DNA of 64,000 bases, from the IMG/VR virus record IMGVR_UViG_3300028746_000015, positions 21,921 to 85,920 of that record; one strand, given 5' to 3'. Both the position numbers and the translations under genes were made by a program. The notes below the pieces were generated by a model. That model made no database searches. It was not told the DNA's origin and was given only the letters and a program-made list of their open reading frames with translations. This DNA comes from a virus. Positions 1-64,000 of the stretch are shown piece after piece (position 1 is the stretch's first letter; each line of letters begins with the position of its first letter).

Positions 1-366
1 CCACGTATCGCGAACAACAATACCGCCGACGTCATGCAGTTCGACAGCGGCGCGCCGATGGAAGAAGAGGCGACGTTCTCTGATCGTATGCTTCTGACCG
101 TAGGCCTGAGCCGCTATAGCTCTGGTGGCCGGTGTGAACTCCACATGAACGGAGCTACCTCGACCGTAAGTGAGATGTCGGAGCATCAGAAGAAAGTCAT
201 TCAGGCAATGGCCAACCACAACGTCGGCCACGCTGCACAGATACAAAACCAGAACCTCGCCGGTCTCAAAAAGGCCGTAGAGAAAACCGCACCAGCTTCC
301 GTCGACGCAACTGCATCTGAGACGATAGCTGAGGAACCGAAAGAGACTGAGGAGATCGGCATCTAA
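1..366 (+). CDS. Hypothetical protein, 5' end cut by window edge
   Basis: The reading frame is open from base 1, so the gene starts upstream; the first internal ATG is at 34. The visible 121 residues have no motif I recognise. The C-terminal third is rich in Ala, Glu and Thr and probably disordered. The stop overlaps the ATG of the next gene (TAATG), which suggests one operon with translational coupling. I assign no function. Confidence 0.6.
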   Translation, partial: PRIANNNTADVMQFDSGAPMEEEATFSDRMLLTVGLSRYSSGGRCELHMNGATSTVSEMSEHQKKVIQAMANHNVGHAAQIQNQNLAGLKKAVEKTAPASVDATASETIAEEPKETEEIGI

Positions 367-896
367 TGACTCGTCGTGAAAGCGCCCTCGAAGCAATACG
401 CTATCATCACCCAAAGACGGAGAGGCAACTGATGGTGCAATGTGGATTCAGCCTACGGCCTGTCGGCGGGGGCGCGTACAGAGACGCGTACCAGATCATC
501 GGTACGGACCTGATCATCAAATTACCGAGGTGTGAGGGTCAGTCCATAGAACGTATCGAATACAGTATCGAGCATAGCTGGCTTGAGGTCGACGCTATCA
601 GAAAGGTCATGAAGTCAAAGGCAAAGAGATGGCAGATGTTCAAGCCCCTTATGCCAGAGATTCTGTACTTCAATCACACGTACGGTACAATCGTTATGCC
701 GAAATACAAGCGAGTCGGTCACAAGAGGCATTCAGATACTATCAGGAAACTCGAATATCTTGTTAACCGCTACCATGGTGTCGAAGACTCTGACTTGCAT
801 AATGCTGGCAATTGGGCGGAAGACAAAGACGGGAACTTGAAGCTTATTGACATGGGTTGCTTCCTCGAAGGAAACACAACTTGTCCATCAAACTAA
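366..896 (+). CDS. Protein-kinase-fold protein
   Basis: This 176-residue protein has the landmarks of a minimal kinase or aminoglycoside-phosphotransferase fold. There is a Gly-rich loop (GGGAYRDAY, residues 34-42), a Lys in IIKLP (K52) where the ATP-binding lysine is expected, and a catalytic-loop-like DLHNAGN (143-149). IDMG (161-164) stands at the DFG position. It is far shorter than a normal Ser/Thr kinase (about 250 residues), so the C-lobe is reduced. It starts at an ATG overlapping the previous stop. The role is inferred only: phosphorylation of a host or phage protein, or a degenerate pseudokinase. Confidence 0.6.
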   Translation: MTRRESALEAIRYHHPKTERQLMVQCGFSLRPVGGGAYRDAYQIIGTDLIIKLPRCEGQSIERIEYSIEHSWLEVDAIRKVMKSKAKRWQMFKPLMPEILYFNHTYGTIVMPKYKRVGHKRHSDTIRKLEYLVNRYHGVEDSDLHNAGNWAEDKDGNLKLIDMGCFLEGNTTCPSN

Positions 897-1309
897 GTAA
901 GTTGACACCGAAGGAACGAGCCAAAGATCTTCGTCTACAACGAGAGTTTCACATTACACTCGCAGACTACCGGCTAATATTCAAGTCCCAAGATGGTTGC
1001 TGTGGTATATGTAAACGTCCAAGATCAGACTTCAAAAATGACTTCGCAGTAGACCACAATCATCTTACAGGTGAGTTAAGGGGCCTGCTTTGTTTTACTT
1101 GCAATCGTGCTCTTGGCAAGTTTCGAGATAACGATGTTTTAGTTATAAACGCAGCCCAATACGTTCAGAACCCTCCGGCAGCTATTGCTTTAGGGAAAAG
1201 GATATTTACAGCCATAGGGCGTATTGGTACGAAGGTTAGGGCTAAGATCTTGGCTGGAATGAAGATAACGAAAGTAACGAAAGGTAAGAGTGGACTCAAA
1301 CGTAAGTAG
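857..1309 (+). CDS. Endonuclease VII-like HNH nuclease
   Basis: The residues match the recombination endonuclease VII family: a first zinc pair CCGIC (residues 49-53), the catalytic DHNHLTGELRGLLC core, and a second pair CFTCNRALG. In T4 this enzyme resolves branched DNA, but free-standing copies like this are often mobile HNH nucleases. The frame can begin at TTG 857, overlapping the kinase-like gene, or at TTG 902 just after its stop; neither is an ATG. The basic C-terminal tail (KxxKxxK pattern) is probably DNA-binding. A second family member lies at 25113-25571. Confidence 0.8.
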   Translation: MLPRRKHNLSIKLSKLTPKERAKDLRLQREFHITLADYRLIFKSQDGCCGICKRPRSDFKNDFAVDHNHLTGELRGLLCFTCNRALGKFRDNDVLVINAAQYVQNPPAAIALGKRIFTAIGRIGTKVRAKILAGMKITKVTKGKSGLKRK

Positions 1310-1775
1310 GGTGCGCCGAGCAGATCGGTTCGCAGAAAACAAGGCAGCTTTCGATGATGTAATTGGAGACCCATACGCGTTTCCAGAGCCTATCGATGGC
1401 CAGTACGCAAGATATAAACAGCGTAGCTCGATTAGAGTTGCCAACAACGACTTCGATAGTGGTCACGCTACTCCTAATGTGTTACGTCCTTCACCACTTG
1501 ACTTCTTCTGTGATGTCGAGCGTGCAGTAGAAGACGCGCTTACCGAAGACGAGAAGACTAAGTTCCTTCAGACGTACATCTGGGAAGAGGGCGAGGCATT
1601 CACACAACAAGAGCGCATCGACATCGAGCAAAGAGTGGGTCAGGTTTTGCGTGACCGCAAGATCAGTCCTGTTACATTGTATTTTCGTGTCACCCGTCAA
1701 TCGGTAGGCACAACCAACAGAGCTAACAAGATCAAGAGGACTAAAGAAGATGCCAATTACGCAACTCAGCGATAA
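1290..1775 (+). CDS. Hypothetical protein
   Basis: This is an open frame of up to 161 residues starting at GTG 1290 (an alternative GTG lies at 1311). It is charged and largely helical, with an acidic middle and a basic C-terminus (RANKIKRTKED). No family is recognised. A DNA-binding role is possible from the basic tail but is not shown. It overlaps its neighbours by a few bases on both sides, consistent with an operon. Confidence 0.55.
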   Translation: MDSNVSRVRRADRFAENKAAFDDVIGDPYAFPEPIDGQYARYKQRSSIRVANNDFDSGHATPNVLRPSPLDFFCDVERAVEDALTEDEKTKFLQTYIWEEGEAFTQQERIDIEQRVGQVLRDRKISPVTLYFRVTRQSVGTTNRANKIKRTKEDANYATQR

Positions 1776-1944
1776 CAGCAGGCCAGCCGTAGTAGATCAG
1801 CTCAAGCAGGAACTCCCTGAGAACGCAACCATCGACCAGCGCAACATCCTGAACCAGAAGTTCGGCATTGGCGAAGTAGCCCTAACAGCATCAGAGAAGC
1901 TTTTGATCGAGAGAGAGGAACGACGTGGAAATAAACGTAAATGA
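1750..1944 (+). CDS. Small hypothetical protein
   Basis: A 64-residue protein beginning at ATG 1750, overlapping the previous gene by 26 bases. The C-terminus is strongly basic (REERRGNKRK). No known motif is visible. Confidence 0.5.
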   Translation: MPITQLSDNSRPAVVDQLKQELPENATIDQRNILNQKFGIGEVALTASEKLLIEREERRGNKRK

Positions 1945-2374
1945 TACGGCCCGGTTTGGTGAGACGGTTACCTTCCTGTCGGACGCGCCGTCTCCGCCTA
2001 TTACTGCACAAGAGATCGTAGAGGGTTTCGGTCTTATAGACGAGGATGCTGGGATAAATCTGAAGACCCGGCTTATCAAGGTCTATGACAGTTCAGCTAA
2101 CGGTACGCTGAAATACGTTCAATCTAGCTGTGGACATAAGTTCGTACCTGGAAAAGAACCAAGGCACCGTGGCTGTCAAGTTTGCTGGTTCACCTACTTC
2201 ACGACGTATGGCGAATTAACGAGGACTGCCGACGAAGTGTACGTAAACCACGGCGAGGCTGCATTAGTCCAGTTGAGAGGAAGAACATTCACTACTAACT
2301 TCCTAAAATACATGGGTGCAATTGCACAGTGGAAGGCCCTGAGTGAGCAGCAGGCAGTACAAAGAGGTAACTAA
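1925..2374 (+). CDS. Hypothetical protein with possible zinc site
   Basis: A 149-residue protein starting at GTG 1925, with GAGAGGAA a few bases upstream as ribosome binding site. The stretch CGHKFVPGKEPRHRGCQVC (about residues 63-81) has four Cys/His in a zinc-ribbon-like spacing. The remainder is not recognisable. It sits directly upstream of the Mom-like gene with zero spacing. Confidence 0.55.
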   Translation: MEINVNDTARFGETVTFLSDAPSPPITAQEIVEGFGLIDEDAGINLKTRLIKVYDSSANGTLKYVQSSCGHKFVPGKEPRHRGCQVCWFTYFTTYGELTRTADEVYVNHGEAALVQLRGRTFTTNFLKYMGAIAQWKALSEQQAVQRGN

Positions 2375-3130
2375 ATGGACTATAGTGTTAGGCGCATAGA
2401 CAAAAAAACTGCCAACAAGATCGTGAGTGCTAAACATTACTCACATAGGTTGGGAATTTTCTGGGAAGGCTTTGGACTATACGCGCCTAATTTAATAGGT
2501 GTAGTCTGTTATGGACAACCTTCTGCTCCCATACAGAAGCATGCATTTAAAAATAGAGATTTTAGGTTATATGAGCTTACTAGACTTGTAGTAGATTCTG
2601 GTACAAAAAATGGTGCAAGCTACCTAATATCCCATAGTTTACAAATGCTTACACAACAGCCATCTGCTGTAATAAGTTATGCAGATTCCGCGCAAGGACA
2701 TGCTGGAATTGTGTACCAAGCTACTAATTGGAAGTATACCGGGGCTGTAAAGGCTCATGACTCTTTCTATAAGGTTGGCGAGGAGGTACTCCACCCTATG
2801 ACAGTTAGAGATCGCTTCGGTATAAATGATCCCTCAAGGTGGGCTAAAGAAAACGGCATTGAGGTTGTTAAACCTCAGCCAAAGCATAGATATTTTTACT
2901 TTGTTGGTAAAAAACAAGAGCAGAAAAGAATGAGATCATTACTGTCCTATCCAATCATAGATACTTATCCTAAACTGGATAAAAAGACTTACGATGATGG
3001 GTCTTCTTGTATGAGCTATATGGAGCAATCAGATGAGCGAAGCACTGGCAGCACTGAAGTCAGCAGTGAAGACACCACAAGTCCCTTCGACGGGGAAATC
3101 GACGGGCAGTACATCGGCGACTTCAACTAA
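2375..3130 (+). CDS. Mom-like DNA modification protein
   Basis: This 251-residue protein resembles phage Mu Mom, a GNAT-fold enzyme that converts adenine in DNA to N6-carbamoylmethyladenine to evade restriction. The recognisable block runs RLYELTRLVV (65-73), ASYLISHSLQMLT (81-93), then VISYADSAQGHAGIVYQATNWKY (99-121), a pattern I associate with Mom proteins. It starts at ATG 2375 after an AGAGG site. Its DNA is clearly more AT-rich than its neighbours, with many AAA, TTA and ATA codons, which suggests recent acquisition. The last 33 codons overlap recA and are low-complexity Ser/Thr, so the ancestral C-terminus may have been lost. The family match is by eye. Confidence 0.75.
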   Translation: MDYSVRRIDKKTANKIVSAKHYSHRLGIFWEGFGLYAPNLIGVVCYGQPSAPIQKHAFKNRDFRLYELTRLVVDSGTKNGASYLISHSLQMLTQQPSAVISYADSAQGHAGIVYQATNWKYTGAVKAHDSFYKVGEEVLHPMTVRDRFGINDPSRWAKENGIEVVKPQPKHRYFYFVGKKQEQKRMRSLLSYPIIDTYPKLDKKTYDDGSSCMSYMEQSDERSTGSTEVSSEDTTSPFDGEIDGQYIGDFN

Positions 3131-4223
3131 CGTAATAGTCAACACACAGCTCGCCGTTCAGAGCACTACATCCAAGGCCGACAAGCTGAAGCAGCTCAAG
3201 ACGGTGGCGGCGGCACTAAACGCGCAGTTCAAAACAACCAACAGTATCGTACGGCTCAAAGACCATGTAGGTCTGCCTATGCCCTCAATTCCGACTGGCA
3301 TTGCGACCTTAGACCTTGACGCCATCGGCGTCGGAGGATTCCCTCGCGGTCGCATCATCGAGCTATTCGGTCCTGAGTCAGGTGGGAAGACTACCTTAGC
3401 GTTGGAGACGGTAGCCGAGGAGCAGCGGACTGGAGCTCTGTGCGCCTATGTGGACGCAGAGCACGCGCTGGACCCGAACTACATGGAAGCCCTGGGCGTC
3501 AACGTCGAGGAGCTGGTTATCAGTCAACCTGATAGCGGCGAGCAGGCCCTTGAGACCGTAGAGGCGCTGGTAGAATCCGGTACTGTTACCCTCATTGTAG
3601 TCGACTCCGTAGCCGCCCTGGTCCCGCAGGCCGAACTAGACGGGGATATGGGCGACTCCCACATGGGCTTGCAGGCCCGTATGATGTCCCAGGCGATGCG
3701 AAAGCTTCGTGGGAAATGCTCTCTGCACGGTGTAACTGTCATATTTATCAACCAGATAAGGGAGAAGATTGGCGTGATGTACGGTAACCCAGAGACGACG
3801 CCGGGCGGTCGCGCACTGAAGTTCTACGCATCGGTACGTATCGACGTTCGTCGTGGTCTCAGCGAGACGACTGACGGGGCCAAGAGTCCTCTCATCAAGG
3901 TCGGTGATACAATCATCGGACACCGTATGAGGCTCAAGATCGTCAAGAACAAAGTAGGCGCACCCGCTAAAGAGACCACCGTGGACCTGATCTACGGTAA
4001 GGGTATCGACCGGCGTACTGACTTCATTACCTTCGCAAAGGACATCGGCGCAATCGAGCAGGCTGGCGCGTGGTTCAAGTTCGAGGGTGAGAACATAGGT
4101 CAGGGCTTCCTGAAGGCTATCGACGCCGTCAAGGACAACCCTGCACTTGAACAGAAGATCAGGTTCAAGGTAGCTGAGCTTCTGGCCGCACGTAGGAAGA
4201 AGGTTCAAGAGGCACTGAAATAG
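3033..4223 (+). CDS. recA: RecA recombinase
   Basis: RecA forms ATP-dependent filaments on single-stranded DNA for strand exchange and repair. All core motifs are present: Walker A GPESGGKTT (113-121), the adenine-contact stretch VDAEHALDP, Walker B LIVVDSVAALVP, loop L1 region MGDSHMGLQARMMSQAMRKL, and the L2-flanking FINQIREKIGVMYGNPETTPGGRALKFYASVR. At 396 residues it is longer than the usual about 350 because of a Ser/Thr-rich N-terminal extension of roughly 45 residues. The ATG at 3033 has GGAG upstream but lies 98 bases inside the Mom-like gene, an unusually deep overlap. A palindromic promoter follows the gene. Confidence 0.95.
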   Translation: MSEALAALKSAVKTPQVPSTGKSTGSTSATSTNVIVNTQLAVQSTTSKADKLKQLKTVAAALNAQFKTTNSIVRLKDHVGLPMPSIPTGIATLDLDAIGVGGFPRGRIIELFGPESGGKTTLALETVAEEQRTGALCAYVDAEHALDPNYMEALGVNVEELVISQPDSGEQALETVEALVESGTVTLIVVDSVAALVPQAELDGDMGDSHMGLQARMMSQAMRKLRGKCSLHGVTVIFINQIREKIGVMYGNPETTPGGRALKFYASVRIDVRRGLSETTDGAKSPLIKVGDTIIGHRMRLKIVKNKVGAPAKETTVDLIYGKGIDRRTDFITFAKDIGAIEQAGAWFKFEGENIGQGFLKAIDAVKDNPALEQKIRFKVAELLAARRKKVQEALK

Positions 4224-4246
4224 ATCAAAAAGGCAACAAATAAACC

Positions 4247-4275
4247 TTGACAGCCTACCGGAATAGTGGTAGGCT
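4247..4275 (+). promoter_or_regulatory. Promoter with palindromic operator-like repeat
   Basis: TTGACA (4247-4252) and TAGGCT (4270-4275) are 17 bp apart. A perfect 9-bp inverted repeat, CAGCCTACC and GGTAGGCTG, fills the space between and overlaps both boxes. The -10 box ends 6 bp before the ATG at 4282, so the transcript would be leaderless. The palindrome could bind a repressor, or act as a weak terminator for recA; it lacks a good T tract. Confidence 0.6.
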
Positions 4276-4281
4276 GTATTT

Positions 4282-4449
4282 ATGCCAGATGACATTCATT
4301 ACCCCACAGTACCGCCGCGTAGTGAGTGGCAGGACTATCATAACTTTAGCACCTATAAGATCCGCAACATTCCTTTCCGATTCCATGGAACGCCCGAACA
4401 GGTTCACCGTCAGGCAAAGGAAACCTTATCTAAGGAGAAGAAGGCATGA
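4282..4449 (+). CDS. Small hypothetical protein
   Basis: A 55-residue reading frame beginning at the ATG 6 bp after the -10 box. There is no Shine-Dalgarno site, in line with leaderless translation. The product is aromatic and basic (PRSEWQDYHNFSTYKIRNIPF, C-terminal KEKKA). The stop overlaps the next start (ATGA). Function unknown. Confidence 0.65.
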   Translation: MPDDIHYPTVPPRSEWQDYHNFSTYKIRNIPFRFHGTPEQVHRQAKETLSKEKKA

Positions 4450-4649
4450 GATACGTAGTCGAACCAATAACCCGATCCGACATGATCGTCTTCCTCGTCC
4501 GCGATACGGAGCAGAGATTTGTCCTGAAGGCCGACATGGATCTTCGCACAGCCAACGTCTTAGCCGGTATCATGAACACACCTGGACCAGCTATCACTAT
4601 CCAGGGCGGAAAAGTTATATTCAAAGATAGACTGGAGGCAGGTAAATGA
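4446..4649 (+). CDS. Small hypothetical protein
   Basis: A 67-residue protein with AAGGAGAAGAAGGC upstream of its ATG and a 4-base overlap with the previous gene. It looks like a small alpha/beta fold (MRYVVEPI...MIVFLVRD...GGKVIFK). No family is recognised. Confidence 0.65.
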   Translation: MRYVVEPITRSDMIVFLVRDTEQRFVLKADMDLRTANVLAGIMNTPGPAITIQGGKVIFKDRLEAGK

Positions 4650-5299
4650 TTGTCGAATTAGTGTATATTTTTATCCTTTTTATCCTTATGGCTATTCCAG
4701 CCATCATTGCCCTGAACCTTCTCGCCAAAGAGCATGGCCTCGGTATCTTTGAGTTCACGATGACTGAGCTATTCCCTTACGTCGACATCGAGCGCGACGA
4801 TGAGCCGGGCGTGATCTATCTGCGCCGGTTCCTTATCTACCCGCGCGACAAGGACTTCGGTAAGAACAAAGGGAAGGGTCGCATTTACCTTCACAAGTTC
4901 TATTTAGGAGATAGCGATCCTCACCTCCACGATCATCCGTGGCGATACACTAGCCTGATCCTTACGCGCGGCTATTGGGAAGAAACGCCGTATGATCCAA
5001 CTATCACCCCAGCTACGGCTTGGACTAAGGGCGATGATCCTTACATGATGTACGACCACGGTGTCGGCGAATTGCGTATTCGCAAGTTCTATCGCCGCTT
5101 AAGCGTCCTACGGCGACCAGCAGTCTGGAGGCACCGCGTCATTCTTAAAGACAAGACGCCCGTCTGGACAATTGTTCGTACAGGTGTAAAAGAACGGTCA
5201 TGGGGCTTTTGGCTACTTGACAAATTCTGTCCCTGGCGTCAATATAACAATGGAGTCTGTTATTGCACTCCAGAAGAGAAAACTACAACGCAACTCTAA
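4646..5299 (+). CDS. Membrane-anchored cupin-like protein
   Basis: The first 27 residues form one hydrophobic membrane helix. The soluble part carries DPHLHDHPWRYTSLIL (91-106) and later WRHRVILKDKTPVWTIVRTG, the histidine-rich strands of a cupin beta-barrel that usually hold a metal ion. Proteins with the HDHPW motif occur in phages and bacteria, mostly without assigned activity. The ATG overlaps the previous stop. Metal-dependent chemistry is plausible but the substrate is unknown. Confidence 0.6.
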   Translation: MIVELVYIFILFILMAIPAIIALNLLAKEHGLGIFEFTMTELFPYVDIERDDEPGVIYLRRFLIYPRDKDFGKNKGKGRIYLHKFYLGDSDPHLHDHPWRYTSLILTRGYWEETPYDPTITPATAWTKGDDPYMMYDHGVGELRIRKFYRRLSVLRRPAVWRHRVILKDKTPVWTIVRTGVKERSWGFWLLDKFCPWRQYNNGVCYCTPEEKTTTQL

Positions 5300-5315
5300 C
5301 CAGAAAGAAGACTCC

Positions 5316-5585
5316 GTGGCTCAGAGCAAATACAATTCGAAGGCGTCAAAGCGTAGCAACAAACCTGTCCGCAAGGTCGTAGCACCTGGGAAGCCGGTGT
5401 TCAACTACACGAGTGTCTGCTGTGGCGTGGCTGCACTGAAGAAGCCTCTCCTCGTGGACTACGATAAAGAGTTCAAGGATCGCGAAGGGCACCTTGGCTC
5501 ATGGCGCTGCTCGAACTGCAAGAAGAAAGCCAAGGTCACTCGGACCAAGGTAAAGGCTGAGGAGCCTGTAGAGGTGGCTGCGTGA
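5316..5585 (+). CDS. Small basic zinc-ribbon-like protein
   Basis: The likely start is GTG 5316, 17 bases after the previous stop and preceded by AAAGAAG. The frame also extends upstream to 5217, inside the cupin gene. The 89-residue product is Lys-rich and has CC at about 43-44 and CSNC at about 72-75, which can form one zinc-binding site, then KKKAKVTRTKVK. A nucleic-acid-binding role is an inference. Confidence 0.6.
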   Translation: MAQSKYNSKASKRSNKPVRKVVAPGKPVFNYTSVCCGVAALKKPLLVDYDKEFKDREGHLGSWRCSNCKKKAKVTRTKVKAEEPVEVAA

Positions 5586-5734
5586 ACATGACGATCCCGC
5601 CTAAGCTTTGGATGCCTATATTTCTAGTGGCCTCTGATGTAGTGGCGTCAATCGTGTACGGATGCTATCGAGACTGGCGGCACTGCATTTACTGGGGTGC
5701 CGCAGCAGTCCTTACCTCCGCCGCGAGCTTTTGA
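5582..5734 (+). CDS. Small membrane protein, holin candidate
   Basis: GTG 5582 overlaps the previous stop (GTGA); an in-frame ATG follows at 5588. The 48-50 residue product has two hydrophobic stretches (MPIFLVASDVVASIVYGCY and CIYWGAAAVLTSAASF) separated by a short charged turn. Size, topology and position directly upstream of the endolysin suggest a small holin or pinholin. No sequence family is recognised, so the call rests on context. Confidence 0.5.
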   Translation: MNMTIPPKLWMPIFLVASDVVASIVYGCYRDWRHCIYWGAAAVLTSAASF

Positions 5735-5766
5735 AGTATTAAATACGTATTAAATAAGGATAATTT

Positions 5767-6210
5767 ATGCCACAAAATCCGTGGATGGTCTATAGCGACA
5801 CAGGACTATCCCTAACAGAACGAGCTGAGGCACTTAGACTCGTAGCCTACCCCGACCAGGGGTATGTCTACACGATTGGCTACGGTCACACGCTGGGCGT
5901 TTACAAAGGGATGGTTATTACGGCTGAGCAAGCAGTAGACTATCTCCGCATGGACATAGCTCACGCAGTAGCTACCGTCAACACGTACGTCAACGTACCG
6001 ATTACGCAGAACCAGTTCGATTCGCTGGTCGACTTCACCTTCAACGTCGGTGCTCACGCTTTCGTAACGTCGTCACTACTTGCCGCCGTCAACGCGCGTA
6101 ATTTTACTATGGCAGAAGAGCAGTTTAGCCGTTGGGTATTCGTCAAGGGAACGGTAAATGCCGGTCTTCAGAATCGTCGCAACGCAGAGATCAAAGAGTT
6201 CGAGGGATAA
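5767..6210 (+). CDS. Endolysin, GH24 T4/P22-type lysozyme
   Basis: Cleaves the N-acetylmuramic acid to N-acetylglucosamine bond of peptidoglycan at lysis. The family signature is clear: catalytic Glu in RAEALRLVAYPD (E21, D30), then VYTIGYGHT (34-42), and later ITQNQFDSLVDFTFNVG. The length of 147 residues matches single-domain phage lysozymes. No signal peptide or SAR helix is seen, so export should depend on a holin. ATG 5767 follows an AAGGA site. Confidence 0.93.
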   Translation: MPQNPWMVYSDTGLSLTERAEALRLVAYPDQGYVYTIGYGHTLGVYKGMVITAEQAVDYLRMDIAHAVATVNTYVNVPITQNQFDSLVDFTFNVGAHAFVTSSLLAAVNARNFTMAEEQFSRWVFVKGTVNAGLQNRRNAEIKEFEG

Positions 6211-6211
6211 C

Positions 6212-6382
6212 ATGCCAGCCATAGAGAGAAGCGTAACAGTACGCTATGACGACGGGCGGGATGAGTTCATCTTGAACACGCAGTTTCACATCGAAGGCGA
6301 GTACGAGATCGAGGCAAGCGGGTCCACGTTGACCGAGGCCTTCGAGACGTTGGCGCAGTACATTGCAGACCGAGGATTGTAA
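6212..6382 (+). CDS. Small hypothetical protein
   Basis: A 56-residue protein starting at ATG 6212 just after the endolysin stop, with GAGGG upstream. The composition fits a small beta-alpha domain (RSVTVRYDDGRDEF, then EAFETLAQYIADRGL). Function unknown. Confidence 0.6.
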   Translation: MPAIERSVTVRYDDGRDEFILNTQFHIEGEYEIEASGSTLTEAFETLAQYIADRGL

Positions 6383-6724
6383 ATGACACTGAATGAGTAT
6401 CAGGAACTAGCAGGAGCAACTGCCGACTATCCAGATATGGGTGGTAACCTCTTATATCCAGCCATCGGCTGCGGAGAGGAAGCTGGAGAAATCTTAGGCA
6501 AGGTAAAAAAACTTTGGCGCAATCTCGGCATCACGTCCGGCAGTCTTCTCTCTCAGGATCAGAAAGATGCCATCGAGAAAGAGATCGGCGATAATCTTTG
6601 GTATTTACAGCAGATGTGTACAGAGCTGGGCATAACACTGGAGCACGCTGCCCAGACGAACATAGACAAACTCTATGACCGCAAGGCACGCGGTGTCATC
6701 AAGAGTGAGGGAGACAATAGATGA
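6383..6724 (+). CDS. MazG-like nucleotide pyrophosphohydrolase
   Basis: MazG-family enzymes hydrolyse NTPs or dNTPs to monophosphates; phage versions are thought to adjust nucleotide pools or alarmones. The Mg-binding signature is visible as EEAGEILGKVKKL (32-44) and EKEIGDNLWYLQQMC (64-78), followed by the family's tail LYDRKARGVI. The 113-residue length fits a single MazG domain. It lies in an overlapping string of small genes. Confidence 0.85.
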   Translation: MTLNEYQELAGATADYPDMGGNLLYPAIGCGEEAGEILGKVKKLWRNLGITSGSLLSQDQKDAIEKEIGDNLWYLQQMCTELGITLEHAAQTNIDKLYDRKARGVIKSEGDNR

Positions 6725-6882
6725 GCCAATACGTCGTAACGCTGCACGTTGACACCGACTCCCTCATGATGGAAGAGCACAACGAGGAATCTGTACGCAT
6801 CCTAATCGAAGAGGCTTTGGAGTACGGCCTGGATGCCGGTACGCGAGTAGACAACGTAAGGAAGCGAAGACCAAATGACTAG
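6721..6882 (+). CDS. Small acidic hypothetical protein
   Basis: A 53-residue frame with ATG overlapping the MazG stop and its own stop 8 bases inside the metallophosphoesterase gene. It contains an acidic helix (MMEEHNEESVRILIEEALEYG). Overlap at both ends supports a real coupled gene. Function unknown. Confidence 0.6.
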   Translation: MSQYVVTLHVDTDSLMMEEHNEESVRILIEEALEYGLDAGTRVDNVRKRRPND

Positions 6883-7582
6883 CCTACGAGTAGTGATGAC
6901 GAGTGACACCCATGAGAAGCACCGGCAGCTCATCGTACCTGACGGTGACATCTTCATCCACTCGGGAGACTTCAGCGAGGGCTCTGATAAGAACACCGTC
7001 AAGTCTGTGCAGGACTTCAACGCATGGCTAGGCGAGCTGCCACACAAGCACAAGATTATCGTCGCTGGAAATCATGACTTCCTATTTCAGAATCTTCCTG
7101 TCGAGGCGGAGAGTCTGCTGACCAACGCAACGTACTTAAGAGATATGCCGGTCGTCGTCGAAGGGCTGAAGATTTACGGCTCTCCTTGGCAACCTGAGTT
7201 CGGAGGCTGGGCGTTCAACCTTCCCAGGGACGGCGACGAGCTGCGTCAGATCTGGAGCGAAATTCCTGACGACACTGACATCTTGGTAACGCACGGTCCT
7301 CCGTACGGTATACGGGACTGGGTGGGACGGCTTGGAGGCGGTGTGGAGCGCGTGGGGGATAAGCTTCTCCTTGAACGCGTCCAGCAGATCAAGCCTTTGA
7401 TCCATGTATTCGGTCATATCCACGCTGGGGCAGGCTACGAGACGGCCAAGTACGGAACGGTCTTCGTAAACGCAGCAGCCTGCAATGAACAGTACAGGAT
7501 CAAGCACGATCCCACAGTGATCCATCTACGGAAGAACGATGGGCCTGGTGGAGACGGTAAGATGTATGGAGCATCGGTATAG
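6875..7582 (+). CDS. Calcineurin-like metallophosphoesterase
   Basis: A 235-residue two-metal phosphoesterase. The full motif set is present: SDTHEKH (10-16), GDIFIHSGDF (24-33), AGNHD (65-69), VTHGPPYG and VFGHIHAG. The arrangement is closest to MPPED-type phosphodiesterases; the substrate cannot be told from sequence. It ends the first plus-strand operon, just before a terminator-like hairpin. Confidence 0.88.
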   Translation: MTSLRVVMTSDTHEKHRQLIVPDGDIFIHSGDFSEGSDKNTVKSVQDFNAWLGELPHKHKIIVAGNHDFLFQNLPVEAESLLTNATYLRDMPVVVEGLKIYGSPWQPEFGGWAFNLPRDGDELRQIWSEIPDDTDILVTHGPPYGIRDWVGRLGGGVERVGDKLLLERVQQIKPLIHVFGHIHAGAGYETAKYGTVFVNAAACNEQYRIKHDPTVIHLRKNDGPGGDGKMYGASV

Positions 7583-7598
7583 TGACAGTCATAACGGG

Positions 7599-7627
7599 AA
7601 GCCATGGGCTCAAACCTCTGGCTTTTT
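7599..7627 (+). terminator. Rho-independent terminator
   Basis: AAGCCA and TGGCTT pair around a short loop and are followed directly by TTTTTG, just downstream of the metallophosphoesterase stop. Confidence 0.6.
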
Positions 7628-7655
7628 GTGCATTATAGTTCCCTTTACAAAAGAC

Positions 7656-7686
7656 TTGACAAAATGGTTCCATCATGAAATGATAC
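7656..7686 (+). promoter_or_regulatory. Promoter, leaderless type
   Basis: TTGACA (7656-7661) is followed after 18-19 bp by ATGATA/TGATAC, 4-5 bp before the ATG at 7691. No Shine-Dalgarno lies between. A small inverted repeat ATCAT-GAA-ATGAT covers the -10 area. Confidence 0.5.
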
Positions 7687-7690
7687 TGAC

Positions 7691-7882
7691 ATGACTAAGA
7701 AGCTACTACCTCTCGCCGACTTCCTCAAGCTCAACTACATCAAAGGAGAATGGAAAACATCCACCTTCAAAGACGTGTACAATGGTGTACTTACTACCGT
7801 TCTTTTATGTCCACGTTGCGGGGCGGTAGTAGGTGGTGATCCGGCAGTACACTACAACTGGCACAAGGAGACTGGCCGATGA
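7691..7882 (+). CDS. Small protein with a CxxC pair
   Basis: A 63-residue protein starting immediately after the -10 box of a consensus promoter. LLCPRCGAVVGG near residue 40 with a later HYNWH may bind zinc. The stop overlaps the next ATG (CGATGA). Function unknown. Confidence 0.6.
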   Translation: MTKKLLPLADFLKLNYIKGEWKTSTFKDVYNGVLTTVLLCPRCGAVVGGDPAVHYNWHKETGR

Positions 7883-8049
7883 ATTTCGAGACTTGGTTTA
7901 TGTCGGCTTTAGGACATACTAAGGGCTTACTAAAGCCTGAAGAGTTCTGGCAGTTCAAGTACGCGTGCCACCTAGCATGGAACGCCGGTATACGCTCCGC
8001 TGAAGTGTCATTATTTACCGACTGTAGGCCAGGGATAGATGGTCAATGA
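7879..8049 (+). CDS. Small hypothetical protein
   Basis: A 56-residue frame coupled to the previous gene by a 4-base overlap. The sequence EEFWQFKYACHLAWNAGIRSAE resembles the helical body of small phage proteins of unknown role. It is the last plus-strand gene before the bidirectional terminator. Confidence 0.55.
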   Translation: MNFETWFMSALGHTKGLLKPEEFWQFKYACHLAWNAGIRSAEVSLFTDCRPGIDGQ

Positions 8050-8061
8050 GAGCTAAATAGA

Positions 8062-8107
8062 CAAAAAAATAGCCCCTCTCGATTATTAGTCGGAGGGGCG
8101 TTTGTTT
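8062..8107. terminator. Bidirectional terminator
   Basis: GCCCCTC (8072-8078) pairs with GAGGGGC (8093-8099). A T-rich tail follows on the plus strand (GTTTGTTT) and seven T follow on the minus strand. It separates the converging plus and minus operons. Confidence 0.8.
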
Positions 8108-8334
8108 GCTCTAATTTTCATGACTGCGGACATTGCAGCCTTCATTTCTTCGTAGGTTAAAAAGTCCCTTCTGAATATGTTGCACCAAGAGCAGCACACT
8201 ACGCAGTTATCTTTGCTATAACCTTTAGATCCATCTTTGCGATCCAGATAGTATGCTCGCGACACGTATTCTCCATTGACTGTCCCGTAAGGTTGCCAGT
8301 CTATAGGCGTCCATCCGTCTTTCGAGGGATGGAC
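8086..8334 (-). pseudogene. C-terminal fragment of an HNH homing endonuclease
   Basis: An 82-codon open frame with no ATG encodes, in order, GWTPIDW, YYLDRKDGSKGYSKDNCVVC and CSWCNIFRRDFLTYEEM. That is the typical second half of a free-standing HNH homing endonuclease (LDRIDxxKGYxxxN, then CxxCN). An in-frame TGA at 8335-8337 ends the frame upstream. An ATG just after the RNR stop opens a different frame, so a frameshift or deletion has probably removed the front. It ends with TAATAA inside the terminator. Read as a decayed mobile element next to the RNR gene, a common homing target. Confidence 0.65.
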
Positions 8335-8358
8335 TCACACCTGATCGCATCTTCTAGT

Positions 8359-9990
8359 CTAAGACCCACAGCTTCCTCCGCCAGTCAGTGAGCAAATGTC
8401 CATCTGCTCCATGAATATTTCGTCCTTATGTTTCATAGCTGTCTTGTACGATACCACACTGAATGGTTGACCGGACCTGCACCCATCTGGATAACAAGTA
8501 AATCCTCTTAGCTTGGGAAGATATTTCATAAGCATATCTCCAAAACCTTTAACAAGGCTCTCGTTGTTGTACTCTGTGCCCCATGCCGGTAAATTTAGTG
8601 TAGAGCTAATACCGTGGTCTACCCATCTTTGTAGCCACACCTGGAAAGCCACACGTCGCTCTGGTGTCTGTGCCAGCGTGTAGGCGTCCTCAATAGAGGC
8701 AGGATTAACTCCAGCGTCTATCAGCCTTTTAGCTGTGGGGTCCAAAACGTACTGGTACACCCATTCTCCACCTTTAAGGTATCTTCGCTTGTAGGCAACA
8801 CAGAATAGGGGCTCAAGTCCGCCAGTAGTTTCTGCTACAATAGCGATACTTCCTGTAGGGGCAATAGCTCTGGTCTTAATTGGTCTGGATATTCCAAGAG
8901 CATCGGCAGCGACGTTAGCAATGTCAGTAGATGTTTCGTACACATCTAGATAGGTTGCCAGTTCGTCACTAGGGCCATACGGTAGGCCTTTCTTAAGTAA
9001 CCACTCGTGCAGGCCCATTAATCCAAGTCCTAGTCGTCTGTTACGAGACCTGACCTCTGCCACCTTAGCGTAAGGAATATCGCTGTAGACTGTCCCTGCT
9101 AGAAGGAACTCTGTTGCATATTTAGTGACATATGCCATTTCTTCTAGGCTTGTAATCTGCGCCATGTTAATTGAAGCCAAGTTGCAAATATCAGAATCAT
9201 CGCGGCTGGTAATCTCTGTGCAGGCGTTGCGTAGGTCTTCGCCCTCGTTCTCGCCACAGTCAACAGAGAATCCAGGCTCGGCAGTCTCTAGCATGTGTCT
9301 AACGGTATCCCAGTAGACCCTCTGCGCTACCTCGTGCTTTGGATGATGCGTATTGTTGTACGCAATAAAGAACTCTGTATCGAGACCTACTGATATGTTC
9401 GTACCGTCCATAGGAGCTGGAAAGTTAAAGTCTTGCGCCTTAAGTGCTTTGACTTCCGGCGACCAATCTTTCATCTTGATGAACTTCAGTACATCGGGGT
9501 GAGACCATTTGAGTCCGGCCCAGATTGCGGAGCGGCGTGATCCGCCTTGCATAATACCGTTGCCACAACGATTGGTCATTTCCATAAGGGCCAAAGGTCC
9601 GGTAGCAAAGCCTCCTGTGCGTTTAATGATAGAGCCTTCTTCACGGACAAGGCTATACTCGATACCGATACCTGCTCCGGTCATAAGGGCCATGGCGCAC
9701 TTCTGAAGGTGATCTGCCCATCCCTCGCGCGAGTCTTCCACGCGCATGAGAAGGCAATTCTGAACCTGATGGAAGTCTCTACCTGCGGCGTATAAATACC
9801 GACCACCTGGAAGGAACTTTCGTTCGTAGATAATTTTGGCTGTAATCTGAATAGTTTCTTCAGATGCTCCCACAGCGGAGAGGACATTTCGTGCTACTCG
9901 ATGGGCTATGTCGTACCATGTTTCTTTGTTGCCGTCTAATTTTATCTGAGCATACTTTTGGAGCATGATCGTTTCAGCGAATACACTCAT
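8359..9990 (-). CDS. nrdJ: Adenosylcobalamin-dependent (class II) ribonucleotide reductase
   Basis: Reduces ribonucleotides to deoxyribonucleotides, feeding phage DNA synthesis. At 543 residues it is a compact single-chain enzyme. The sequence shows FLPGGRYL, the first redox cysteine in QNCLLM (C79), the catalytic C-x-E in ACTEI (C257, E259), the partner cysteine in DICNLASIN (C269), APTGSIA and a cysteine-bearing tail (ICSLTGGGSCGS). No small-subunit gene is nearby, and the insertion-poor layout fits class II (B12) rather than class I. I place the start at ATG 9990; an upstream in-frame start at 10038 would overlap the next gene. An HNH remnant follows the stop. Confidence 0.85.
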   Translation of the reverse strand: MSVFAETIMLQKYAQIKLDGNKETWYDIAHRVARNVLSAVGASEETIQITAKIIYERKFLPGGRYLYAAGRDFHQVQNCLLMRVEDSREGWADHLQKCAMALMTGAGIGIEYSLVREEGSIIKRTGGFATGPLALMEMTNRCGNGIMQGGSRRSAIWAGLKWSHPDVLKFIKMKDWSPEVKALKAQDFNFPAPMDGTNISVGLDTEFFIAYNNTHHPKHEVAQRVYWDTVRHMLETAEPGFSVDCGENEGEDLRNACTEITSRDDSDICNLASINMAQITSLEEMAYVTKYATEFLLAGTVYSDIPYAKVAEVRSRNRRLGLGLMGLHEWLLKKGLPYGPSDELATYLDVYETSTDIANVAADALGISRPIKTRAIAPTGSIAIVAETTGGLEPLFCVAYKRRYLKGGEWVYQYVLDPTAKRLIDAGVNPASIEDAYTLAQTPERRVAFQVWLQRWVDHGISSTLNLPAWGTEYNNESLVKGFGDMLMKYLPKLRGFTCYPDGCRSGQPFSVVSYKTAMKHKDEIFMEQMDICSLTGGGSCGS

Positions 9991-10009
9991 TTGTTGCAAT
10001 GTGGTTCCT

Positions 10010-10762
10010 TTACAGTACAGCGTGTAATACAAATACAACAGTTACTCCAGCGCCTACGCCTACGCCATACAAGAACGCCTTAAACTTGCCTTTTCGCGCC
10101 TGGGCCTTCACAGTGGAGATTTCTGCCTTGCATGTCTTTTCAGCTTCGACCTGTTGAGTCTGAAGCCCTGTCACCTGGGTATGAAGTCCGGTGATTAGAT
10201 CGTCTGCCGATGCGATCTCCTTATCCTTATTGTCAGAAGTTTGCTGCAAATCACTGACATTGGCCTGGAGGGTAGGTATCTGTTCAAGTGCCTGCGTGGT
10301 TTGCAAAGCCCCGACAGGTGTAACCGTGATACCGGCAGTTGTCGCAGTGATATCTGTGGGTTTGATGTTAGCCAGTTGTGCCCAGCGGTTGCCGAGGTCC
10401 GGCATGGGGAGGGTCGCGTCCGACTTTACCTGCTGCTGAAGGACAACTGTGCGTGTCTGGATGCTTGCAGCAAGCTGGGCATTCTGCGCGCCAAGCTGAG
10501 CCACGAGCTGTTGGTACTGCTGACCCTGAGCTTGGACCTGGGCAAGGATCGCCGCGTTCTGAGCTTTCGTATCGTTGAGCTGCTGAACGGCAGCATCCGA
10601 GACGGCCTTGTCGTGCGTGGCTTGGTTGTCGAGAATCTTATTACCGACGAAGACAAGCGCGACGATTGCCAGGACGACGATGATAAGTCGCTCATGCTGT
10701 ACAAGCCAACTCTTCGTATTTGTTACATCTGTCTTCACAGAGGTTTCAATTGCTGAGGTCAT
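10010..10762 (-). CDS. Membrane protein with periplasmic coiled coil, spanin-like
   Basis: A 250-residue protein with an N-terminal membrane helix (LIIVVLAIVALVFVGN, about 26-41). A long Gln/Ala-rich coiled-coil region follows, then a basic stretch (KGKFKAF) and a C-terminal hydrophobic helix (LYGVGVGAGVTVVFVLHAVL). The first helix plus coiled coil resembles inner-membrane spanins, but the second helix is not typical and no outer-membrane partner is seen. A membrane-tethering role is the safest reading. Confidence 0.5.
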   Translation of the reverse strand: MTSAIETSVKTDVTNTKSWLVQHERLIIVVLAIVALVFVGNKILDNQATHDKAVSDAAVQQLNDTKAQNAAILAQVQAQGQQYQQLVAQLGAQNAQLAASIQTRTVVLQQQVKSDATLPMPDLGNRWAQLANIKPTDITATTAGITVTPVGALQTTQALEQIPTLQANVSDLQQTSDNKDKEIASADDLITGLHTQVTGLQTQQVEAEKTCKAEISTVKAQARKGKFKAFLYGVGVGAGVTVVFVLHAVL

Positions 10763-11309
10763 GCCGTCTCTTTTCTATCTCGGCGACTAGTTCTTCTATC
10801 GTGAAGTCTTCTATTCGTGCGAGTTTTCTTTGGTTCAGTCTTTGCTCTTTACGGGTGGACCACTTACAATTAGTCGGCTCGTAGTTTCCATTCACTTCGA
10901 TACGGTCGATGGTATGAAGCTTAGTAGGTTTTTGACCCATATCCGCTAGAAAATTATCAAAGACTAACCATCTTTCACATATTGTGATACCCCTGCCACC
11001 GTAGTGATGATAGGCTCGATTTTTAGGATCGAGGCAACGGCCTTTCATCGCGCACCAGCTATTGTACTCGCTGCTGTGATCTTTGGCTCTTGCATGACCG
11101 TGACGTAACTGGTTTGGTTGTTCTCTAAAAAGACACCCGCAGCTTCTCACATCGCCGGAGATCAGATTACTTGATGTTACGTTCTTATAGGAACCACAAT
11201 CGCACAGACATCTTAGGCCACACTTACCGTTAGGCATAGTGGCCTTTTCAATTACGATCAGTCTACTGAACTTCCTACCTATCAGATCGATAGGTACACC
11301 TCTTGGCAT
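10746..11309 (-). CDS. HNH homing endonuclease with AP2-like N-terminus
   Basis: A 187-residue free-standing homing endonuclease. The N-terminal half has the small DNA-binding module CDCGSYKNVTSSNLISGDVRSCGC. The C-terminal half has the catalytic HNH-type block SEYNSWCAMKGRC, YGGRGITICERW, DMGQKP, IDRIEVNGNYEP and NCKWSTRKEQRLN. ATG 11309 has AGGAGA upstream. It lies in its own transcription slot after a terminator and its end overlaps the next gene by 17 bases, as expected for an inserted mobile gene. Confidence 0.88.
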   Translation of the reverse strand: MPRGVPIDLIGRKFSRLIVIEKATMPNGKCGLRCLCDCGSYKNVTSSNLISGDVRSCGCLFREQPNQLRHGHARAKDHSSEYNSWCAMKGRCLDPKNRAYHHYGGRGITICERWLVFDNFLADMGQKPTKLHTIDRIEVNGNYEPTNCKWSTRKEQRLNQRKLARIEDFTIEELVAEIEKRRHDLSN

Positions 11310-11324
11310 CTCTTCTCCTGAGAC

Positions 11325-11356
11325 TAGAAAACGCCCCTCACGTGTTTAGTGAGGGG
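11325..11356 (-). terminator. Rho-independent terminator
   Basis: CCCCTCAC and GTGAGGGG form a perfect 8-bp stem with a 7-base loop, followed by CGTTTTCT on the minus strand. The stop of the upstream gene lies inside the stem. Confidence 0.8.
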
Positions 11357-11538
11357 AGGTAGGTAGTCGCATTCATTTGGCCGTACGTCGGTGCAACGGG
11401 TGCGGCGGGTGCCTGATAGTAAAACGTGCCCGTATAGTGTCCAGAGACTTCCGTAAGGAACTCCATGTTCCATCTATTGTTCGGGTCGTTAGCTAGATCA
11501 TTTAGGAACAATTCAAGTTCCATAGCTGAACCAAACAT
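11338..11538 (-). CDS. Small hypothetical protein
   Basis: The preferred start is ATG 11538, with AAGG 6 bases upstream and just after the previous stop; the frame extends to GTG 11577. The 66-residue product begins MFGSAMELELFLNDLAND, likely helical, then becomes Ala/Pro-rich. It ends within a terminator. Function unknown. Confidence 0.55.
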   Translation of the reverse strand: MFGSAMELELFLNDLANDPNNRWNMEFLTEVSGHYTGTFYYQAPAAPVAPTYGQMNATTYLPSLNT

Positions 11539-11549
11539 CTTGACCTTGA

Positions 11550-11753
11550 CTAGCTGCTGCACGATGGGTCTCCGCACTGGCAGTTGTACTTGCTAGGCTC
11601 TTCGATAGGATTGAAACGGCTCTTCACAGTCTTACCGTCGATCTTTACAGAGCCCTCGGGCTTCTCGTCAAAGAACTCCTGAAGGACAGACACGTCCGGC
11701 TTGTGTGCATAAGCTGCTGCCTTGGGCAGGTTCTTGTCAATTGGTTTGTTCAT
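11550..11753 (-). CDS. Small cysteine-tailed hypothetical protein
   Basis: A 67-residue protein from ATG 11753, with GGAAGG upstream. It ends in NCQCGDPSCSS, a three-cysteine cluster that could bind zinc. It overlaps the preceding 57-residue gene by 17 bases. Confidence 0.6.
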   Translation of the reverse strand: MNKPIDKNLPKAAAYAHKPDVSVLQEFFDEKPEGSVKIDGKTVKSRFNPIEEPSKYNCQCGDPSCSS

Positions 11754-11910
11754 AGTCCTTCCATGCTGCCCTTGCAGTCTTACCGACGCCCAGGCATAGT
11801 TCCCATTTCTCATCGAGAACGGGTCCATGTGCTTTGCTGTGACGAATGATACCCTGAAACACGCCATAGCCGCTCTTATCTTCTAGCTGCCTACAATAGA
11901 CTGGATTCAT
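11737..11910 (-). CDS. Small hypothetical protein
   Basis: A 57-residue frame whose ATG overlaps the previous stop (ATGA). The product starts MNPVYCRQLEDKSGYGVFQG and has a helical C-terminus (KTARAAWKDYEQTN). No family recognised; support comes from coupling on both sides. Confidence 0.55.
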   Translation of the reverse strand: MNPVYCRQLEDKSGYGVFQGIIRHSKAHGPVLDEKWELCLGVGKTARAAWKDYEQTN

Positions 11911-12128
11911 AATCTGTTTCTATCCTTCGGGCTTTCTAAGATGAACCCACGCTCATTCAAGAGCAGTGCGGCCATCTGCCGGACTTCATGAGACAGCGGC
12001 ATATCTTTCTCATCATTACTGATGAGGAACTTCACCAGACGCTTGCCTGTTATCTGTTTGCGACGGAGTGCGGCGTTAGCCTCATCGGTCAACTTTACGA
12101 ATTGCGGCAGCTTATTCGGTAGTCTCAT
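11907..12128 (-). CDS. Small hypothetical protein
   Basis: A 73-residue basic, helical protein with AAAGGAAA upstream of its ATG. Residues such as FVKLTDEANAALRRKQITGKRLVKFLISND suggest a small DNA- or protein-binding fold, but no family is recognised. Confidence 0.6.
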   Translation of the reverse strand: MRLPNKLPQFVKLTDEANAALRRKQITGKRLVKFLISNDEKDMPLSHEVRQMAALLLNERGFILESPKDRNRL

Positions 12129-12140
12129 TTTGATTTCCTT

Positions 12141-12500
12141 TTAGAACGGGACATCATCGTCGTTTATGTCTTGACCAATTGCTGCGGCTTCTGGGTTCTT
12201 ATTATTATTACTTTCAATCTCGATTTGTAAAGCAGCCAGAGCCCTCCAGGCTGCTTTCGTAGAGTGAAGATGGCCGTCGATATCCACTGTTCCGGCCTCT
12301 AGTAGGTGCCTCATGAGGGTATCGTGGTGGTCGCTAGACTTATCACGTGACCAGTGTAAAGGTTGCCCTGGATTATGCTGTAAATTACCTTGGTACGAAA
12401 GCGATGCTACGGCAGCTAATGCATCTGGAAAATACTTCATCAATCCTGAGTAAAGCGGTATAGCCTTTCGAGCTGCCGCTTCAGTTGGTAGGTGTGGCAT
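12141..12500 (-). CDS. dATP/dGTP diphosphohydrolase-like protein (DUF5664 type)
   Basis: The 119-residue sequence carries the pattern of this phage family: PLYSGLMKYFPDALAAVASLSYQG, the HW/HHDTLMRHLLEAG block and a final HSTKAAWRALAALQIEIE. The helical, His/Asp-bearing core fits a nucleotide-pool enzyme acting on deoxynucleotides. It is encoded among small genes and complements MazG and RNR. Assignment is by pattern; catalytic residues were not checked against a structure. Confidence 0.65.
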   Translation of the reverse strand: MPHLPTEAAARKAIPLYSGLMKYFPDALAAVASLSYQGNLQHNPGQPLHWSRDKSSDHHDTLMRHLLEAGTVDIDGHLHSTKAAWRALAALQIEIESNNNKNPEAAAIGQDINDDDVPF

Positions 12501-12518
12501 GGACCTCCATCCATTTTG

Positions 12519-12761
12519 CTATCTGACAAGGTGACGTCTCTCTACGAAACCACGATACCCACGGTTTGTCTTGTCTGCTATCCAGTATCCAAGGCGGTCT
12601 AGTAATTCGTACCACCACGTATACCGTACGACATAGCCGCACCAAGGATCGACACCGACGAGGATATGGAGCTGCCCGTCAATGTCAATCAGTGAGCCTA
12701 TTTCAATCTCCGCGAACGCTAGTTTGTACTCCTCGTTCGGGAAAAACTTATGAATCCTCAT
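12519..12761 (-). CDS. Small hypothetical protein
   Basis: The start is ATG 12761 (AGGAG 6 bases upstream), inside a longer open frame. The 80-residue product looks like a compact beta barrel (IGSLIDIDGQLHILVGVDPWCGYVVRYTWWYELLDR). It overlaps the end of the previous gene (ATGAGGATTCATAA). Function unknown. Confidence 0.55.
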   Translation of the reverse strand: MRIHKFFPNEEYKLAFAEIEIGSLIDIDGQLHILVGVDPWCGYVVRYTWWYELLDRLGYWIADKTNRGYRGFVERRHLVR

Positions 12762-12918
12762 CCGGTCTCCTGATGAAACGGTCGTACAGCCTGTCCCACC
12801 AGAAGTAACGCTCGACCGCAATGGCCGTACTCGTCATCTTGGTGACCTTATAAGTCTTACCGTCGTGGTTTACGATCTGTCCAACGGTAGGTTTTTCTTC
12901 TGAGTAAGATAGTCCCAT
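12748..12918 (-). CDS. Small hypothetical protein, leaderless
   Basis: A 56-residue frame starting at ATG 12918, 6 bp after a -10 box and without a Shine-Dalgarno. The product (PTVGQIVNHDGKTYKVTKMTST) looks like a small SH3-like or beta fold, then WWDRLYDRFIRRP. It is coupled to the next gene. Confidence 0.6.
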   Translation of the reverse strand: MGLSYSEEKPTVGQIVNHDGKTYKVTKMTSTAIAVERYFWWDRLYDRFIRRPDEDS

Positions 12919-12924
12919 GTAACT

Positions 12925-12953
12925 ACTCTACCACATAGGACTATATTTGTCAA
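12925..12953 (-). promoter_or_regulatory. Promoter, leaderless type
   Basis: On the minus strand TTGACA (12953-12948) and TAGAGT (12930-12925) have a 17-bp spacer. The -10 ends 6 bp before ATG 12918. Confidence 0.75.
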
Positions 12954-13213
12954 GCCTCGATTATAGAAACTACGTCATTAGCAGTACCGATAATCCAAAT
13001 CTCATTTGTGTTACCTGAACGACAAGGGATCGTGACTGTGACTCCGGCCCCTAGAAGGAAACCAGTACTGGCCGTTACTGCCGCTGTTGAGCCTACTGAT
13101 ATAGCAGCCGAGTTACCGGCTTTACCAGCGAGGGTAATAGAATTGAGTACCGGGTTACTGGGAAATTGCTGCGCCGTACCGGTTGCTGTAAGTTGAAAGG
13201 CTACTAATGCCAT
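12950..13213 (-). CDS. Small virion-type protein
   Basis: An 87-residue Ala/Thr/Gly-rich all-beta protein (FQLTATGTAQQFPSNPVLN and later VTIPCRSGNTNEIWIIGTAND). This resembles short decoration or spike-like phage structural proteins. ATG 13213 follows an AAGGAA site. It stops inside the -35 of the promoter for the following gene. Confidence 0.55.
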   Translation of the reverse strand: MALVAFQLTATGTAQQFPSNPVLNSITLAGKAGNSAAISVGSTAAVTASTGFLLGAGVTVTIPCRSGNTNEIWIIGTANDVVSIIEA

Positions 13214-13225
13214 TTGTTCTTCCTT

Positions 13226-14620
13226 TTAGTCTGCGTTATAGAAGGCCATGTTTATCAGGCCCAGGATGTTGTTCCATGCATACGACTCAGCCGTCTTGAT
13301 GTTGCCGACGTAGTTATTCGCAGCATGCCACGCATCGGGTTCGCACAGCGCCGGTAACGTGCGTACTCGTACGCCATGATATTCCTGTACCATCGTCTGA
13401 TGGATATGTCCAGTGTGACACTCGCGGAACGTAGTGTCTGCCCACATCTGCTTCTCTTCTTGCGCCATTGTCAGCGGGTAGTCCGGCTTCTTACCGGTGT
13501 TGCCGTGTGTGAACATCAGCATCACTTCGCCCCATTGGAAATACTTTCTTTCCTTTGGTTCGCAGTTGACTTCGACGTCTTCGTAACCGTGGAAGCGCAT
13601 CTTGAGAGAATCAGCTAGGTGCCATGCGCTCAGCTTATCGTGGTTGCCTGGGCAAGACATAACGTAGACCGGAGCGATCTCTCGAAGCTGATTGATTACG
13701 TCGATGACCTTATTGCGTAGCTTGACGAAGGTCTTGTAGTACCTGCTATCGTTATCCTGTCGCGTGCCGCCTGTCGTGTTGCCCTCAAGCGTATCTGCGT
13801 TCTGCATATCATTGCCAACAACGAATAGAACCTTGTCGAACTTTATATGAGCGTTACGTGCGATCAATGCATCTACTGCGTCTTGGAAGACATCGAGAGC
13901 GATATTTGTATCGTAGTCCTTGTATCCGGTCTCGCGGTTCCAAGCTAACTTGCCTGCGTGAAGATCCGGGATATTAATCTCTAGCAGGTTACCTGTCAGT
14001 CCACCGAGGTGCTTTACTGCGCGAACCTTTACAGCGTTTAGATTAGAAAGCGCCGCGTCACGCATTGCTGCGATTTCGTTCTTGGCAAACTCCTTCGACT
14101 TGTTGCGGACGAGGGTAGCCTTCAACCGGTAGAGCGGGGTGATGATCGGGTCAGTAGTCTCGCGAGACCAGTTACCACTCTCACCGACAGCCTTCGGAAA
14201 GCCTGCCATCTCCCATTTGGTACATTCCCAACGTTCAACCTCCCAGATATCGTGATCAACCTCACAGAACGCCAACAGCTCGGGGAGCGTATGGATACGT
14301 GTCTTGGGGAAGCTTACGTTGATCTTGTCCTGGCCGACGTGTTCGACTGTCTCGCCGAGCACTGCCTTCTGCTCCGAAGCTTGTGGCTCAGGTGCATCGG
14401 GTCCGACGTATGGTGTCTGCTTGTTATCTGTCGTTGTCTTCTTTGTTCTGAGTCCGGCTACGTAAAGGAACTCTCTGAAATTTCGGAAGGTCTTGCGCCA
14501 CTCGCGTTCACTGAAGCTTCCATGCTTGCGGTAGAACTCGCGGCTCAAAAGACCGGGGTGTTTCTGGTCGAGCTGCTGGACATCTGCGATTAGTTTTGCT
14601 CGAAGTGTTTCACCTGCCAT
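13226..14620 (-). CDS. Large metallophosphoesterase (SbcD/Mre11-like core)
   Basis: A 464-residue protein. Residues about 1-70 look like a small helical DNA-binding domain (LSREFYRKHGSFSEREWRKTFRNFREFLYVAG). The catalytic core holds INIPDLHAG, FVVGNDMQNADT, SCPGNHDK, MFTHGNTG and ECHTGHIHQ, the five metal motifs of calcineurin-like phosphoesterases. Similar proteins occur next to late genes in podoviruses and may act as nucleases in DNA processing. ATG 14620 has an excellent AAAGGAGG site and its own promoter. Confidence 0.85.
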   Translation of the reverse strand: MAGETLRAKLIADVQQLDQKHPGLLSREFYRKHGSFSEREWRKTFRNFREFLYVAGLRTKKTTTDNKQTPYVGPDAPEPQASEQKAVLGETVEHVGQDKINVSFPKTRIHTLPELLAFCEVDHDIWEVERWECTKWEMAGFPKAVGESGNWSRETTDPIITPLYRLKATLVRNKSKEFAKNEIAAMRDAALSNLNAVKVRAVKHLGGLTGNLLEINIPDLHAGKLAWNRETGYKDYDTNIALDVFQDAVDALIARNAHIKFDKVLFVVGNDMQNADTLEGNTTGGTRQDNDSRYYKTFVKLRNKVIDVINQLREIAPVYVMSCPGNHDKLSAWHLADSLKMRFHGYEDVEVNCEPKERKYFQWGEVMLMFTHGNTGKKPDYPLTMAQEEKQMWADTTFRECHTGHIHQTMVQEYHGVRVRTLPALCEPDAWHAANNYVGNIKTAESYAWNNILGLINMAFYNAD

Positions 14621-14659
14621 GCCCCTCCTTTGGGGATTTGCATTTCATGCCGTACTCCA

Positions 14660-14688
14660 ATACTACACCATCACAGGCTATTTGTCAA
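14660..14688 (-). promoter_or_regulatory. Sigma-70-like promoter
   Basis: TTGACA (14688-14683), 17-bp spacer, TAGTAT (14665-14660) on the minus strand, about 40 bp upstream of the metallophosphoesterase start. It overlaps the end of the gene above. Confidence 0.75.
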
Positions 14689-15034
14689 GTGTCAATTCAA
14701 CTACTTCAACTACTGTTGACTTGGGCTTGGCCGGTTGCCGTTTACGGGGTGTCTTACGGGGGGCACGCGATCTTGCAGGTTCCATCACATCGTACTGCGG
14801 ACGGTATTGCGAGTAGCGTACATCGTTACGGAGTTCTTTGATTTGCTCGACTAACTGCGTGGTCTGCCCTTGCAGGTCGCCGCGCAAGGATGTGATGCCA
14901 ACGTGAATCTCTTTGAGGTCTTTCTCTCGGATGTCTTTGACCCAATTGAATCCCTTGAAGATTGCCCACAGGAATGATAGGAGTGCCAGCCAGAATTTTG
15001 ACTGTTCGTATATGACTTCAGGTGAGAGCATCAT
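14678..15034 (-). CDS. Membrane-anchored basic protein, lysis-cassette candidate
   Basis: A 118-residue protein with an N-terminal hydrophobic helix (FWLALLSFLWAIFKGF), then a short coiled coil (HVGITSLRGDLQGQTTQLVEQIKELR). A very basic segment follows (RSRAPRKTPRKRQPAKPK). It overlaps the holin-like gene start. The layout could be an inner-membrane spanin or an antiholin; neither is proven. Confidence 0.5.
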   Translation of the reverse strand: MMLSPEVIYEQSKFWLALLSFLWAIFKGFNWVKDIREKDLKEIHVGITSLRGDLQGQTTQLVEQIKELRNDVRYSQYRPQYDVMEPARSRAPRKTPRKRQPAKPKSTVVEVVELTLDK

Positions 15035-15372
15035 GCTGGCGTATCCCCTATTGGTGATGGACTGACATTCGCTGTGCCTGTTGAATTGACAGTAATGGCT
15101 GATGGAACATTAGGCTTGAGTGCCTTGGCTGCGCTTTTAGCTTGGTTGGCAGCATACGCGCTCTGGCCTGCTACAAGAAATGTACCTGGGCCTGTTAAAT
15201 CTGGCGGCAATGCGTGGCTGTGAATGACAACATATGTAACCCATCCAAACACAAATATAGCAGTCCAGAAACCTAAGTACCTACTGTAAGAACCAATCCC
15301 GTCCTCCGAAAGGATTTCCTTCAGCGGCGGCATTTTCAAATGGCCAAAAGCCGCGCCGATCTGTTTGAACAT
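15031..15372 (-). CDS. Holin-like membrane protein
   Basis: A 113-residue protein with a clear membrane helix (LGFWTAIFVFGWVTYVVIH, about 33-51) and a second weaker hydrophobic stretch (GPGTFLVAGQSAYAANQ). The N-terminus is amphipathic and the tail Ser/Thr-rich. Its place between a putative cell-wall hydrolase and a membrane coiled-coil protein suggests a lysis cassette. The holin call rests on context. Confidence 0.5.
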   Translation of the reverse strand: MFKQIGAAFGHLKMPPLKEILSEDGIGSYSRYLGFWTAIFVFGWVTYVVIHSHALPPDLTGPGTFLVAGQSAYAANQAKSAAKALKPNVPSAITVNSTGTANVSPSPIGDTPA

Positions 15373-15388
15373 AACTCCTCCTACTTGG

Positions 15389-15790
15389 TTATTTAAATAT
15401 CATCAAAGAGTTCATCGACCCTATAGATGGATGTCTTTCTTTATCCGCAAGAATCTTTTCCTTAAAGAAGGGAGTCTCTATCTTTGTAGTGTCCGCCCAA
15501 TATAAACCACCTTTGGAGTAGTCTTGGGTTCCATCAAATATACCTTCTACTTCGTGTAAAAGTTTTACGAACTGAGGTTCCCAAATGGCAGGACTACCCC
15601 CTGGCTGCTCAAAGGTTGCAGAGTACTTAGGGATGTTGTCTATACATTCTGACCATGTACCCCAACCTAATCTAAATCTATTAGCAATGCACGATCCTAT
15701 CATGCACGAAGCGAGGTGCCCACCGAACGTATTTCCATGCTGCCACATAACTGTGACTAGTTTGCTTTTTTGCCAGTCATCTTGCCTCAA
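15389..15790 (-). CDS. Putative cell wall hydrolase (SleB/CwlJ-like)
   Basis: A 133-residue protein read from TTG 15790. The block ASCMIGSCIANRFRLGWGTW, SECIDNIPKYSA, and later IFDGTQDYSKGGLYWADTTKIETPFF resembles phage proteins of the SleB/CwlJ cell-wall-hydrolase type (NRxxxGWG and YW near the end). It sits beside a holin-like gene. The start is uncertain because the only earlier codon is TTG, and the family link is moderate. Confidence 0.5.
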   Translation of the reverse strand: MRQDDWQKSKLVTVMWQHGNTFGGHLASCMIGSCIANRFRLGWGTWSECIDNIPKYSATFEQPGGSPAIWEPQFVKLLHEVEGIFDGTQDYSKGGLYWADTTKIETPFFKEKILADKERHPSIGSMNSLMIFK

Positions 15791-15875
15791 AATATGGCTA
15801 CCCTACTTTCCCTCTTCGATGCCTAAGATACTAGGCAACTCAGACATTTATGTCCAAATTGCCTAGCATTGTAGG

Positions 15876-18800
15876 TTACTTCTTTTTCTTTGCAGCTTCT
15901 TTCGGATAGGCACCGGCCACACTTGCATCTGGAGGTCCAGGTGGGCGTGTCGCAGTGTTCAACCGTGTAGCATTGGGTGACGTAGGCATCGTGCCGGACA
16001 GCGCCGTGCGCGTCATGTCGTTGATCCAAGGTTTGAGGTTCGCGTTCTTCTTAGGGTCTTCGATATACTTCTGCACGATTGTCGCTTGCTTCTCCCGAGG
16101 GAGATCAGTCAAAGTCTTGCCTTGAGCACGAAGCTTATCTGCATCGGAGATGTCGAATGCTGCGGTACCACTAGCATCATCAGGTATCTTTGCCTGCACC
16201 GATGGCGGAAGGTTATTCTGCCATACGTGTGTGAGCTCATGCCCCTGCTGAGGTGCGCCATAGTCCTGCGGCCTGTTCACTTCGATGGTGTTGTTCCCTG
16301 CGCCCTGATCTACGTTCGCAATCGGTACGCCGCCGCCGCGATTGTTTGGATCGTTAATGGCTGCGCCTTTGACTGTCTGAACTGGTAGATCATTAGTAGC
16401 TGCTTGGACTTCAGGTGGAAGAACTGGAGCGGTCGAGGTGATGTCACTACCATCACCAGTCAGCGCCGTCAGCTTCTTTGGCTTTCCGCCGAGAGAGGAC
16501 ATCGTGTTCGAGAGCGTGCTCTTCAAGGTCGCTGCCTTCGCCGCCGCCGCTTGTCCTTTCGGAGAAGCCTTGACTGCATCCGCTACCTTACCTGCCAACT
16601 CTACGCCCTTCCAGGTTGCAGGATGGTTCGCGAGCCATTCGGCTGCTGAGCTTCCTGTCTTGAGAGCCTGAGCTGCATCGCCCCCACGTAGGAGTCCGCC
16701 AATGAGAATACCCCAGGGGCCTGCTACCAATCCGCCAGCCGTACCGAGTGCGAGAGGGATTACTCCATTCTCAACAAGCTTCTGAACTGACGCTACATTC
16801 TGCGTGTCGTGGATGAGCTTGTCGTAACGGGCCGCTGCTTCTGGTGTAGGTTTGAAGAGTGCGTCTGCTGCTTCTGGGTGGTTTGCGAACTCTTGGTACC
16901 AGTTCATGAACTTCTCAGCGTTGAACGCGCCCTTGACGAGCTGGCCTTGCTTGTTGGTCGCATTACTAAACTCAGCGACCTTCTGCTGGATAGCCATATC
17001 CGTAAGCTGCTCCATTCCATTAGGCCCTACTGCTTCCTGTAGTCCTGTGCGTCGCGCCGGGTCTTTTACCAGTTCAGTAATATCGCCGTTGCCGATGATA
17101 TCGCTGATCTGTTTGTTGATATCCGCCGAGCGCCCTGATACAGTCTTTCCTACACCAGCCTTTGCCTGGGCTGCTGCATCCTGGGCTGCCTGCACTCTAC
17201 CGCCTGCCTCTTCAGCAAGATCAGCAGATGAGGCTGCACGATTCAAAGCATTCATAATCGAACTACCGCCATCGCCGTACATGTCTGTACGAACGTCGGC
17301 CTTCAGTCGCGCCAGCTTACTAACTGCTCCCTTGTAGTTGATCGAACCGTCTGGGTTAACAGAATCCGCGATCAAACGTCGAAGCGAGGCAGTCTGAAAG
17401 TCAGGCCAGTGCGATCCGAGTGTTTCTTTCATCGCGGCGATATTACCTGGAGACGATTGCTTTCCTGTCAGGTAGGCGTCAACGTCAGAGAGTTTACCTC
17501 CGCGTAGAGCCTTGACCGCTGGATTCTCGAACTTACGAATCTCAGTTCTATAATCTGAGTTCATTTGTTCAGCAGTATTGATAAGATCAGGATTTCCTGT
17601 CTTCTCGGCAATCTGACCTATAGTCTCAATGGCGGCTTTCTTCAAATCACGATAAATACCTTGATCGGCTAGGTCTTCAGAGGTTACCCAACCCGTCGAT
17701 CTCTGTCGCTCACCAATTTTCTTATACATCTTCATGACATCAGCCATTGTCACTTGAGTCTTCTGCGCAGGTTGATCCATCATGTCGGTGCCTTGGATTT
17801 CTGTCTCAGGGTCGGTTTCGATACCGTGAGCGGAAAGTTGTTCCTGGTATTGCTCAGGTGTCAACTCATTGCCTTCTGCGTCTTTGACTACACCCTCCGC
17901 GTCCACCTCTTCAGGTCCAATAATTTTAGAGAGGTTATTGAGAGTTTTGTTAGCTCGTGCGGAGCCGGGTAGGTCGTCTGACACGGCTTTGGTCAATGGC
18001 CCTTCACCTTTGACCGTGCCCAACTTGTCTTGAACTACCTTGTGAATCGCTCCATTCTCGTAGTCTACACTGGCACCCTTTGATTCGTTCAACATCTTGT
18101 CTGAAGCTGCCTGATACTTGTCATGCGTTGCTTCATTAGAGTCATCGGCTACCTTCTTAGCAGCAGCGGTAATGGATTCATCGCCAGGACTGAGAGCAGC
18201 CTCCTTATCGACTTCGCGCTCGGCCTCGATTTGATTGAATTCATGCTGGGCCTGTTCTGCCTGGGCCGTGGCAACCTGGGACTGCGCGGTAGCGTCGATG
18301 TTCCTATTGGCCGTTTCGTTCAGGGCGTTGTTAGCATCTAGCTGAGGCTGGAAAGCCTGTTGAACCTTACCCTGTAGTGCGTTTTGAGTCTGTTCCGCTG
18401 ACGGGGCACTCTGACTGACTTGATTCAACTCCTCGCGCGTCTGAGCTGCACGCGTCAAGCTGGACTGATCCGTAGGACCGCCGCCGCCTGGACCGCTCGG
18501 GCCTTCAGGTGCTACTGCTTCGTCTGGGGCAGGAGGAATGCCTTCTCCCGCGCCGCCACCGCCGCCACCTGGAACGTCCGCCGCTTCTCCTGCCTCCGCT
18601 GCCTTCCCACCTTTCAAGAAGGGAAGGATGTTGGCGGCGATGGCTTCTGCGTCTCCGCTCACTGCACCCCAGTCACCCTTGCGAATGTCTTGGTCGATGG
18701 TTGGAGCGATGTTCTGGATGGCTCCGCCGACGAGCGGGATGGCCCCTACCGCGTGCGATCCTAGAACAGGACTGACGACGTCAGCCGCCGCACCCTTGTA

Positions 18801-19448
18801 GTCACCTTTGCCTATATCATTCGAGGCATTATTGAGGACGTCCTTGCCGCCCTGTATGATATTCGGGATGTTTGTCGCAGAGGCGATTCGACCATTACCG
18901 GCTGCTCGGTTCTCTTTGTACTGCGCCTCGATCTGCTTGAGGGGCTGCATGATGATGTTCTCAGCCGCCTTGTAAAGCGGGTGATCTTTATCTGACATGC
19001 CCATGTTGACGAGCTTGGAAGCTTCTTCAGCCGCCGTTGCCCAGTCACCAGTCTGCGCCGCCGCTACCGCTTTGTGGTAGTAGTCGATGGGACGCGTGAC
19101 TACCGACCCAAGGGTACTAGCTACGCCTTCTACGGCAGGTTTGATAGCACCTTCATTGAGGCGGTTTAGATTGTGGTTGACAAAGGTAGCTGCCGTACCG
19201 AGTGCGGAGCTGCCGAGTAAAGTATTATCCGGCTGAGACGTCGCTGGTGTAGAAGTGTCCGCAGCCTGAGTAGCTTGTGGAGCTGCTACGATGCTGCTAC
19301 CGTCAGGAGGAGGGGGAATGGAGCCCGGCTGTGTATCGCCGGGCTGGGTGTCTGCGCTCGGAGCGGTGCTAGGATTTGCTGCGGCCACGATATTGCTGCC
19401 ATCGGGCGGCGGTGGAATTGCACCGTTCATTGCGTTTGGATCAGCCAT
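15876..19448 (-). CDS. Very large internal virion (ejection) protein with HELTH motif
   Basis: This 1190-residue protein lies in the position of T7 gp16. The first 110 residues and about 265-330 are Pro/Gly/Ala-rich. The middle is Ala/Gln-rich and helical, as in ejection proteins. There is a Gly-rich hydrophobic segment near 920 (IPLALGTAGGLVAGPWGILIGGLLRGG) that could enter a membrane. Near the C-terminus stands GHELTHVWQ (HELTH at 1070-1074), the zinc-metallopeptidase-like signature known from DUF4157 domains. It ends in a Lys-rich tail. Ejection into the cell envelope during infection is inferred from gene order and composition. Confidence 0.7.
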   Translation of the reverse strand: MADPNAMNGAIPPPPDGSNIVAAANPSTAPSADTQPGDTQPGSIPPPPDGSSIVAAPQATQAADTSTPATSQPDNTLLGSSALGTAATFVNHNLNRLNEGAIKPAVEGVASTLGSVVTRPIDYYHKAVAAAQTGDWATAAEEASKLVNMGMSDKDHPLYKAAENIIMQPLKQIEAQYKENRAAGNGRIASATNIPNIIQGGKDVLNNASNDIGKGDYKGAAADVVSPVLGSHAVGAIPLVGGAIQNIAPTIDQDIRKGDWGAVSGDAEAIAANILPFLKGGKAAEAGEAADVPGGGGGGAGEGIPPAPDEAVAPEGPSGPGGGGPTDQSSLTRAAQTREELNQVSQSAPSAEQTQNALQGKVQQAFQPQLDANNALNETANRNIDATAQSQVATAQAEQAQHEFNQIEAEREVDKEAALSPGDESITAAAKKVADDSNEATHDKYQAASDKMLNESKGASVDYENGAIHKVVQDKLGTVKGEGPLTKAVSDDLPGSARANKTLNNLSKIIGPEEVDAEGVVKDAEGNELTPEQYQEQLSAHGIETDPETEIQGTDMMDQPAQKTQVTMADVMKMYKKIGERQRSTGWVTSEDLADQGIYRDLKKAAIETIGQIAEKTGNPDLINTAEQMNSDYRTEIRKFENPAVKALRGGKLSDVDAYLTGKQSSPGNIAAMKETLGSHWPDFQTASLRRLIADSVNPDGSINYKGAVSKLARLKADVRTDMYGDGGSSIMNALNRAASSADLAEEAGGRVQAAQDAAAQAKAGVGKTVSGRSADINKQISDIIGNGDITELVKDPARRTGLQEAVGPNGMEQLTDMAIQQKVAEFSNATNKQGQLVKGAFNAEKFMNWYQEFANHPEAADALFKPTPEAAARYDKLIHDTQNVASVQKLVENGVIPLALGTAGGLVAGPWGILIGGLLRGGDAAQALKTGSSAAEWLANHPATWKGVELAGKVADAVKASPKGQAAAAKAATLKSTLSNTMSSLGGKPKKLTALTGDGSDITSTAPVLPPEVQAATNDLPVQTVKGAAINDPNNRGGGVPIANVDQGAGNNTIEVNRPQDYGAPQQGHELTHVWQNNLPPSVQAKIPDDASGTAAFDISDADKLRAQGKTLTDLPREKQATIVQKYIEDPKKNANLKPWINDMTRTALSGTMPTSPNATRLNTATRPPGPPDASVAGAYPKEAAKKKK

Positions 19449-19463
19449 TATGTTCCCTTTGCT

Positions 19464-22397
19464 TTATTGCTTTGGTGGAGCGGGTTGTCCGGTCTTCACG
19501 TCGACCCACTGCTTGCCGTCCCAACCGAATGCGCCGCTTGAGCTCATTTGTGTAAAGGTTGGAAGCTTAGGTGCCGGAGCTGATGCTGTCTGACCGTTGG
19601 TCTGACCTGACATCTGCTGATTACCAGCCTGTCCGCCGTTAGTCTGTTTGATGTTGTCGAGCTGACCGCGACCGTACCATGTACCGTACTTACTGGCATT
19701 CTCACGCTGCTGAGCTGCTGCGTCGAAGTCCTGACCATCGTGAGCATCGCGGTATGCCTTGTGGGCTTGCGGTGTCATTAAGTCTTGGATCGGTGTCTTT
19801 GAGGATGGCATCACGTTTGCGAGACGACCGTCGACAGAGCTGTACTTCGCTGTCAGAAGGTCCATAGCCGTCTTTGCCATCTCCGCCTGCTTGCTCGGAG
19901 TAGCTGCGAACCAGCCACCGTTGCCATGACCGAACATCTCCTTCGCATCTTCCTTGTCCTTGTCGGTCAGGGAAGCTCCACCATTCTTGTACGCTGCTTC
20001 AACTTCTGATGCAGAGCGCGTGATGGCTTGGTTGTACAGGTTGACGTTCGCTTTGTGCTCTGGTGTTCCATAGTTGCTCTCGAAAGAGTTCAACAGAGGA
20101 TTCGTCGCACGGTAGCCTTCCTTCGTCACAGTGTTGTAGAAATCGCCCAAGTGCTGAATAGCGGTATTGGCCGCGTCGAGTGGTTTGGTCGACTGTAAAC
20201 TCTTCTGTGTATCGTAGTAATTGTTCGCGGTCGCCTGATCGTAGTGCGGGAAGGCGGCGCGGACTTCTGCTGCTAGGTCGATGGTCTGCTGACGTGACAG
20301 ACCCATTGTCGTGACTTTCTGCGCGCCTTCTGCGATTGCTCGGAGAAGATCGGCGTGAGCTTGACCTTGAGTGTTTACCACGGATGCGAGATAGTTCTGA
20401 CGAATGCCGCTACCATCAGGCTGTTCGTTGGCTGATTCGCCGATAAGCTGCTGCTGGTGCGCAGTATCCGCGTCGGTCTTCGCTTTGATTCGAGCTGCCT
20501 CTTGTTTGTATGCCGTGTCTGACTTGATCTGCTCTTCCTGCTGATCCTGAGTAACCTTTTGTGCAGTCTTTGCCTGGGCCTGCTCTTGGGTCGTTATCAA
20601 ATCCATCTTGCGAATCTGATTCGTGCCACCATAGAGAGCGAGAATCTTACCGGCTGATGTTGGGTCTTTGGTACCAAGGGCACCAACAGCCTTTTCGTAG
20701 TTGTCACTCGAAGCATTCAAAAACGGCTGGAACTTTTGCAAAGCATCCAGCAATGTGGGATCGGCCTTTACAGCCGCCTTCAAGTCCGGTGCCTGTACAG
20801 GGTTCTCGGTGGGGATGGGAGCAGTAACTCCAGCAGCCTTACGTGCGTCCGCTGCGTACTGTGTCGCGTCGTTCTTATCGTACTTCGTGAAGAAGTCTTC
20901 AGGCGACATGTTTGGATTGCGCGAATAGTCAAGCTGCAACTGGTTAAGCAGTGCGGCGTGACCCTCATCGGGCGAATCGTATACGCGGAACCCAGTCTGT
21001 CCGGCAGGAAGGTTTACGTTGTCGATCTTACCTGTCCATGACTTGTCTGCTACGAGGTTGCCTGGGTTATTGTTTCGTGCGTTGCGATCCGTTGGCTTGC
21101 TACCTTCGTGCTGGGCGATGAAGTCGGCCAACTTGTCGAAGTTAGGCTTGCCGTCGCTATCCTGTCCGAAGAGACTGAACACGGACTTAGGGCTAGCAGT
21201 TGTGCCGTCACCATTGTCGCCATGCGCGTCGTGAGTGTTCAGCTTATCGTAGAAGTCATTCAGGTTCGACTGGCTGAGCTGATACGTTGCAAGCTTGGAC
21301 TTGATACCGAGACCCATCGACATGTTCATCAAAAGGTCTTGAGGAAGCTTTGTCGGTTTGCCGTCGCCATCGGAGAAGCCTGCCATACCGAGGTCCGCTG
21401 CAAGCTTCTTGTCAGCATCGGTCAAGAGGCCGCTGGACTTGAAGTTCGGATCAACAATCGCGTACTGAATGTCCCACTGTGGCTTGCCGTTTGAATCCAC
21501 GGTCTGCTCACCGGCATGAGGTGCGCCGGGCGGATTAACTCGTGCGACGACGCGATACGGAATCGCGCTGTCTTGGGTGACATGATACTTGGCGAGGTCG
21601 CTGCCGTTGACGACACCCTTGATGACCTCTGGGTGGTCCTTCATTAACTGCTCGACTTGTGGGGCAAACTGTCCGACGTAGTTAGTATTCGTGTTGTAGT
21701 CGGCGCGTCCCGCTGCCTGCGCATTATTGTACAGCTTCATGTTGGTTTCGAGAACCTGGGCATGACGCTGGAAATCCTGATTGGCCTGCTGATCCTGCTG
21801 CTGATTCTTCTGTTGGACTGCCTGGGCCTGCTGCATCCCAAACTGACCGCCAGCCGCAGCCGCGCGCCCAAGGTTACCTGGGCCGTTCTGTACACCAAAG
21901 CCAGCCAATGCTCCGCCAAGTGCTTCGAAGGCAAGCGCAAGACCGAGCTGCTTGGTTGTAACCGGCTGTTTGGTACGAGTCGCCACGCCAGTATTCGGGT
22001 CGATGGTCGTCTTGTACTGAGCTCCACCAGTCAGTGCTTCAGCGAAGGAGCTAAAGCGCGAAGCCTGCTGAATCTTTGGATCAACAGGCTGAGACGCTGG
22101 GTTACCAGCCGTACCACTTGCATTCTCCACAGACTGCTTGAGGTTGGGTTGACCGGGCTGCTGGCCGTTAGGTTGCTGGGCCTGATCTTGCTGAGACGGA
22201 CCTGCTGGCTGCGTCGGACCGTTGCCCTGATCCGGGGTTGTAGCAGAGGCATCGGGCGTGGACGTACCGTTGTCGGTAGAATTGCCTGACATCGGAGTGG
22301 TACCGGTGCTAGAAGTGTCGGCACCGTTTACCTGTGAGTCTGGTGTAACATCCGATCCGATAGGAGCCGCGCTGCTATTTGAAGTATCTTCTGCCAT
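19464..22397 (-). CDS. Large internal virion protein with muramidase-like domain
   Basis: A 977-residue protein in the T7 gp15/gp16 position. The first 110 residues are disordered (Ser/Thr/Gln/Pro). Around residues 425-530 it carries ADFIAQHEGSKPTD, NNNPGNLVADKSW, GFRVYDSPDEGHAALLNQL and the following SPEDFFTKY. That is the NNPGN-type lytic transglycosylase/muramidase pattern seen in phage virion enzymes. The C-terminal half is helical. It probably helps the DNA pass the peptidoglycan at entry. Confidence 0.7.
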   Translation of the reverse strand: MAEDTSNSSAAPIGSDVTPDSQVNGADTSSTGTTPMSGNSTDNGTSTPDASATTPDQGNGPTQPAGPSQQDQAQQPNGQQPGQPNLKQSVENASGTAGNPASQPVDPKIQQASRFSSFAEALTGGAQYKTTIDPNTGVATRTKQPVTTKQLGLALAFEALGGALAGFGVQNGPGNLGRAAAAGGQFGMQQAQAVQQKNQQQDQQANQDFQRHAQVLETNMKLYNNAQAAGRADYNTNTNYVGQFAPQVEQLMKDHPEVIKGVVNGSDLAKYHVTQDSAIPYRVVARVNPPGAPHAGEQTVDSNGKPQWDIQYAIVDPNFKSSGLLTDADKKLAADLGMAGFSDGDGKPTKLPQDLLMNMSMGLGIKSKLATYQLSQSNLNDFYDKLNTHDAHGDNGDGTTASPKSVFSLFGQDSDGKPNFDKLADFIAQHEGSKPTDRNARNNNPGNLVADKSWTGKIDNVNLPAGQTGFRVYDSPDEGHAALLNQLQLDYSRNPNMSPEDFFTKYDKNDATQYAADARKAAGVTAPIPTENPVQAPDLKAAVKADPTLLDALQKFQPFLNASSDNYEKAVGALGTKDPTSAGKILALYGGTNQIRKMDLITTQEQAQAKTAQKVTQDQQEEQIKSDTAYKQEAARIKAKTDADTAHQQQLIGESANEQPDGSGIRQNYLASVVNTQGQAHADLLRAIAEGAQKVTTMGLSRQQTIDLAAEVRAAFPHYDQATANNYYDTQKSLQSTKPLDAANTAIQHLGDFYNTVTKEGYRATNPLLNSFESNYGTPEHKANVNLYNQAITRSASEVEAAYKNGGASLTDKDKEDAKEMFGHGNGGWFAATPSKQAEMAKTAMDLLTAKYSSVDGRLANVMPSSKTPIQDLMTPQAHKAYRDAHDGQDFDAAAQQRENASKYGTWYGRGQLDNIKQTNGGQAGNQQMSGQTNGQTASAPAPKLPTFTQMSSSGAFGWDGKQWVDVKTGQPAPPKQ

Positions 22398-22405
22398 GAT
22401 TTCCT

Positions 22406-23227
22406 TTATCCGATGCCGTTACTAAAGTCCATTGCGGCTGAACTGCTGCCTGTATTCGCACTACTCGCGCCTGCATTAGGGCTAGAAGCTCCCCCACTAC
22501 CCGTTAGGGCACTTAGTCCGCCAGATGCAAATGCACCGCCGACCGCGCCTAGCGCACCTGTTACGCCTTGCACCCACGAGTTGTTCTGGGTTGCGATCTG
22601 ATTGGCTGTATTTGCCGAAGCAGTACCGGCATTTGTCTCCGCGTTGTTAGCTGAAGTCGAGGAGTTGAAACTATTTGTCGCGTTTAGAAGGCCACTCGTA
22701 GCCGCATTGTAGTTTGCGTTCCCTTGCGCGTAATCGTTCGTGTTGATCGTATTGAGTTGGCTGGCCGTATTCTGAGCCGCGCTATTCGCCACGCTAAGAT
22801 CGATGCCAGTATTAGTACCACTCTGAAGTGCCGCATTGTTACCACCGCCTTCGGAGGCTTCTGCTTCACCGGCAGCTTGCTTGGCGTTACGTGCTGCAAT
22901 GCCTGAATTGGTAATGGCCGCTGAGTCAAGATTGGACTTCTCTGCCGCGCTGTAGCCTTGCTGGGATGGTCCGGCCTCAATTGTTGGGGCGAACGTCGAC
23001 ATCAGGTCATTGAAGACCTGGTTGTCTGCACCGAATACTTGTCCGGCCTGCTGGTTGACCTGTGTGGCGAAACCTGCCTGCTGCGTCTGTGCAGCATTTT
23101 GTGCTGAGGTCGCCCCACACGCAAGATCTAGTGGTCCATAGTAACCATCATAGCACAGGGAGTTGTCTTTGTCAACAACAAAATTAGGGCCGTCGAGTTT
23201 GAAGCTAATTCTTGTCCATATTCTCAT
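22406..23227 (-). CDS. Internal virion protein, gp14-like
   Basis: A 273-residue Ala/Asn/Gln/Ser-rich protein. After about 36 N-terminal residues comes ACGATSAQNAAQTQQAGF, then a helical region with repeated ANSAAQNTA-like stretches. The C-terminus has hydrophobic Gly-rich segments (VTGALGAVGGAFASGGLSAL). Composition and place between the GNAT-fold gene and the two giant proteins match T7 gp14, the pore-forming ejection protein. The ATG follows the previous stop by one base. A consensus promoter sits inside its first codons. Confidence 0.6.
   Translation of the reverse strand: MRIWTRISFKLDGPNFVVDKDNSLCYDGYYGPLDLACGATSAQNAAQTQQAGFATQVNQQAGQVFGADNQVFNDLMSTFAPTIEAGPSQQGYSAAEKSNLDSAAITNSGIAARNAKQAAGEAEASEGGGNNAALQSGTNTGIDLSVANSAAQNTASQLNTINTNDYAQGNANYNAATSGLLNATNSFNSSTSANNAETNAGTASANTANQIATQNNSWVQGVTGALGAVGGAFASGGLSALTGSGGASSPNAGASSANTGSSSAAMDFSNGIG
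23147..23175 (-). promoter_or_regulatory. Sigma-70-like promoter inside the gp14-like gene
   Basis: TTGACA (23175-23170), 17 bp, TATGAT (23152-23147) on the minus strand, within the first 27 codons of the gp14-like gene. It may boost the ejection-protein genes or be fortuitous, since the codons read sensibly. Confidence 0.45.
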
Positions 23228-23228
23228 T

Positions 23229-23618
23229 TTATGCGATCATCCGACGAAGTTCATGCCCTGACACTGCTGTAAATCCTAAACGCTTCTCACAAAACTTTTT
23301 GAGGAAGTCATTCGACGTGACACACACAATCTCAGTGAAGCCAAATGATCTGGCTTTTTCAACTAGCTCTGGAAATCCTTGTATCATAGCCGCCATGTTG
23401 CGTTTGGCATCATGATTTGAAACATATTGGATATCAAGCCGAAGGGCTTTTGAACCCCTAAGAAAGAAGACCGGGCCACGCTCGTCCTCGTAGACGTTGC
23501 AAACCGATCCGATCTCTGTGAAGAACTCGGGTTCCGTTCCTTGATGGTGCTCATCTGCGGCCAGCGAAAGCGCCAGGGTCGGCATATCGTCCGGCTCTAA
23601 AGGTCGGTAAGTAATCAT
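23229..23618 (-). CDS. GNAT-fold protein, T7 gp13-like
   Basis: A 129-residue protein with an acetyltransferase-like fold (start ITYRPLEPDDMPTLALSL, end FGFTEIVCVTSNDFLKKFCEKRLGFTAV). T7 gp13 and relatives, encoded just before gp14, share this fold and act in virion assembly of the ejection proteins. The gene order here is the same. Catalysis is not implied; the usual acetyl-CoA loop (QxxGxG/A) is not evident. Confidence 0.65.
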   Translation of the reverse strand: MITYRPLEPDDMPTLALSLAADEHHQGTEPEFFTEIGSVCNVYEDERGPVFFLRGSKALRLDIQYVSNHDAKRNMAAMIQGFPELVEKARSFGFTEIVCVTSNDFLKKFCEKRLGFTAVSGHELRRMIA

Positions 23619-23625
23619 GTATTCC

Positions 23626-24414
23626 TTATATAAACTTCACAAACGCTTGGAACACCTCAGTGGACATGGTATTTGGCCCATTCCATTGGAGTTCTAAAAC
23701 CAAGGGTGTAGTGGTATCGGAGGTAGTGGATGTATTGACGGCGCTTACAATCTGGCTAACGGCGCTTGCTGTATCTACTTGCAAAGGTGTAATTACAAAG
23801 GTCTGTGAGTTTGTGACGCCAGGTAAATTGACAATCCTAGCGCCACCGAAAGCTTGTTCAGAGGCACCAACGAGTCCGTTCCACCCTAGCACGTTCCCGT
23901 CAAACACAATCTGCCACGAATTTGTAGTAAATGTCCCGCTCAAACCTATAGCACTAAAATCAAATTCAATGCCCTTGCCTGGTGGTATAGTGTTTGCAGG
24001 TATGGTGTAAGTGATCATGGTCTGAAACGTACTGTTACCTGTCACCGCACCCTGCGGACCCCACGACTGTATGATGGTACTCGCGCCAGTTGGTGTCGGC
24101 GCATTGATAGTGACGGTACCACCTGATTCAGTCAGGGTTATGTTGGTTCCTTCAGCCAAGTTGAGAAGAGTCTGGGAAGAGTTATCTGTGCCGTTTGTTT
24201 GCAATTCAATTGAGCTGATTACTACCGAGCGATTGACCCAGTTGTTAACTGTTTCATCATACACTAAAAAGTCGCCGTCGTCAAGTCCCGAAAAAGCGAG
24301 GGGGATTCCTTCGAGTCCGGTGACTGAAACGGTAGGACTCCCTGCGACAGACTGAATGTCGCCAGTCAAAGGATAAATGCTTGCTCCACCACCACCTACG
24401 ATCTCTCGATTCAT
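23626..24414 (-). CDS. Virion/tail-associated protein
   Basis: A 262-residue all-beta protein, rich in Thr, Ser, Asn and Gly. It has a fibre-like N-terminus (GDIQSVAGSPTVSVTGLEGIPLA, then LVYDETVNNWVNRSV) typical of short tail-fibre shafts. A C-terminal half follows with a possible jelly-roll-like domain. It lies between tail genes. Receptor binding is possible but not shown. Confidence 0.55.
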   Translation of the reverse strand: MNREIVGGGGASIYPLTGDIQSVAGSPTVSVTGLEGIPLAFSGLDDGDFLVYDETVNNWVNRSVVISSIELQTNGTDNSSQTLLNLAEGTNITLTESGGTVTINAPTPTGASTIIQSWGPQGAVTGNSTFQTMITYTIPANTIPPGKGIEFDFSAIGLSGTFTTNSWQIVFDGNVLGWNGLVGASEQAFGGARIVNLPGVTNSQTFVITPLQVDTASAVSQIVSAVNTSTTSDTTTPLVLELQWNGPNTMSTEVFQAFVKFI

Positions 24415-24418
24415 TATT

Positions 24419-25138
24419 CTAGCTCGTTTCTAAGGGTACATACTGCAACGTCACAGTAATCGCCGCGACCGCACCGGACAAGTTCGTGACCGTCACGTAC
24501 GCCATAGGCTTCTGTGGGTTGTCGCCATTCGCACCAATACGGTTCTGAAAGTTCCATGCATAAGGTACGGTATCCATGGCAACGTCGGTGATAATGTTTT
24601 GCGTCGAGCCTGCCGGAGGGGGAACGTCAATCGCACGACTGAGGTCTGCCGTCTGCGAGAACGCTGTCCCGTAAATCTCCACGCGCGCTTGTGTGCTTGC
24701 CGTCAGACTGAGAAGCTGGAAGCTCTCAGTAGTCACAGCAAACGCACCGGTAAAGGTTGCGCCGGGTCCGAGTGGGGTTGTGGTGACCGATACCTGCTTA
24801 GCGGCGAGTTGCACCGGGGCCGGGTTCGATCCGCTGCTCTGGGTTATTACGCTGGATACGACCGCGTTACCGCCGCCTCCACCTCCATTTATACCAGAAG
24901 TCACGGCAGAAAGCAAGCGCGTTTGTGGCACAGATGAAGAATAAAATTGACGGAGAGAATCTGGGGTCGCTTGGAAGATTGGCGGGAGAGGACAGCGAAT
25001 CGCCGAGTTGTACCCCGGCTGCATGTCGTTGGTCTGAGATGCAGGCGGGGTATAACGTTGCGGTACGGCTGCGGTTCCTGCTTGTATAGGAGAGTATCCA
25101 CTGAGATCGACGTTACTGGCTTCTGATAGGGTTGGCAC
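24419..25138 (-). CDS. Virion structural protein
   Basis: A 239-residue protein from GTG 25138, overlapping the end of the endonuclease gene by 26 bases. The N-terminal third is Pro/Gln-rich, a Gly-rich hinge follows (GINGGGGGGNAVV), and the C-terminal half is a beta domain of about 120 residues. The context makes it a tail or capsid-associated protein. No family recognised. Confidence 0.55.
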   Translation of the reverse strand: MPTLSEASNVDLSGYSPIQAGTAAVPQRYTPPASQTNDMQPGYNSAIRCPLPPIFQATPDSLRQFYSSSVPQTRLLSAVTSGINGGGGGGNAVVSSVITQSSGSNPAPVQLAAKQVSVTTTPLGPGATFTGAFAVTTESFQLLSLTASTQARVEIYGTAFSQTADLSRAIDVPPPAGSTQNIITDVAMDTVPYAWNFQNRIGANGDNPQKPMAYVTVTNLSGAVAAITVTLQYVPLETS

Positions 25139-25571
25139 GTCTTAGGTACTCCGATGCTCGGTCGACTATCACAGGATCATCTTTCAGGTTACCAATAGCT
25201 GAGTTGCATCCTTTGCAAAGGAGGCCGCGTACCTTACCGGTAAGATGGTCGTGATCGACATGCGGTACGCCAAAGGGCTCTAGGCATATCGCGCACTTAT
25301 TGTCTTGCTCCGTAAGCATTGCATCATGACGTTCAATAGTCAGATCGTAACGCAGCTTCAGGTGCGATTTTTTCTTTGATACAGGATTTTGTGGCTTACG
25401 TTTATGACTACGAGCCCAATCTCTGCGTTGTTTGTTATACAACTCTCGGTTTTCTTTTGCCCACTTCTGAAGTCTGAGCTTTGCGCAAGCCCTACACACC
25501 CTACCCCCGTTCTTTCGGAGTAGGGTGTTTTCAGGAGAGAACTCATGTCCACGACTGCAATGGGTTATCAT
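25113..25571 (-). CDS. Endonuclease VII-like HNH nuclease
   Basis: A 152-residue member of the endonuclease VII family. It has an N-terminal CSRGHEF...CRACAKLRLQKW zinc module, then CAICLEPFGVPHVDHDHLTGKVRGLLCKGCNSAIGNLKDD. The zinc pairs and the DHDHxTGxxRGLLCxxCN core are intact. It separates two structural genes, the usual spot for a mobile HNH gene. It is the second such gene here after the one at 857. Confidence 0.85.
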   Translation of the reverse strand: MITHCSRGHEFSPENTLLRKNGGRVCRACAKLRLQKWAKENRELYNKQRRDWARSHKRKPQNPVSKKKSHLKLRYDLTIERHDAMLTEQDNKCAICLEPFGVPHVDHDHLTGKVRGLLCKGCNSAIGNLKDDPVIVDRASEYLRRANPIRSQ

Positions 25572-25585
25572 TGGGTTTTATTATA

Positions 25586-28500
25586 TCAATTTTCTTGATA
25601 AAAAGCACCAAAAACCGTCAGCGTAAGCAACTCATTTTGAGCTGCCTCGGTCGCCCAAATTACCTTCATTTGCATGTGACGGCAAACTGCACCCGAGTCG
25701 ATGTCTGCCAGATAGAATCGCTGGCTAGGTATCGAGCGGGATCGTCCCAGGGTCGGTGGGTCAGGGACATTCTCTTTCAAGATGTCGAACGTTCCGGTGT
25801 AGTATGGAAGGGCTTCATCCATAAGTACACCGAGTGTCAGCGGCGTTCCGAACGGTGCACTGTCGGTGACGATATAGCTGACAACCGCGACTTGGCCGGG
25901 CTGCGCTAAGACGGCTGAACCGATCACAGCGTTAGCCGGATAGCTCACCCCATTGTCCTGCGAGGCGTTCAAATCTCGATTCAAGATCGGGCCGGTACCG
26001 GTGGGACCAAGCAAGAGTCGGTGGACTCCAGGGGTCACTTCGATACTCGTCACTGCCTTGCATCCGCCTTGGATCGTTGCGAACGGTGACCACGTGTAGC
26101 CGGACTCCGGTGAAGGAGTGGCCATCAAGCGGAACCAACCGTTGACACCATCTGAGACGTACCAAGCTTTATCTTCACCTTGGACATGCCATGTGACGTA
26201 GACATTAGCCGGGTTCCAGTTCTGACCAATGTTGCCACTAGTCTGACGGAGTTGATCGCCAATCGGGAAGCCTGCATCTGTGACACCCGCCGCTGGGTCG
26301 ATGATGATGAACTCGTTGTCAGTGCTGAAGAAGCCAATGATCGAGCCATTGATATCGAGCGCGTCGTAGTTCAACAGACCAATGCCTGTCATGATTGGGA
26401 TCGCCGACTGGATCGGGCTCTGAGACGTTCCTGATCCTTGGATCAAGTATACGTCCGAAACGGTGAAGACCATCAAGCCCGAGGTCGTCGGAACCATTCT
26501 CTTCACGAGTGAAGGAAAGGTATCGAAGTCGAGCGGAGACGTACCGTTTACGCCGTTGCCGATTGGTGTATCCGGTCCTGATGTCCAGTATACCGTATTT
26601 CCTATCGAGTAGAAGATACGGTTGAGATGGAAGGTCAGGTTGATCGCGCCGTTGGCCGGTGGGGTATTCTCTCCGCCGATAGGAGCTTCAATCAAGTTAT
26701 TTAGGCCGGTGTCAGGTGTCGTGTCAGTATATCCGCTCGTGATGTACGTCGACAGCGGAATCGTGTAGACCGTGTTCGTGCCGGGGATGAGGAATGGTGT
26801 TGCTTCTCCATCAGTGGTACGAAAGATCGCCACGTAGTCTGCTTGTGGGTCGATGTCAGCGAGGTTACCCAGACCGGAGGCCGGAGGGATCGTGACACTA
26901 GCAAAGCCGACATGATTTCCGGTCGCTATCGAGAGCTGGGTCGCGTTGCTTACTGTGTTGTCAAGCGTATTCACGAGCGCGATTGCATATTGCCAACCGC
27001 CGTTGAACGTGCTCAAACTTCCAGCAGGAGGTTGCGTTGCAGCGCCCTGATTGATCCAGATCAGATTAGGATTGTCGAGCGTCAGGCCATTCAACGCCGT
27101 GGTGAATGTAGGGGCAGTCGTGCCGGTTGCGCCGGTACGGAATGGTCCCTCCGTGTAGCCGTTGGGGTCGATGATGACGTTATTCGGAAGCGTGTAGTTA
27201 ACGTTTGGAAGGAACGTGAAGTCCGTTACCGGACCCAGGTTGCTCCAAACGTATTGACCAGCCGACTCTGATACTGTAGCGTAGTTCGGAGCGTTTGATG
27301 TAGTGAACGCTGGCCATACGGGTTCTGCTGTGCCAGTAGTCGCTGTGCCGAATGGGATTGTCTGTCCGTTAGCTGATAGGTTAAGTTGCTGGCCGGAATG
27401 GAACCAGTAAGCGTAGTCAATCTCGTAATGGTAAGTGCCAGCGGTCGGAAAGTTCAGGACGAATGAGTTCGTGGAGATACCACCAGCTTCGAAGCGATTG
27501 TTGTTACCACCGAATACTGGGTATCCCTGCACTGCCGTCTGCGTTGGATTCGTGCCGCCACCCGAGGGAGGGATGTTTGGTCCAGAGACATACTGCGCGC
27601 CGTCGCCGATGCCCCACAGTACCGCATCGTGACTGACGAGGGTGAAGGCATATTGCCCGGCAACTGGGATATCAAAGCTGCCGAGAACGACCATCTGATA
27701 GTCATGGTCTGCACCTGTTGGGAAGGGTGTCGTGGTTCCTGTGACAACTCCTGCACCGTTTAGGTTATTCCATGACTGAGTCGCACCGCTTCCTGTTGGG
27801 GTACCTGTCATCTGCAAGCTTGAAAGCGTTGTATAGCTTTCTGTAGCACTGCCAAGACTGGTGGGATACGTTAGGTAAACTACACCTGGGACCGATCCTT
27901 GAGGATAGATATAAGCGGCAATGTTCGAGTTGAACGCGAGTGATGATCCTGATGCAAGCTGAAAGAGACAGTTGGTACCGGTAGCCGTACCTATTACGAA
28001 GTGTCCGTTCGGATACGAGGTGTTTGGTTGCCATACCATTGACGACGCAAGCTGGATCAGCGTGAATACTGCGGTGCCAGAAGTCGTCGTAGCTCCTACA
28101 GTTGTCTGCCATGTCGGTGTTGAACCTGCTGTGAGTCCTGCTGTCGTTACTTGCTGGAGATTCCCGTTTGAGTCGATGAGGACGCCTGGGAGCGAGTAGT
28201 ACGTGGAAGCCTGCCACGATACGCGCGACGAGCCAACGACCGGAGTAACGACTCCGGTAGGAGCAGCAATTCCCCAATTCTCCATAGGGTTGCCGCGATT
28301 AGTCCAAACAGAAGTACCATCGGTCGTGGTTCCTCCCTGAAAGTTATTGCCTACAGAAGGAACGGTTTCGTTCCAAGTTGGTTCAGTGCCGCCAGAAATA
28401 CCTGCGGTAGTTAGCTGCTGAATGTTTCCTGCGGGATCAATCAAGAACGTGGTGAAGGTGGGCGTGCTGTTGTTAGTCCAGTTGAAACCAGCCTGCCATG

Positions 28501-28981
28501 TAGTGAGCGTCTGTACCCACTTCTTATTGTCGATACCGTTGCCGAAGTAAAGCGAGTTTCCTACCGACTGCATGAAGGTCGAACCTGCGCCAGCGGTCTT
28601 CGTAAATATTTGCGTTTGTATACCGTCGAACAAAGAGAACAACGCTGCGGCCTGGTCGATCATGACATAAATCTCTTCAGTCGTGAGATTGAAAAGGCGG
28701 AAGTCATAGAAGCGGTCGACGCTGTTCCATGTGTTGCTGTCATATACCGAGTTGCCAGGGCGACGACCGAGCGTTAGACGATTAGTGATCTCGACGTTGG
28801 AACCAGCGATGAGAGCATCACCGCTGGCACCATAAAACTTTTCCGTCAAGCGCGTCGTGTTTGCATCTCGCAGAGGACTACGATTCGTCCAGATACCACT
28901 AGACCAGCGACCTGTGTAAATAGGTGCAAAGCGAGTTTGTTTCTGAGCTTGGCCACCGGCCAAACCTATGAGATTCGGCAT
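25586..28981 (-). CDS. Tail hub, tail tubular protein B-like, with PA14-like domain
   Basis: An 1131-residue virion protein in the T7 gp12 position. Visible parts: a short N-terminal domain; copies of a small module around residues 190-310 and 560-640 (pattern IDxNGNxQxxTTAG, then PTW, then TDG and WTNxG); and an insertion at about 360-545 resembling a PA14 sugar-binding fold (FDIPVAGQYAFTLVSHDAVLWGIGDG, FEIDYAYWF-like strand). A C-terminal hub domain follows (LNRIFYSIGNTVYWTSGPD, YLIQGSG, IPSQRFYLADIDSGAVCRHMQMKV). It probably closes the tail and contacts the host surface. T7 gp12 is about 800 residues; the inserts explain the extra length. Confidence 0.75.
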   Translation of the reverse strand: MPNLIGLAGGQAQKQTRFAPIYTGRWSSGIWTNRSPLRDANTTRLTEKFYGASGDALIAGSNVEITNRLTLGRRPGNSVYDSNTWNSVDRFYDFRLFNLTTEEIYVMIDQAAALFSLFDGIQTQIFTKTAGAGSTFMQSVGNSLYFGNGIDNKKWVQTLTTWQAGFNWTNNSTPTFTTFLIDPAGNIQQLTTAGISGGTEPTWNETVPSVGNNFQGGTTTDGTSVWTNRGNPMENWGIAAPTGVVTPVVGSSRVSWQASTYYSLPGVLIDSNGNLQQVTTAGLTAGSTPTWQTTVGATTTSGTAVFTLIQLASSMVWQPNTSYPNGHFVIGTATGTNCLFQLASGSSLAFNSNIAAYIYPQGSVPGVVYLTYPTSLGSATESYTTLSSLQMTGTPTGSGATQSWNNLNGAGVVTGTTTPFPTGADHDYQMVVLGSFDIPVAGQYAFTLVSHDAVLWGIGDGAQYVSGPNIPPSGGGTNPTQTAVQGYPVFGGNNNRFEAGGISTNSFVLNFPTAGTYHYEIDYAYWFHSGQQLNLSANGQTIPFGTATTGTAEPVWPAFTTSNAPNYATVSESAGQYVWSNLGPVTDFTFLPNVNYTLPNNVIIDPNGYTEGPFRTGATGTTAPTFTTALNGLTLDNPNLIWINQGAATQPPAGSLSTFNGGWQYAIALVNTLDNTVSNATQLSIATGNHVGFASVTIPPASGLGNLADIDPQADYVAIFRTTDGEATPFLIPGTNTVYTIPLSTYITSGYTDTTPDTGLNNLIEAPIGGENTPPANGAINLTFHLNRIFYSIGNTVYWTSGPDTPIGNGVNGTSPLDFDTFPSLVKRMVPTTSGLMVFTVSDVYLIQGSGTSQSPIQSAIPIMTGIGLLNYDALDINGSIIGFFSTDNEFIIIDPAAGVTDAGFPIGDQLRQTSGNIGQNWNPANVYVTWHVQGEDKAWYVSDGVNGWFRLMATPSPESGYTWSPFATIQGGCKAVTSIEVTPGVHRLLLGPTGTGPILNRDLNASQDNGVSYPANAVIGSAVLAQPGQVAVVSYIVTDSAPFGTPLTLGVLMDEALPYYTGTFDILKENVPDPPTLGRSRSIPSQRFYLADIDSGAVCRHMQMKVIWATEAAQNELLTLTVFGAFYQEN

Positions 28982-28996
28982 ATTGCTCCTTCTTTG

Positions 28997-31180
28997 TTAC
29001 ACGATGCTTGTAATGATTCCGCCGACAACTGTTACAGTCTTGCTATCCTCACTGACGAAAGAACCGGTAGCTCCGGCCAGCGGCGCTCCGGTTTGGTTTG
29101 TGACGAAGGTATTGGCTAGTAAGTTGCCACTGAAACTCCACCATCCGTTTGTCGGACTGTATATGAAGTTGCCACTTTCGTTATAGTTAAACTGAATAAC
29201 GAATACGTCGGCTTGAGTTACACCATCAAAAGGACTACCCACTTTTATTAGTGGGTATTGCGCATCAGTACCGGACTGCGGAGCGTTGCCGAAGAACAAA
29301 CCAGTGCTGTAGGGGCCTGTGAACGTCAATGCTCCCGGCGCTACCAGTGTATTGTTTGCATTTCCTCCACCACCATAATAAGTTACCGGGTTATAGTTAT
29401 TGGCCTGAATGTGATTAGTGTTGCCACCACCCCACCCTGTCCCACCAATATCCAATAGAAACCCTGAACTACCGTGACGAGGATTAGCAGGGGTTATTTG
29501 TGATTTGATAATCCACATTCCCGTACCGCCGTAAACAGGGTAATGGGGATTTTCTACTACGTCTCCCGCAGTCCATGGTACGTTATTCTGTTCGATATGG
29601 CCTGCTGGATTGTTATAGTCTGGATTGGATACGATCTCTGCGCCGGGGTATATTGTAAACTCTGAGTTTGCTGTTCCGTCAGATGTCCATTGTTCACTAC
29701 CTGCCTGCGGTAGTAAGTTAGTTGTTCCTCCACCTACATTAAGTCCGTATATTAGATTAGTACCGTCGAGAGACCCGAAGGCATAGTAGCTAGAACGCAT
29801 TCCAGAGAAAGCTAGGTTAGCCGCAGAGCTAATATATCCGCCAGCTACTCCACCCTTGAATATAATTACTTGAGAGTTAGGGTTGCGCAGTAAGCAAGTC
29901 ACACGCTGCGTCGTACCTGTAGTAGTTACCGCTGTGATGACGGACTGTTCTGGATAGCTCGTGCCTGCAACAGATATATGATCTCCTACACTGAAACCAT
30001 TAGTGCTGTCGTTGAAGGTGACAAGTTGTATCGTAAAAGTACACGATACGGGGGAGTCAGCAGTGCAACTTTGATTAGGTATCTGCTCAAAGCTTGTTCC
30101 TTGATTCTGCCATGACCCTGATGTTGCAGGATTTTGATTTAGGTTTCCAGCAACAGTAGACTGGTAGTAGTTTCCATCCGTGTAGAGTACAACCTCTCGG
30201 TCGGTATATGTTACAGAAGAGTCCCAATTAGGAATTATCCCGTAACCTATAGCAGTTGAAATAGGGATGCTACTTGCTGTGCAGCCGAACGAGTACAGAT
30301 ATGTGTCAGTCTCCGTACCATTCAAGTCTAACTGTACAAAAGTTGTGCCTGAGCTTGGAGTAGGTACTGTAACTCTACTAGACACTATAGGTCTGCTGAT
30401 ATTCAGCATAAAAGCACCGTCAGTTGTCCAGTTGTTACCAGAGGTTGCAGAACTCCAAACGGGCGAACGGTCGTTAACTCCGCTGGAAGATACTACTGTT
30501 CCGTGATAATATCCTACATTTTCGCTCTGTTCACATTGCAGACCAGTGACACCCTCGTCAGACTGAGCAGACACTCCGCCATCAGTGAAGACGTAGCCGT
30601 AGATACCTGCCGTGTCTCCGGCTGAATGTTTGTTGATAATGAAGGAAGTATTTTGATGAATACCACGTACTCCGGTATTGAGCACAGAGGACATCCCATG
30701 ACCTACAGTCCATAGACCGGCGTTGCCTAGAGAGAAGCCTGACCCTTCAATTGTGAAGTTAGTGTCTAATCCTACGTAGTTAGAAAAGTACCCATAATTA
30801 GATATGCTATTGTAGTCAGTAGTGGATGGGAGCAAGACGGGTATTGGGTTCTGTGATCCTAAACTCAAAGTACCAGGCCAAGACATATCCCATTGGTTAC
30901 TTTGATTTAAGTTGCTTAGACTAGCGCCTGTACCTTGTACTTCTAATCCATTCTCAGTGTAAGCTGGAAGAATTGTGGTAGCACTGGGGACTACACCACC
31001 TCCGCCCCCCGGCTCGACGTATGCCGATATATTACCATCGCTATCAGTCTGCCAGTTGATATTCGCCATACCCTCTGGTGGGGCAGGCGTGTTGTCGCTG
31101 AGACAAACCACGCCGTATTCACGGAGATAGCGGTTGAGGTTCTTGGTAGGCTGGAACTGAAAGCCGTTAGGGTGCGTCAT
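28997..31180 (-). CDS. Tail fibre or tailspike protein
   Basis: A 727-residue protein. The N-terminal 60 residues (LNRYLREYGVVCLSDN...PPEGMANINWQTDSDGNISAYVEPGGGGG) match the start of the protein at 31202-31843, so this is probably a shared virion anchor. The rest is Asn/Gly/Ser/Thr-rich beta structure, as in trimeric fibres or beta-helical spikes. No depolymerase motif is recognised. The end (TGAPLAGATGSFVSEDSKTVTVVGGIITSIV) looks like a fibre tip. Confidence 0.65.
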   Translation of the reverse strand: MTHPNGFQFQPTKNLNRYLREYGVVCLSDNTPAPPEGMANINWQTDSDGNISAYVEPGGGGGVVPSATTILPAYTENGLEVQGTGASLSNLNQSNQWDMSWPGTLSLGSQNPIPVLLPSTTDYNSISNYGYFSNYVGLDTNFTIEGSGFSLGNAGLWTVGHGMSSVLNTGVRGIHQNTSFIINKHSAGDTAGIYGYVFTDGGVSAQSDEGVTGLQCEQSENVGYYHGTVVSSSGVNDRSPVWSSATSGNNWTTDGAFMLNISRPIVSSRVTVPTPSSGTTFVQLDLNGTETDTYLYSFGCTASSIPISTAIGYGIIPNWDSSVTYTDREVVLYTDGNYYQSTVAGNLNQNPATSGSWQNQGTSFEQIPNQSCTADSPVSCTFTIQLVTFNDSTNGFSVGDHISVAGTSYPEQSVITAVTTTGTTQRVTCLLRNPNSQVIIFKGGVAGGYISSAANLAFSGMRSSYYAFGSLDGTNLIYGLNVGGGTTNLLPQAGSEQWTSDGTANSEFTIYPGAEIVSNPDYNNPAGHIEQNNVPWTAGDVVENPHYPVYGGTGMWIIKSQITPANPRHGSSGFLLDIGGTGWGGGNTNHIQANNYNPVTYYGGGGNANNTLVAPGALTFTGPYSTGLFFGNAPQSGTDAQYPLIKVGSPFDGVTQADVFVIQFNYNESGNFIYSPTNGWWSFSGNLLANTFVTNQTGAPLAGATGSFVSEDSKTVTVVGGIITSIV

Positions 31181-31201
31181 GTATATCTCCGAGTGTTACG
31201 A

Positions 31202-31843
31202 TTAGACTAACGTGACGGTCTTACGAGTTCCGCCTACAGTGAAATAGAGATTCGTGCCGTCATACTCGAAGGCACCGTTTACAGGAGTGTCCACCAGTGT
31301 TCCTGCTGTCAAAAGAATAGGGACAACGCTAGAAGCATTGATAGCGAGACTGGCATTCAAAGAAAAAGTCTGCCCGAAACCTATTGAAATACCTTGGTCA
31401 GTGTTAGGTATCGCTAATCCATTGACGTTGAATTGGTTGTAAGTAAATCCAGCAGAACGAAACTGATAAGCTCCACCGCTTAGTGTATCGAAGTAAAAAG
31501 TAGGGTCTGACGGAGACGCTACGAAACCCTGACGAAGATCGTTATCGTTACTACCACCTAACGTTAGGCTACAATAAGTACTAGACGGTAGTTGCTCGGC
31601 AAGTAGGTTTGGTACGGATGTAAAGTTACCATCCCCATCGGTCGTCTGAATAGAGGCTACCGGACCTGACGCAGTACTGCCGCCCCCTCCTGATACATAT
31701 CCTGATACGTTACCGAACACGTCGAACTGCCATGTGATGTTAGTCGCGCCATCTGGGGCTGCGGGAAGAGTGTCGTTGAGCGTAACCGCGTCAAAGGTGC
31801 GCAGAGCTACGTTCAGATTATTGGTAAACATTTGAACTGACAT
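31202..31843 (-). CDS. Short tail fibre-type protein
   Basis: The start is ATG 31843 (GGAG 10 bases upstream); an earlier TTG exists. The N-terminus (NVALRTFDAVTLNDTLPAAPDGATNITWQFDVFGNVSGYVSGGGGS) is related to that of the 727-residue fibre, followed by beta-rich sequence. The ending GAFEYDGTNLYFTVGGTRKTVTLV is common in phage fibre proteins. It is likely a companion appendage sharing the same attachment site. Confidence 0.6.
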   Translation of the reverse strand: MSVQMFTNNLNVALRTFDAVTLNDTLPAAPDGATNITWQFDVFGNVSGYVSGGGGSTASGPVASIQTTDGDGNFTSVPNLLAEQLPSSTYCSLTLGGSNDNDLRQGFVASPSDPTFYFDTLSGGAYQFRSAGFTYNQFNVNGLAIPNTDQGISIGFGQTFSLNASLAINASSVVPILLTAGTLVDTPVNGAFEYDGTNLYFTVGGTRKTVTLV

Positions 31844-31858
31844 TTGTATCAATCTCCG

Positions 31859-32359
31859 TTACAAGTTGTAATAAGGCATCTTGAAGTTTGTGCCGTTGAT
31901 GCTGATGGTCACATAGCCTGCTGGTGGTGAGGGGAGGGCTGATGCTGAACCGGATGTTGCGCTGGTGTAGGTCGTAGCTTGTGATACGGAGAGCTGACCT
32001 TGCAGTCCGCCAGATACGTTCACACTGCCTGGAACCCATGCTCCAATGCTGAACGGTGATGGCGTACTCAATACCTGCTGTGCGTTCGGCCCCCATACAA
32101 GCTGACCGTTTTCGCTATATGCAGATACGATATAAAACGTGTTCGCTGGGGCAATAACATCGTTAGGCCAAATACTAGGTGTACCTAACACGTTACCGCT
32201 ACCGTCGAGCGGTATGTTTAGTTTAGAGCCTGCCGTGATCTCGGTCGTACCGTTGACCTGTGCATCTTGGCTTAGCTGAAATATGAGATAACCAGATGCT
32301 AATGGGTTTCCTTCGGCGTCTTGAAAGCCCCCACCTGCGATGACCACTTTGCTTGCCAT
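31859..32359 (-). CDS. Tail appendage protein, paralogue A
   Basis: A 166-residue protein. The N-terminal domain (FQDAEGNPLASGYLIFQLSQDAQ, then IPLDGSGNVLGTPSIWPNDVIAPANTFYIVSAYSENGQLVWG) is a clear paralogue of the protein at 33504-33845. The C-terminal PAGYVTISINGTNFKMPYYNL matches the end of the protein at 32368. Similar N-terminal domains occur in phage tail-fibre adaptor proteins. ATG 32359 has AAGGAG upstream. Confidence 0.6.
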   Translation of the reverse strand: MASKVVIAGGGFQDAEGNPLASGYLIFQLSQDAQVNGTTEITAGSKLNIPLDGSGNVLGTPSIWPNDVIAPANTFYIVSAYSENGQLVWGPNAQQVLSTPSPFSIGAWVPGSVNVSGGLQGQLSVSQATTYTSATSGSASALPSPPAGYVTISINGTNFKMPYYNL

Positions 32360-32367
32360 GATGCTCC

Positions 32368-33495
32368 TTATACCGAGTAGTACGGAATCTTCACAGTCGT
32401 ACCGTTGATGACTGTCTCCCAGAACCCTAGTGGGTTTGCAGGAAGAGTTTCGCTACCGGCTGTCGCTGTCGTGGCGACTGTCGCAGAGCTAATAGTTAGT
32501 GAGCCAGTTTCAACGCTGCCCTGTACACTAATGTTAGGTACTTGGAACTGAAAGTCTGATCCTGATCCGCTGGTGTGTGATAGCACGAGAGTAGACACTG
32601 GATTTGAACCAGAAGAGAGCACTACACCTAGTTCCCAACTTTCTGAGACACTTGCTGACCCATTCCAATAGTTGCTAGAAAATACTAATGGTGGGGCGGC
32701 AGAGTTGGTGACGTTAGTCGCCGCCGAGGTGCTATACACTAGAACCTCACCGGCAAAGTTTGCCTCTAGTCCATTAACAATGCCGCTAAAGTCTGCATTT
32801 ACACCGTTGAAATTTTCAGCAAAAACATCGGAATTGAACTGTAAAAGATGAGTACCGCTTGATCCGGAAAATACAAGAGCAAGCGTTACAGTGGGATTTG
32901 TTCCCGAACCGGGCTGCACTTGCCACGACCATGTGTCGGTCTGGGATGTACTGCCGTCCCAATAGTTACCAACTAGTTCAAAAATAGGAGAATTCTGATT
33001 GGCTGAGTTAGTGGCTGGTGCTGTCGCAAGTACACTTACATTTGAGTCCGATACCCATCCTTCTTCAAAAGTTTGAGCTGCCGTCCAGTTATTATTTATA
33101 TTGGTCTGTGGTACGTTTACTAGAAGGTTCTGCCACCCGGTATTCGTAAAGACTAAGAGCTGCTGAGCGCCGACGCTCCACACTTGCCAACCGTTGTTTG
33201 GAGTGTAGTAAACCCATGCTGGTACCTTTGTATTAGTGCCGGGCGTGGTGACCTCTGTCGACCATACTGCCAATGCGCTTCCGTGGCCTGCCCACGTCCC
33301 TGTAGGGCTCGTGCCTACGATGTATGCGTCTCCGTTCGCTGGAGAACTTGGAGCCGTATTGCCGCCTGCACTAATGACCGTGGCCTGCACCAGACTATCG
33401 AAGCCGATGAGGAAAGGTCGGAACGCATCATAGTAGACTTCATTGATATCAGCGTTGATAAAAAGATTTAGTTTTGGGCCGAAATCTATTGCCAT
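32368..33495 (-). CDS. DUF2793-type tail fibre protein
   Basis: A 375-residue protein. Residues 15-125 match DUF2793-like tail domains (VYYDAFRPFLIGFDSLVQATVI, APSSPANGDAYIVGTSPTGTWAGHGSALAVWS, TPNNGWQVWSVG). The middle has two copies of a beta unit (NYWDGS...TWSW, NYWNGS...SWEL). The C-terminal LPANPLGFWETVINGTTVKIPYYSV is shared with the next gene. It is probably a fibre anchored on the tail. AAGGAG precedes the start. Confidence 0.65.
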   Translation of the reverse strand: MAIDFGPKLNLFINADINEVYYDAFRPFLIGFDSLVQATVISAGGNTAPSSPANGDAYIVGTSPTGTWAGHGSALAVWSTEVTTPGTNTKVPAWVYYTPNNGWQVWSVGAQQLLVFTNTGWQNLLVNVPQTNINNNWTAAQTFEEGWVSDSNVSVLATAPATNSANQNSPIFELVGNYWDGSTSQTDTWSWQVQPGSGTNPTVTLALVFSGSSGTHLLQFNSDVFAENFNGVNADFSGIVNGLEANFAGEVLVYSTSAATNVTNSAAPPLVFSSNYWNGSASVSESWELGVVLSSGSNPVSTLVLSHTSGSGSDFQFQVPNISVQGSVETGSLTISSATVATTATAGSETLPANPLGFWETVINGTTVKIPYYSV

Positions 33496-33503
33496 GATGC
33501 TCC

Positions 33504-33845
33504 TTATGAAGAGAATGACGCGCCGAATGCCGCGCCGAAGCCAGTAGGGTTGGACGGAGTAACGGTCACTACAATGGGAGTGACGGTTACAAGCTGTCCC
33601 TCTTCCGTGTAGGCGCGTAGTAAATAAACTGTATTTGCCGGTAGTAAGCTGACATTAGGCCAGAACAACGGCGTACCTGATACGTTGCCGCTGCCGTCGA
33701 GCTGGACGCGCACTTTACTGTACGCGCCAAGCTGACCGTTTGGTGTCTGACTGTCGGTGCTGATGTTGACAAGGAGAAAGCCGTTGGCCAGCTCATTCCC
33801 CTCAGCGTCAGTAAACTGTGTGACGGGGAGACCGTTCTGTGCCAT
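33504..33845 (-). CDS. Tail appendage protein, paralogue B
   Basis: The start is ATG 33845 with AAGGAG 6 bases upstream. The 113-residue protein (TDAEGNELANGFLLVNISTDSQTPNGQ, VRVQLDGSGNVSGTPLFWPNVSLLPANTVYLLRAYTEEGQLV) is the single-domain paralogue of the protein at 31859. It probably attaches or trims fibres. Confidence 0.6.
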   Translation of the reverse strand: MAQNGLPVTQFTDAEGNELANGFLLVNISTDSQTPNGQLGAYSKVRVQLDGSGNVSGTPLFWPNVSLLPANTVYLLRAYTEEGQLVTVTPIVVTVTPSNPTGFGAAFGASFSS

Positions 33846-33853
33846 GCTACTCC

Positions 33854-34756
33854 TTATGTCTGTCGCGCCTGGAAGCCTTGATTCTGTCTCTGCCCGTTGG
33901 CAGATGGCGCACCGGTAATTGAGTACCACGTGTTGAGGAAGATGTTCTTTTCCGTCTCCGTGAGACCTTCTGCTGTACCGAGTAAGCCTGCCATGAACTT
34001 TTGATTGGCCGTAGCGAAGCGTGGGTCATCGGCGAACAGCCACATCATCGCGAGGAAACCCCAATTGTAGATGTGGGAATACTCGTCAGGGATTGGTGCC
34101 CAAGTCTGCGATAGCTTACTGAAGATCGGGGGTTTCTGCTGGATAGTGATAGCAATAGGATACGCCTTGTCCGGTGTACTCATCAGACGGAAGGTGACGT
34201 TACCGAGGCCATCGTCAGTCTGCGCCGCGATGAAAGCCGGACGTCCCTGAGTCGAATCGAGGCCGAGAGAAATCTTTGCACCAAGTTCTACCCATCCTTT
34301 TGTCGGATCGTTGACTGACTGCGTCTCCATCCATGCAAAGGTGTAAGAGCCTACTGCTGTCGGGAGCACTGGACCTCTGTTTGTCCAGGTCACTGACCCG
34401 TCCGTAGTTGTGCCTGCGAGCGTGTGGTTCCATGTTGGGCCGGTGCCGGTGGTACCTGCTGTCGTACAGACTTGGGAGTTACCTGCATCATCTATGGTGA
34501 ACCAACCTAGTGTGACGGCTGTTGAGGCAGTGTAATTGAATACGGTGTAGTCCTGCTGGCCTATGACAGTAACAAAGCCAATGATGCGACGGTTCCACCG
34601 CCATGCAAAGGGCGCGCCCATGATCGTCTGGACCACAGTATTGGCTGAGGTGAGGGCTGGTTCGAGGAAGTCGTTGTTGGCATTCGTTCGACCAAAATTA
34701 AATTTCTTTGCCCATTCCGAGGTCCGAAGGAGGGTTATTGTACTAGATGCTGCCAT
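33854..34756 (-). CDS. Tail tubular protein A-like, copy 2
   Basis: From ATG 34756 (GGAGAG upstream), 300 residues. It is related to the next protein: FLEPALTSANTVVQTIMGAPFAWRWNRR near the start, QDYTVF, KPPIFSKLSQTWAPIPDEYSHIYNWGFLAMMWLFADD near the end. It holds one copy of the TTAG/PTW/TDG module also found in the hub. T7 gp11-type proteins form the ring between portal and tail. Two adjacent copies are unusual. Confidence 0.6.
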   Translation of the reverse strand: MAASSTITLLRTSEWAKKFNFGRTNANNDFLEPALTSANTVVQTIMGAPFAWRWNRRIIGFVTVIGQQDYTVFNYTASTAVTLGWFTIDDAGNSQVCTTAGTTGTGPTWNHTLAGTTTDGSVTWTNRGPVLPTAVGSYTFAWMETQSVNDPTKGWVELGAKISLGLDSTQGRPAFIAAQTDDGLGNVTFRLMSTPDKAYPIAITIQQKPPIFSKLSQTWAPIPDEYSHIYNWGFLAMMWLFADDPRFATANQKFMAGLLGTAEGLTETEKNIFLNTWYSITGAPSANGQRQNQGFQARQT

Positions 34757-34879
34757 TTGATCTCTCCAAATAACCAATGAGGTTTCTCATATGGTCAGTA
34801 TCATCTTTCAATATCCCGAGGATCAGGTTGCTCATGCCCGTTTTTACAATGTGTTTTAAGCAATTAAATACCTTATTTA

Positions 34880-36001
34880 TCAACGACTTGACCAGGGTCC
34901 ATAGGGGTAACTAGCCGAAATTTGGGCTGTGCCCCAACCGTTGTCCATGATACTTTGGCCTGGATAAAATCCATAGTCGTCCTGCTCGCGGTCGGCTTGG
35001 CGTACTGCCTTGTCGAGGGCTTCGAGGAAGAGCTGACGCTCCAGTTGATATTTAGATCGAATCTTCGGATCAGGATTGCGCCGATAGCATTCGGCAAAGA
35101 AGCCTTGCTTGAATGCCCATGCATAATCATCAGGGATAGGCTCAAGTGTCTGAGAGGTGCTCTTAAAGCGCGGAGCGCGCATCTGAGCTTCGACTACGAT
35201 CTGCCATGCCACACCGTTCTGAGGCGGAATGGGATTCAGGCGGAAGCCCTGGCCCTTCGGGTTGATCGCGGTCCATATGCAAGATCCGTCTGCTACTGTG
35301 GTAGCCACGGTGGTGGGAGCAGGGATCGTCGGATAGACCGGGTTCGTTGGCCAAGTCGGTTGCGTGTTGCCGCACGTACCGAAGGTCGTGAGGTTCCACA
35401 GGTTCCCGTTAGGGTCAGTGATGCAAGTCGTCGCGTTCGTAGGCTGATTCAGGATGCCGATAGGATTAGTATAGATTACGTTTGGACCGGGGTTCTGCAA
35501 GCCGCCGAGATTCGGGCCGATGTTGATCGTGTCGCCCTGAAGTTGAGTGGCGGTAGGGCCGAGGGGGTTCGCACCCCATGTGCCGGTCTGTAGCAGATCG
35601 TTCGGGAGCCAGCAAATCTTTCCTGGGTCAGAATTCTGCTCATACGTTACGTCAAGGTCTTTCTTGACTTCGAGCTGCTGCTTCTGCTTCGGTATGGATG
35701 TCTGGTTGATCTGGGATGCCCATGCATGCTCAAGCCACGCGACGTTTACGACGCCGGGCACGAAGTAGTCCTGCTGGTACGAGATGGTCGTAAAGGTAGG
35801 AACGTTGGTGCGGTTCCACTTCCAGTTATACGGCTGACCGATAGGTCCGCCATTGATGATGTCCTGCATGACATCGTTCGCGATGGAGATGGCCGGGGCG
35901 TTCGAGAACCCGCCAGTAGCGAGTGCCGGTGATACATCTCCAAGAGATGCGGCGTCATCGATTATTTCTTGGAGCTCCACATTCGAGTTCTGTCCTGGCA
36001 T
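34880..36001 (-). CDS. Tail tubular protein A-like, copy 1
   Basis: From ATG 36001 (GGAG 6 bases upstream), 373 residues. Conserved blocks: ISIANDVMQDIINGGPIGQPYNWKWNR, SYQQDYFVPGVV, APRFKSTSQTLEPIPDDYAWAFKQGFFAECYRRNPD. It carries a divergent copy of the beta module (CITDPNGNLWNLTTFGTCGNTQPTW...ADGSCIWTAINPKG). The portal-proximal ring role is inferred from gene order and similarity to copy 2. Confidence 0.6.
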   Translation of the reverse strand: MPGQNSNVELQEIIDDAASLGDVSPALATGGFSNAPAISIANDVMQDIINGGPIGQPYNWKWNRTNVPTFTTISYQQDYFVPGVVNVAWLEHAWASQINQTSIPKQKQQLEVKKDLDVTYEQNSDPGKICWLPNDLLQTGTWGANPLGPTATQLQGDTINIGPNLGGLQNPGPNVIYTNPIGILNQPTNATTCITDPNGNLWNLTTFGTCGNTQPTWPTNPVYPTIPAPTTVATTVADGSCIWTAINPKGQGFRLNPIPPQNGVAWQIVVEAQMRAPRFKSTSQTLEPIPDDYAWAFKQGFFAECYRRNPDPKIRSKYQLERQLFLEALDKAVRQADREQDDYGFYPGQSIMDNGWGTAQISASYPYGPWSSR

Positions 36002-36011
36002 TATGTCTCCA

Positions 36012-36051
36012 TACAACAAAAGAGCCCTCGCACATAAAGTGTACGAGGGCT
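36012..36051 (-). terminator. Rho-independent terminator
   Basis: AGCCCTCG and CGAGGGCT form a perfect 8-bp stem, with CTTTTGTTG following on the minus strand. It lies between the 226-residue gene and the tail ring genes. Confidence 0.75.
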
Positions 36052-36079
36052 GGTTGTTTCTTGATTCGTATTTCTACCA

Positions 36080-36760
36080 TCATCTCATGGTAGTGTGTCT
36101 TGTCTGTTCCCTGTAGAACGCACCGTTGTCTGAGTAACCAAACAACACGGAGCTCGACCCAGTATTACGGGTCGGGAAGTTGCAAGCCGTCTTATAGTCG
36201 GCATACGCGTCGAGATAGGCCTCGCGGTCGTCGCCGTAATCAGCAGCGATGGGCGGCTTCCATGTCTTGCCACAACGCATACAGCGGACGTTGATGTCAC
36301 CGTTACAGAACGTGTGCTTCATGACTGCGTACTGCGAATCATCACCCTGTCCGCCAACATAACCGGCCTGGCCGTTTCCACCTTTGCGGTGGTTGCACTT
36401 CTCTTCGCTCTTTTTCTGGGTGCGGTTCTTGTCTGCGATGGCCGCGCCATTGATACGCGCCTTAGCGCCATGATCGTTGGACTTGAGGGCACGGTCGTCG
36501 AGACGAGCTTGGATGTCCTGCGAGTTGAGCTTGCGCTCTGCGATGGCGAGCTGGGTTTCTTCCTGCTGGAGACGAAGGGACTCAAGCTGAGCCTTTGCGA
36601 TCTCGATCTGAATCTTTTCCAGCTCGGTCGGCTCTGCGTTGAACTTGGGCTGTTCTTTCTCTTTAGGCTTCTCTTGCTGCTTCGGTGCTTCGATTGTCTG
36701 CTGTGCTTGTGCGGTAGTCGTGTTGATTCCCGCGATCTGTTCTAAACTCTTATCTGCCAT
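36080..36760 (-). CDS. Coiled-coil protein with C-terminal zinc site
   Basis: A 226-residue protein. Residues 20-100 are charged and Gln-rich (PTELEKIQIEIAKAQLESLRLQQEETQLAIAERKL) and should form a coiled coil. The C-terminal part has CNHRKGG and HTFCNGDINVRCMRCGKTW, a CxH and CxxC arrangement fit for zinc. It is encoded between capsid and tail genes, so a virion assembly role is likely. No family recognised. Confidence 0.55.
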   Translation of the reverse strand: MADKSLEQIAGINTTTAQAQQTIEAPKQQEKPKEKEQPKFNAEPTELEKIQIEIAKAQLESLRLQQEETQLAIAERKLNSQDIQARLDDRALKSNDHGAKARINGAAIADKNRTQKKSEEKCNHRKGGNGQAGYVGGQGDDSQYAVMKHTFCNGDINVRCMRCGKTWKPPIAADYGDDREAYLDAYADYKTACNFPTRNTGSSSVLFGYSDNGAFYREQTRHTTMR

Positions 36761-36781
36761 TCATCCCTCCTCTGGGATTTG

Positions 36782-37429
36782 TTACATCGCGCCGACGCTG
36801 TTGCGATAAGCCGTGACCAGCGCGTTATATTTGTGGAACTGCTCTGTCTCTTTAGGTCTCCCGAAGAACTTGATTGCTTTCGCCTCGGAGATGATGCCTT
36901 TCAGGATGAGCTGTAGGAGCGGAGTGCGCCAACCGCGCCGACGCTCGGCCAATGGTGCACCGTGGTCGTCAAAGTTCATGATGGATAGTTCAGGCATCTG
37001 CCCTATCTGCACCCAGCACTCGACTGTGGGTTCGGAGAAGCCATCTTTACCGATCAGCAAGTTTGCTTTGTCAGCATGTAAATGCTGTTGGTAATACGCG
37101 TGTACGCCAGCCTTACGCAAGAGAGTGATGAACTCTGTGTGCGCCATGACTCGCCCGATACGAGCGCCAATGTCAGCGTACTCTTCAGGGGTCAACCACT
37201 GGTACTGCTTTGCAATACCGTCGCTAAACTCTTTCTGCTCGGCGGCGGCTTCTTTGTTCTGGTTGCTGATCTTGCTCTCGTCGATGTATGACCGTTTAGA
37301 GTATTCAGCGACGGCGGCTTCCAGGTCAGGGGCGAGACGCTGCTCCATCTCGTACGCGTACGACTCCCAAGGAGCCTTCTCACTCAGACGTGTACCCTGT
37401 CCGGTGTATACTGCTTCTTTCTGATCCAA
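36782..37429 (-). CDS. Hypothetical protein of the virion module
   Basis: The best start is TTG 37429, 5 bases after GAGGAGAG; the frame itself extends to 37588 without a good site. The 216-residue product is helical and charged. Near residues 100-125 it has WLTPEEYADIGARIGRVMAHTEFITLLRKAG, and it ends KFFGRPKETEQFHKYNALVTAYRNSVGAM. No recognised family. The 186 bases upstream (37430-37615) show no gene. Confidence 0.5.
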   Translation of the reverse strand: MDQKEAVYTGQGTRLSEKAPWESYAYEMEQRLAPDLEAAVAEYSKRSYIDESKISNQNKEAAAEQKEFSDGIAKQYQWLTPEEYADIGARIGRVMAHTEFITLLRKAGVHAYYQQHLHADKANLLIGKDGFSEPTVECWVQIGQMPELSIMNFDDHGAPLAERRRGWRTPLLQLILKGIISEAKAIKFFGRPKETEQFHKYNALVTAYRNSVGAM

Positions 37430-37615
37430 AGTCTCTCCTCTTTGGTGAATAAACAAATAACGTGTCTGCCAAACGATGACGTTCGCGCGATGAACATTAC
37501 ACACCGTCGGCAGTACCTCCATACAGACTGGCCGGTCATATAGGAGATAAAAGTTCTCTGTCAGAGATAGCACCAGCAGATAATCCATCCCTGGGTATGT
37601 AACAGAAAACGAAAC

Positions 37616-37933
37616 TTAGTCGGCAATGCGCTCAGCTACCGGGCTCGTGTGGCTCTCGTGCTCTCGCTGAAACTTCAGTGCAGCGATGCTACGCTCGATT
37701 ATGATTGTATAATCCTCTGGGCCGATGGGTGGTTGAAACCCGCCACGCTCCCAGAGTTCCCTCAGTGCTTCTTGCGCTTGCACATCTACTTCGCAAAGGG
37801 CGGTAAACAACTCGTCAGCTTTCGCTCCGAGACGTTCCGACTTTCTGCGTAAACTTTTATTGACGGTTCGCAGGACTCTGTTATGGTGCCGGGTCGCAGT
37901 GCGAAGGTCTTCTGAACAATTTTCACATGCCAT
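37616..37933 (-). CDS. Small helical protein with N-terminal CxxC
   Basis: A 105-residue protein starting MACENCSEDL, then strongly helical and basic (RRKSERLGAKADELFTALCEVDVQAQEALRELWERGG). GGAAGAGGAG precedes the ATG. Function unknown; it lies between capsid-side and tail-side genes. Confidence 0.55.
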   Translation of the reverse strand: MACENCSEDLRTATRHHNRVLRTVNKSLRRKSERLGAKADELFTALCEVDVQAQEALRELWERGGFQPPIGPEDYTIIIERSIAALKFQREHESHTSPVAERIAD

Positions 37934-37987
37934 AGTTGGCGGCTCCTCTTCCGCCTTTCTGGTTTGTCTTGTTGCTTACTTACTTAC

Positions 37988-38938
37988 TTACTTGACCACC
38001 GTGACGTTTACTTCTGCATAGACCTTATTGACCGGCAAGCCGTTCATAGGGTTTCCAGAAGAAACAATCGCAGGGATCGCGTTGTTGGCAAACGGATACG
38101 ATACTTCAACCACACTTCCGCCAGTCACACCATTGGTAGTGATAAGGCCGGATGCGGATACGTTCAGTACCTTTACGCCGGTAGCGCCTACGGCAACGGG
38201 ACTGGTCCCGCCGACATAAGACTGCGTACCGTCCACGAAGTAGGTAAGAGCATTGGTGCCACTCTCTTCTACAGTCGCAGTCGCCGCATGAGTCTCTGCT
38301 ACAGCCGCCGAGTTGTCGACAGTAATCGTAGTCGCACCAGAGTTGGCTACGATCAGGAAGCTGCCGTTGTTCACGGTGTTAGTAACAAAGCCTGCAATCT
38401 CGACAGTCAGTCCGACGAGCGAACCTGTGGTGGCACTTGTGAAGGTACCGGTGTAGACTGCAACGTTAGGGGTACTGGTAGCGGTTCCCGCGTGTGTGTC
38501 AGCGACACCCAACGCATTGCTAAGCGTAATGGTGGTCGTGGTGTTGGCAGTGCATTCAAACGTGCCGTTGTTCGGCGCAAGGTCGAAGCCGGTGACGATG
38601 AATGTCTGTCCGACAAGACTACCAGCAGCCGGAGCGCTAGAGGTCGTGTAGACAGTGGAACCACCAGAAGCGGCAGCGGCGGCAGACAGGGTCTCGGTGA
38701 ACTGAGCGGCTGCACTGGCGACGGAGGTCACAACGTATGCGGTACCTGGGGTGATGACGTTCCCGCCTGCATCCTCAAGGACTGGATCAAGCTGGAATGA
38801 TTCTGGGAAGCCGGTGCCCGACAGGGACAACGTTACATCGTTGTACCCAGGGGTAGTGCTCAGAGGGGTTTCATTTCCCTGAACCTTGATCGCTGCGGCT
38901 ACGCCAAGACCAGTAGTAGGGGCTGGATAAAGAGCCAT
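37988..38938 (-). CDS. Capsid-associated beta protein with duplicated domain
   Basis: A 316-residue Thr/Ala/Val-rich protein. Two tandem copies of about 50 residues are visible: GSLVGQTFIVTGF...NNGTF...ITLSNALGVADTHAGTAT and GSLVGLTVEIAGF...NNGSF...ITVDNSAAVAETHAATAT. It directly follows the major capsid gene and resembles Ig-like head decoration proteins. The final 130 residues form another beta domain. A tandem TTAC microrepeat follows the stop. Confidence 0.6.
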   Translation of the reverse strand: MALYPAPTTGLGVAAAIKVQGNETPLSTTPGYNDVTLSLSGTGFPESFQLDPVLEDAGGNVITPGTAYVVTSVASAAAQFTETLSAAAAASGGSTVYTTSSAPAAGSLVGQTFIVTGFDLAPNNGTFECTANTTTTITLSNALGVADTHAGTATSTPNVAVYTGTFTSATTGSLVGLTVEIAGFVTNTVNNGSFLIVANSGATTITVDNSAAVAETHAATATVEESGTNALTYFVDGTQSYVGGTSPVAVGATGVKVLNVSASGLITTNGVTGGSVVEVSYPFANNAIPAIVSSGNPMNGLPVNKVYAEVNVTVVK

Positions 38939-38964
38939 ATTTCTTATTCCTTTCGAGGTCTTAC

Positions 38965-39001
38965 AGTAAAAGAATCGGCCCTCTGTTTTTACGAGAGGGC
39001 C
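38965..39001 (-). terminator. Rho-independent terminator
   Basis: GGCCCTCT and AGAGGGCC form an 8-bp stem with a 9-base loop, then GATTCTTTT on the minus strand, directly after the major capsid gene. Confidence 0.75.
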
Positions 39002-39016
39002 AGAGTCTTAGCTGAT

Positions 39017-40048
39017 TTACGAAATCGCCGATGCAGCATCTATTTCGCGGATGCGGATCGTGGTGTCGGGACCGAGGCTGGTAGTGAAGTGAACCTTGTA
39101 ACTGGTCCATCCAGGGATCAAACCTTCGGGGTCGGCAACGCTGTTAGGCGCATTCTGCGTGATGTTCGGCTTGATGTTGTTCCACTCGCCGTCACCGTAC
39201 TCCGTGTCGCCCTGTGCTCCGAGCTTGATGGAGTAGATACCGTCACGACCGAAGATGTAAGTGCGAAGGGCGGTGAGGCCGGTGATCGCCTTATAGTTCG
39301 GAGTGGCAGTAACCTGATTCGACTGGAAGAAGCGGACGCCCGAGGACGGCAGCTCGATCATTTCGGTCAGGTCGGTGCTGATGAGGTCTTCCATGCGCAT
39401 GAGGCCGACCGGAGTGTGCTTCAGGATGTCGATGGGGCTGTTGTTGCTGACATCAGAGAGCACGTCGCCGAGAGCGAACGGATGGATGACTCCACAGAAG
39501 CTCTTGGAAGCTTCGTCAAACGGACGGACGGAGCGACCTGCGAGGCCCTGCACGGCGTTACGAATCTGGTTCAAGCTGAGAGTCGTAAAGCTGGTGGTGC
39601 TGGTCGCGGCAAGCTGCACAAGGACGCTAGAATCAACTGCGGTAGCGCCGTCTGCGGTTGCGCGAACGAGACCAGAGAGGGATTCGCCGAGGCGATATGC
39701 CATCTCACGAGCAACGTTCTCAATCGTGTTGTCAATCGCGGTGGCGAGAGACAGCGAGGAGAAGTTGGCGAAGTCGGCGTACTCGCCGATGGTCGCGGTG
39801 GTATTCAGTACGGAAACAGTGATCGAGTTGCCGACAGTACCTTCCGTGGTCTGCGCAGTGTTCGCAGCCAGGGGCACGTACATAAACATCTCGTATTGAT
39901 TACCACTTTTGGTGGGTAGGTCGAGTCGTTCGGAGCAAGCTACGAAAGGCGTCTGAGCCTTAAGATTTTCTCGGAACTTTTTATCATAGAACTTTACAGT
40001 GGACTGAGGCAGATTACTCTGGCCATTTGCTGCTGGGTTATAAGCCAT
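39017..40048 (-). CDS. Major capsid protein, N4-gp56 type
   Basis: A 343-residue protein with the signature layout of the N4 gp56 family. It opens with QSTVKFYDKKFRENLKAQTPFVACSERLDLPTKSGNQYEMFMYVPL, followed by TEGTVGNSITVSVLNTTATIGEYADFANFSSLSL. Later come SKSFCGVIHPFALGDVLSD, LPSSGVRFFQSNQVT and TYIFGRDGIYSIKLGAQGDTEYG. It is encoded after the scaffold-like gene and flanked by its own terminator. It starts at ATG 40048 with AAAGG upstream. Confidence 0.88.
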   Translation of the reverse strand: MAYNPAANGQSNLPQSTVKFYDKKFRENLKAQTPFVACSERLDLPTKSGNQYEMFMYVPLAANTAQTTEGTVGNSITVSVLNTTATIGEYADFANFSSLSLATAIDNTIENVAREMAYRLGESLSGLVRATADGATAVDSSVLVQLAATSTTSFTTLSLNQIRNAVQGLAGRSVRPFDEASKSFCGVIHPFALGDVLSDVSNNSPIDILKHTPVGLMRMEDLISTDLTEMIELPSSGVRFFQSNQVTATPNYKAITGLTALRTYIFGRDGIYSIKLGAQGDTEYGDGEWNNIKPNITQNAPNSVADPEGLIPGWTSYKVHFTTSLGPDTTIRIREIDAASAIS

Positions 40049-40338
40049 TATTGATACCTTTGAAACAACAACAATCTTGTCTTTTCATCTCCTCCCAGAG
40101 ATAAAGCTGCTCGATTGTCGCCCAATGTGTTGTCATCTCATAGCTGTGTAATCCGACACAGTGTCAGCGATGGCCGTCCCAGGACTCGGGACCGCATTTG
40201 CCTCAGCACATAACTTTGGGAATGTGGAATCGTAATCCGACGACCCATTCATTCAAAACTTTCAAATATTGCAAAATTCAGGGGCCAACTTCTACGGTGC
40301 GGCCCACTACCGCTCGGGGCATTTATTCCCGAGGAGTC
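40038..40338 (-). other. Leader region upstream of the capsid gene
   Basis: There is no long gene between scaffold and capsid. On the minus strand two short coupled frames exist: 40133-40252 (39 residues) and 40038-40136 (32 residues, with CCC). They overlap by ATGA and the second runs into the capsid start. Neither has a good ribosome binding site. A hairpin CTCGGG/CCCGAG lies near 40310-40331. It may be a regulatory leader for the strongly expressed capsid gene. Confidence 0.35.
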
Positions 40339-41379
40339 TTACTGACCGTTACGTGCGGCGCGGCGTGCGGTGGCTTCGGCCTCAAGCTTCTCCAATTTCT
40401 TGTTGAAGGCTGGATCTTTAGCGCGGCGACGGAGTTCGTCTGACGGCATCATCTCAACGGCCTTTGTACCGGTGTAGATGGTTTTCTTTCCTGCTGCATC
40501 CACGACTTCGTAAACGATGTCGCTGCCCGGCGCGTTGCTGCGCGGGGCTTCTGCGGAACTGTTGCGGCTGTTCAGTCCTGTTGGGATGTGCGCCGGAGCG
40601 TACACTACAGGGGTTTCCTCTTTAGCTTCAAGAGGCGGCGTTGGTGGGTCAAGCACAACTTGTCCAGGCTCTACTTCAGAGCTAGGAGTGGTCACGGACG
40701 GCGTACTGTATACGTCGTTCGATTCTACAAGAACTCCTGCGGCTTTCAATGTATCGAAGGCCTTGCGGAAGTTATCTCTGACCGGTGCGAGGTCATATCG
40801 TACCATCCAGTTTGTCAGTGCCTCGAAGTTCTCGGGACACTTCACGTAGTCAGGAGTATCGGCTACGAAGGCCTCTGCTTCCCTCTGCGCCTTCATCTGA
40901 ACGTTATCGGCCTGCAAACCCTGGATAGTGCTGACGAGCACGCTCGGCTTGACGCCAAACGTTGACTCCATCAAGAGGTCTCGCGCCTCTTCAAACTTTT
41001 CAGGGTCTTGCAAGTTACGGCTAATCTTAAAACGATCCTCATTAGAGAGCGTCCGAGGGGCAAATTCGAGTGGCGCAGCGTACCGTGTACCCTCTATGGG
41101 GGTCTCGTCGGTAATGCCGAGTCGATTCTTCTTCGTCTCCTGGCGGAGCTTTCTCAAGAGCAACGTTTGAGATTCTGCAAACTTGGCGGGTAGCTCATCA
41201 GGTGTGGTATATTTGATGACCTGTACTCCGCCCATGGGACGGCCTTGTTCGTCCGTGGGCTGATATTCGTAACGCAGCTCAGGGAGAACTACTGGCTCCG
41301 GTGTTACCGGTGTCTCGACAACCGGGGCGTTCTCACCGGGAGTCTCAATGTTTTCTACTGGGTCGAGTATTTCACTCAT
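40339..41379 (-). CDS. Scaffold-like protein
   Basis: A 346-residue acidic, Pro/Glu-rich protein with disordered ends. The N-terminus carries PVVETPVTPEPVVLPE, and the C-terminus is basic and helical (DELRRRAKDPAFNKKLEKLEAEATARRAARNGQ). The middle is helical. Its position between portal and capsid, its composition and the basic C-terminal helix are typical of internal scaffolding proteins, which bind capsid protein during prohead assembly. No sequence family is recognised. Confidence 0.6.
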   Translation of the reverse strand: MSEILDPVENIETPGENAPVVETPVTPEPVVLPELRYEYQPTDEQGRPMGGVQVIKYTTPDELPAKFAESQTLLLRKLRQETKKNRLGITDETPIEGTRYAAPLEFAPRTLSNEDRFKISRNLQDPEKFEEARDLLMESTFGVKPSVLVSTIQGLQADNVQMKAQREAEAFVADTPDYVKCPENFEALTNWMVRYDLAPVRDNFRKAFDTLKAAGVLVESNDVYSTPSVTTPSSEVEPGQVVLDPPTPPLEAKEETPVVYAPAHIPTGLNSRNSSAEAPRSNAPGSDIVYEVVDAAGKKTIYTGTKAVEMMPSDELRRRAKDPAFNKKLEKLEAEATARRAARNGQ

Positions 41380-41772
41380 TTAGAATGGGCTCTCCTCGAA
41401 GCCAAATTCATGGTCGTTCTGAACATCGTCTTGCGTACTGGCCGGTGCGCCCATGTCTATCAGGTGCTCGGTCATATCTACAGGCGTCGGGTCAGTTGCT
41501 GTGGACGCGTAGATTGAAATCTCATGATTCATTCGGTTTATCACGCCGTCGTAGAAGAGAGCTCCGGCCTTTACCAACTTGTGTTTGTTCAGGACCATTG
41601 CGTCACTGTCACCAGGCTCATTGACGAAACTCATGATAAGTTTGTCGACTTCGCCGCGCATGATGCGGTTCAGGACTTTGAAACCTTCCGACGCGCTCAG
41701 GAGTACGAGCGCAGCTTGTTCTTGTGGGCTTATGATAACTTCTGGATCAAACTGATTATTGAACTCTTGCAC
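41380..41772 (-). CDS. Hypothetical protein of the head module
   Basis: The preferred start is GTG 41772, 5 bases after GGGAGG; TTG 41799 is the earliest. The 130-residue product is helical (PQEQAALVLLSASEGFKVLNRIMRGEVDKLIMSF) with an acidic tail. It abuts the scaffold start. Function unknown. Confidence 0.55.
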   Translation of the reverse strand: MQEFNNQFDPEVIISPQEQAALVLLSASEGFKVLNRIMRGEVDKLIMSFVNEPGDSDAMVLNKHKLVKAGALFYDGVINRMNHEISIYASTATDPTPVDMTEHLIDMGAPASTQDDVQNDHEFGFEESPF

Positions 41773-41795
41773 TATTCCCTCCCAGGACAGTGACG

Positions 41796-41951
41796 TCAAA
41801 GCGAGTGCCGTAAGTCTTTACGGTCTTTATAAGGGACTCCAACCCTAACTCTTCTCTGCGCTCTCATACTTGGATCAGGGGGTCGTGTAGGGCGCATCGC
41901 CCTTCTCACCTTGCCGTATGCAAGGATGCTTTCCCTGATCGTCTTGAGCAC
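41796..41951 (-). CDS. Possible small basic protein
   Basis: A 51-residue Arg-rich frame from GTG 41951 (AYGKVRRAMRPTRPPDP, VGVPYKDRKDLRHSL), filling the gap between portal and the next gene. There is no clear ribosome binding site. The composition is unlike the neighbours, so it may be chance. Confidence 0.3.
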   Translation of the reverse strand: MLKTIRESILAYGKVRRAMRPTRPPDPSMRAQRRVRVGVPYKDRKDLRHSL

Positions 41952-42026
41952 AACTAAAAAACTATGGCCCAAACCCAATCACCGAGGGTTTGACTTAGCC
42001 CTACTCGATGTAGGGAACCTAGTGTT

Positions 42027-43918
42027 TTACTGCACCTCTGGAGTCGAACCTTCAATACCCAAAGGGTTGGCTTGTCCTGAGACTGCCTCACTCTGGCCGT
42101 TGTCCTTGAATGCCTCGCGCACGATGTCGCGCTTGATACGTCCTTGGGTGGCTTGATCTTCGAGTTGCTGTTTCTGTTGAAACTTCTGTGTATTGCTCTG
42201 TTGTGTAACAGCGGCTTTCGATGCATTCTGAGCGGCGGCTGACTGAGCCTGACGACGTTGCTGCATCTCTGGTGTGAGAGGCTTGATGATGTCGTTGGAG
42301 TTCTTCCACTCCGAGGCTTCGAGCCACATTTCGACAATCGGCTTGAAGTCAATGTACTCTCCGTTGATATCGGCCAGTGAAGACTGAATCTGCGGATTCT
42401 CAAGGATCTGAGTGATGAGTGTAAGCGACTGTGCCATCGTGCGCTTCGCGGCCAATGATGACCCGGCGAGGACTTCGTACGAAATACGGGCATCGTGGAA
42501 CGCCTGCATGTCGACTGAAATTTCCTTACCAACCTCATCGCCGAGAATCGCCGTGATCTCAGAATCCGATAGGAAGTTGAGAATCAAGTCGTCCAAGATG
42601 TAGAGAAATGGTTTGAAGACTTGCTCGATGAAGTTGTCAAGAGGACCATCTAAGCGTGTCGCGCTAGCACCCGCGAGGGTAGCTGCGCCGCCTGCCGTAC
42701 GGCCCATTGAACTACGAGGGCCTGCGGAAGAACCTTGCACGAGTGCTTGGTCTGCGCCGGATGTGCTCTCTGTTGCCGTGTTGCTCTCCGACAATGCCGT
42801 CCAAATATCTGCGGGAACCTTGGGGGTTTCCATCAGCTTGTAGGCTTTGTCGATATCCGTGTCGACGGTCAGGATCTTACCCAGGCCGGTGCGGATCATC
42901 TGCGTCGGCGAGTTAGTGTCGCGCTTGCGCAGGTAAATAGGATTAACGCCAAAAGACAAAATCTTGAGTATGGCGTTGATTGTTCCTTGGTCGACGCGCT
43001 GATTCTGTCCTACTAGCAAACCGAGGCCCATACCATAGAAAGCCTTTGGGCGATTCATCCAGTTTGACGATAGGAACGGAATTTTCTTGAAACGATTAGC
43101 GCCAGCAAAGATCACATGCTTACGGTCAATGACCATAATCTTTCGGCCTTTGTCCCAGTACTCCAAGACTTCCATCTTCTTGAACAACAGGTCGGGGGTT
43201 ACCTCGATGTTGATCTCTTCCGAGTGGTGAACGATACCCTTCGCGTACTGCGCGGTATCACTCTCAATCGGGGCGGCTACGTTAGTGCTATAACCTTGCA
43301 TCCACCAACTCTTGAGTTCTTCCTCGCTTAGAGGTAGTTCCCAACCGACGAGCTCGGGGTGGCCTTTCGGCAGCTCCGATAGAGCTTGACGGATGTTGTT
43401 GAGTGCGTAAAAGTCCATGTAGCGAACGTCGATCACGTAGTCAGCGGTGCGGATGTCTCCGACGCTCGTCTTAGGGTCGACCAGCACCGTGTTCAGCGGA
43501 CGGCTCTCGAAGAACGGTCGCGGCACAGTGCGTACTTCTTTGGTTATGACTGGTAGTGTGTCCAGAGGGATCGTGATCTTCTCTGAGGTACTTGGATCGC
43601 TTCCGCTCGTGATGGTCGCGCTCGTAGCGGTACGCTTAGAGCTGACGATCTCCTTAAAGTCGATACCCCATTTCCATATGCCGGTGCCAAGCAGGGTCAT
43701 CTGCTCTAAACCCCATTTGGTCTGGGTCTTGAACCCACACTCGTCAAGCAAGTAAGAGAACAGAGCAGTCTTTGCGTCTACGGTTTCTTGCGTGGTGCCT
43801 GGGCGCGGACGGAGGAGCATGGGCGGATCTTGGTAGAACAGACCCTTGTACAACTGAGGTACGATTGCGGAACAAACTTTAGCTACGGTGAAGCGCTGCA
43901 CGTTCGGTTCTAACACAT
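42027..43918 (-). CDS. Portal protein, exon 2
   Basis: The portal is the dodecameric DNA gate of the capsid. This exon encodes nearly the whole protein: EPNVQRFTVAKVCSAIVPQLYKGLFYQDPP, FETRPLNTVLVDPKTSVGDIRTADYV-like core, FKKIPFLSSNWMNRPKAFYGMGLGLLVGQNQRVDQGTINAIL, and a helical crown ending in Gln-rich sequence. The frame has no proper start here and is preceded by a group I intron. Joining to exon 1 (44364-44154) gives a continuous product of about 700 residues, right for T7/N4-like portals. The exact splice points are inferred. Confidence 0.75.
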
Positions 43919-44153
43919 CAATATGTTATCGGCTTGCGCCGAGATAGGGCATTTCTGCCTACCTCTGCATGTTTTTATTCCATGCAGGTCGGACTATCGC
44001 TTCACCCTAAAGGGTGTCGTCTCACTTAGTCTCTCACGCTGCTGAAGTTATCAGCTTGCGCCCTGTTAGCCATTTCAGCTTCCAAGTCAATCAGAGTCGA
44101 TTCGCACTCTCGAATTTCGGCGAGGTGCCCCATGTATGTCTAGGTATTTTCGT
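43919..44153 (-). ncRNA. Group I self-splicing intron in the portal gene
   Basis: About 235 nt with group I architecture on the minus strand. The P7 strands are GACTA (near 44030) and TAGTC (near 43993), in the R/S-like contexts AGAGACTA and GCGATAGTCC. P8 is the hairpin CACCC-TTTA-GGGTG. P9 is TGCATG/CATGCA. A GNRA-capped hairpin TCGGC-GCAA-GCCGA lies close to the 3' end, which ends in G. GTGTGT at the end of exon 1 can pair with ACATAC inside the intron (P1). Stops in the intron would truncate the portal. No ORF is inside, so it would need a nuclease in trans. Borders are uncertain by several bases. Confidence 0.75.
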
Positions 44154-44364
44154 ACACACTCATCGGTCGCGGCGACTGGAACAGAAGGTCGGCATCACGC
44201 CAGAGCAAATTCCATTGCTTATCATTCACGAACTGAATAGATCTTGTTGCAGCTCCGACGACTAAGTTCAACTCCGCATTGGAGGTCTTTAGGTCCGAAC
44301 CTTTACCATAATCGCTAGGGTTTAGTGTCCCTGTGACTGGCCCTTCTGATGTTATCTCACCCAC
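44154..44364 (-). CDS. Portal protein, exon 1
   Basis: Encodes the first 70 residues of the portal from GTG 44364 (AGGAGG about 11 bases upstream): SNAELNLVVGAATRSIQFVNDKQWNLLWRDADLLFQSPRPMSVY. Unspliced, the frame runs five codons into the intron and stops at TAG 44141-44143. The splice T|AT restores the frame to VLEPNVQRF. Confidence 0.7.
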
Positions 44365-44455
44365 TCATAGCCTCCTGCCTTTTCTTGTAAGAGTTCAATT
44401 CACCCGCGTGCCTTCTGCACCACGTCTGGGCGTAGGAAAATGACGTGCCCGTCAT
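44357..44455 (-). CDS. Possible small protein coupled to the portal
   Basis: A 32-residue frame from ATG 44455 whose stop lies 8 bases inside the portal start. The sequence has a natural look (WCRRHAGELNSYKKRQEAMSG), and the frame stays open upstream for another 14 codons without a start. It could be a leader peptide coupling portal translation, or the remnant of a larger gene. No strong ribosome binding site. Confidence 0.4.
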   Translation of the reverse strand: MTGTSFSYAQTWCRRHAGELNSYKKRQEAMSG

Positions 44456-44528
44456 GCCGCCATGAATTGCGGCGTCCGCTGGTTTGAACTCGAACTAACC
44501 AGTTTTTCCGCGAGTGAGTCAGTGCAGC

Positions 44529-44642
44529 TTATTTCTTTTTCTTGACATCTTTCTTCAAAACTTGTTTGAGAAGTTTGGCGTCGTTTTTGCCATCCTGTTT
44601 TGCGAAATCTTTCACTACCTTCTTAGCTAATGCCTTTGACAT
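44529..44642 (-). CDS. Very small lysine-rich protein
   Basis: A 37-residue frame with a good AAAAGGGAAGAG site before its ATG. It contains 15 Lys (MSKALAKKVVKDFAK, LLKQVLKKDVKKKK). It lies just downstream of the terminase gene. A DNA- or capsid-binding peptide is possible. Confidence 0.55.
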   Translation of the reverse strand: MSKALAKKVVKDFAKQDGKNDAKLLKQVLKKDVKKKK

Positions 44643-44654
44643 ACTCTTCCCTTT

Positions 44655-46703
44655 TTAGCCGAATAGACCGGCGTCGGACAGTGGGTCTTTATCGCCACCG
44701 TCGTCGTCTCTGAACAACCGATTGTTCTGCACTTGGTAGGCAGTGGACGGGTTGTCGTCGTTTTGAATTGCGTTGGCATTCAGATGAGCGTACTTGCCAA
44801 CTCCATAGATCATGTCGTGCATCGCTTTCGACTTAGCGTCGGCGGCAAAGCTCATGTCTGTGTTGTCGACGCGTTTTCCCATCTCTGCCCAACCCTCGAA
44901 TACATCTACGAGGATGGAGAATGCAGATACGATGTCGTCGTGCTTATCTTCTGAGGTGCCGGTGAACTGTGTGAGCTCGTTCAGAATCTCATCGTATCCT
45001 TCGCAGGAGTTGAGGAGTTTCAAACGGTCGTCACCGAGCAGGCGGATGAAAGGCTTGGCCTTCATCTTCTTCGAGTTGGCTTTGCTTCCTAGTCCCAGGG
45101 AAACATATTCCACAGGAATGCTTATCTGAAGCTTGTCCATCTCGCGCTTGAGTTCGCGGCCCATCCACTTCACGCCGACCGACTCCTCGATAGCGATTCG
45201 CTTAGGTTTCCACTTGGCAGCGGTGGCGGCGAGTACGGCAGGAAGCTCCACGTCGTTGAATCGTCCGCGTACCATGTTCAGCACGTAGAAGCGTCCGCCA
45301 TAGATCAGAGCGGTAACGGCAACCGTGTAGTCTGCCCAACTCTTCGTAGAGTACGCGGTGTCGACGGCCATCACGACTACTCCCTGATGAGGGAGGTCAT
45401 TGTGCTTGATCGTCGCGCCTACTAGTAGCTCACGAGGAATCTTTACCTTGTTGATCTTGCGCGGATTGTTGAGATACTTGATTGCGAAGTTGCCTTTACC
45501 TGCGTCCTGCTTCTCATACTTCTTGAGAAGTTCATACGGTAGGCGTGAGGGGAACCAAAGCTCCAGGTCATCTTTCTTCGCGATGTCATCAGTCTTACCG
45601 GCCTTGATCGCCTCGGGCGTTAGCCACCAGCATGCACGCAGGTAAGTCTTTACCATGACGGCGCTCTCAAACCGGCCACTCTCGACAGAACCGTGAATGT
45701 TCCCTTGAAGGCCCATCTCTTCCGCGAAAGTTTCTTCCTGTTTGATAGTTATGCCGTAGAAGTCATACTCGTCGTACCACGTACCGATTACGTCAAAGAA
45801 ACCGTAAGGGTGCATCATAGCTTTGTTGATGCTGATTTGGTCGTTGATCTTCGAGAGACGTTCTGGTGTCTGACTGTTTTCGTTTGTTACCACGTCGTCA
45901 AGCTTCAGGATTCCGAAGTGCTGACCGACGAGGGACTGCTCGATAGACGCGGCTTCTACGGTCGACTCTTTGTCGTTACCGCCAGCAGGCGTCTGAAATT
46001 TGAATTGGCTCCCGTCGTTAGGCTGAATGCAGTGCTCTGGGAAGAGCGTCTGAAACAAACTGGGTGTCCACTCATTAGTTTCTGCGTTAAGCATCATGCG
46101 AGGGACGAAGCCAGCTTTACCTGCTTTGCCGGGGGCGTTCACATCCTCTTCGAGAGTGAAGTGCTGCTTCAACTCACCTACAAAGTCTCCGGCCAGTTTG
46201 TACACACCGGTTAGGATTAGGATGGTAACAGCGGGGAAACATATTACCCATTGCACACAATCTGCGATGTCGATACTTGACTTGAATCCGCCGCGTGGTA
46301 CGAGCAGCAATCGTTCCTTCAAATCAGTGTACTGGTTAGCAAACATCTCGAAAGTAGCAAAGGTCGGATTCTTCTGCGTGAAGAATTTGTTGCAAATGTC
46401 TTCGTGCGTTTTGATCGTGACTTGGTTGTATTTTTCCAAGACATGACAAAGGAAGTAAAGATTGGTTTGGCAAAGAAAACGGAGTTTTAAAAACTCAGTC
46501 TGATTCTCGGGGGTTACCGGCTCACCATTCTTCTCAAGCAAGTTCGTCCACGATTGCATTGCCTTCACCTGTTGTGCAGGAGGCAAACGCAGAAACGAGA
46601 CCTGGGCCATTGCCAGAATCTCGTCTTGTGTTTTATCGCGGAATTGGTAGTTCGGATCTAGGTAAGACGACGCAGCAAGATCTCTGAGTTTAGCGAGATG
46701 CAT
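44655..46703 (-). CDS. Terminase large subunit
   Basis: The ATP-driven motor and nuclease that packages DNA through the portal; 682 residues. The ATPase domain has Walker A-like LLVPRGGFKSS (about 132-142) and a KLDDVVT stretch as Walker B candidate. The RNase H-fold nuclease domain has MAVDTAYSTKSWADYTV, RIAIEESVGVKWM and HDDIVSAFSILVD, giving the three acidic metal ligands. ATG 46703 follows GGGAGGG. The small subunit is not recognised nearby. Confidence 0.92.
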   Translation of the reverse strand: MHLAKLRDLAASSYLDPNYQFRDKTQDEILAMAQVSFLRLPPAQQVKAMQSWTNLLEKNGEPVTPENQTEFLKLRFLCQTNLYFLCHVLEKYNQVTIKTHEDICNKFFTQKNPTFATFEMFANQYTDLKERLLLVPRGGFKSSIDIADCVQWVICFPAVTILILTGVYKLAGDFVGELKQHFTLEEDVNAPGKAGKAGFVPRMMLNAETNEWTPSLFQTLFPEHCIQPNDGSQFKFQTPAGGNDKESTVEAASIEQSLVGQHFGILKLDDVVTNENSQTPERLSKINDQISINKAMMHPYGFFDVIGTWYDEYDFYGITIKQEETFAEEMGLQGNIHGSVESGRFESAVMVKTYLRACWWLTPEAIKAGKTDDIAKKDDLELWFPSRLPYELLKKYEKQDAGKGNFAIKYLNNPRKINKVKIPRELLVGATIKHNDLPHQGVVVMAVDTAYSTKSWADYTVAVTALIYGGRFYVLNMVRGRFNDVELPAVLAATAAKWKPKRIAIEESVGVKWMGRELKREMDKLQISIPVEYVSLGLGSKANSKKMKAKPFIRLLGDDRLKLLNSCEGYDEILNELTQFTGTSEDKHDDIVSAFSILVDVFEGWAEMGKRVDNTDMSFAADAKSKAMHDMIYGVGKYAHLNANAIQNDDNPSTAYQVQNNRLFRDDDGGDKDPLSDAGLFG

Positions 46704-46723
46704 GCGGTCGGCCCTCCCAAGCC

Positions 46724-46921
46724 TTAGTGTTTCCAGCCTTCCATCGTAGAGGCAAACTCGGCCATCTTTTTAAGGTGGGGGTTGCTACTGTTTTTGGCTT
46801 TGGCTAACTTGTCGGCGGGAATTTTCTCGCCCTCTTTAACACCGAGCGCACGATGCAATCCACCTTTATTTAGGTGGATCAACGCGCGATGGTGACTTAA
46901 ATGAATCGTATCTTCTGCCAT
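46724..46921 (-). CDS. Small hypothetical protein
   Basis: A 65-residue His/Lys-rich protein (TIHLSHHRALIHLNKGGLHRALG, then EKIPADKLAKAKNSSNPHLKKMAEFASTM). Such small proteins precede terminase genes in related phages. It could be a packaging or virion component; function unknown. Confidence 0.6.
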   Translation of the reverse strand: MAEDTIHLSHHRALIHLNKGGLHRALGVKEGEKIPADKLAKAKNSSNPHLKKMAEFASTMEGWKH

Positions 46922-46923
46922 GA

Positions 46924-47262
46924 TTACATTCCAGGTGCGCCGGTCGGCGTCGGGCCAGAAGGCGCGGCGGCGGGTGCGGGGCTAGGGCTTGCGGTCATAG
47001 GTGCCGCTCCCTGCATTGTCGGATCAGCAGCTTCGCCAGGATTCGGCGTGCCTGCGTTTGCAGCCATGTGCGCCAGCATCTCATCATCGCCCTTGGTCGT
47101 ATGCGTCTCGTCTGGGTGAGCTGAGTTGTGGTGGACATGTGTATGAATATGGCCGCCATTAGCGGACTTGCTGGTGATGATGTGCTTGATTTCTTTCTTC
47201 GGACCTTTATCGGAACCGCCCATTGACTTAGCGGCTGCGTCTGTCCACTTCTTATCTGCCAT
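46924..47262 (-). CDS. Small His- and Ala/Pro-rich protein
   Basis: A 112-residue protein. The middle has a histidine cluster (GGHIHTHVHHNSAHPDETH) that could bind metal, and the last 45 residues are Ala/Pro/Gly-rich and probably disordered. Its start overlaps the stop of the phosphatase gene. Function unknown. Confidence 0.55.
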   Translation of the reverse strand: MADKKWTDAAAKSMGGSDKGPKKEIKHIITSKSANGGHIHTHVHHNSAHPDETHTTKGDDEMLAHMAANAGTPNPGEAADPTMQGAAPMTASPSPAPAAAPSGPTPTGAPGM

Positions 47263-47765
47263 TATGATGCCTTTCGTAGGTACTGATCGAACTCGCTCCA
47301 GTGGCTAGATGCGAAAGTTCGCATACCGATGCCAGGATCATACTGAGGGTAGAGCGTCTTGAATACGCGCTCTGAGTGATGAAAGTTACCTGCCAGTTCA
47401 CCGATGCTTCGTAAGTAGAGCATGGCGGTCGTAGGACCGCGACTGTGGCCTTTATTGCACGCGATTAAGACCTTATCGCCTGCCGCCAACCTCGCGTCGA
47501 TGTAATCGAGACCTTGTTTGACCATCTCTACAGGAATGAAGTGTGGGTCATGCGGATCAATAAAGTTCAACGCACGCCGGTTCAACTGGTCGACCGACAA
47601 GTAACTCGGTCCTTTCGGAGCACCTTGAGTTTCGTACCCAAGAGTCTCACGATGTCCACCCGGCCCTTCCTTCGCGCACCTAAGCACGCTCCAGTCAGGT
47701 TTATCTTTTACTTTTTCGTAATCATGATCGTCACCCACCCAAAGGCGCGGTATGATGTTTTCCAT
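47262..47765 (-). CDS. Dual-specificity phosphatase-like protein
   Basis: A 167-residue protein of the cysteine-phosphatase fold. The signature C-x5-R is CNKGHSR (103-109), in the context DKVLIACNKGHSRGPTTAMLYL; an upstream Asp (FIDPHDPHF, about 69-75) could be the general acid. The N-terminal IIPRLWVGD is typical of DSPs. The usual HC is replaced by AC. ATG 47765 has GGGAG upstream and overlaps the glycosyltransferase gene by 35 bases. Dephosphorylation of a host protein or small molecule is inferred. Confidence 0.75.
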   Translation of the reverse strand: MENIIPRLWVGDDHDYEKVKDKPDWSVLRCAKEGPGGHRETLGYETQGAPKGPSYLSVDQLNRRALNFIDPHDPHFIPVEMVKQGLDYIDARLAAGDKVLIACNKGHSRGPTTAMLYLRSIGELAGNFHHSERVFKTLYPQYDPGIGMRTFASSHWSEFDQYLRKAS

Positions 47766-48429
47766 AATACTCCCGCATCTGCTCAGGTGTTAGCGCATGA
47801 AGTATTGTGTACCTATGGTCGCTGTATAAAAGGCCATCTTCAATGTACTGAAGTCGGGTAGATTCAGGTGCTCTTTGGTAATAGTAGCTCGGATCGAACT
47901 GAAGCTTTACATTCTGCCTAGCTAAAGCAAGCCCGGCCCATCGGTCCTCTGCCCAATCTTGCGATCCTGTTGGAGTTGAGGCTAGTATTTCCATCGCCGA
48001 CTTATCGAGCCAGTAGCAGCCGCCAAAGGCGTATGCTTCTTGAGGAGAGTACCCACCACCCACGTATGAGCCGGTGGTAAATCCCTTGCTGGCCGTCATG
48101 CGATCCCAATGAACGAAGATATCATCATCTATTTTTAGGATACGGTCGTAGCCGTTTTCCAAAGCCCAGCGAACTAATGCTTTAGTTTTTTGGTTAGAAG
48201 TGTAGTATCCATCAGGACATTTCAGGAAGACTTCATCAGGTAAAGGTTCTTTGCTTATACCTTTAGGTAAATCACCGTAGAAGAACTTATAATCTACGGT
48301 TACATCTTTGATCCATGTGTCGCGTATAGCTGGCACCCGGTCGACTACCGGGTGCTTCAGCCAGTTCTGCATCATGTCGTGTTGGTAGTCGTATTTATGA
48401 CATGTATAGATTGCGACGAGCGTTTTCAT
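47731..48429 (-). CDS. Glycosyltransferase, galactosyltransferase-like
   Basis: A 232-residue GT-A-type enzyme. It shows an opening LVAIYTCHKYDYQ, AIRDTW (35-40), the metal-binding DDD in ILKIDDDIFVHWD (101-103), SYVGGGYSP and AFGGCYW for the acceptor site, and EDRWAG (161-166). That order resembles GT31-like galactosyltransferases. The acceptor is unknown: modified phage DNA bases, virion proteins or host envelope glycans are all possible. It is encoded with the phosphatase. Confidence 0.7.
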   Translation of the reverse strand: MKTLVAIYTCHKYDYQHDMMQNWLKHPVVDRVPAIRDTWIKDVTVDYKFFYGDLPKGISKEPLPDEVFLKCPDGYYTSNQKTKALVRWALENGYDRILKIDDDIFVHWDRMTASKGFTTGSYVGGGYSPQEAYAFGGCYWLDKSAMEILASTPTGSQDWAEDRWAGLALARQNVKLQFDPSYYYQRAPESTRLQYIEDGLLYSDHRYTILHALTPEQMREYYGKHHTAPLGG

Positions 48430-48430
48430 C

Positions 48431-48805
48431 TCAGAAGGTCAAGATGCCGACTGCCGGAAAGACGCCGGTAAAGCCGATTGCAGGAGTGACCGTAATATCA
48501 TAGCCCGATACAGCAACACTGGAAAAGTTACCTCCGCTACCTGGAGTACCTGTGGCTAATGCGAATGTAGGTGAGCCGCTTGTAGCGGTGAACTCACCGA
48601 GAAAGGCTCCTGTTGGCGGTGTCTTCACGATATCGAATCTAGGCGATACTGCCTGACTGAGCGGGTTGGAGCCTGTGGAGCTAGGGGTCAATGGGTCTAC
48701 TGAAAACAAGTATATCGGGTCTGTAAGCAAGCTTACGGTGACTGGATCGGTGGTGCCGTCACCCACTACAAAGAATGAAAAACCGACTGCAATGCTTCCT
48801 GCCAT
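48431..48805 (-). CDS. Small virion-type beta protein
   Basis: A 124-residue Thr/Gly/Ser-rich protein (SIAVGFSFFVVGDGTTDPVTVSLL, SGYDITVTPAIGFTGVFPAVGILTF), like capsid decoration or fibre domains. AAGGAG precedes its ATG. A tRNA lies just upstream. Confidence 0.5.
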   Translation of the reverse strand: MAGSIAVGFSFFVVGDGTTDPVTVSLLTDPIYLFSVDPLTPSSTGSNPLSQAVSPRFDIVKTPPTGAFLGEFTATSGSPTFALATGTPGSGGNFSSVAVSGYDITVTPAIGFTGVFPAVGILTF

Positions 48806-48842
48806 TTATTTCTCCTTGGTATTACTTTTTACTTTCAGTCTA

Positions 48843-48919
48843 TGGTCTGGGTGGTTCGATTTGAACGAACGGCCTTCCGATTCCAGATCGGAAGCTCTAC
48901 CAGACTGAGCTACACCCAT
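48843..48919 (-). tRNA. tRNA-Pro(TGG)
   Basis: 77 nt on the minus strand with an encoded CCA end. D stem GCTC/GAGC, anticodon stem TCCGA/TCGGA around loop TCTGGAA (anticodon TGG), T arm GTTCG-TTCAAAT-CGAAC. The acceptor stem pairs at 6 of 7 positions (A-G at position 1). It reads CCN proline codons, mainly CCA. Confidence 0.9.
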
Positions 48920-48924
48920 GCGGG

Positions 48925-49281
48925 TTAGCTCGGGGTAACTGTGACGAAGTTGAACTCAAGGCCGACAGTGCGCGCGCCGGAAGGTGCGACAGTGATAGTG
49001 AGGGTGGCCACGGCGGTGAAGCTACCGGTGGTGCCATCGGGATCGACCACAGTAGCGGTGACGGTCAAGGTGTCGGTAAAGGTACCAACAGTTGTAATGG
49101 TCGGCGTAAACACTGCCGAACCATCGCTGGCGGTAGCTAGACTACCAAGAGTCTCGTCGGAAAGCGTGTAAACGATATTCGATACCGTCGCGCCTTCGGT
49201 AATTGCTCCCGAAGCCTGGACCGGATCAATCGTAATGTCTAGCTGCTGAAGATTGGTAAGGCTTACTGTCTGATTTGCCAT
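48925..49281 (-). CDS. Ig-like virion decoration protein
   Basis: A 118-residue all-beta protein with the look of a bacterial Ig/cadherin-like domain (TLSDETLGSLATASDGSAVFTPTITTVGTFTDTLTVTATVVDPDGTTG). Such domains decorate phage heads and tails and bind sugars weakly. It is located among small virion-type genes. Confidence 0.6.
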   Translation of the reverse strand: MANQTVSLTNLQQLDITIDPVQASGAITEGATVSNIVYTLSDETLGSLATASDGSAVFTPTITTVGTFTDTLTVTATVVDPDGTTGSFTAVATLTITVAPSGARTVGLEFNFVTVTPS

Positions 49282-49393
49282 TTGATTTTATCCTAAAGCG
49301 TATCTCAATACGCGCGGTGCGCTGTGTCTTGTAGCTGTAAAGAGCTATGCCCAAGATCACTAGTAGCGCGATAATTACAGCGGTGATGAACAT
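49226..49393 (-). CDS. Small membrane protein
   Basis: A 55-residue frame coupled to the preceding gene by TAATG. A single membrane helix (MFITAVIIALLVILGIALYSYK) is followed by a basic tail. The end overlaps the Ig-like gene by 56 bases. Function unknown. Confidence 0.5.
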   Translation of the reverse strand: MFITAVIIALLVILGIALYSYKTQRTARIEIRFRIKSNGKSDSKPYQSSAARHYD

Positions 49394-49542
49394 TACTCAG
49401 CCTGCGGTTGCGCTGCGTCCAACTCGTCTTTACCGTATTTCTCTTCGAACTCTTTCGCACTGAGAAATGCACGGTCCCATGTTTTCTGATCGGTATGATT
49501 ACCGGCAGATGGGCAAGTGAAAGTGCGGTATTGATAAAGCAT
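49393..49542 (-). CDS. Small hypothetical protein
   Basis: A 49-residue protein from ATG 49542 with AGGAGG 6 bases upstream; the open frame continues to 49623. Sequence MLYQYRTFTCPSAGNHTDQK, then an acidic helix. Function unknown. Confidence 0.55.
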   Translation of the reverse strand: MLYQYRTFTCPSAGNHTDQKTWDRAFLSAKEFEEKYGKDELDAAQPQAE

Positions 49543-49553
49543 GATCGCTCCTC

Positions 49554-49781
49554 CTACAGAGTGACTAGCGGCTGGACAGCGAGTTCGGCCTCTTTGGCTT
49601 TCGCCTGGGCACGCTCGTTGCAAAGATTGATGAAGTTGTTTAGGACCACATTGGCGAAGTCAGTCGCAAATTGTAAACTGGTATCGTTGAGAAACACAGC
49701 GAGTCCATTCTGCGTATAGACTTTCGAAAAGCCAATTGTATCCTTAAAGGTTACACTAAGCGGGATTTGCGGCTGCGACAT
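49554..49781 (-). CDS. Small hypothetical protein
   Basis: A 75-residue protein from ATG 49781 (AGGAACGAG upstream). It has an amphipathic beginning (IPLSVTFKDTIGFSKVYTQNGLAVFLND) and a helical Ala-rich end. It overlaps the 106-residue gene. Function unknown. Confidence 0.5.
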   Translation of the reverse strand: MSQPQIPLSVTFKDTIGFSKVYTQNGLAVFLNDTSLQFATDFANVVLNNFINLCNERAQAKAKEAELAVQPLVTL

Positions 49782-50076
49782 TCTCGTTCCTCTTGGCCCG
49801 TAGCGTATCGAGGAAGCTGTTGATAGCTGCCTGCGCCTCCAGGTCCACATCGTTAGGTCGGGCTACACCGTCGTCACCGCTTGCGGTGTCTGTCCAGCGT
49901 ATTCCTTTGCCATCGATAAAAGAGAGGATGATCTTTGTAAGAAGGTCCGTCTCGGCTTCGGTCTCCGCATCAAGCAGTTGGGAGGCGAATGAGCCGAGCA
50001 GCGCACGATTCGGAGAAAGTTTTTCGTTATTCAGAATCTTCGTCAGAATCCGCTGGTGTTCCTTTTTTCTTTTCAT
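49756..50076 (-). CDS. Small hypothetical protein
   Basis: A 106-residue protein from ATG 50076, which lies 50 bases inside the JAMM gene; TTG 50100 is an alternative. It is basic at the N-terminus (MKRKKEHQRILTKILNN), then has a helical core (LLGSFASQLLDAETEAETDLLTKIILSFIDG). Function unknown. Confidence 0.5.
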   Translation of the reverse strand: MKRKKEHQRILTKILNNEKLSPNRALLGSFASQLLDAETEAETDLLTKIILSFIDGKGIRWTDTASGDDGVARPNDVDLEAQAAINSFLDTLRAKRNENVAAANPA

Positions 50077-50485
50077 AGATAATTTCGTAAGGTAATGCAC
50101 TATCCATCGACCAAAACCGCGCCCGAGTCTTGCGCCCTTGCGTGGAAACTATCCCACAGATGCGGTGCATATCTCGAATGCAAATATTGTAATCGGTGCC
50201 TGAAAGCACGGCGTCCCATTCGGGATGGCTGTGAATAAAGCCGATAATGCTCAACCCACGCTCCTCTGCGTCTAGTCGAACTTTTTCAAAATCAATTGTG
50301 TACCACTGAACGTGGCTTGGTGATTGGTCTGCGTATCGCGGTGGATAAGCGAAACTGTCGATCCGTACTGAATGCGGACCAAGTACTTCGCCCACCAGGA
50401 ATGCTTGAATCTCGTTTTTTGAATCACGAGAAAGCCGTCTGAAATGGTCGAGTTGGCCCTTCTTGAGCCGAACCTTATTTCGCAT
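50027..50485 (-). CDS. JAB/MPN (JAMM) metalloprotease-like protein
   Basis: The start is ATG 50485 with GAGAG upstream, giving 152 residues. The JAMM zinc signature is complete: Glu in FLVGEVLG (E33), HSHPEWDAVLSGTD with H85, H87, S95 and D98. JAMM enzymes remove ubiquitin-like tags or cut isopeptide bonds; in lambda-like tails the domain is fused to NlpC, but here it stands alone. Possible roles are virion maturation or removal of host ubiquitin-like modifications placed by defence systems. The acidic C-terminus is disordered. Confidence 0.8.
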   Translation of the reverse strand: MRNKVRLKKGQLDHFRRLSRDSKNEIQAFLVGEVLGPHSVRIDSFAYPPRYADQSPSHVQWYTIDFEKVRLDAEERGLSIIGFIHSHPEWDAVLSGTDYNICIRDMHRICGIVSTQGRKTRARFWSMDSALPYEIIYEKKKGTPADSDEDSE

Positions 50486-50587
50486 GGGGTTGGGTCTCTC
50501 GTTATTAGGGGCCGGATATTGCCGGGTATTTCCGGCATGTCTGCTACGGTTAGGTGTTGAAATCAACACGGCAGAGCATTTGTAAAA

Positions 50588-50672
50588 GGTGGTCTACGTC
50601 GGATTTTCACCAGTAACCTCCTCGGTCCTGTGAAGGATATCGGGGCGCTCTCGTAGTTGAGCTACTAGACCA
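50588..50672 (-). tRNA. tRNA-like element, possibly degenerate
   Basis: On the minus strand TGGTCTA and TAGACCA form a perfect 7-bp acceptor-like stem 85 nt apart, and GTAGCTCAACTACGAGAGC looks like a D arm. No proper anticodon arm is found: CC-TTCACA-GG is only a short hairpin. The T arm is weak. It may be a decayed type II tRNA or another structured RNA. Confidence 0.35.
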
Positions 50673-50830
50673 TAAATATAAAGTTTGCGGAGGTCTGTTC
50701 TTCACCCGGCTAAGTTTGGTAGCCCGACCTTCCGACTTGGGTGTTGTCTGTGCTTTGTGACAGCGCAAATAGAGTCGTGTTGCTCGGGTTCTGGGTTGCG
50801 TCCCTCCCCTACCTTGTCACAAACTTGATG
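50673..50830 (-). other. Structured noncoding spacer between tRNAs
   Basis: No gene. Two strong foldbacks occur on the minus strand: TTTGTGACA/TGTCACAAA (9 bp, closing about 50 nt) and GGCTA-CCAAACT-TAGCC inside a longer GGAAGGTC/GACCTCC stem. No intact tRNA could be fitted. Confidence 0.4.
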
Positions 50831-50905
50831 TGGCTGGCTCGCTAGGTCTCGAACCTAGAACCGTTCGGTTAACAGCCGAATGCTCTGCCGTTGAGCTACA
50901 AGCCA
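50831..50905 (-). tRNA. tRNA-Asn(GTT)
   Basis: 75 nt on the minus strand with an encoded CCA. Acceptor TGGCTTG/CGAGCCA (one G-T wobble), D arm GCTC-AACGGCA-GAGC, anticodon stem TTCGG/CCGAA around loop CTGTTAA (anticodon GTT), T arm CTAGG-TTCGAGA-CCTAG. All cloverleaf parts are intact. Confidence 0.93.
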
Positions 50906-50942
50906 GTAAATGTCTGAGGGATAACGCGCCCCCTACGCGATC

Positions 50943-51488
50943 TTAGATCTTCTGTCCTGAACGTTTGTTGAAGTCCTCAAGACGCGCTTCGACAGCGGCG
51001 ATACGGGCTTCAATAGCAGCTACGTCACCGGTCTTAGCGGTAGCGTTGAGGTCTACTTCTACGGCCTTTACGGGAGATGCTACGGCTGTCTCGACCTTAG
51101 TCACGTCCGCTTTGGCGTCGGTCTCAACGGTAGTGGCGTCGGCCTTAGCTGCTGTTGCGGTGTGATGGAAGGCGTTCTCTACGGCCTGAATGCCTTTGTG
51201 GGCCTCATTCTCGACGAAGTGAGCGGCTTTAGCTGCCAAGGACTCGTGAGTGTTACCAGCAGAGGGGGCAGCGGAACTTGGGACGGTGGCCGAGGCTACA
51301 GTAGAGGCTGTCTTTGCAACAGATGCGGCGGTTGCAGCAGGGATTGTGTGGGCGGACGCGGCGCGCTGTCTAGCTGCTATCAGACTTGCGTGAGCTGTAG
51401 GATCTACAGCATGGGCTACGAACGGCTTGGTGGCTGCGTGCTCGGCGTGCCCAACGGCAGGCGTATTAGTTACGGGGGTATCGCTCAT
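50943..51488 (-). CDS. Ala-rich low-complexity protein
   Basis: A 181-residue protein, over a third alanine, with Thr, Val, Lys and His. The N-terminal half is disordered (ATVPSSAAPSAG). The C-terminal half is a repeat-like helix (KADATTVETDAKADVTKVETAVASPVKAVE) ending in a short coiled coil (IAAVEARLEDFNKRSGQ). AGAGGA and three CCTCTATA-type repeats lie just upstream, below a near-perfect promoter, so it is probably strongly expressed. Function unknown; DNA- or virion-associated roles are possible. Confidence 0.6.
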   Translation of the reverse strand: MSDTPVTNTPAVGHAEHAATKPFVAHAVDPTAHASLIAARQRAASAHTIPAATAASVAKTASTVASATVPSSAAPSAGNTHESLAAKAAHFVENEAHKGIQAVENAFHHTATAAKADATTVETDAKADVTKVETAVASPVKAVEVDLNATAKTGDVAAIEARIAAVEARLEDFNKRSGQKI

Positions 51489-51529
51489 GATGTCCTCTAT
51501 AATCCTCTATATCCTCTCGAATGTTACCT

Positions 51530-51580
51530 TTGGGGGCGGGGCTATGGGGGAAACTATGCACCCAGCCTCACCGCCCCCTG
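51530..51580 (-). promoter_or_regulatory. Strong GC hairpin in the leader
   Basis: In the 5' leader GGGGGCGG and CCGCCCCC (with the inner GGCTGGG/CCCCCATAGCC) form a long stem, about 45 bases upstream of the ATG at 51488. It could stabilise the mRNA or act as a transcription attenuator. Confidence 0.45.
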
Positions 51581-51660
51581 CGTAATAACGACTGGCAGGT
51601 AGTGCCTTGCGGCTACTAGGAGGAGGCCTGCTCAGTCTATCTCGTTCGATCTCTATACCT

Positions 51661-51689
51661 AGTATAGCATGATTCTGGCCATTTGTCAA
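51661..51689 (-). promoter_or_regulatory. Strong sigma-70-like promoter
   Basis: TTGACA (51689-51684), 17-bp spacer, TATACT (51666-51661) on the minus strand. It is one of the best consensus matches in the window and directs transcription to the Ala-rich protein and the tRNA-Asn. Confidence 0.8.
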
Positions 51690-51744
51690 GTGTTTGGCAA
51701 TCAAAATGCTACAAAACCAGCGTAAACATTGTGTATATTTATTT

Positions 51745-52173
51745 TCATGCCATACATTCAATAGGTTTGGCGGGAGGTATATATACGAATCCTACAACCG
51801 GCGTTCTAAAAGCAGTAGGTAGTTCCTTCTTTTTCTCTCTGTTCATGCGCACCGGATCGAATCGGTGAACCTTCTTATGACAGCTAAGGCATAGTGGAAC
51901 TAAGTTCTGAGGGCAGTCGTGGCCTCCTCGCGATAAATAAACGATGTGGTGCCACTGATCGTACCCTTTCTTATCACAGCAATAGCATTTGATATAAGGG
52001 TTAGTGGCCGGTAGATGCTTGCGCTTGTAGTCCGCGTATCGTCCGCGCCGGAACTGTAAGGCCTGACCGGTCCACTCTCTGGGCGTACCTGCGCTTCCGT
52101 GTTTGCGCAGCCAGTCCAGTCGATCTTTGAGCTTTACTGAACTGTACTTCTTTTTGGGAAAACTTATCGCCAT
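51745..52173 (-). CDS. HNH endonuclease
   Basis: A 142-residue HNH nuclease: CYCCDKKGYDQWHHIVYLSRGGHDCPQNLVPLCLSCHKKVH contains the two CxxC zinc pairs and the catalytic HH. It has basic flanks. It could be a mobile HNH or a packaging-associated HNH, but it is not adjacent to the terminase. It is preceded by an unusually long leader (52174-52605). Confidence 0.8.
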   Translation of the reverse strand: MAISFPKKKYSSVKLKDRLDWLRKHGSAGTPREWTGQALQFRRGRYADYKRKHLPATNPYIKCYCCDKKGYDQWHHIVYLSRGGHDCPQNLVPLCLSCHKKVHRFDPVRMNREKKKELPTAFRTPVVGFVYIPPAKPIECMA

Positions 52174-52662
52174 TAGTCTATTCCTGCCCTAGGTACACAA
52201 GGGGCTTTCCTTCTGTGGTCTTCAGTATCCTGTTTCCTACCACCATCTTTGGTCATTGATTGACCGTGTGAAGGGGATAAGACATTGAACTGGCTTGTGC
52301 TATTGCTTGGCTCTGACGGAGGGTGACCTTCTGTTGCCCACTACGAAAGCTAGGGCACTGTATTTCACTCTGCTGGTATTAGGCTTTACTGATAACCGTT
52401 CCCAAACCCCTGTATTACACGATGTTTTTATACAATACCATTTGTTGACCTGGACGTTTGCCCCTCGAAGCGAATGCAAGTTACTGCAAACATGAGAACA
52501 TCTCACACCGGAGCCAGGAAAAACTGCTTTACGCAGAACATCGTTTTACATTGTCATACCGTACTGCTGTAGCTTTATCGAACAGACTGAAAGCTTGAGT
52601 TCTTAGCTTATCACACCAGTACGGGTTTTGTCAACACCTTTTTTGAATTATTTTCACTTTAT
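52174..52662 (-). other. Long noncoding leader with promoter
   Basis: No convincing gene in about 490 bases. On the minus strand TTGACA (52634-52629) with TAAGCT (52610-52605, 18 bp spacer) would give a roughly 430-nt leader before the HNH gene. Small inverted repeats (e.g. GGTCA-ATCAA-TGACC near 52250) are visible. It could hold a small RNA; no known class is recognised. Confidence 0.45.
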
Positions 52663-53094
52663 TTAGCGATGCTCTTTACTCAGGTCGTCGCACTCTTGGT
52701 TCATCTCTCGGTATACATGGTCGAAATGTACCGTAACCCCTTTAGCACGAATATTTATTAGCAACTCATTGGCTAGAACGTAACCCTCGTAGTAGAGCTT
52801 ATCTGAGGACGCACGCCACTTCCGGTTCATCACTTGGATGACGAGTTTGCTGTCCCCACGCACCTGAAGGAAGTCACCGCGATTGGCGACAGTCTCATAC
52901 GCGATCAATCCTTTCGCCAGAGCGACGAACTCGGCCAGGTTATTAGACATACCCGGTCCGGTTCCTATAACCCCATTACCTGTAGTGGGAGAGGCCGGAT
53001 TAGAGATATCGCGCAAGACGAATCCGTACGCCGCCGTACCGCCTGGGTTCTTGGGACCGCAGCTCCCGTCGAAGTTGAGTGTGTAGTTTGCCAT
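52663..53094 (-). CDS. rnhA: Ribonuclease HI
   Basis: Degrades RNA in RNA-DNA hybrids, for example primers, next to the polymerase gene. The 143-residue protein keeps the catalytic acids: D9 in NFDGSCGPKNPGG, E55 in NNLAEFVAL, D81 in RGDSKLVI, and Asp in ECDDLSK (136/137). This is the compact form without the basic handle. No obvious ribosome binding site precedes ATG 53094. Confidence 0.88.
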   Translation of the reverse strand: MANYTLNFDGSCGPKNPGGTAAYGFVLRDISNPASPTTGNGVIGTGPGMSNNLAEFVALAKGLIAYETVANRGDFLQVRGDSKLVIQVMNRKWRASSDKLYYEGYVLANELLINIRAKGVTVHFDHVYREMNQECDDLSKEHR

Positions 53095-53211
53095 TGAGAA
53101 ATACTAGCATACTTTTTCTAAATGGCAACAAAAAAATAGTTGCGATTGTGTCCTGTATTGCACATCTTTATTTTTGAGCAACGTGTCTACTCATTTCAAA
53201 GAGGTGTCATC

Positions 53212-53343
53212 GTGCTGAAAAAAACCATACTATACACAGCAATGCTGCTATGTCAGTCAATTATTCCCATCACTCGTGTACGCTTTAACCACATTGCCGA
53301 TGAGAGGTACTGCATAAGGCCTCCTAAAAACATCTTGACATGA
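53212..53343 (+). CDS. Possible small protein
   Basis: A 43-residue frame from GTG 53212 with AGAGG 8 bases upstream. The start MLKKTILYTAMLLCQSIIPI looks like a signal or membrane segment. It ends at the polymerase promoter. Weak evidence beyond the ribosome binding site. Confidence 0.35.
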   Translation: MLKKTILYTAMLLCQSIIPITRVRFNHIADERYCIRPPKNILT

Positions 53344-53363
53344 TTACTAACCTGTGGTAATCT
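53335..53363 (+). promoter_or_regulatory. Sigma-70-like promoter for the polymerase operon
   Basis: TTGACA (53335-53340), 17 bp, TAATCT (53358-53363), about 65 bp before the polymerase start. Confidence 0.75.
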
Positions 53364-53430
53364 ATTCTTAGTCTCCCGAGACCGGGGCCGGTACAGTGGC
53401 GTCGTAGGAGATTTGAAGTGAAGGGTATTC

Positions 53431-56121
53431 TTGAACGAAGTACAAGCTCTCACACCTGTAAACCTTGCAACATTGAATCCACCGTTGAAGATTACCCGTG
53501 TCACTAATGAGGCCGGTCTTTCACTACTTCAGGACTTTTTCAATAGGGTGAGAAAAGAACAAGGTGGCGTTATTGGGTTCGATATTGAAACGACTCCGAT
53601 GCGGGACTTTATCTTGCGAAAAATGCGTACGCTTCAGTTCGGTAATTCTTTCGAACAATACGTCGTTGACCTTCGTGCTTTCTGTGACGCAGAAGGTACA
53701 CACACTGCTGGGGATGTGCTAGCTGACGAGCAAGGTAAGTACGGCGTTAACCTTGGTCCGGGACTACAGAAGGTCCGCGACGTAATCGCTCCTATACTAT
53801 GCAGTAATGACTTCCTCAAGGTCGGCGTCATGCTGTCGTTCGAATATATGAATATGTACTGGCAGCTAGGCCTGCGTTCATATCACTTCTACGACTGCTC
53901 GATGGTAGAGAAAGTTATCTACGCAGGCGCGCTCTCACTAAAGCAGTACGGCAACTTCTCGATGGAATCGATGATGGAGCGGTACTTCCGCGTACAGATC
54001 GACAAGCAGTATCAGGAATCCTTCACGATGGACGCCGATCTGGATGATGATCAGATCATGTACGCTGCACTCGATACGCGTTTCCCTTTCTCTATCATGC
54101 GCGCACAGACTCTTATCCTGAAGGGTAAGACGTACGCACAAATGATTGCCAATGGCGAACCCGCTGCGGCCCTGAAGCACATCGACCCTCTAGTGACCGG
54201 AGACAACCTCCAGTGGATCGCGCAGATTGAGAACGACGCCATCGGTGCCTTCCAAGATATGCACGTCCACGGCGAGCGCCTTGATCAACCGCGCTGGCTC
54301 GCACGCGTACAGAAGTCTAAAGATAAACTCACTGAGCTTATCAAGTACACGCTCGATCCGATCTTCATTCCGTACGTCGGTGTGAAGACTGACATCATCA
54401 CTGAAGAGCAGATTCTCGAAGCCACGAACAAGTGGAAGAAGTTCAACGAGCTGTCCGATGAAGAACTCGCACTGAAGGCAGAAGCGCGCACAGCGAAGAA
54501 GGCCGGAAACATTGGCCTGTACAACCAACTCGTCGGTGAGATGAACGGTCTCGAATTAGCGCGCAAGACTGAAAAAGAAGTATGGAAGACCAAAGCTTCG
54601 GAGATGGGTAAGAAGCGCACGAAGATCAAGAACCTTGCAGCGCAATGCGAAGGCGACGCGCTGATCAACTACGGCAGCGACGCCCAACTCATGAAGATCA
54701 TCACTGGGATGAAGGGCCTTGGTACCGTCAAGGATTTGAAGGACGACACTCTAGAAAAGTTTTCACACAAAGCCGTGATGAAGGCTATTCAGGAATACCA
54801 CGGTCTTCAGAAAGAAATTGGAACGTACGGCGACCAGTGGGCTCAGCGTTGGGTCACGAAGCCTTGCAAAGAGGAAGGCTGGCTGCACCCGCTCGACGGG
54901 CGGCTGCACTGCGTCTTCAACCAGTACGATGCAGAGACAGGCCGGTCCAGCTCAGAGAAGCCGAACGGTCAGAACCTTCCCCAGGACAAAGAAGTCCGCG
55001 AATGCTTCATCGCTGACGATCCTGACGAATCGGTACGCATATCTGACTGCTGCAACGCTGACACTACGGACGAGGGTGGTCATTGCTTCGGTCCAACGGA
55101 TCAGTATAAAGTCTGGTGTACGAAATGCCAGAACGGATGCACGACTCACGCCGAAGACTACGTCATTGTCACGGCTGACATGTCCGGCGCAGAACTCCGC
55201 ATCATCGCGGAGCTGTCCGGCGACCAAGTCTGGATCGACGCCTTCAACGCCAACGAGGACGTTCACTCGGTCTGCACGCACTTCCTGTACGGTAAAATTT
55301 GGGAAGACGAAGCATTACCAGATTGCAAATACTTCAAGCTCGGCCCGAACGGTCTACCCCTGCATGAGAAGTGCAAATGCCCGAAGCACAACGAGCGCCG
55401 TAACGCGACCAAGGCCGTCAACTTCCTTCTAGCATACGGAGGCGGACCATCCACACTCGCGAAGCGTCTAGGCTGCTCTCAGGACGAAGCTGCTGACATC
55501 ATGTTCCGTCACAGCCAAGCATTTGCTGCTGTGTGGGCATACCTGGAGAAGTCCGGCAAGGACGCGGCTGTGTTGAGCAAGTCATTCGACATGTTCGGTC
55601 GGCGCAGGTTGTTCCCTAAGCCTACGAATGCGCGCGCAATCGCCTATGCCAAGCAGGACATCGAAGAGAAGCTTAGACTCGATCCGGCTGTCGCTGAGAA
55701 GAATGTAGAGACTTACTTCTTCATGCACGGTGTCAAACCAAGCGGGGATGACCTGTGGAACCTCACGCACAGGCAACCGAACAGCGGCGAAGTCGCCCGA
55801 GCGTATAAAGGCCTGTCCGGTTCCATTCAGCGTCAGGGAAAGAATCACGCAATTCAAGGAACCAACGCAACTATCGCGAAGCTCGCAATGGGTTGCGGAT
55901 TCGACAAGGATGGGGTACCTTACCTCTGGCACACACTGCCGAAGTACAAAGCGAAGATCATCAAGTTCGTCCACGACGAGTTGGTGTTCCAATGCCCGGC
56001 GCGGTACAAGGAAGAAGTCAAGGCTCTCGTCAAAGACGCATTCAAGCGTGCGGCGGCGGCGGTCATGACATTGGTAGTTATGGAGAGTGAAGCGAATGCC
56101 GAGACTTACTGGAGCAAGTAA
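53431..56121 (+). CDS. Family A DNA polymerase with 3'-5' exonuclease domain
   Basis: The replicative polymerase, 896 residues. The start is TTG 53431: a TGA lies four codons upstream and GAAGGG is 5 bases before. Exonuclease motif I is GFDIETT (D51, E53). Polymerase motifs: TGRSSSEKPNGQNLPQ; motif A VTADMSGAELRI (D583); motif B RRNATKAVNFLLAYG; motif C FVHDELVF (H848-E850). Two cysteine clusters interrupt the fold: about 45 residues from DCCNADTTDEGGHC to CTKCQNGC (540-575) before motif A, and KCKCPKHNE just before motif B. The C-terminus overlaps the next gene. Confidence 0.93.
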   Translation: MNEVQALTPVNLATLNPPLKITRVTNEAGLSLLQDFFNRVRKEQGGVIGFDIETTPMRDFILRKMRTLQFGNSFEQYVVDLRAFCDAEGTHTAGDVLADEQGKYGVNLGPGLQKVRDVIAPILCSNDFLKVGVMLSFEYMNMYWQLGLRSYHFYDCSMVEKVIYAGALSLKQYGNFSMESMMERYFRVQIDKQYQESFTMDADLDDDQIMYAALDTRFPFSIMRAQTLILKGKTYAQMIANGEPAAALKHIDPLVTGDNLQWIAQIENDAIGAFQDMHVHGERLDQPRWLARVQKSKDKLTELIKYTLDPIFIPYVGVKTDIITEEQILEATNKWKKFNELSDEELALKAEARTAKKAGNIGLYNQLVGEMNGLELARKTEKEVWKTKASEMGKKRTKIKNLAAQCEGDALINYGSDAQLMKIITGMKGLGTVKDLKDDTLEKFSHKAVMKAIQEYHGLQKEIGTYGDQWAQRWVTKPCKEEGWLHPLDGRLHCVFNQYDAETGRSSSEKPNGQNLPQDKEVRECFIADDPDESVRISDCCNADTTDEGGHCFGPTDQYKVWCTKCQNGCTTHAEDYVIVTADMSGAELRIIAELSGDQVWIDAFNANEDVHSVCTHFLYGKIWEDEALPDCKYFKLGPNGLPLHEKCKCPKHNERRNATKAVNFLLAYGGGPSTLAKRLGCSQDEAADIMFRHSQAFAAVWAYLEKSGKDAAVLSKSFDMFGRRRLFPKPTNARAIAYAKQDIEEKLRLDPAVAEKNVETYFFMHGVKPSGDDLWNLTHRQPNSGEVARAYKGLSGSIQRQGKNHAIQGTNATIAKLAMGCGFDKDGVPYLWHTLPKYKAKIIKFVHDELVFQCPARYKEEVKALVKDAFKRAAAAVMTLVVMESEANAETYWSK

Positions 56122-56566
56122 ACCTGACGCACCCGAGTTTAGGGACTACCCAGGTCACCGTGTAGCACTGTTAGAAATTGAACCCTATGGTGGAAGCATC
56201 GTACTCCACCTGTGTGAAGACATACGCGCGGCATTCGAAGAATCCGGCCTGAAGGGAGACTTAGCCTCCGTGGCCGAAGCCTTCACTTGGATGAGCTCTG
56301 CGCGTATGGACGTACACGTATTCTATCCTGAGGGACCCACGGTCGGCACCATAGCGCACGAATCGCTGCATGCCGTTACCGAGGTGCTTACTAAAGCTGG
56401 CATCGAGTTTTGTGACCACACAGAGGAGGTATGGGCCTACCATCTGCAAAATGTCTGTGACCACACTATAGATTTCGCGATGGAAGTAAAAAATATTGTG
56501 AAAAATAAGGCCTTGACAAAAAATAAACCTGCGCGTAGAGTCAAGACATCAGCAACACAGGCATAA
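56096..56566 (+). CDS. HExxH-containing protein
   Basis: The ATG at 56096 (GGAG 9 bases upstream) is preferred over GTG 56087; 156 residues. TIAHESLHAVTEVL holds HESLH (88-92), the zinc-metalloprotease motif, and EEVWAYHLQNVCDH downstream could give the third ligand. The Lys-rich tail is disordered. It overlaps the polymerase end. Protease activity is an inference. Confidence 0.6.
   Translation: MPRLTGASKPDAPEFRDYPGHRVALLEIEPYGGSIVLHLCEDIRAAFEESGLKGDLASVAEAFTWMSSARMDVHVFYPEGPTVGTIAHESLHAVTEVLTKAGIEFCDHTEEVWAYHLQNVCDHTIDFAMEVKNIVKNKALTKNKPARRVKTSATQA
56513..56541 (+). promoter_or_regulatory. Sigma-70-like promoter
   Basis: TTGACA (56513-56518), 17 bp, TAGAGT (56536-56541), inside the end of the HExxH gene and about 50 bp before the small gene at 56590. 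Confidence 0.75.
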
Positions 56567-56589
56567 CCCAAACAACCAACAGGAGAAAC

Positions 56590-56742
56590 ATGGAAGACTA
56601 CTTCGACGCGCCAATCGTCCCTCTCGCACAAGCACTCGAAAACAGCCGGATCATGGGTGACTATTACCGAGACCTCGCCAACAACTACGACGATTACACG
56701 ACAGGTAAAAGGGCGTGGCCGTATCAGCCCAGCCTGAATTAG
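56590..56742 (+). CDS. Small acidic hypothetical protein
   Basis: A 50-residue frame with CAGGAGAAAC before its ATG. Rich in Asp, Tyr and Asn (MEDYFDAPIVPLAQALEN, YYRDLANNYDDYTTG). It has its own promoter and is followed within two bases by the next one, so it is a separate small early-type gene. Confidence 0.65.
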   Translation: MEDYFDAPIVPLAQALENSRIMGDYYRDLANNYDDYTTGKRAWPYQPSLN

Positions 56743-56743
56743 C

Positions 56744-56772
56744 TTGACAAAGGAAAGTAACTTAGGTATGAT
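56744..56772 (+). promoter_or_regulatory. Promoter, near-leaderless
   Basis: TTGACA (56744-56749), 17 bp, TATGAT (56767-56772). The -10 ends 10 bp before ATG 56783. Confidence 0.75.
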
Positions 56773-56782
56773 TGAGAAATCA

Positions 56783-57094
56783 ATGGCATTCGAGAAAGTA
56801 GACAGGACGTTTTGGCAGGGAACACTATTCAACTACCAAGACTTAGGACCGGCAATCAAAGGCGGGAAGACCCACAAATTTAGGGTTATATCCCGCAAGC
56901 GCAGAGATGTGGGTACCCATGTTGGTTATATTCGATGGGCCAACCCTTCAAACTGCATGTCCTTCTACCCGCTCGTGCCTATGCTTTCACCGACCGATAT
57001 GGAAGAGCTAGCAGCATTCTCAAAAGAGCGTACCGATACGCATCTGGCAACCACGGACTACGGGGCGGGAAGACCGCCAGGGAGAAAGAAGTAA
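56783..57094 (+). CDS. Hypothetical protein
   Basis: The ATG at 56783 is chosen because the frame upstream is occupied by the promoter; no Shine-Dalgarno is visible. The 103-residue basic product has KTHKFRVISRKRRDVGTHVGYIRW and a tail GRPPGRKK, suggestive of a nucleic-acid-binding fold. The stop overlaps the next ATG (TAATG). Function unknown. Confidence 0.6.
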   Translation: MAFEKVDRTFWQGTLFNYQDLGPAIKGGKTHKFRVISRKRRDVGTHVGYIRWANPSNCMSFYPLVPMLSPTDMEELAAFSKERTDTHLATTDYGAGRPPGRKK

Positions 57095-57225
57095 TGGGAA
57101 TAGGATTGATCCTGCTCTTTGGTCTTGCACTGTATTTAAAAAAGCGCAAGAAAGACCTTGACACACCAACCAGACTTGAAGTAAGGTATACAGAAGACAT
57201 CTCGGACAAAACACTCGTCCGGTAA
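57094..57225 (+). CDS. Small membrane protein
   Basis: A 43-residue frame from ATG 57094: one membrane helix (MGIGLILLFGLALYLKKRKK) and a charged tail. Its end contains the promoter for the tmRNA. Function unknown. Confidence 0.5.
   Translation: MGIGLILLFGLALYLKKRKKDLDTPTRLEVRYTEDISDKTLVR
57158..57187 (+). promoter_or_regulatory. Promoter upstream of the tmRNA
   Basis: TTGACA (57158-57163) with TAAGGT (57182-57187) at 18 bp. It is the only candidate ahead of the tmRNA, about 120 bp upstream of its 5' end. Confidence 0.5.
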
Positions 57226-57312
57226 CACACGTAGAAGGTTGCTTGTTATTGTCGGCGGACGCGAGGGCAGAACTCGCCACCTCCACCATAAATTGATCTT
57301 GATTCGATTATG

Positions 57313-57767
57313 GGGGTGACTCAGTTTCGACGGCGGCTGATAGTGGGTACAACTTGCGTGTCGGGAATTTGTTAGCTTCGCCCGTAAAAAGAAACTCGCA
57401 AAAAGAAATGTCACGAACAATGACGAAATGGCTTCGATCCGCAACATGGTGATGTTCCCCTCGGCTTCGGCTGGGCACGACATCGACACCAAGGTGCGAG
57501 TAGCCGATCTGGTTGCAGCCTAAGCTGCTAAGGTAGTCCCTGCCTCACAGGGACACACATTGAAGTCTAGACCCGCCTCCTAAAAAGAGCAATCTCCGGT
57601 GCCATCGTGCTCGGAAGTAATGGCGCACTCCATCCCTAAGCTGAGACCCAGTAAGGGCGCTGAGAAGGTGTGCGGCGGTAGTCGGGCATTTGCAGCAATG
57701 GGAACGGCTGGCCAGTTAGTTCGGGGCACCCAAGGGGCGGGTTCAGGCGGGTTTCGCCGCTCCACCA
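57313..57767 (+). ncRNA. ssrA: Phage tmRNA (one-piece)
   Basis: tmRNA rescues stalled ribosomes by acting as tRNA and mRNA. The 5' end GGGGTGACTCAGTTTCGACGG and 3' end CGCTCCACCA pair (GGGGTG/CGCTCC) into an acceptor stem with encoded CCA. CCCGTAAAAAG...CTCGCAAAAAG and the upstream A-rich segment align by eye with E. coli ssrA around the resume point. The tag frame ends VADLVAA with stop TAA (57521-57523) in the loop of hairpin GCAGC-CTAA-GCTGC, as P5 requires. If resume is ACG 57413, the tag is 36 residues, unusually long. GTCCCTG/CAGGGAC follows as a pseudoknot-type stem. The T arm is not canonical (GGCGGGTT is duplicated). Confidence 0.85.
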
Positions 57768-57802
57768 AATTGAAACAAATACGTAACAAGAATCGAGAAA
57801 CT

Positions 57803-58423
57803 ATGACACCGAACATTCATTTCACCAGCGACGAACATTTCGGACATCGAAACGTAATGCTCGGCTTTCTAGATCACAAGACCGGTCTACCAACCTCAAA
57901 GCCTCGTCCCTGGGGGACTCTCGAAGAGATGACTGAGGGAATGATCGACCGGCACAATTATGTCGTCAAGTCCGGTGACCTCGTGTACCATTTGGGAGAC
58001 GCTTTTTGGAGAACTTTTGGCGTCGACAATGCAATTGAAGTCATGCAACGTCTAAACGGGAACCACTACTACATCTTCGGCAACCATGAAGAGTTGTTTG
58101 AAGAGGCTGGGCGTTCGGTGACTCTCAAGCATCAGTTTGTGTGGTTGAAGGATCGTGCGAAGCTAAAGGTTCAGCTCGATCCTACGAAGTCCAAGAAGCA
58201 GATGATCGTGCTCGATCACTTTGCCGGGCGTGTGTGGGATAAGTCTCATAGCGGATCGTGGCAGTTATATGGCCACAGTCACGGCGCTCTACCTGAGCAG
58301 GACGACCTCCTGTCGTTCGACGTAGGAGTCGATGCAAACAACTGGTATCCGGTATCCATCGAAGAGGTGGCGCAGCGGATGTCTCTCAAGGGAAAGCCGA
58401 ATCGTTTCGGCCAACACGGATAA
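57803..58423 (+). CDS. Metallophosphoesterase
   Basis: From ATG 57803 (206 residues); the open frame continues upstream into the tmRNA and that part is not coding. Motifs: FTSDEHFGHRN (7-17), GDLVYHLGDAFW, FGNHEEL, VLDHFAG and LYGHSHGA. This is the small phage calcineurin-like phosphoesterase type, the third such enzyme in the window. Substrate unknown. Confidence 0.85.
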   Translation: MTPNIHFTSDEHFGHRNVMLGFLDHKTGLPTSKPRPWGTLEEMTEGMIDRHNYVVKSGDLVYHLGDAFWRTFGVDNAIEVMQRLNGNHYYIFGNHEELFEEAGRSVTLKHQFVWLKDRAKLKVQLDPTKSKKQMIVLDHFAGRVWDKSHSGSWQLYGHSHGALPEQDDLLSFDVGVDANNWYPVSIEEVAQRMSLKGKPNRFGQHG

Positions 58424-58432
58424 GGATCAGGC

Positions 58433-59116
58433 GTGGCTTATAAAGGTATAGGAGAATCGGTAGCGGCTTTGAAGAAGGTCACAGGTACCGACTTAGATCA
58501 CCTAAAAGCCACGCCTATTTCTCTCGAAGAGTTCAAAGCTAAACAGGCCGCTAACCAGCATCTTGTAACTCCGGTGTTCAAGCCTAAGTCACCACAATGG
58601 ATACAACCGGGGTCGTACAAATCCAGCAAGCCACAAATGTTCATTCTTCCGAAAAAGGAAGCTCCACCAAAAGAACATATCGGAGATTGGGAAAGAGCAA
58701 TGCCACCTGAAGGAACCGCAGTAGACTACATCCTCGACGGCATCACGACAAAGCTAGGGGTATCTACGCCGCCCAAGCTCGTGCATGAGTGCCATCCCGG
58801 TCTGATGGATCGTGTATCGATGGCGACGAACGATAACGTTCAACTTCAGAATCGTTCCATGCACTATGGCTCTTCGTTCGACTACCGACTATACTGCGAC
58901 CGCTGCAAGCAAACTCAGGTTCTTCTCACGACGCAAGTCAATCACGTCGAAGACCCCGACGACGCTATAGTAGCCTTCTGCATGGCTCACCAGCACAACG
59001 GAAAAGCAAATAACGCGTTGAAGGTGCTGTCGGCCTTTGCAAACGTATCGTATTCGGAGGCGGGTTCGTTGGAGCCAAAAGCTACGCGTAAATTCCGCGA
59101 TGATGGAGATGAATGA
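58433..59116 (+). CDS. Hypothetical protein with FRDD-type tail
   Basis: A 227-residue protein from GTG 58433 with AAGGA upstream. The first 90 residues are Pro/Lys-rich. The later part has LVHECHPGLMDR and LYCDRCKQTQVL, a possible zinc site. It ends TRKFRDDGDE, related to the ends of the next two genes. No function recognised. Confidence 0.6.
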   Translation: MAYKGIGESVAALKKVTGTDLDHLKATPISLEEFKAKQAANQHLVTPVFKPKSPQWIQPGSYKSSKPQMFILPKKEAPPKEHIGDWERAMPPEGTAVDYILDGITTKLGVSTPPKLVHECHPGLMDRVSMATNDNVQLQNRSMHYGSSFDYRLYCDRCKQTQVLLTTQVNHVEDPDDAIVAFCMAHQHNGKANNALKVLSAFANVSYSEAGSLEPKATRKFRDDGDE

Positions 59117-59381
59117 TATCCTCTCTTATGAGCCTCTTGAACCAGGGTTTCTCACCGTTGCCGAACGAGCCAAAAGAGCCCGAGTCAGTGAAGCAAACGC
59201 TAGGGCCAAGTTCGTTGGAGAAGCTAGAACCTACCTCAGTCTCCAAACTAGCATCTACGACTTGCCCATCCATGGGCTTGTACGTCCCGTTGGATATAAA
59301 TTCAGACCCTTTATGGAAGCCGTGGCCGAGCAGTCCAATAAATCCAAACTACGTTTTAGACTATTCCGAGATGAAGACTAA
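59109..59381 (+). CDS. Small protein with FRDED tail
   Basis: A 90-residue frame (ATG 59109, overlapping the previous gene by 8 bases) with a basic helix EPGFLTVAERAKRARVSEANARAKF and the end RFRLFRDED. The codons favour purine-first positions more than the competing frame on the same strand, and the C-terminus matches its neighbours. A longer gene starting at ATG 59113 in another frame would exclude or overlap it. Confidence 0.5.
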   Translation: MNDILSYEPLEPGFLTVAERAKRARVSEANARAKFVGEARTYLSLQTSIYDLPIHGLVRPVGYKFRPFMEAVAEQSNKSKLRFRLFRDED

Positions 59382-60075
59382 ACAAGAGCCTAAGAACTTA
59401 AATACCGATCCTACTACACCGCCGATCACCTTCGAGTACCGATGGAGTCTATGGGGAGGAGGGCCGTGTCTCATTCAGGAAGACCTATGCTACGTATTCC
59501 CAGAAGCCACTACAGTAGAGGATTTGGTATCAAAACACTTGGCATATCTTCCACCTGGTAGGACACTCAAGGACATGGCGTACGTCTCCGCAGTCATGCC
59601 GTACAAAAAGCAGTCAGAAGTCCCGAAGCTCCCGCCCGACGACACGCTCGTGGTTCCGGCCAAAACTTATAAGGGTGTTCTTTCCACCCCGAAATTTTCA
59701 GACCCTTCTCAGCAGATAGCTTCGGCGGCCAGCTACTACGAGCAGAAGATGGGGGGTAGCTATGCAAACCAGCAGGCCAATGCTAATGCGCTCTTTGGTC
59801 TTGGGTATGGACAATCAGGACTATCCAGTATCGGGGGTATTCCAGACAGCGTCATTCAGGCCGGACTAGAAGCTCAGGCTTATAAGAAATCCGTACCATC
59901 CATGCTCACGTACTCACCAAAGAAGATCACTCCTTTGGCGTCGCTAACTCCCGAGCAGATCAAAGCAATAAAGGACGGAGCGATGGATCATTTGCTTGAC
60001 AAAGAGGATCAGGCTCCTGTAGAATTGGAAGTAGTAACAGTCCCAACGGGTAGAAAGTTTAGAGACGAGGACTAA
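59371..60075 (+). CDS. Hypothetical protein with FRDED tail
   Basis: From ATG 59371 (overlapping the previous stop), 234 residues. The same frame is open from ATG 59113, which would give 320 residues with a Pro/Ser-rich extension. Visible: ITFEYRWSLWGGGPCLIQEDLCYVFPEATTVEDLV, QQIASAASYYEQKMGGSYANQQANANALFGLGYG, TPEQIKAIKDGAMDHLLDKEDQ and the end TGRKFRDED. No known family. Confidence 0.6.
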   Translation: MKTKQEPKNLNTDPTTPPITFEYRWSLWGGGPCLIQEDLCYVFPEATTVEDLVSKHLAYLPPGRTLKDMAYVSAVMPYKKQSEVPKLPPDDTLVVPAKTYKGVLSTPKFSDPSQQIASAASYYEQKMGGSYANQQANANALFGLGYGQSGLSSIGGIPDSVIQAGLEAQAYKKSVPSMLTYSPKKITPLASLTPEQIKAIKDGAMDHLLDKEDQAPVELEVVTVPTGRKFRDED

Positions 60076-60257
60076 TGATGATTTTCGCATTCCTAGTGTA
60101 TCTCCTGATCGGGGCTATTTGGATCGGTATTATAATGACCGAGGCCATACAGCAAGGCGAGTTTGAAAGCAATAAGCCTATTTTGGTATTCATGGCTATG
60201 GTCACGGCTATTCTGTTCTGGCCGGTTATCTTTGTGATGATTGCGATGGAGGACTGA
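60075..60257 (+). CDS. Small membrane protein with two helices
   Basis: A 60-residue protein: helix 1 IFAFLVYLLIGAIWIGIIM, a polar loop (TEAIQQGEFESNKP), helix 2 ILVFMAMVTAILFWPVIFVMIAM. ATG overlaps the previous stop and its own stop overlaps the next ATG. A holin-like or inner-membrane role is possible, but no lysis gene is adjacent. Confidence 0.6.
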   Translation: MMIFAFLVYLLIGAIWIGIIMTEAIQQGEFESNKPILVFMAMVTAILFWPVIFVMIAMED

Positions 60258-60412
60258 TGAACTCAGGCGGTGGCGCTAGGACTTGTACAGTGAAGTGTGC
60301 AAAATGTTTGAAACCTGTTGTCTGGAATATAGACATAGGTCAATGGGAGCACGTCGACAACGCGTCGAAGTGCAGATACAAAGGCGTGCCAATAGCAGGA
60401 GAGGCAAGATAA
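60257..60412 (+). CDS. Small zinc-ribbon-like protein
   Basis: A 51-residue frame coupled by TGATGA to the membrane protein. CTVKCAKCLKPVVW and a later SKCRY give a C-x3-C-x2-C and C pattern that can bind zinc. Function unknown. Confidence 0.55.
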   Translation: MNSGGGARTCTVKCAKCLKPVVWNIDIGQWEHVDNASKCRYKGVPIAGEAR

Positions 60413-60414
60413 GC

Positions 60415-61467
60415 ATGAGCGAGAGCGTAGTAGTCAAGATCAAATTTGGCAGTCACCTTTACGGCACGAGCACACCCTGGTCCGATACCGATTACAAGTC
60501 TGTGTACCTGCCATCTGCCTCCGACATCCTGCTTGGCCGGGTGAAGAAGACCATGCGTGAGGGACGTCGCGATAAGGCCGAGGGTGAGAAGAACCTGCCT
60601 ACCGACATCGACAACGAAGCCTATAGCCTAGACTACTTTTTCGAGCTGCTTGCTTCCGGTCAGACTGTGGCTATCGACATGCTCTTCGCACCGGAACCCG
60701 AGATCACCTCGCCTACCTGGAAGATGATCCAGCGGAATCGTGACAAACTTATCACGAAGAAGGCTAGCGTGTTCCTGGGCTACTGCCGTCAGCAGGCGAA
60801 CAAGTATGGGATTAAAGGGAGCCGAGTTGCGGCGGCTCGTGCGGCGGCATCGTTCTTCAAGCAGGCCTATGAGACGTGTGGGGCAACCTTCAAAGTTGAA
60901 GGTATGTCAGATTATATCCCAGGCTTAGTCAGAATCCATCCAGATCACATGGCGATCACTCATTACGACGATCCGAAAGGCGTGCGACCGAGCGAGGTGT
61001 ACTTCGAGTGCTGCAATCGGAAAGTCCCGTTCAAAGCTTCGGTCAAGTTGGCTGCTGAAATCTTCACCAAGATATTCGAGAACTACGGAGCGCGTGCTCT
61101 CCAGGCTGAGTCGAATGAAGGTGTAGACTGGAAGGCTCTGTCCCACGCCGTCCGCGTCGGTCACGAAGCCCTCGAACTCATGTCCACCGGCAAGGTCACG
61201 TTCCCGCTGCACAACGCGGCGCACGTCCTAGAGATCAAGCAGGGAAAACTTCCCTACGAACAGGTCTCGAAAGAGATCGAGGACTTGCTCGACACGGTGG
61301 AGGCTGCGGAAAAGATTTCTGTGCTCCGCGATGAGCCGGACTACGAATGGATTGACAGATTCGTGAAACGAGAGCATAGTTACATCGTGCGACATGCATC
61401 CTACGCCGAAATAGAGGGCAGCAACAAAGGGAAGACTGACGTAGTATTCTCTGGCCCGATCTGCTAA
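60415..61467 (+). CDS. Nucleotidyltransferase-superfamily protein
   Basis: From ATG 60415 (GGAGAGG upstream), 350 residues. The N-terminus has the Pol-beta-type signature KFGSHLYGTSTPWSDTDYKSVYLP (GS at 12-13, D24, D26), as in phage-encoded predicted nucleotidyltransferases. The helical remainder includes FLGYCRQQANKYGIKGSR and LSHAVRVGHEALELM, also typical of that phage family. Transfer of a nucleotide to protein, RNA or an antibiotic-like substrate is possible; the target is unknown. Confidence 0.8.
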   Translation: MSESVVVKIKFGSHLYGTSTPWSDTDYKSVYLPSASDILLGRVKKTMREGRRDKAEGEKNLPTDIDNEAYSLDYFFELLASGQTVAIDMLFAPEPEITSPTWKMIQRNRDKLITKKASVFLGYCRQQANKYGIKGSRVAAARAAASFFKQAYETCGATFKVEGMSDYIPGLVRIHPDHMAITHYDDPKGVRPSEVYFECCNRKVPFKASVKLAAEIFTKIFENYGARALQAESNEGVDWKALSHAVRVGHEALELMSTGKVTFPLHNAAHVLEIKQGKLPYEQVSKEIEDLLDTVEAAEKISVLRDEPDYEWIDRFVKREHSYIVRHASYAEIEGSNKGKTDVVFSGPIC

Positions 61468-61470
61468 CCA

Positions 61471-62565
61471 ATGGCAACTCAAACCGGAGTGAACATAGAA
61501 ATGGCGTATCCACAGAAGGCCGAACTGAAAGCCGCATCTGAAGCTAACGACGAGCAAATCGGCTTTGAGATTTTGAAGCTGATGAAGATGGTCTTTGGCG
61601 ACGGGCGCGGCTTTGCGCATCAGCTACCTTTGCAGACCATAGATCCAAACCACCGTGTTCAGTTTGGATGGCATGATCCTGTAGACGGCTCTCGGCAGAT
61701 TTGGCACGGAAGCTCTTGGACCGATGCCTGGGAAAGCTACCTCAAGACTTCGGTACCCGAGACAGGTCCGTGGGTGAACTGTGACGGTAGACCTTTCACC
61801 GATGCGTTTCACTTCCAAGCCACTCCATTACCCTCCGCCATGGCGACGCTGGGCGCGGCGTTGCAGTCGGAGCCTGATCCAGATATCTACGAGGTAAAGA
61901 ACTCGAAGAACTTCAAGTCCTTCGAGTCCAAAGGCTTCGACGCGGCGGTAGGTTACAACATCAAATTCAATAGCAGTCCCAGCCCGTATAGTAACACCAA
62001 GATCATAAATGGTAGTGGTATGGTTCTCCCTGTGCAGAGCGTCTACGTCAACCTACCGGCTCCGCTTGATCCACCGGCACCGAAGTACGTCGAGAAGACA
62101 GACTACGTTGAAGACCCTTCGACCGGCGCATACAAATACTACACCTACAAGGTACCGGCTCCGCAGGTTACCCAGAAATCTTATCCTGATCCGATCCAGC
62201 CTCCGTCTTGGGGCACAAACCTAAACCTAAAGACGGCAGTTCCGATGAAGTCTCCGGCCAATCTCAAAGACAAGCCCTTCATCTTCGAGATCGTGTCCGA
62301 AGGCCGACAGCAGAACTACATCCAAGCGCGCATCGACGTGCTCAACGGACTAGCGCTTCTGGCACCGAAGGACAAGATGCAATACTTGAGCCAGAAGCAG
62401 GACAGTATGCGGAACGACATCGAGTCCAGACTGCACACCCACGGTGTCGGCAAGGTGGAGATCATGGAACTCTTGAATACGCTTGACGTTCGGGCGATTC
62501 AGCAGTACCATAAGCAAGCTGGAGTCATTCCCAGCACTGACACTGGAGGTGACAATATGACCTAA
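61471..62565 (+). CDS. Hypothetical protein, 364 residues
   Basis: It starts at ATG 61471 (or ATG 61501); neither has a clear ribosome binding site. The middle is Pro-rich (NLPAPLDPPAPKYVEKTDYVEDPSTGAYKYYTYKVPAPQ). The C-terminal 110 residues look helical and folded (KPFIFEIVSEGRQQNYIQARIDVLNGLALLAPKDKMQYL). I recognise no family. It is the last gene before the repeat-rich noncoding end. Confidence 0.6.
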   Translation: MATQTGVNIEMAYPQKAELKAASEANDEQIGFEILKLMKMVFGDGRGFAHQLPLQTIDPNHRVQFGWHDPVDGSRQIWHGSSWTDAWESYLKTSVPETGPWVNCDGRPFTDAFHFQATPLPSAMATLGAALQSEPDPDIYEVKNSKNFKSFESKGFDAAVGYNIKFNSSPSPYSNTKIINGSGMVLPVQSVYVNLPAPLDPPAPKYVEKTDYVEDPSTGAYKYYTYKVPAPQVTQKSYPDPIQPPSWGTNLNLKTAVPMKSPANLKDKPFIFEIVSEGRQQNYIQARIDVLNGLALLAPKDKMQYLSQKQDSMRNDIESRLHTHGVGKVEIMELLNTLDVRAIQQYHKQAGVIPSTDTGGDNMT

Positions 62566-64000
62566 CACGATGGCGACGGCCTTACGATAGATGAAACCTA
62601 TAGATAAAATAAAAAGTATATAAGAACATTCGGATAGGCATAGAGTATCCTACTCCGGCGCAGCACCCCTTGTACGTAGGAAAAGTTATCTGACATGTCG
62701 CTCTCGGCAGAGTGAGACCCGGCTGACCCCGGCAGTCATCCACCGAGTTCACGTCAGACGGACAGCCTTTGATCGTAAAGGACCATACCCACGAGAACCG
62801 GCCAGAAGCGAGACGGCATAGTGCCTATCTCGTGTTGTAACCGGCATAGCCCCTAGACCCAAGGAACCCGAGCGCGTGTGCGTCGAAGGTCCGAACCCAA
62901 CACCTGAAATCCCCCGAACTCGGTCACCCTGTCACATTCCAATATGCCACCGTGATAAAGTATGGTTCACGGAACTAAAGGGACACAGGCTAAAAGGCGA
63001 GAGCGAAATTGGAACAGGTTAGGGTAAGGAAACCACGAGGAAGCGTTCTCGACTGACTTGGCTAGGGGCTTCTCCATTCTCCACCCATACCCATACCCAT
63101 AAGAGACCGGACACCTTTCTGGAGCAGCGAGAGCCGATCCCTGATCGGGTCGAGCGCACAGCCCATGCTATTCTCCTCGCTGCATAGACGAGGTGAAAAA
63201 GCGTGAGCGAGTTGGCGAGTGTGAGGGCTTCCGAAGGAAGGCCGATCCGAGCAGAACGAGAGAACGGTTTATCGCCGAGTGCTTCCTGTAGTAGTCTCTG
63301 GGAACCTCCGGCCCATACAGCCCTCAAGAGCCCTCAAGAGCACCTTACCCCAGATAACCTGCCCTCAAGAGCACCATGGGCCTCATGGCTTCAGCATACC
63401 CCCTTCCAAGACACCCCCACCACCCTATCTGGAATCACCTACCCCTCATCTCCCCTACCAAGTACCATCCTATCCCTCAAGAAACTAGGAAAACTTCTCC
63501 CATAAGTACCCCTTCGGTACTGACCCCCTATAAGGCCACTATATATGGTACCTATGGTGTACATATCCCTATATATGCCTATCATATACGGTCCCTTTAC
63601 GGTCCCTTTAGGGTCCCTTGCTATCATATATGGGACCCTATCCCTATTAGTTCCGTATACGTACGTGTCCCTCCTGTACCACCACGCTGGCCGCGACAGC
63701 TCAGGCTGAGCGAGTGGGTGTGGGGGAATCCCCCGACCCGGCCTTGTCGCGATACTTCTTAGAGACTCCCTATTGCTGATTCTAAAGGACTTGCTCCTCC
63801 TGCTGCTCTATTCCCTAATCGTTTTTCGTACCCCTGACTCACGTACCCCTATACGCGTCAAAGACTTGTAACGATTAGTCCAAATATTAGGATGGTATCC
63901 CTCCCACTATCAGCCACTTACAGCCATATTGCACATTATAGTGTATTGTGCAAAAATTGGTATTCAACCATTTGGTTAAATAGTTTGGTATCAAACTTGC
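62566..64000. other. Repeat-rich noncoding region
   Basis: No convincing gene in 1.4 kb. Present are: CCCTCAAGAGC three times (63321-63371); CCCATA three times (near 63085); GGTCCCTTTA-type repeats with CTATCATATA copies (63575-63650); a hairpin GGCA-TAG-TGCC with CGAGA/TCTCG flanks (62811-62835); and TTGCACA/TGTGCAA (63929-63953). The last 150 bases are AT-rich. It may be a genome end, an origin or a control region. Confidence 0.5.
63929..63953. repeat. Inverted repeat
   Basis: TTGCACA and TGTGCAA, 7 bp each, 11 bp apart, in the AT-rich right end. The form is that of a repressor site or hairpin. Confidence 0.55.

Follow-up and report, generated by a model that had tools for sequence, protein, structure and literature searches.

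A permuted, two-piece tmRNA gene with a long tag in a phage related to cultured Acidobacteriota phages

Permuted tmRNA genes, in which the acceptor piece precedes the coding piece, are already known from phages. By 2021, 53 two-piece tmRNAs had been counted in phage genomes, with marine or aquatic samples contributing 50, and those of the Melnitz type are related to the tmRNAs of Alphaproteobacteria (PMC9004378), while a 2025 tmRNA database holds 79 phage tmRNAs of all forms and has 10 residues as its commonest tag length (PMC11915505). Here we describe such a gene in a window of 64,000 bases, namely bases 21,921-85,920 of an 85,920-base IMG/VR virus contig. It shares phage-encoded, permuted form with the tmRNAs of Methylophilales phage Melnitz and the pelagimyophages (PMC9004378), although those are aquatic phages and the window phage is from soil. 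With the alphaproteobacterial two-piece tmRNA (RF01849) it has in common both the permuted form and a T-loop of the GGCRGWA type, but RF01849 matches the core at 57256-57332 only, and the bacterial tags are shorter (10-25 aa). The one-piece tmRNA of Acidobacteriota (RF00023) presumably has the same function, in a different gene form and with tags of nine residues. The tmRNAs of Bxz1-group mycobacteriophages, to which the initial annotation had likened the locus, are not known to be permuted. They are carried by phages as here but belong to another host phylum (PMC4131195), the window phage being related instead to Acidobacteriota phages.

The locus, as judged from its sequence, is a permuted tmRNA gene at about 57227-57554. 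A one-piece phage tmRNA with an unusually long tag had originally been proposed at 57313-57767; the phage tmRNA and its long tag were confirmed, whereas the one-piece form and its boundaries were not. The check by covariance model was passed, with RF04321 (tmRNA_permuted) matching over its full length at 57227-57523 with 67.4 bits against a cut-off of 47, and RF01849 (alpha_tmRNA) matching the tRNA-like core alone (57256-57332, model positions 87-168 of 355) with 57.9 bits against a cut-off of 50. The one-piece model RF00023 gave no match at E<=10 anywhere on the contig; this silence, together with the full-model match to RF04321, is why we consider the gene permuted. ARAGORN, also suggested as a check, called two tRNAs in the window and missed the tmRNA gene. 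Neither ARAGORN nor Rfam found a complete tRNA upstream of the gene, and no Rfam family or riboswitch was found adjoining it. The acceptor piece with its CCA (57227-57288) lies upstream of the coding piece, which starts at 57312, and the two strands of the acceptor stem, GGGGGUG and CACCUCC, form seven of seven pairs. The parts of the locus, with a promoter-like site and one rejected part, are as follows.

57227-57288, + strand: acceptor piece, the 3' half of the tRNA-like domain (from RF04321, RF01849, stem pairing and sequence)
57227-57241, + strand: 5' strand of P2, within the acceptor piece
57261-57277, + strand: T stem-loop GCGAG-GGCAGAA-CTCGC, with five of five T-stem pairs
57278-57284, + strand: acceptor 3' strand CACCUCC, followed by A (57285) and CCA (57286-57288)
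57289-57311, + strand: intervening segment of 23 nt between CCA and G1, placed by position; presumably cut out of the precursor, by analogy with known two-piece tmRNAs
57312-57554, + strand: coding piece, its 3' end at about 57554 (from the RF04321 match and comparison with relatives)
57312-57318, + strand: acceptor 5' strand GGGGGUG, within the coding piece
57325-57333, + strand: conserved TTTCGACGG, within the coding piece
57350-57361, + strand: 3' strand of P2, within the coding piece
57410-57523, + strand: tag frame, with resume codon GUC (57410-57412), 37 codons and stop codon UAA (57521-57523), from frame comparison and alignment
57515-57528, + strand: stop-codon hairpin GCAGC-CUAA-GCUGC, read from the sequence
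57536-57554, + strand: terminal hairpin GUCCCUG-CCUCA-CAGGGAC, read from the sequences
56744-56772, + strand: promoter-like TTGACA-17-TATGAT upstream of the gene; weak, since chance alone would yield one such site over the region scanned
57736-57767, + strand: rejected part, the earlier T-arm and CCA end (five of seven pairs, no RF00023 match, CTCCACCA frequent)

Several elements reported before are thus present in the sequence: the tmRNA 5' end (GGGGGTGA...TTTCGACGG, from 57312), the resume region and the stop codon enclosed in a hairpin. In position, the terminal hairpin corresponds to the 3' hairpin seen in the permuted tmRNAs of relatives, such as GGGAGCCUCACAAGGGCUCCC in G005. The coding piece as a whole does not fold unusually (z -0.31).

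Sequence comparison relates the contig to Tunturi_3, a podovirus that infects Tunturiibacter psychrotolerans of the Acidobacteriota (PMC11924767). Gene order is conserved between the two, with identities of 90% in the major head protein, 71% in the portal, 55% in the terminase and 49% in the polymerase, and it is from such relatives that we infer the host of the window phage. A second IMG/VR contig (L026) carries an identical copy, 100% over 14.6 kb. No relatives of the phage polymerase were found in GTDB genomes, and no similar DNA in phage GenBank records. In Tunturi_3 (PP885686) a permuted tmRNA, missing from the annotation, lies between the genes for the polymerase and the phosphoesterase, and tmRNA is absent from the text of the paper describing the Tunturi phages (PMC11924767). 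Tunturi_3 shares with the window its gene neighbourhood, its Val resume codon and both strands of P2, ACACACGTAGAAGGTTG and CAACTTGCGTGT, which are identical in the two phages; a scan of IMG/VR for this P2 pattern matched only the identical phage L026. Both Tunturi_3 and Tunturi_4 (PP885687) resemble the window in permuted form, a 7/7 acceptor stem, the G3-U70 pair and long tags (29 and 33 aa, respectively), but differ from it in having a TTCGA-type T-loop and in encoding a small GGQ release-factor-like protein. Two further observations concern the Tunturi_3 locus (L119): just downstream of the tmRNA, at 9558-9615 on the + strand, lies a partial RF00005 match (34.8 bits, model positions 6-65) without a complete acceptor stem, and some 750 bases upstream of the phosphoesterase gene (10712-11466) hold no annotated genes and no Rfam match.

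Among 24 polymerase-related records, eight passed the RF04321 cut-off and none that of RF00023. The eight are Tunturi_3, Tunturi_4 (in both of which the gene is unannotated) and six metagenomic records; as the gene is the same in G002 and G004, there are eight distinct genes with that of the window. The upstream acceptor piece is present in the tmRNA genes of all relatives, and the acceptor stem forms seven of seven pairs in all eight distinct genes, with compensatory, two-sided changes at positions 4-6 and a G-U pair at position 3 (G3-U70) throughout. When 3' strands were shuffled among the phages, the true score was equalled in 6 of 40,320 permutations, which is the expected number because three phages have identical strands. 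The T stem has all five pairs in seven of the eight, the window among them, and fails in G009 in the fixed register used. For the outer P2 helix the figure was 36 of 5,040 permutations, which is weaker evidence because the 5-mers were chosen by eye and one phage was left out; an automatic search for the longest P2 helix gave inconsistent helices, hence the choice by eye.

The tag encoded in the window is VTNNDEMASIRNMVMFPSASAGHDIDTKVRVADLVAA, 37 residues from GUC 57410 to UAA 57521, ending in -VAA, an end of the kind typical of tmRNA degradation tags. A 36-codon open frame from ACG 57413 to TAA 57521-57523 had been noticed before and does exist. Its proposed Thr resume codon gives way, on alignment to relatives that bear GCN at this place, to GUC 57410-57412 (Val) as the more likely one, hence the length of 37 aa; Val is found in both the window and Tunturi_3. 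Across the eight phage genes the tag frame contains no stop in 213 codons, whereas the two alternative frames contain 6 and 13 (composition-based chance of a stop-free tag frame about 2e-4). The Tunturi_3 tag ends in ...KVRVAQFATMLAA, and tags in the remaining genes are of 26, 36, 27, 14 and 11 aa. The window tag is about four times longer than the nine-residue tags of Acidobacteriota, and ARAGORN-read tags in 28 alphaproteobacterial genomes span 10-25 residues with a median of 12. Our pattern scan of IMG/VR picked out 116 stretches resembling permuted tmRNAs of the alphaproteobacterial kind, a few of them apparently chance matches. ARAGORN-read tags in other permuted viral contigs range from 9 to 29 residues, long ones of 22-29 aa being among them.

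Could such a long tag have a job of its own during infection, directing proteins to a particular protease or host factor rather than serving as a loosely constrained degradation tag? A length of 26-37 aa in the window and five of the seven other distinct genes would fit this, as would the long tags, of up to 29 aa, that permuted tmRNAs of other phages encode, and the nine-residue tags of the presumed hosts; but two relatives have ordinary short tags, and the tags of the closest relatives are not significantly alike (P 0.08-0.95), so they give no sign of any use for the additional residues. We accordingly regard this functional reading as unlikely. The broader idea, that phages of bacteria with one-piece tmRNAs keep a two-piece tmRNA of their own, differing in form from that of the host, and use its extended tag to send stalled proteins to a fate specific to the phage, strikes us as similarly doubtful. 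The long tag is most simply explained by weak constraint on its length. Homology among the tags of the relatives was also set aside, and the KVRVA shared with the Tunturi_3 tag may be a chance resemblance; derivation from a phage protein was not convincing, the best six-frame match in the window having an E-value of 0.038.

While most relatives have TTCGA in the T-loop, that of the window, GGCAGAA (57266-57272), is of the alphaproteobacterial tmRNA type, and for this reason an alphaproteobacterial source, or recombination, is possible. The same T-loop, the RF01849 match and an RF04321 score that is low beside the 115-164 bits of bacterial genes could also be read as signs of an ssrA relic that is decaying or no longer functions and may have been acquired from an alphaproteobacterium. 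The acceptor and T stems are nevertheless intact, the tag frame is open with a proper end, and both the place of the gene and its P2 strands are conserved in Tunturi_3, which makes a relic very improbable.

The permuted form also has to be set against the tmRNAs of the presumed hosts, whose gene form was assessed on samples of genomes. All ten Acidobacteriota genomes tested directly have a one-piece tmRNA with a nine-residue tag; that of Edaphobacter (Tunturiibacter) lichenicola M8UP30, for example, encodes AEPQFALAA. Of 297 Acidobacteriota genomes, 9 gave an RF04321 score above the cut-off, and native permuted tmRNAs were rejected there as all nine matches overlap a one-piece tmRNA and are false positives; RF04321 alone is therefore no proof of a permuted gene. 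In eight of the nine, tRNA-Asp and tRNA-Val genes lie just upstream, and in one there is a tandem tmRNA copy. At loci L309, L312-L314, L316 and L317, where RF04321 is over its cut-off, tRNA-Asp directly precedes the one-piece tmRNA; the tandem case, L311 (G179 C13 201907-202671, - strand), consists of two one-piece tmRNA-like copies in one Acidobacteriota genome. The window differs from these false positives, with neither a complete tRNA upstream nor a one-piece tmRNA, and on this comparison its gene form mismatches that of the presumed host.

A one-piece tmRNA at 57313-57767 with an unrelated tRNA-like piece upstream, which could draw on CTCCACCA at 57760-57767, the G+C-rich arm before it and the ease with which the permuted model is fooled by a tRNA ahead of a one-piece gene, can practically be dismissed, given that its downstream CCGCUCC forms only five of seven pairs with GGGGGUG compared with seven for the true acceptor 3' half upstream (57278-57288), that RF00023 is silent and no complete tRNA lies upstream, and that all relatives have the upstream acceptor piece. 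The 3' end formerly placed at 57760-57767 is thus abandoned, and the downstream CTCCACCA is weak evidence because the + strand of the window contains eight copies of it. The GGCGGGTT duplication, described earlier as a duplicated T-arm, falls outside the gene in a stretch without unusual folding (z 0.27). A separate structured RNA at 57558-57802 was likewise considered and rejected (folding z 0.27, no significant match in Tunturi_3).

Taken as a whole, the locus is very probably an ssrA gene in permuted form, carried by a Tunturi_3-like phage, that would act in ribosome rescue during infection. Gene form, pairing and tag frame are supported by sequence, while processing, charging, rescue and degradation are pictured by analogy with known tmRNAs. 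The precursor would probably be cleaved both at its CCA end and at G1, most likely with host RNase P serving the phage tmRNA, and the acceptor and coding RNAs would stay joined via the acceptor stem and P2. Host AlaRS would charge the molecule through the G3-U70 wobble, and SmpB, for which no gene was found in the phages and which a relative of the presumed host encodes, would have to come from the host and carry it to ribosomes that have stalled on broken mRNA. There, translation would resume at GUC 57410 and add the 37-residue tag, the ribosome would be freed at UAA 57521, and the tagged protein would be degraded through its -VAA end. Our best guess at the gain for the phage is that it recovers ribosomes stalled on mRNAs that defence nucleases or normal turnover have cut in the infected cell.

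Other genes of these phages touch on RNA and translation, in keeping with this reading. An RNA-repair nucleotidyltransferase of the RlaP family (window 60283-61467, + strand; PF10127, 51 bits) suggests an RNA-repair set in the window phage. Small GGQ-motif proteins of 113-116 codons, encoded in Tunturi_4 (PP885687.1 43946-44293, - strand) and Tunturi_3 (PP885686.1 82469-82807, - strand), resemble RF1 and PrfH, scoring below the cut-offs of those families. In Tunturi_4 only 4 bp separate the GGQ gene from the tmRNA, and the two may form a phage ribosome-rescue pair; the window contig has no such GGQ gene. A Mom-family DNA modification protein is also encoded in the window (2375-3130, + strand; PF25680, E 3.2e-37).

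Two-piece phage tmRNAs are not new in themselves; what appears to be new is the phage family, the mismatch with the host gene form and the length of the tag, a limited search of open papers having turned up no permuted tmRNA in Acidobacteriota phages and no phage tags this long. For annotation, ARAGORN misses several of these phage permuted genes, and RF04321 used alone sets a trap, falsely reporting a permuted gene when a one-piece tmRNA stands immediately behind a tRNA. For phage biology, our findings extend permuted tmRNA to a phage family related to cultured phages of Acidobacteriota, bacteria whose own tmRNA is one-piece in every genome closely examined. As Tunturi_3 and Tunturi_4 are in culture together with their hosts, both phage ribosome rescue and the role of tag length are directly testable.
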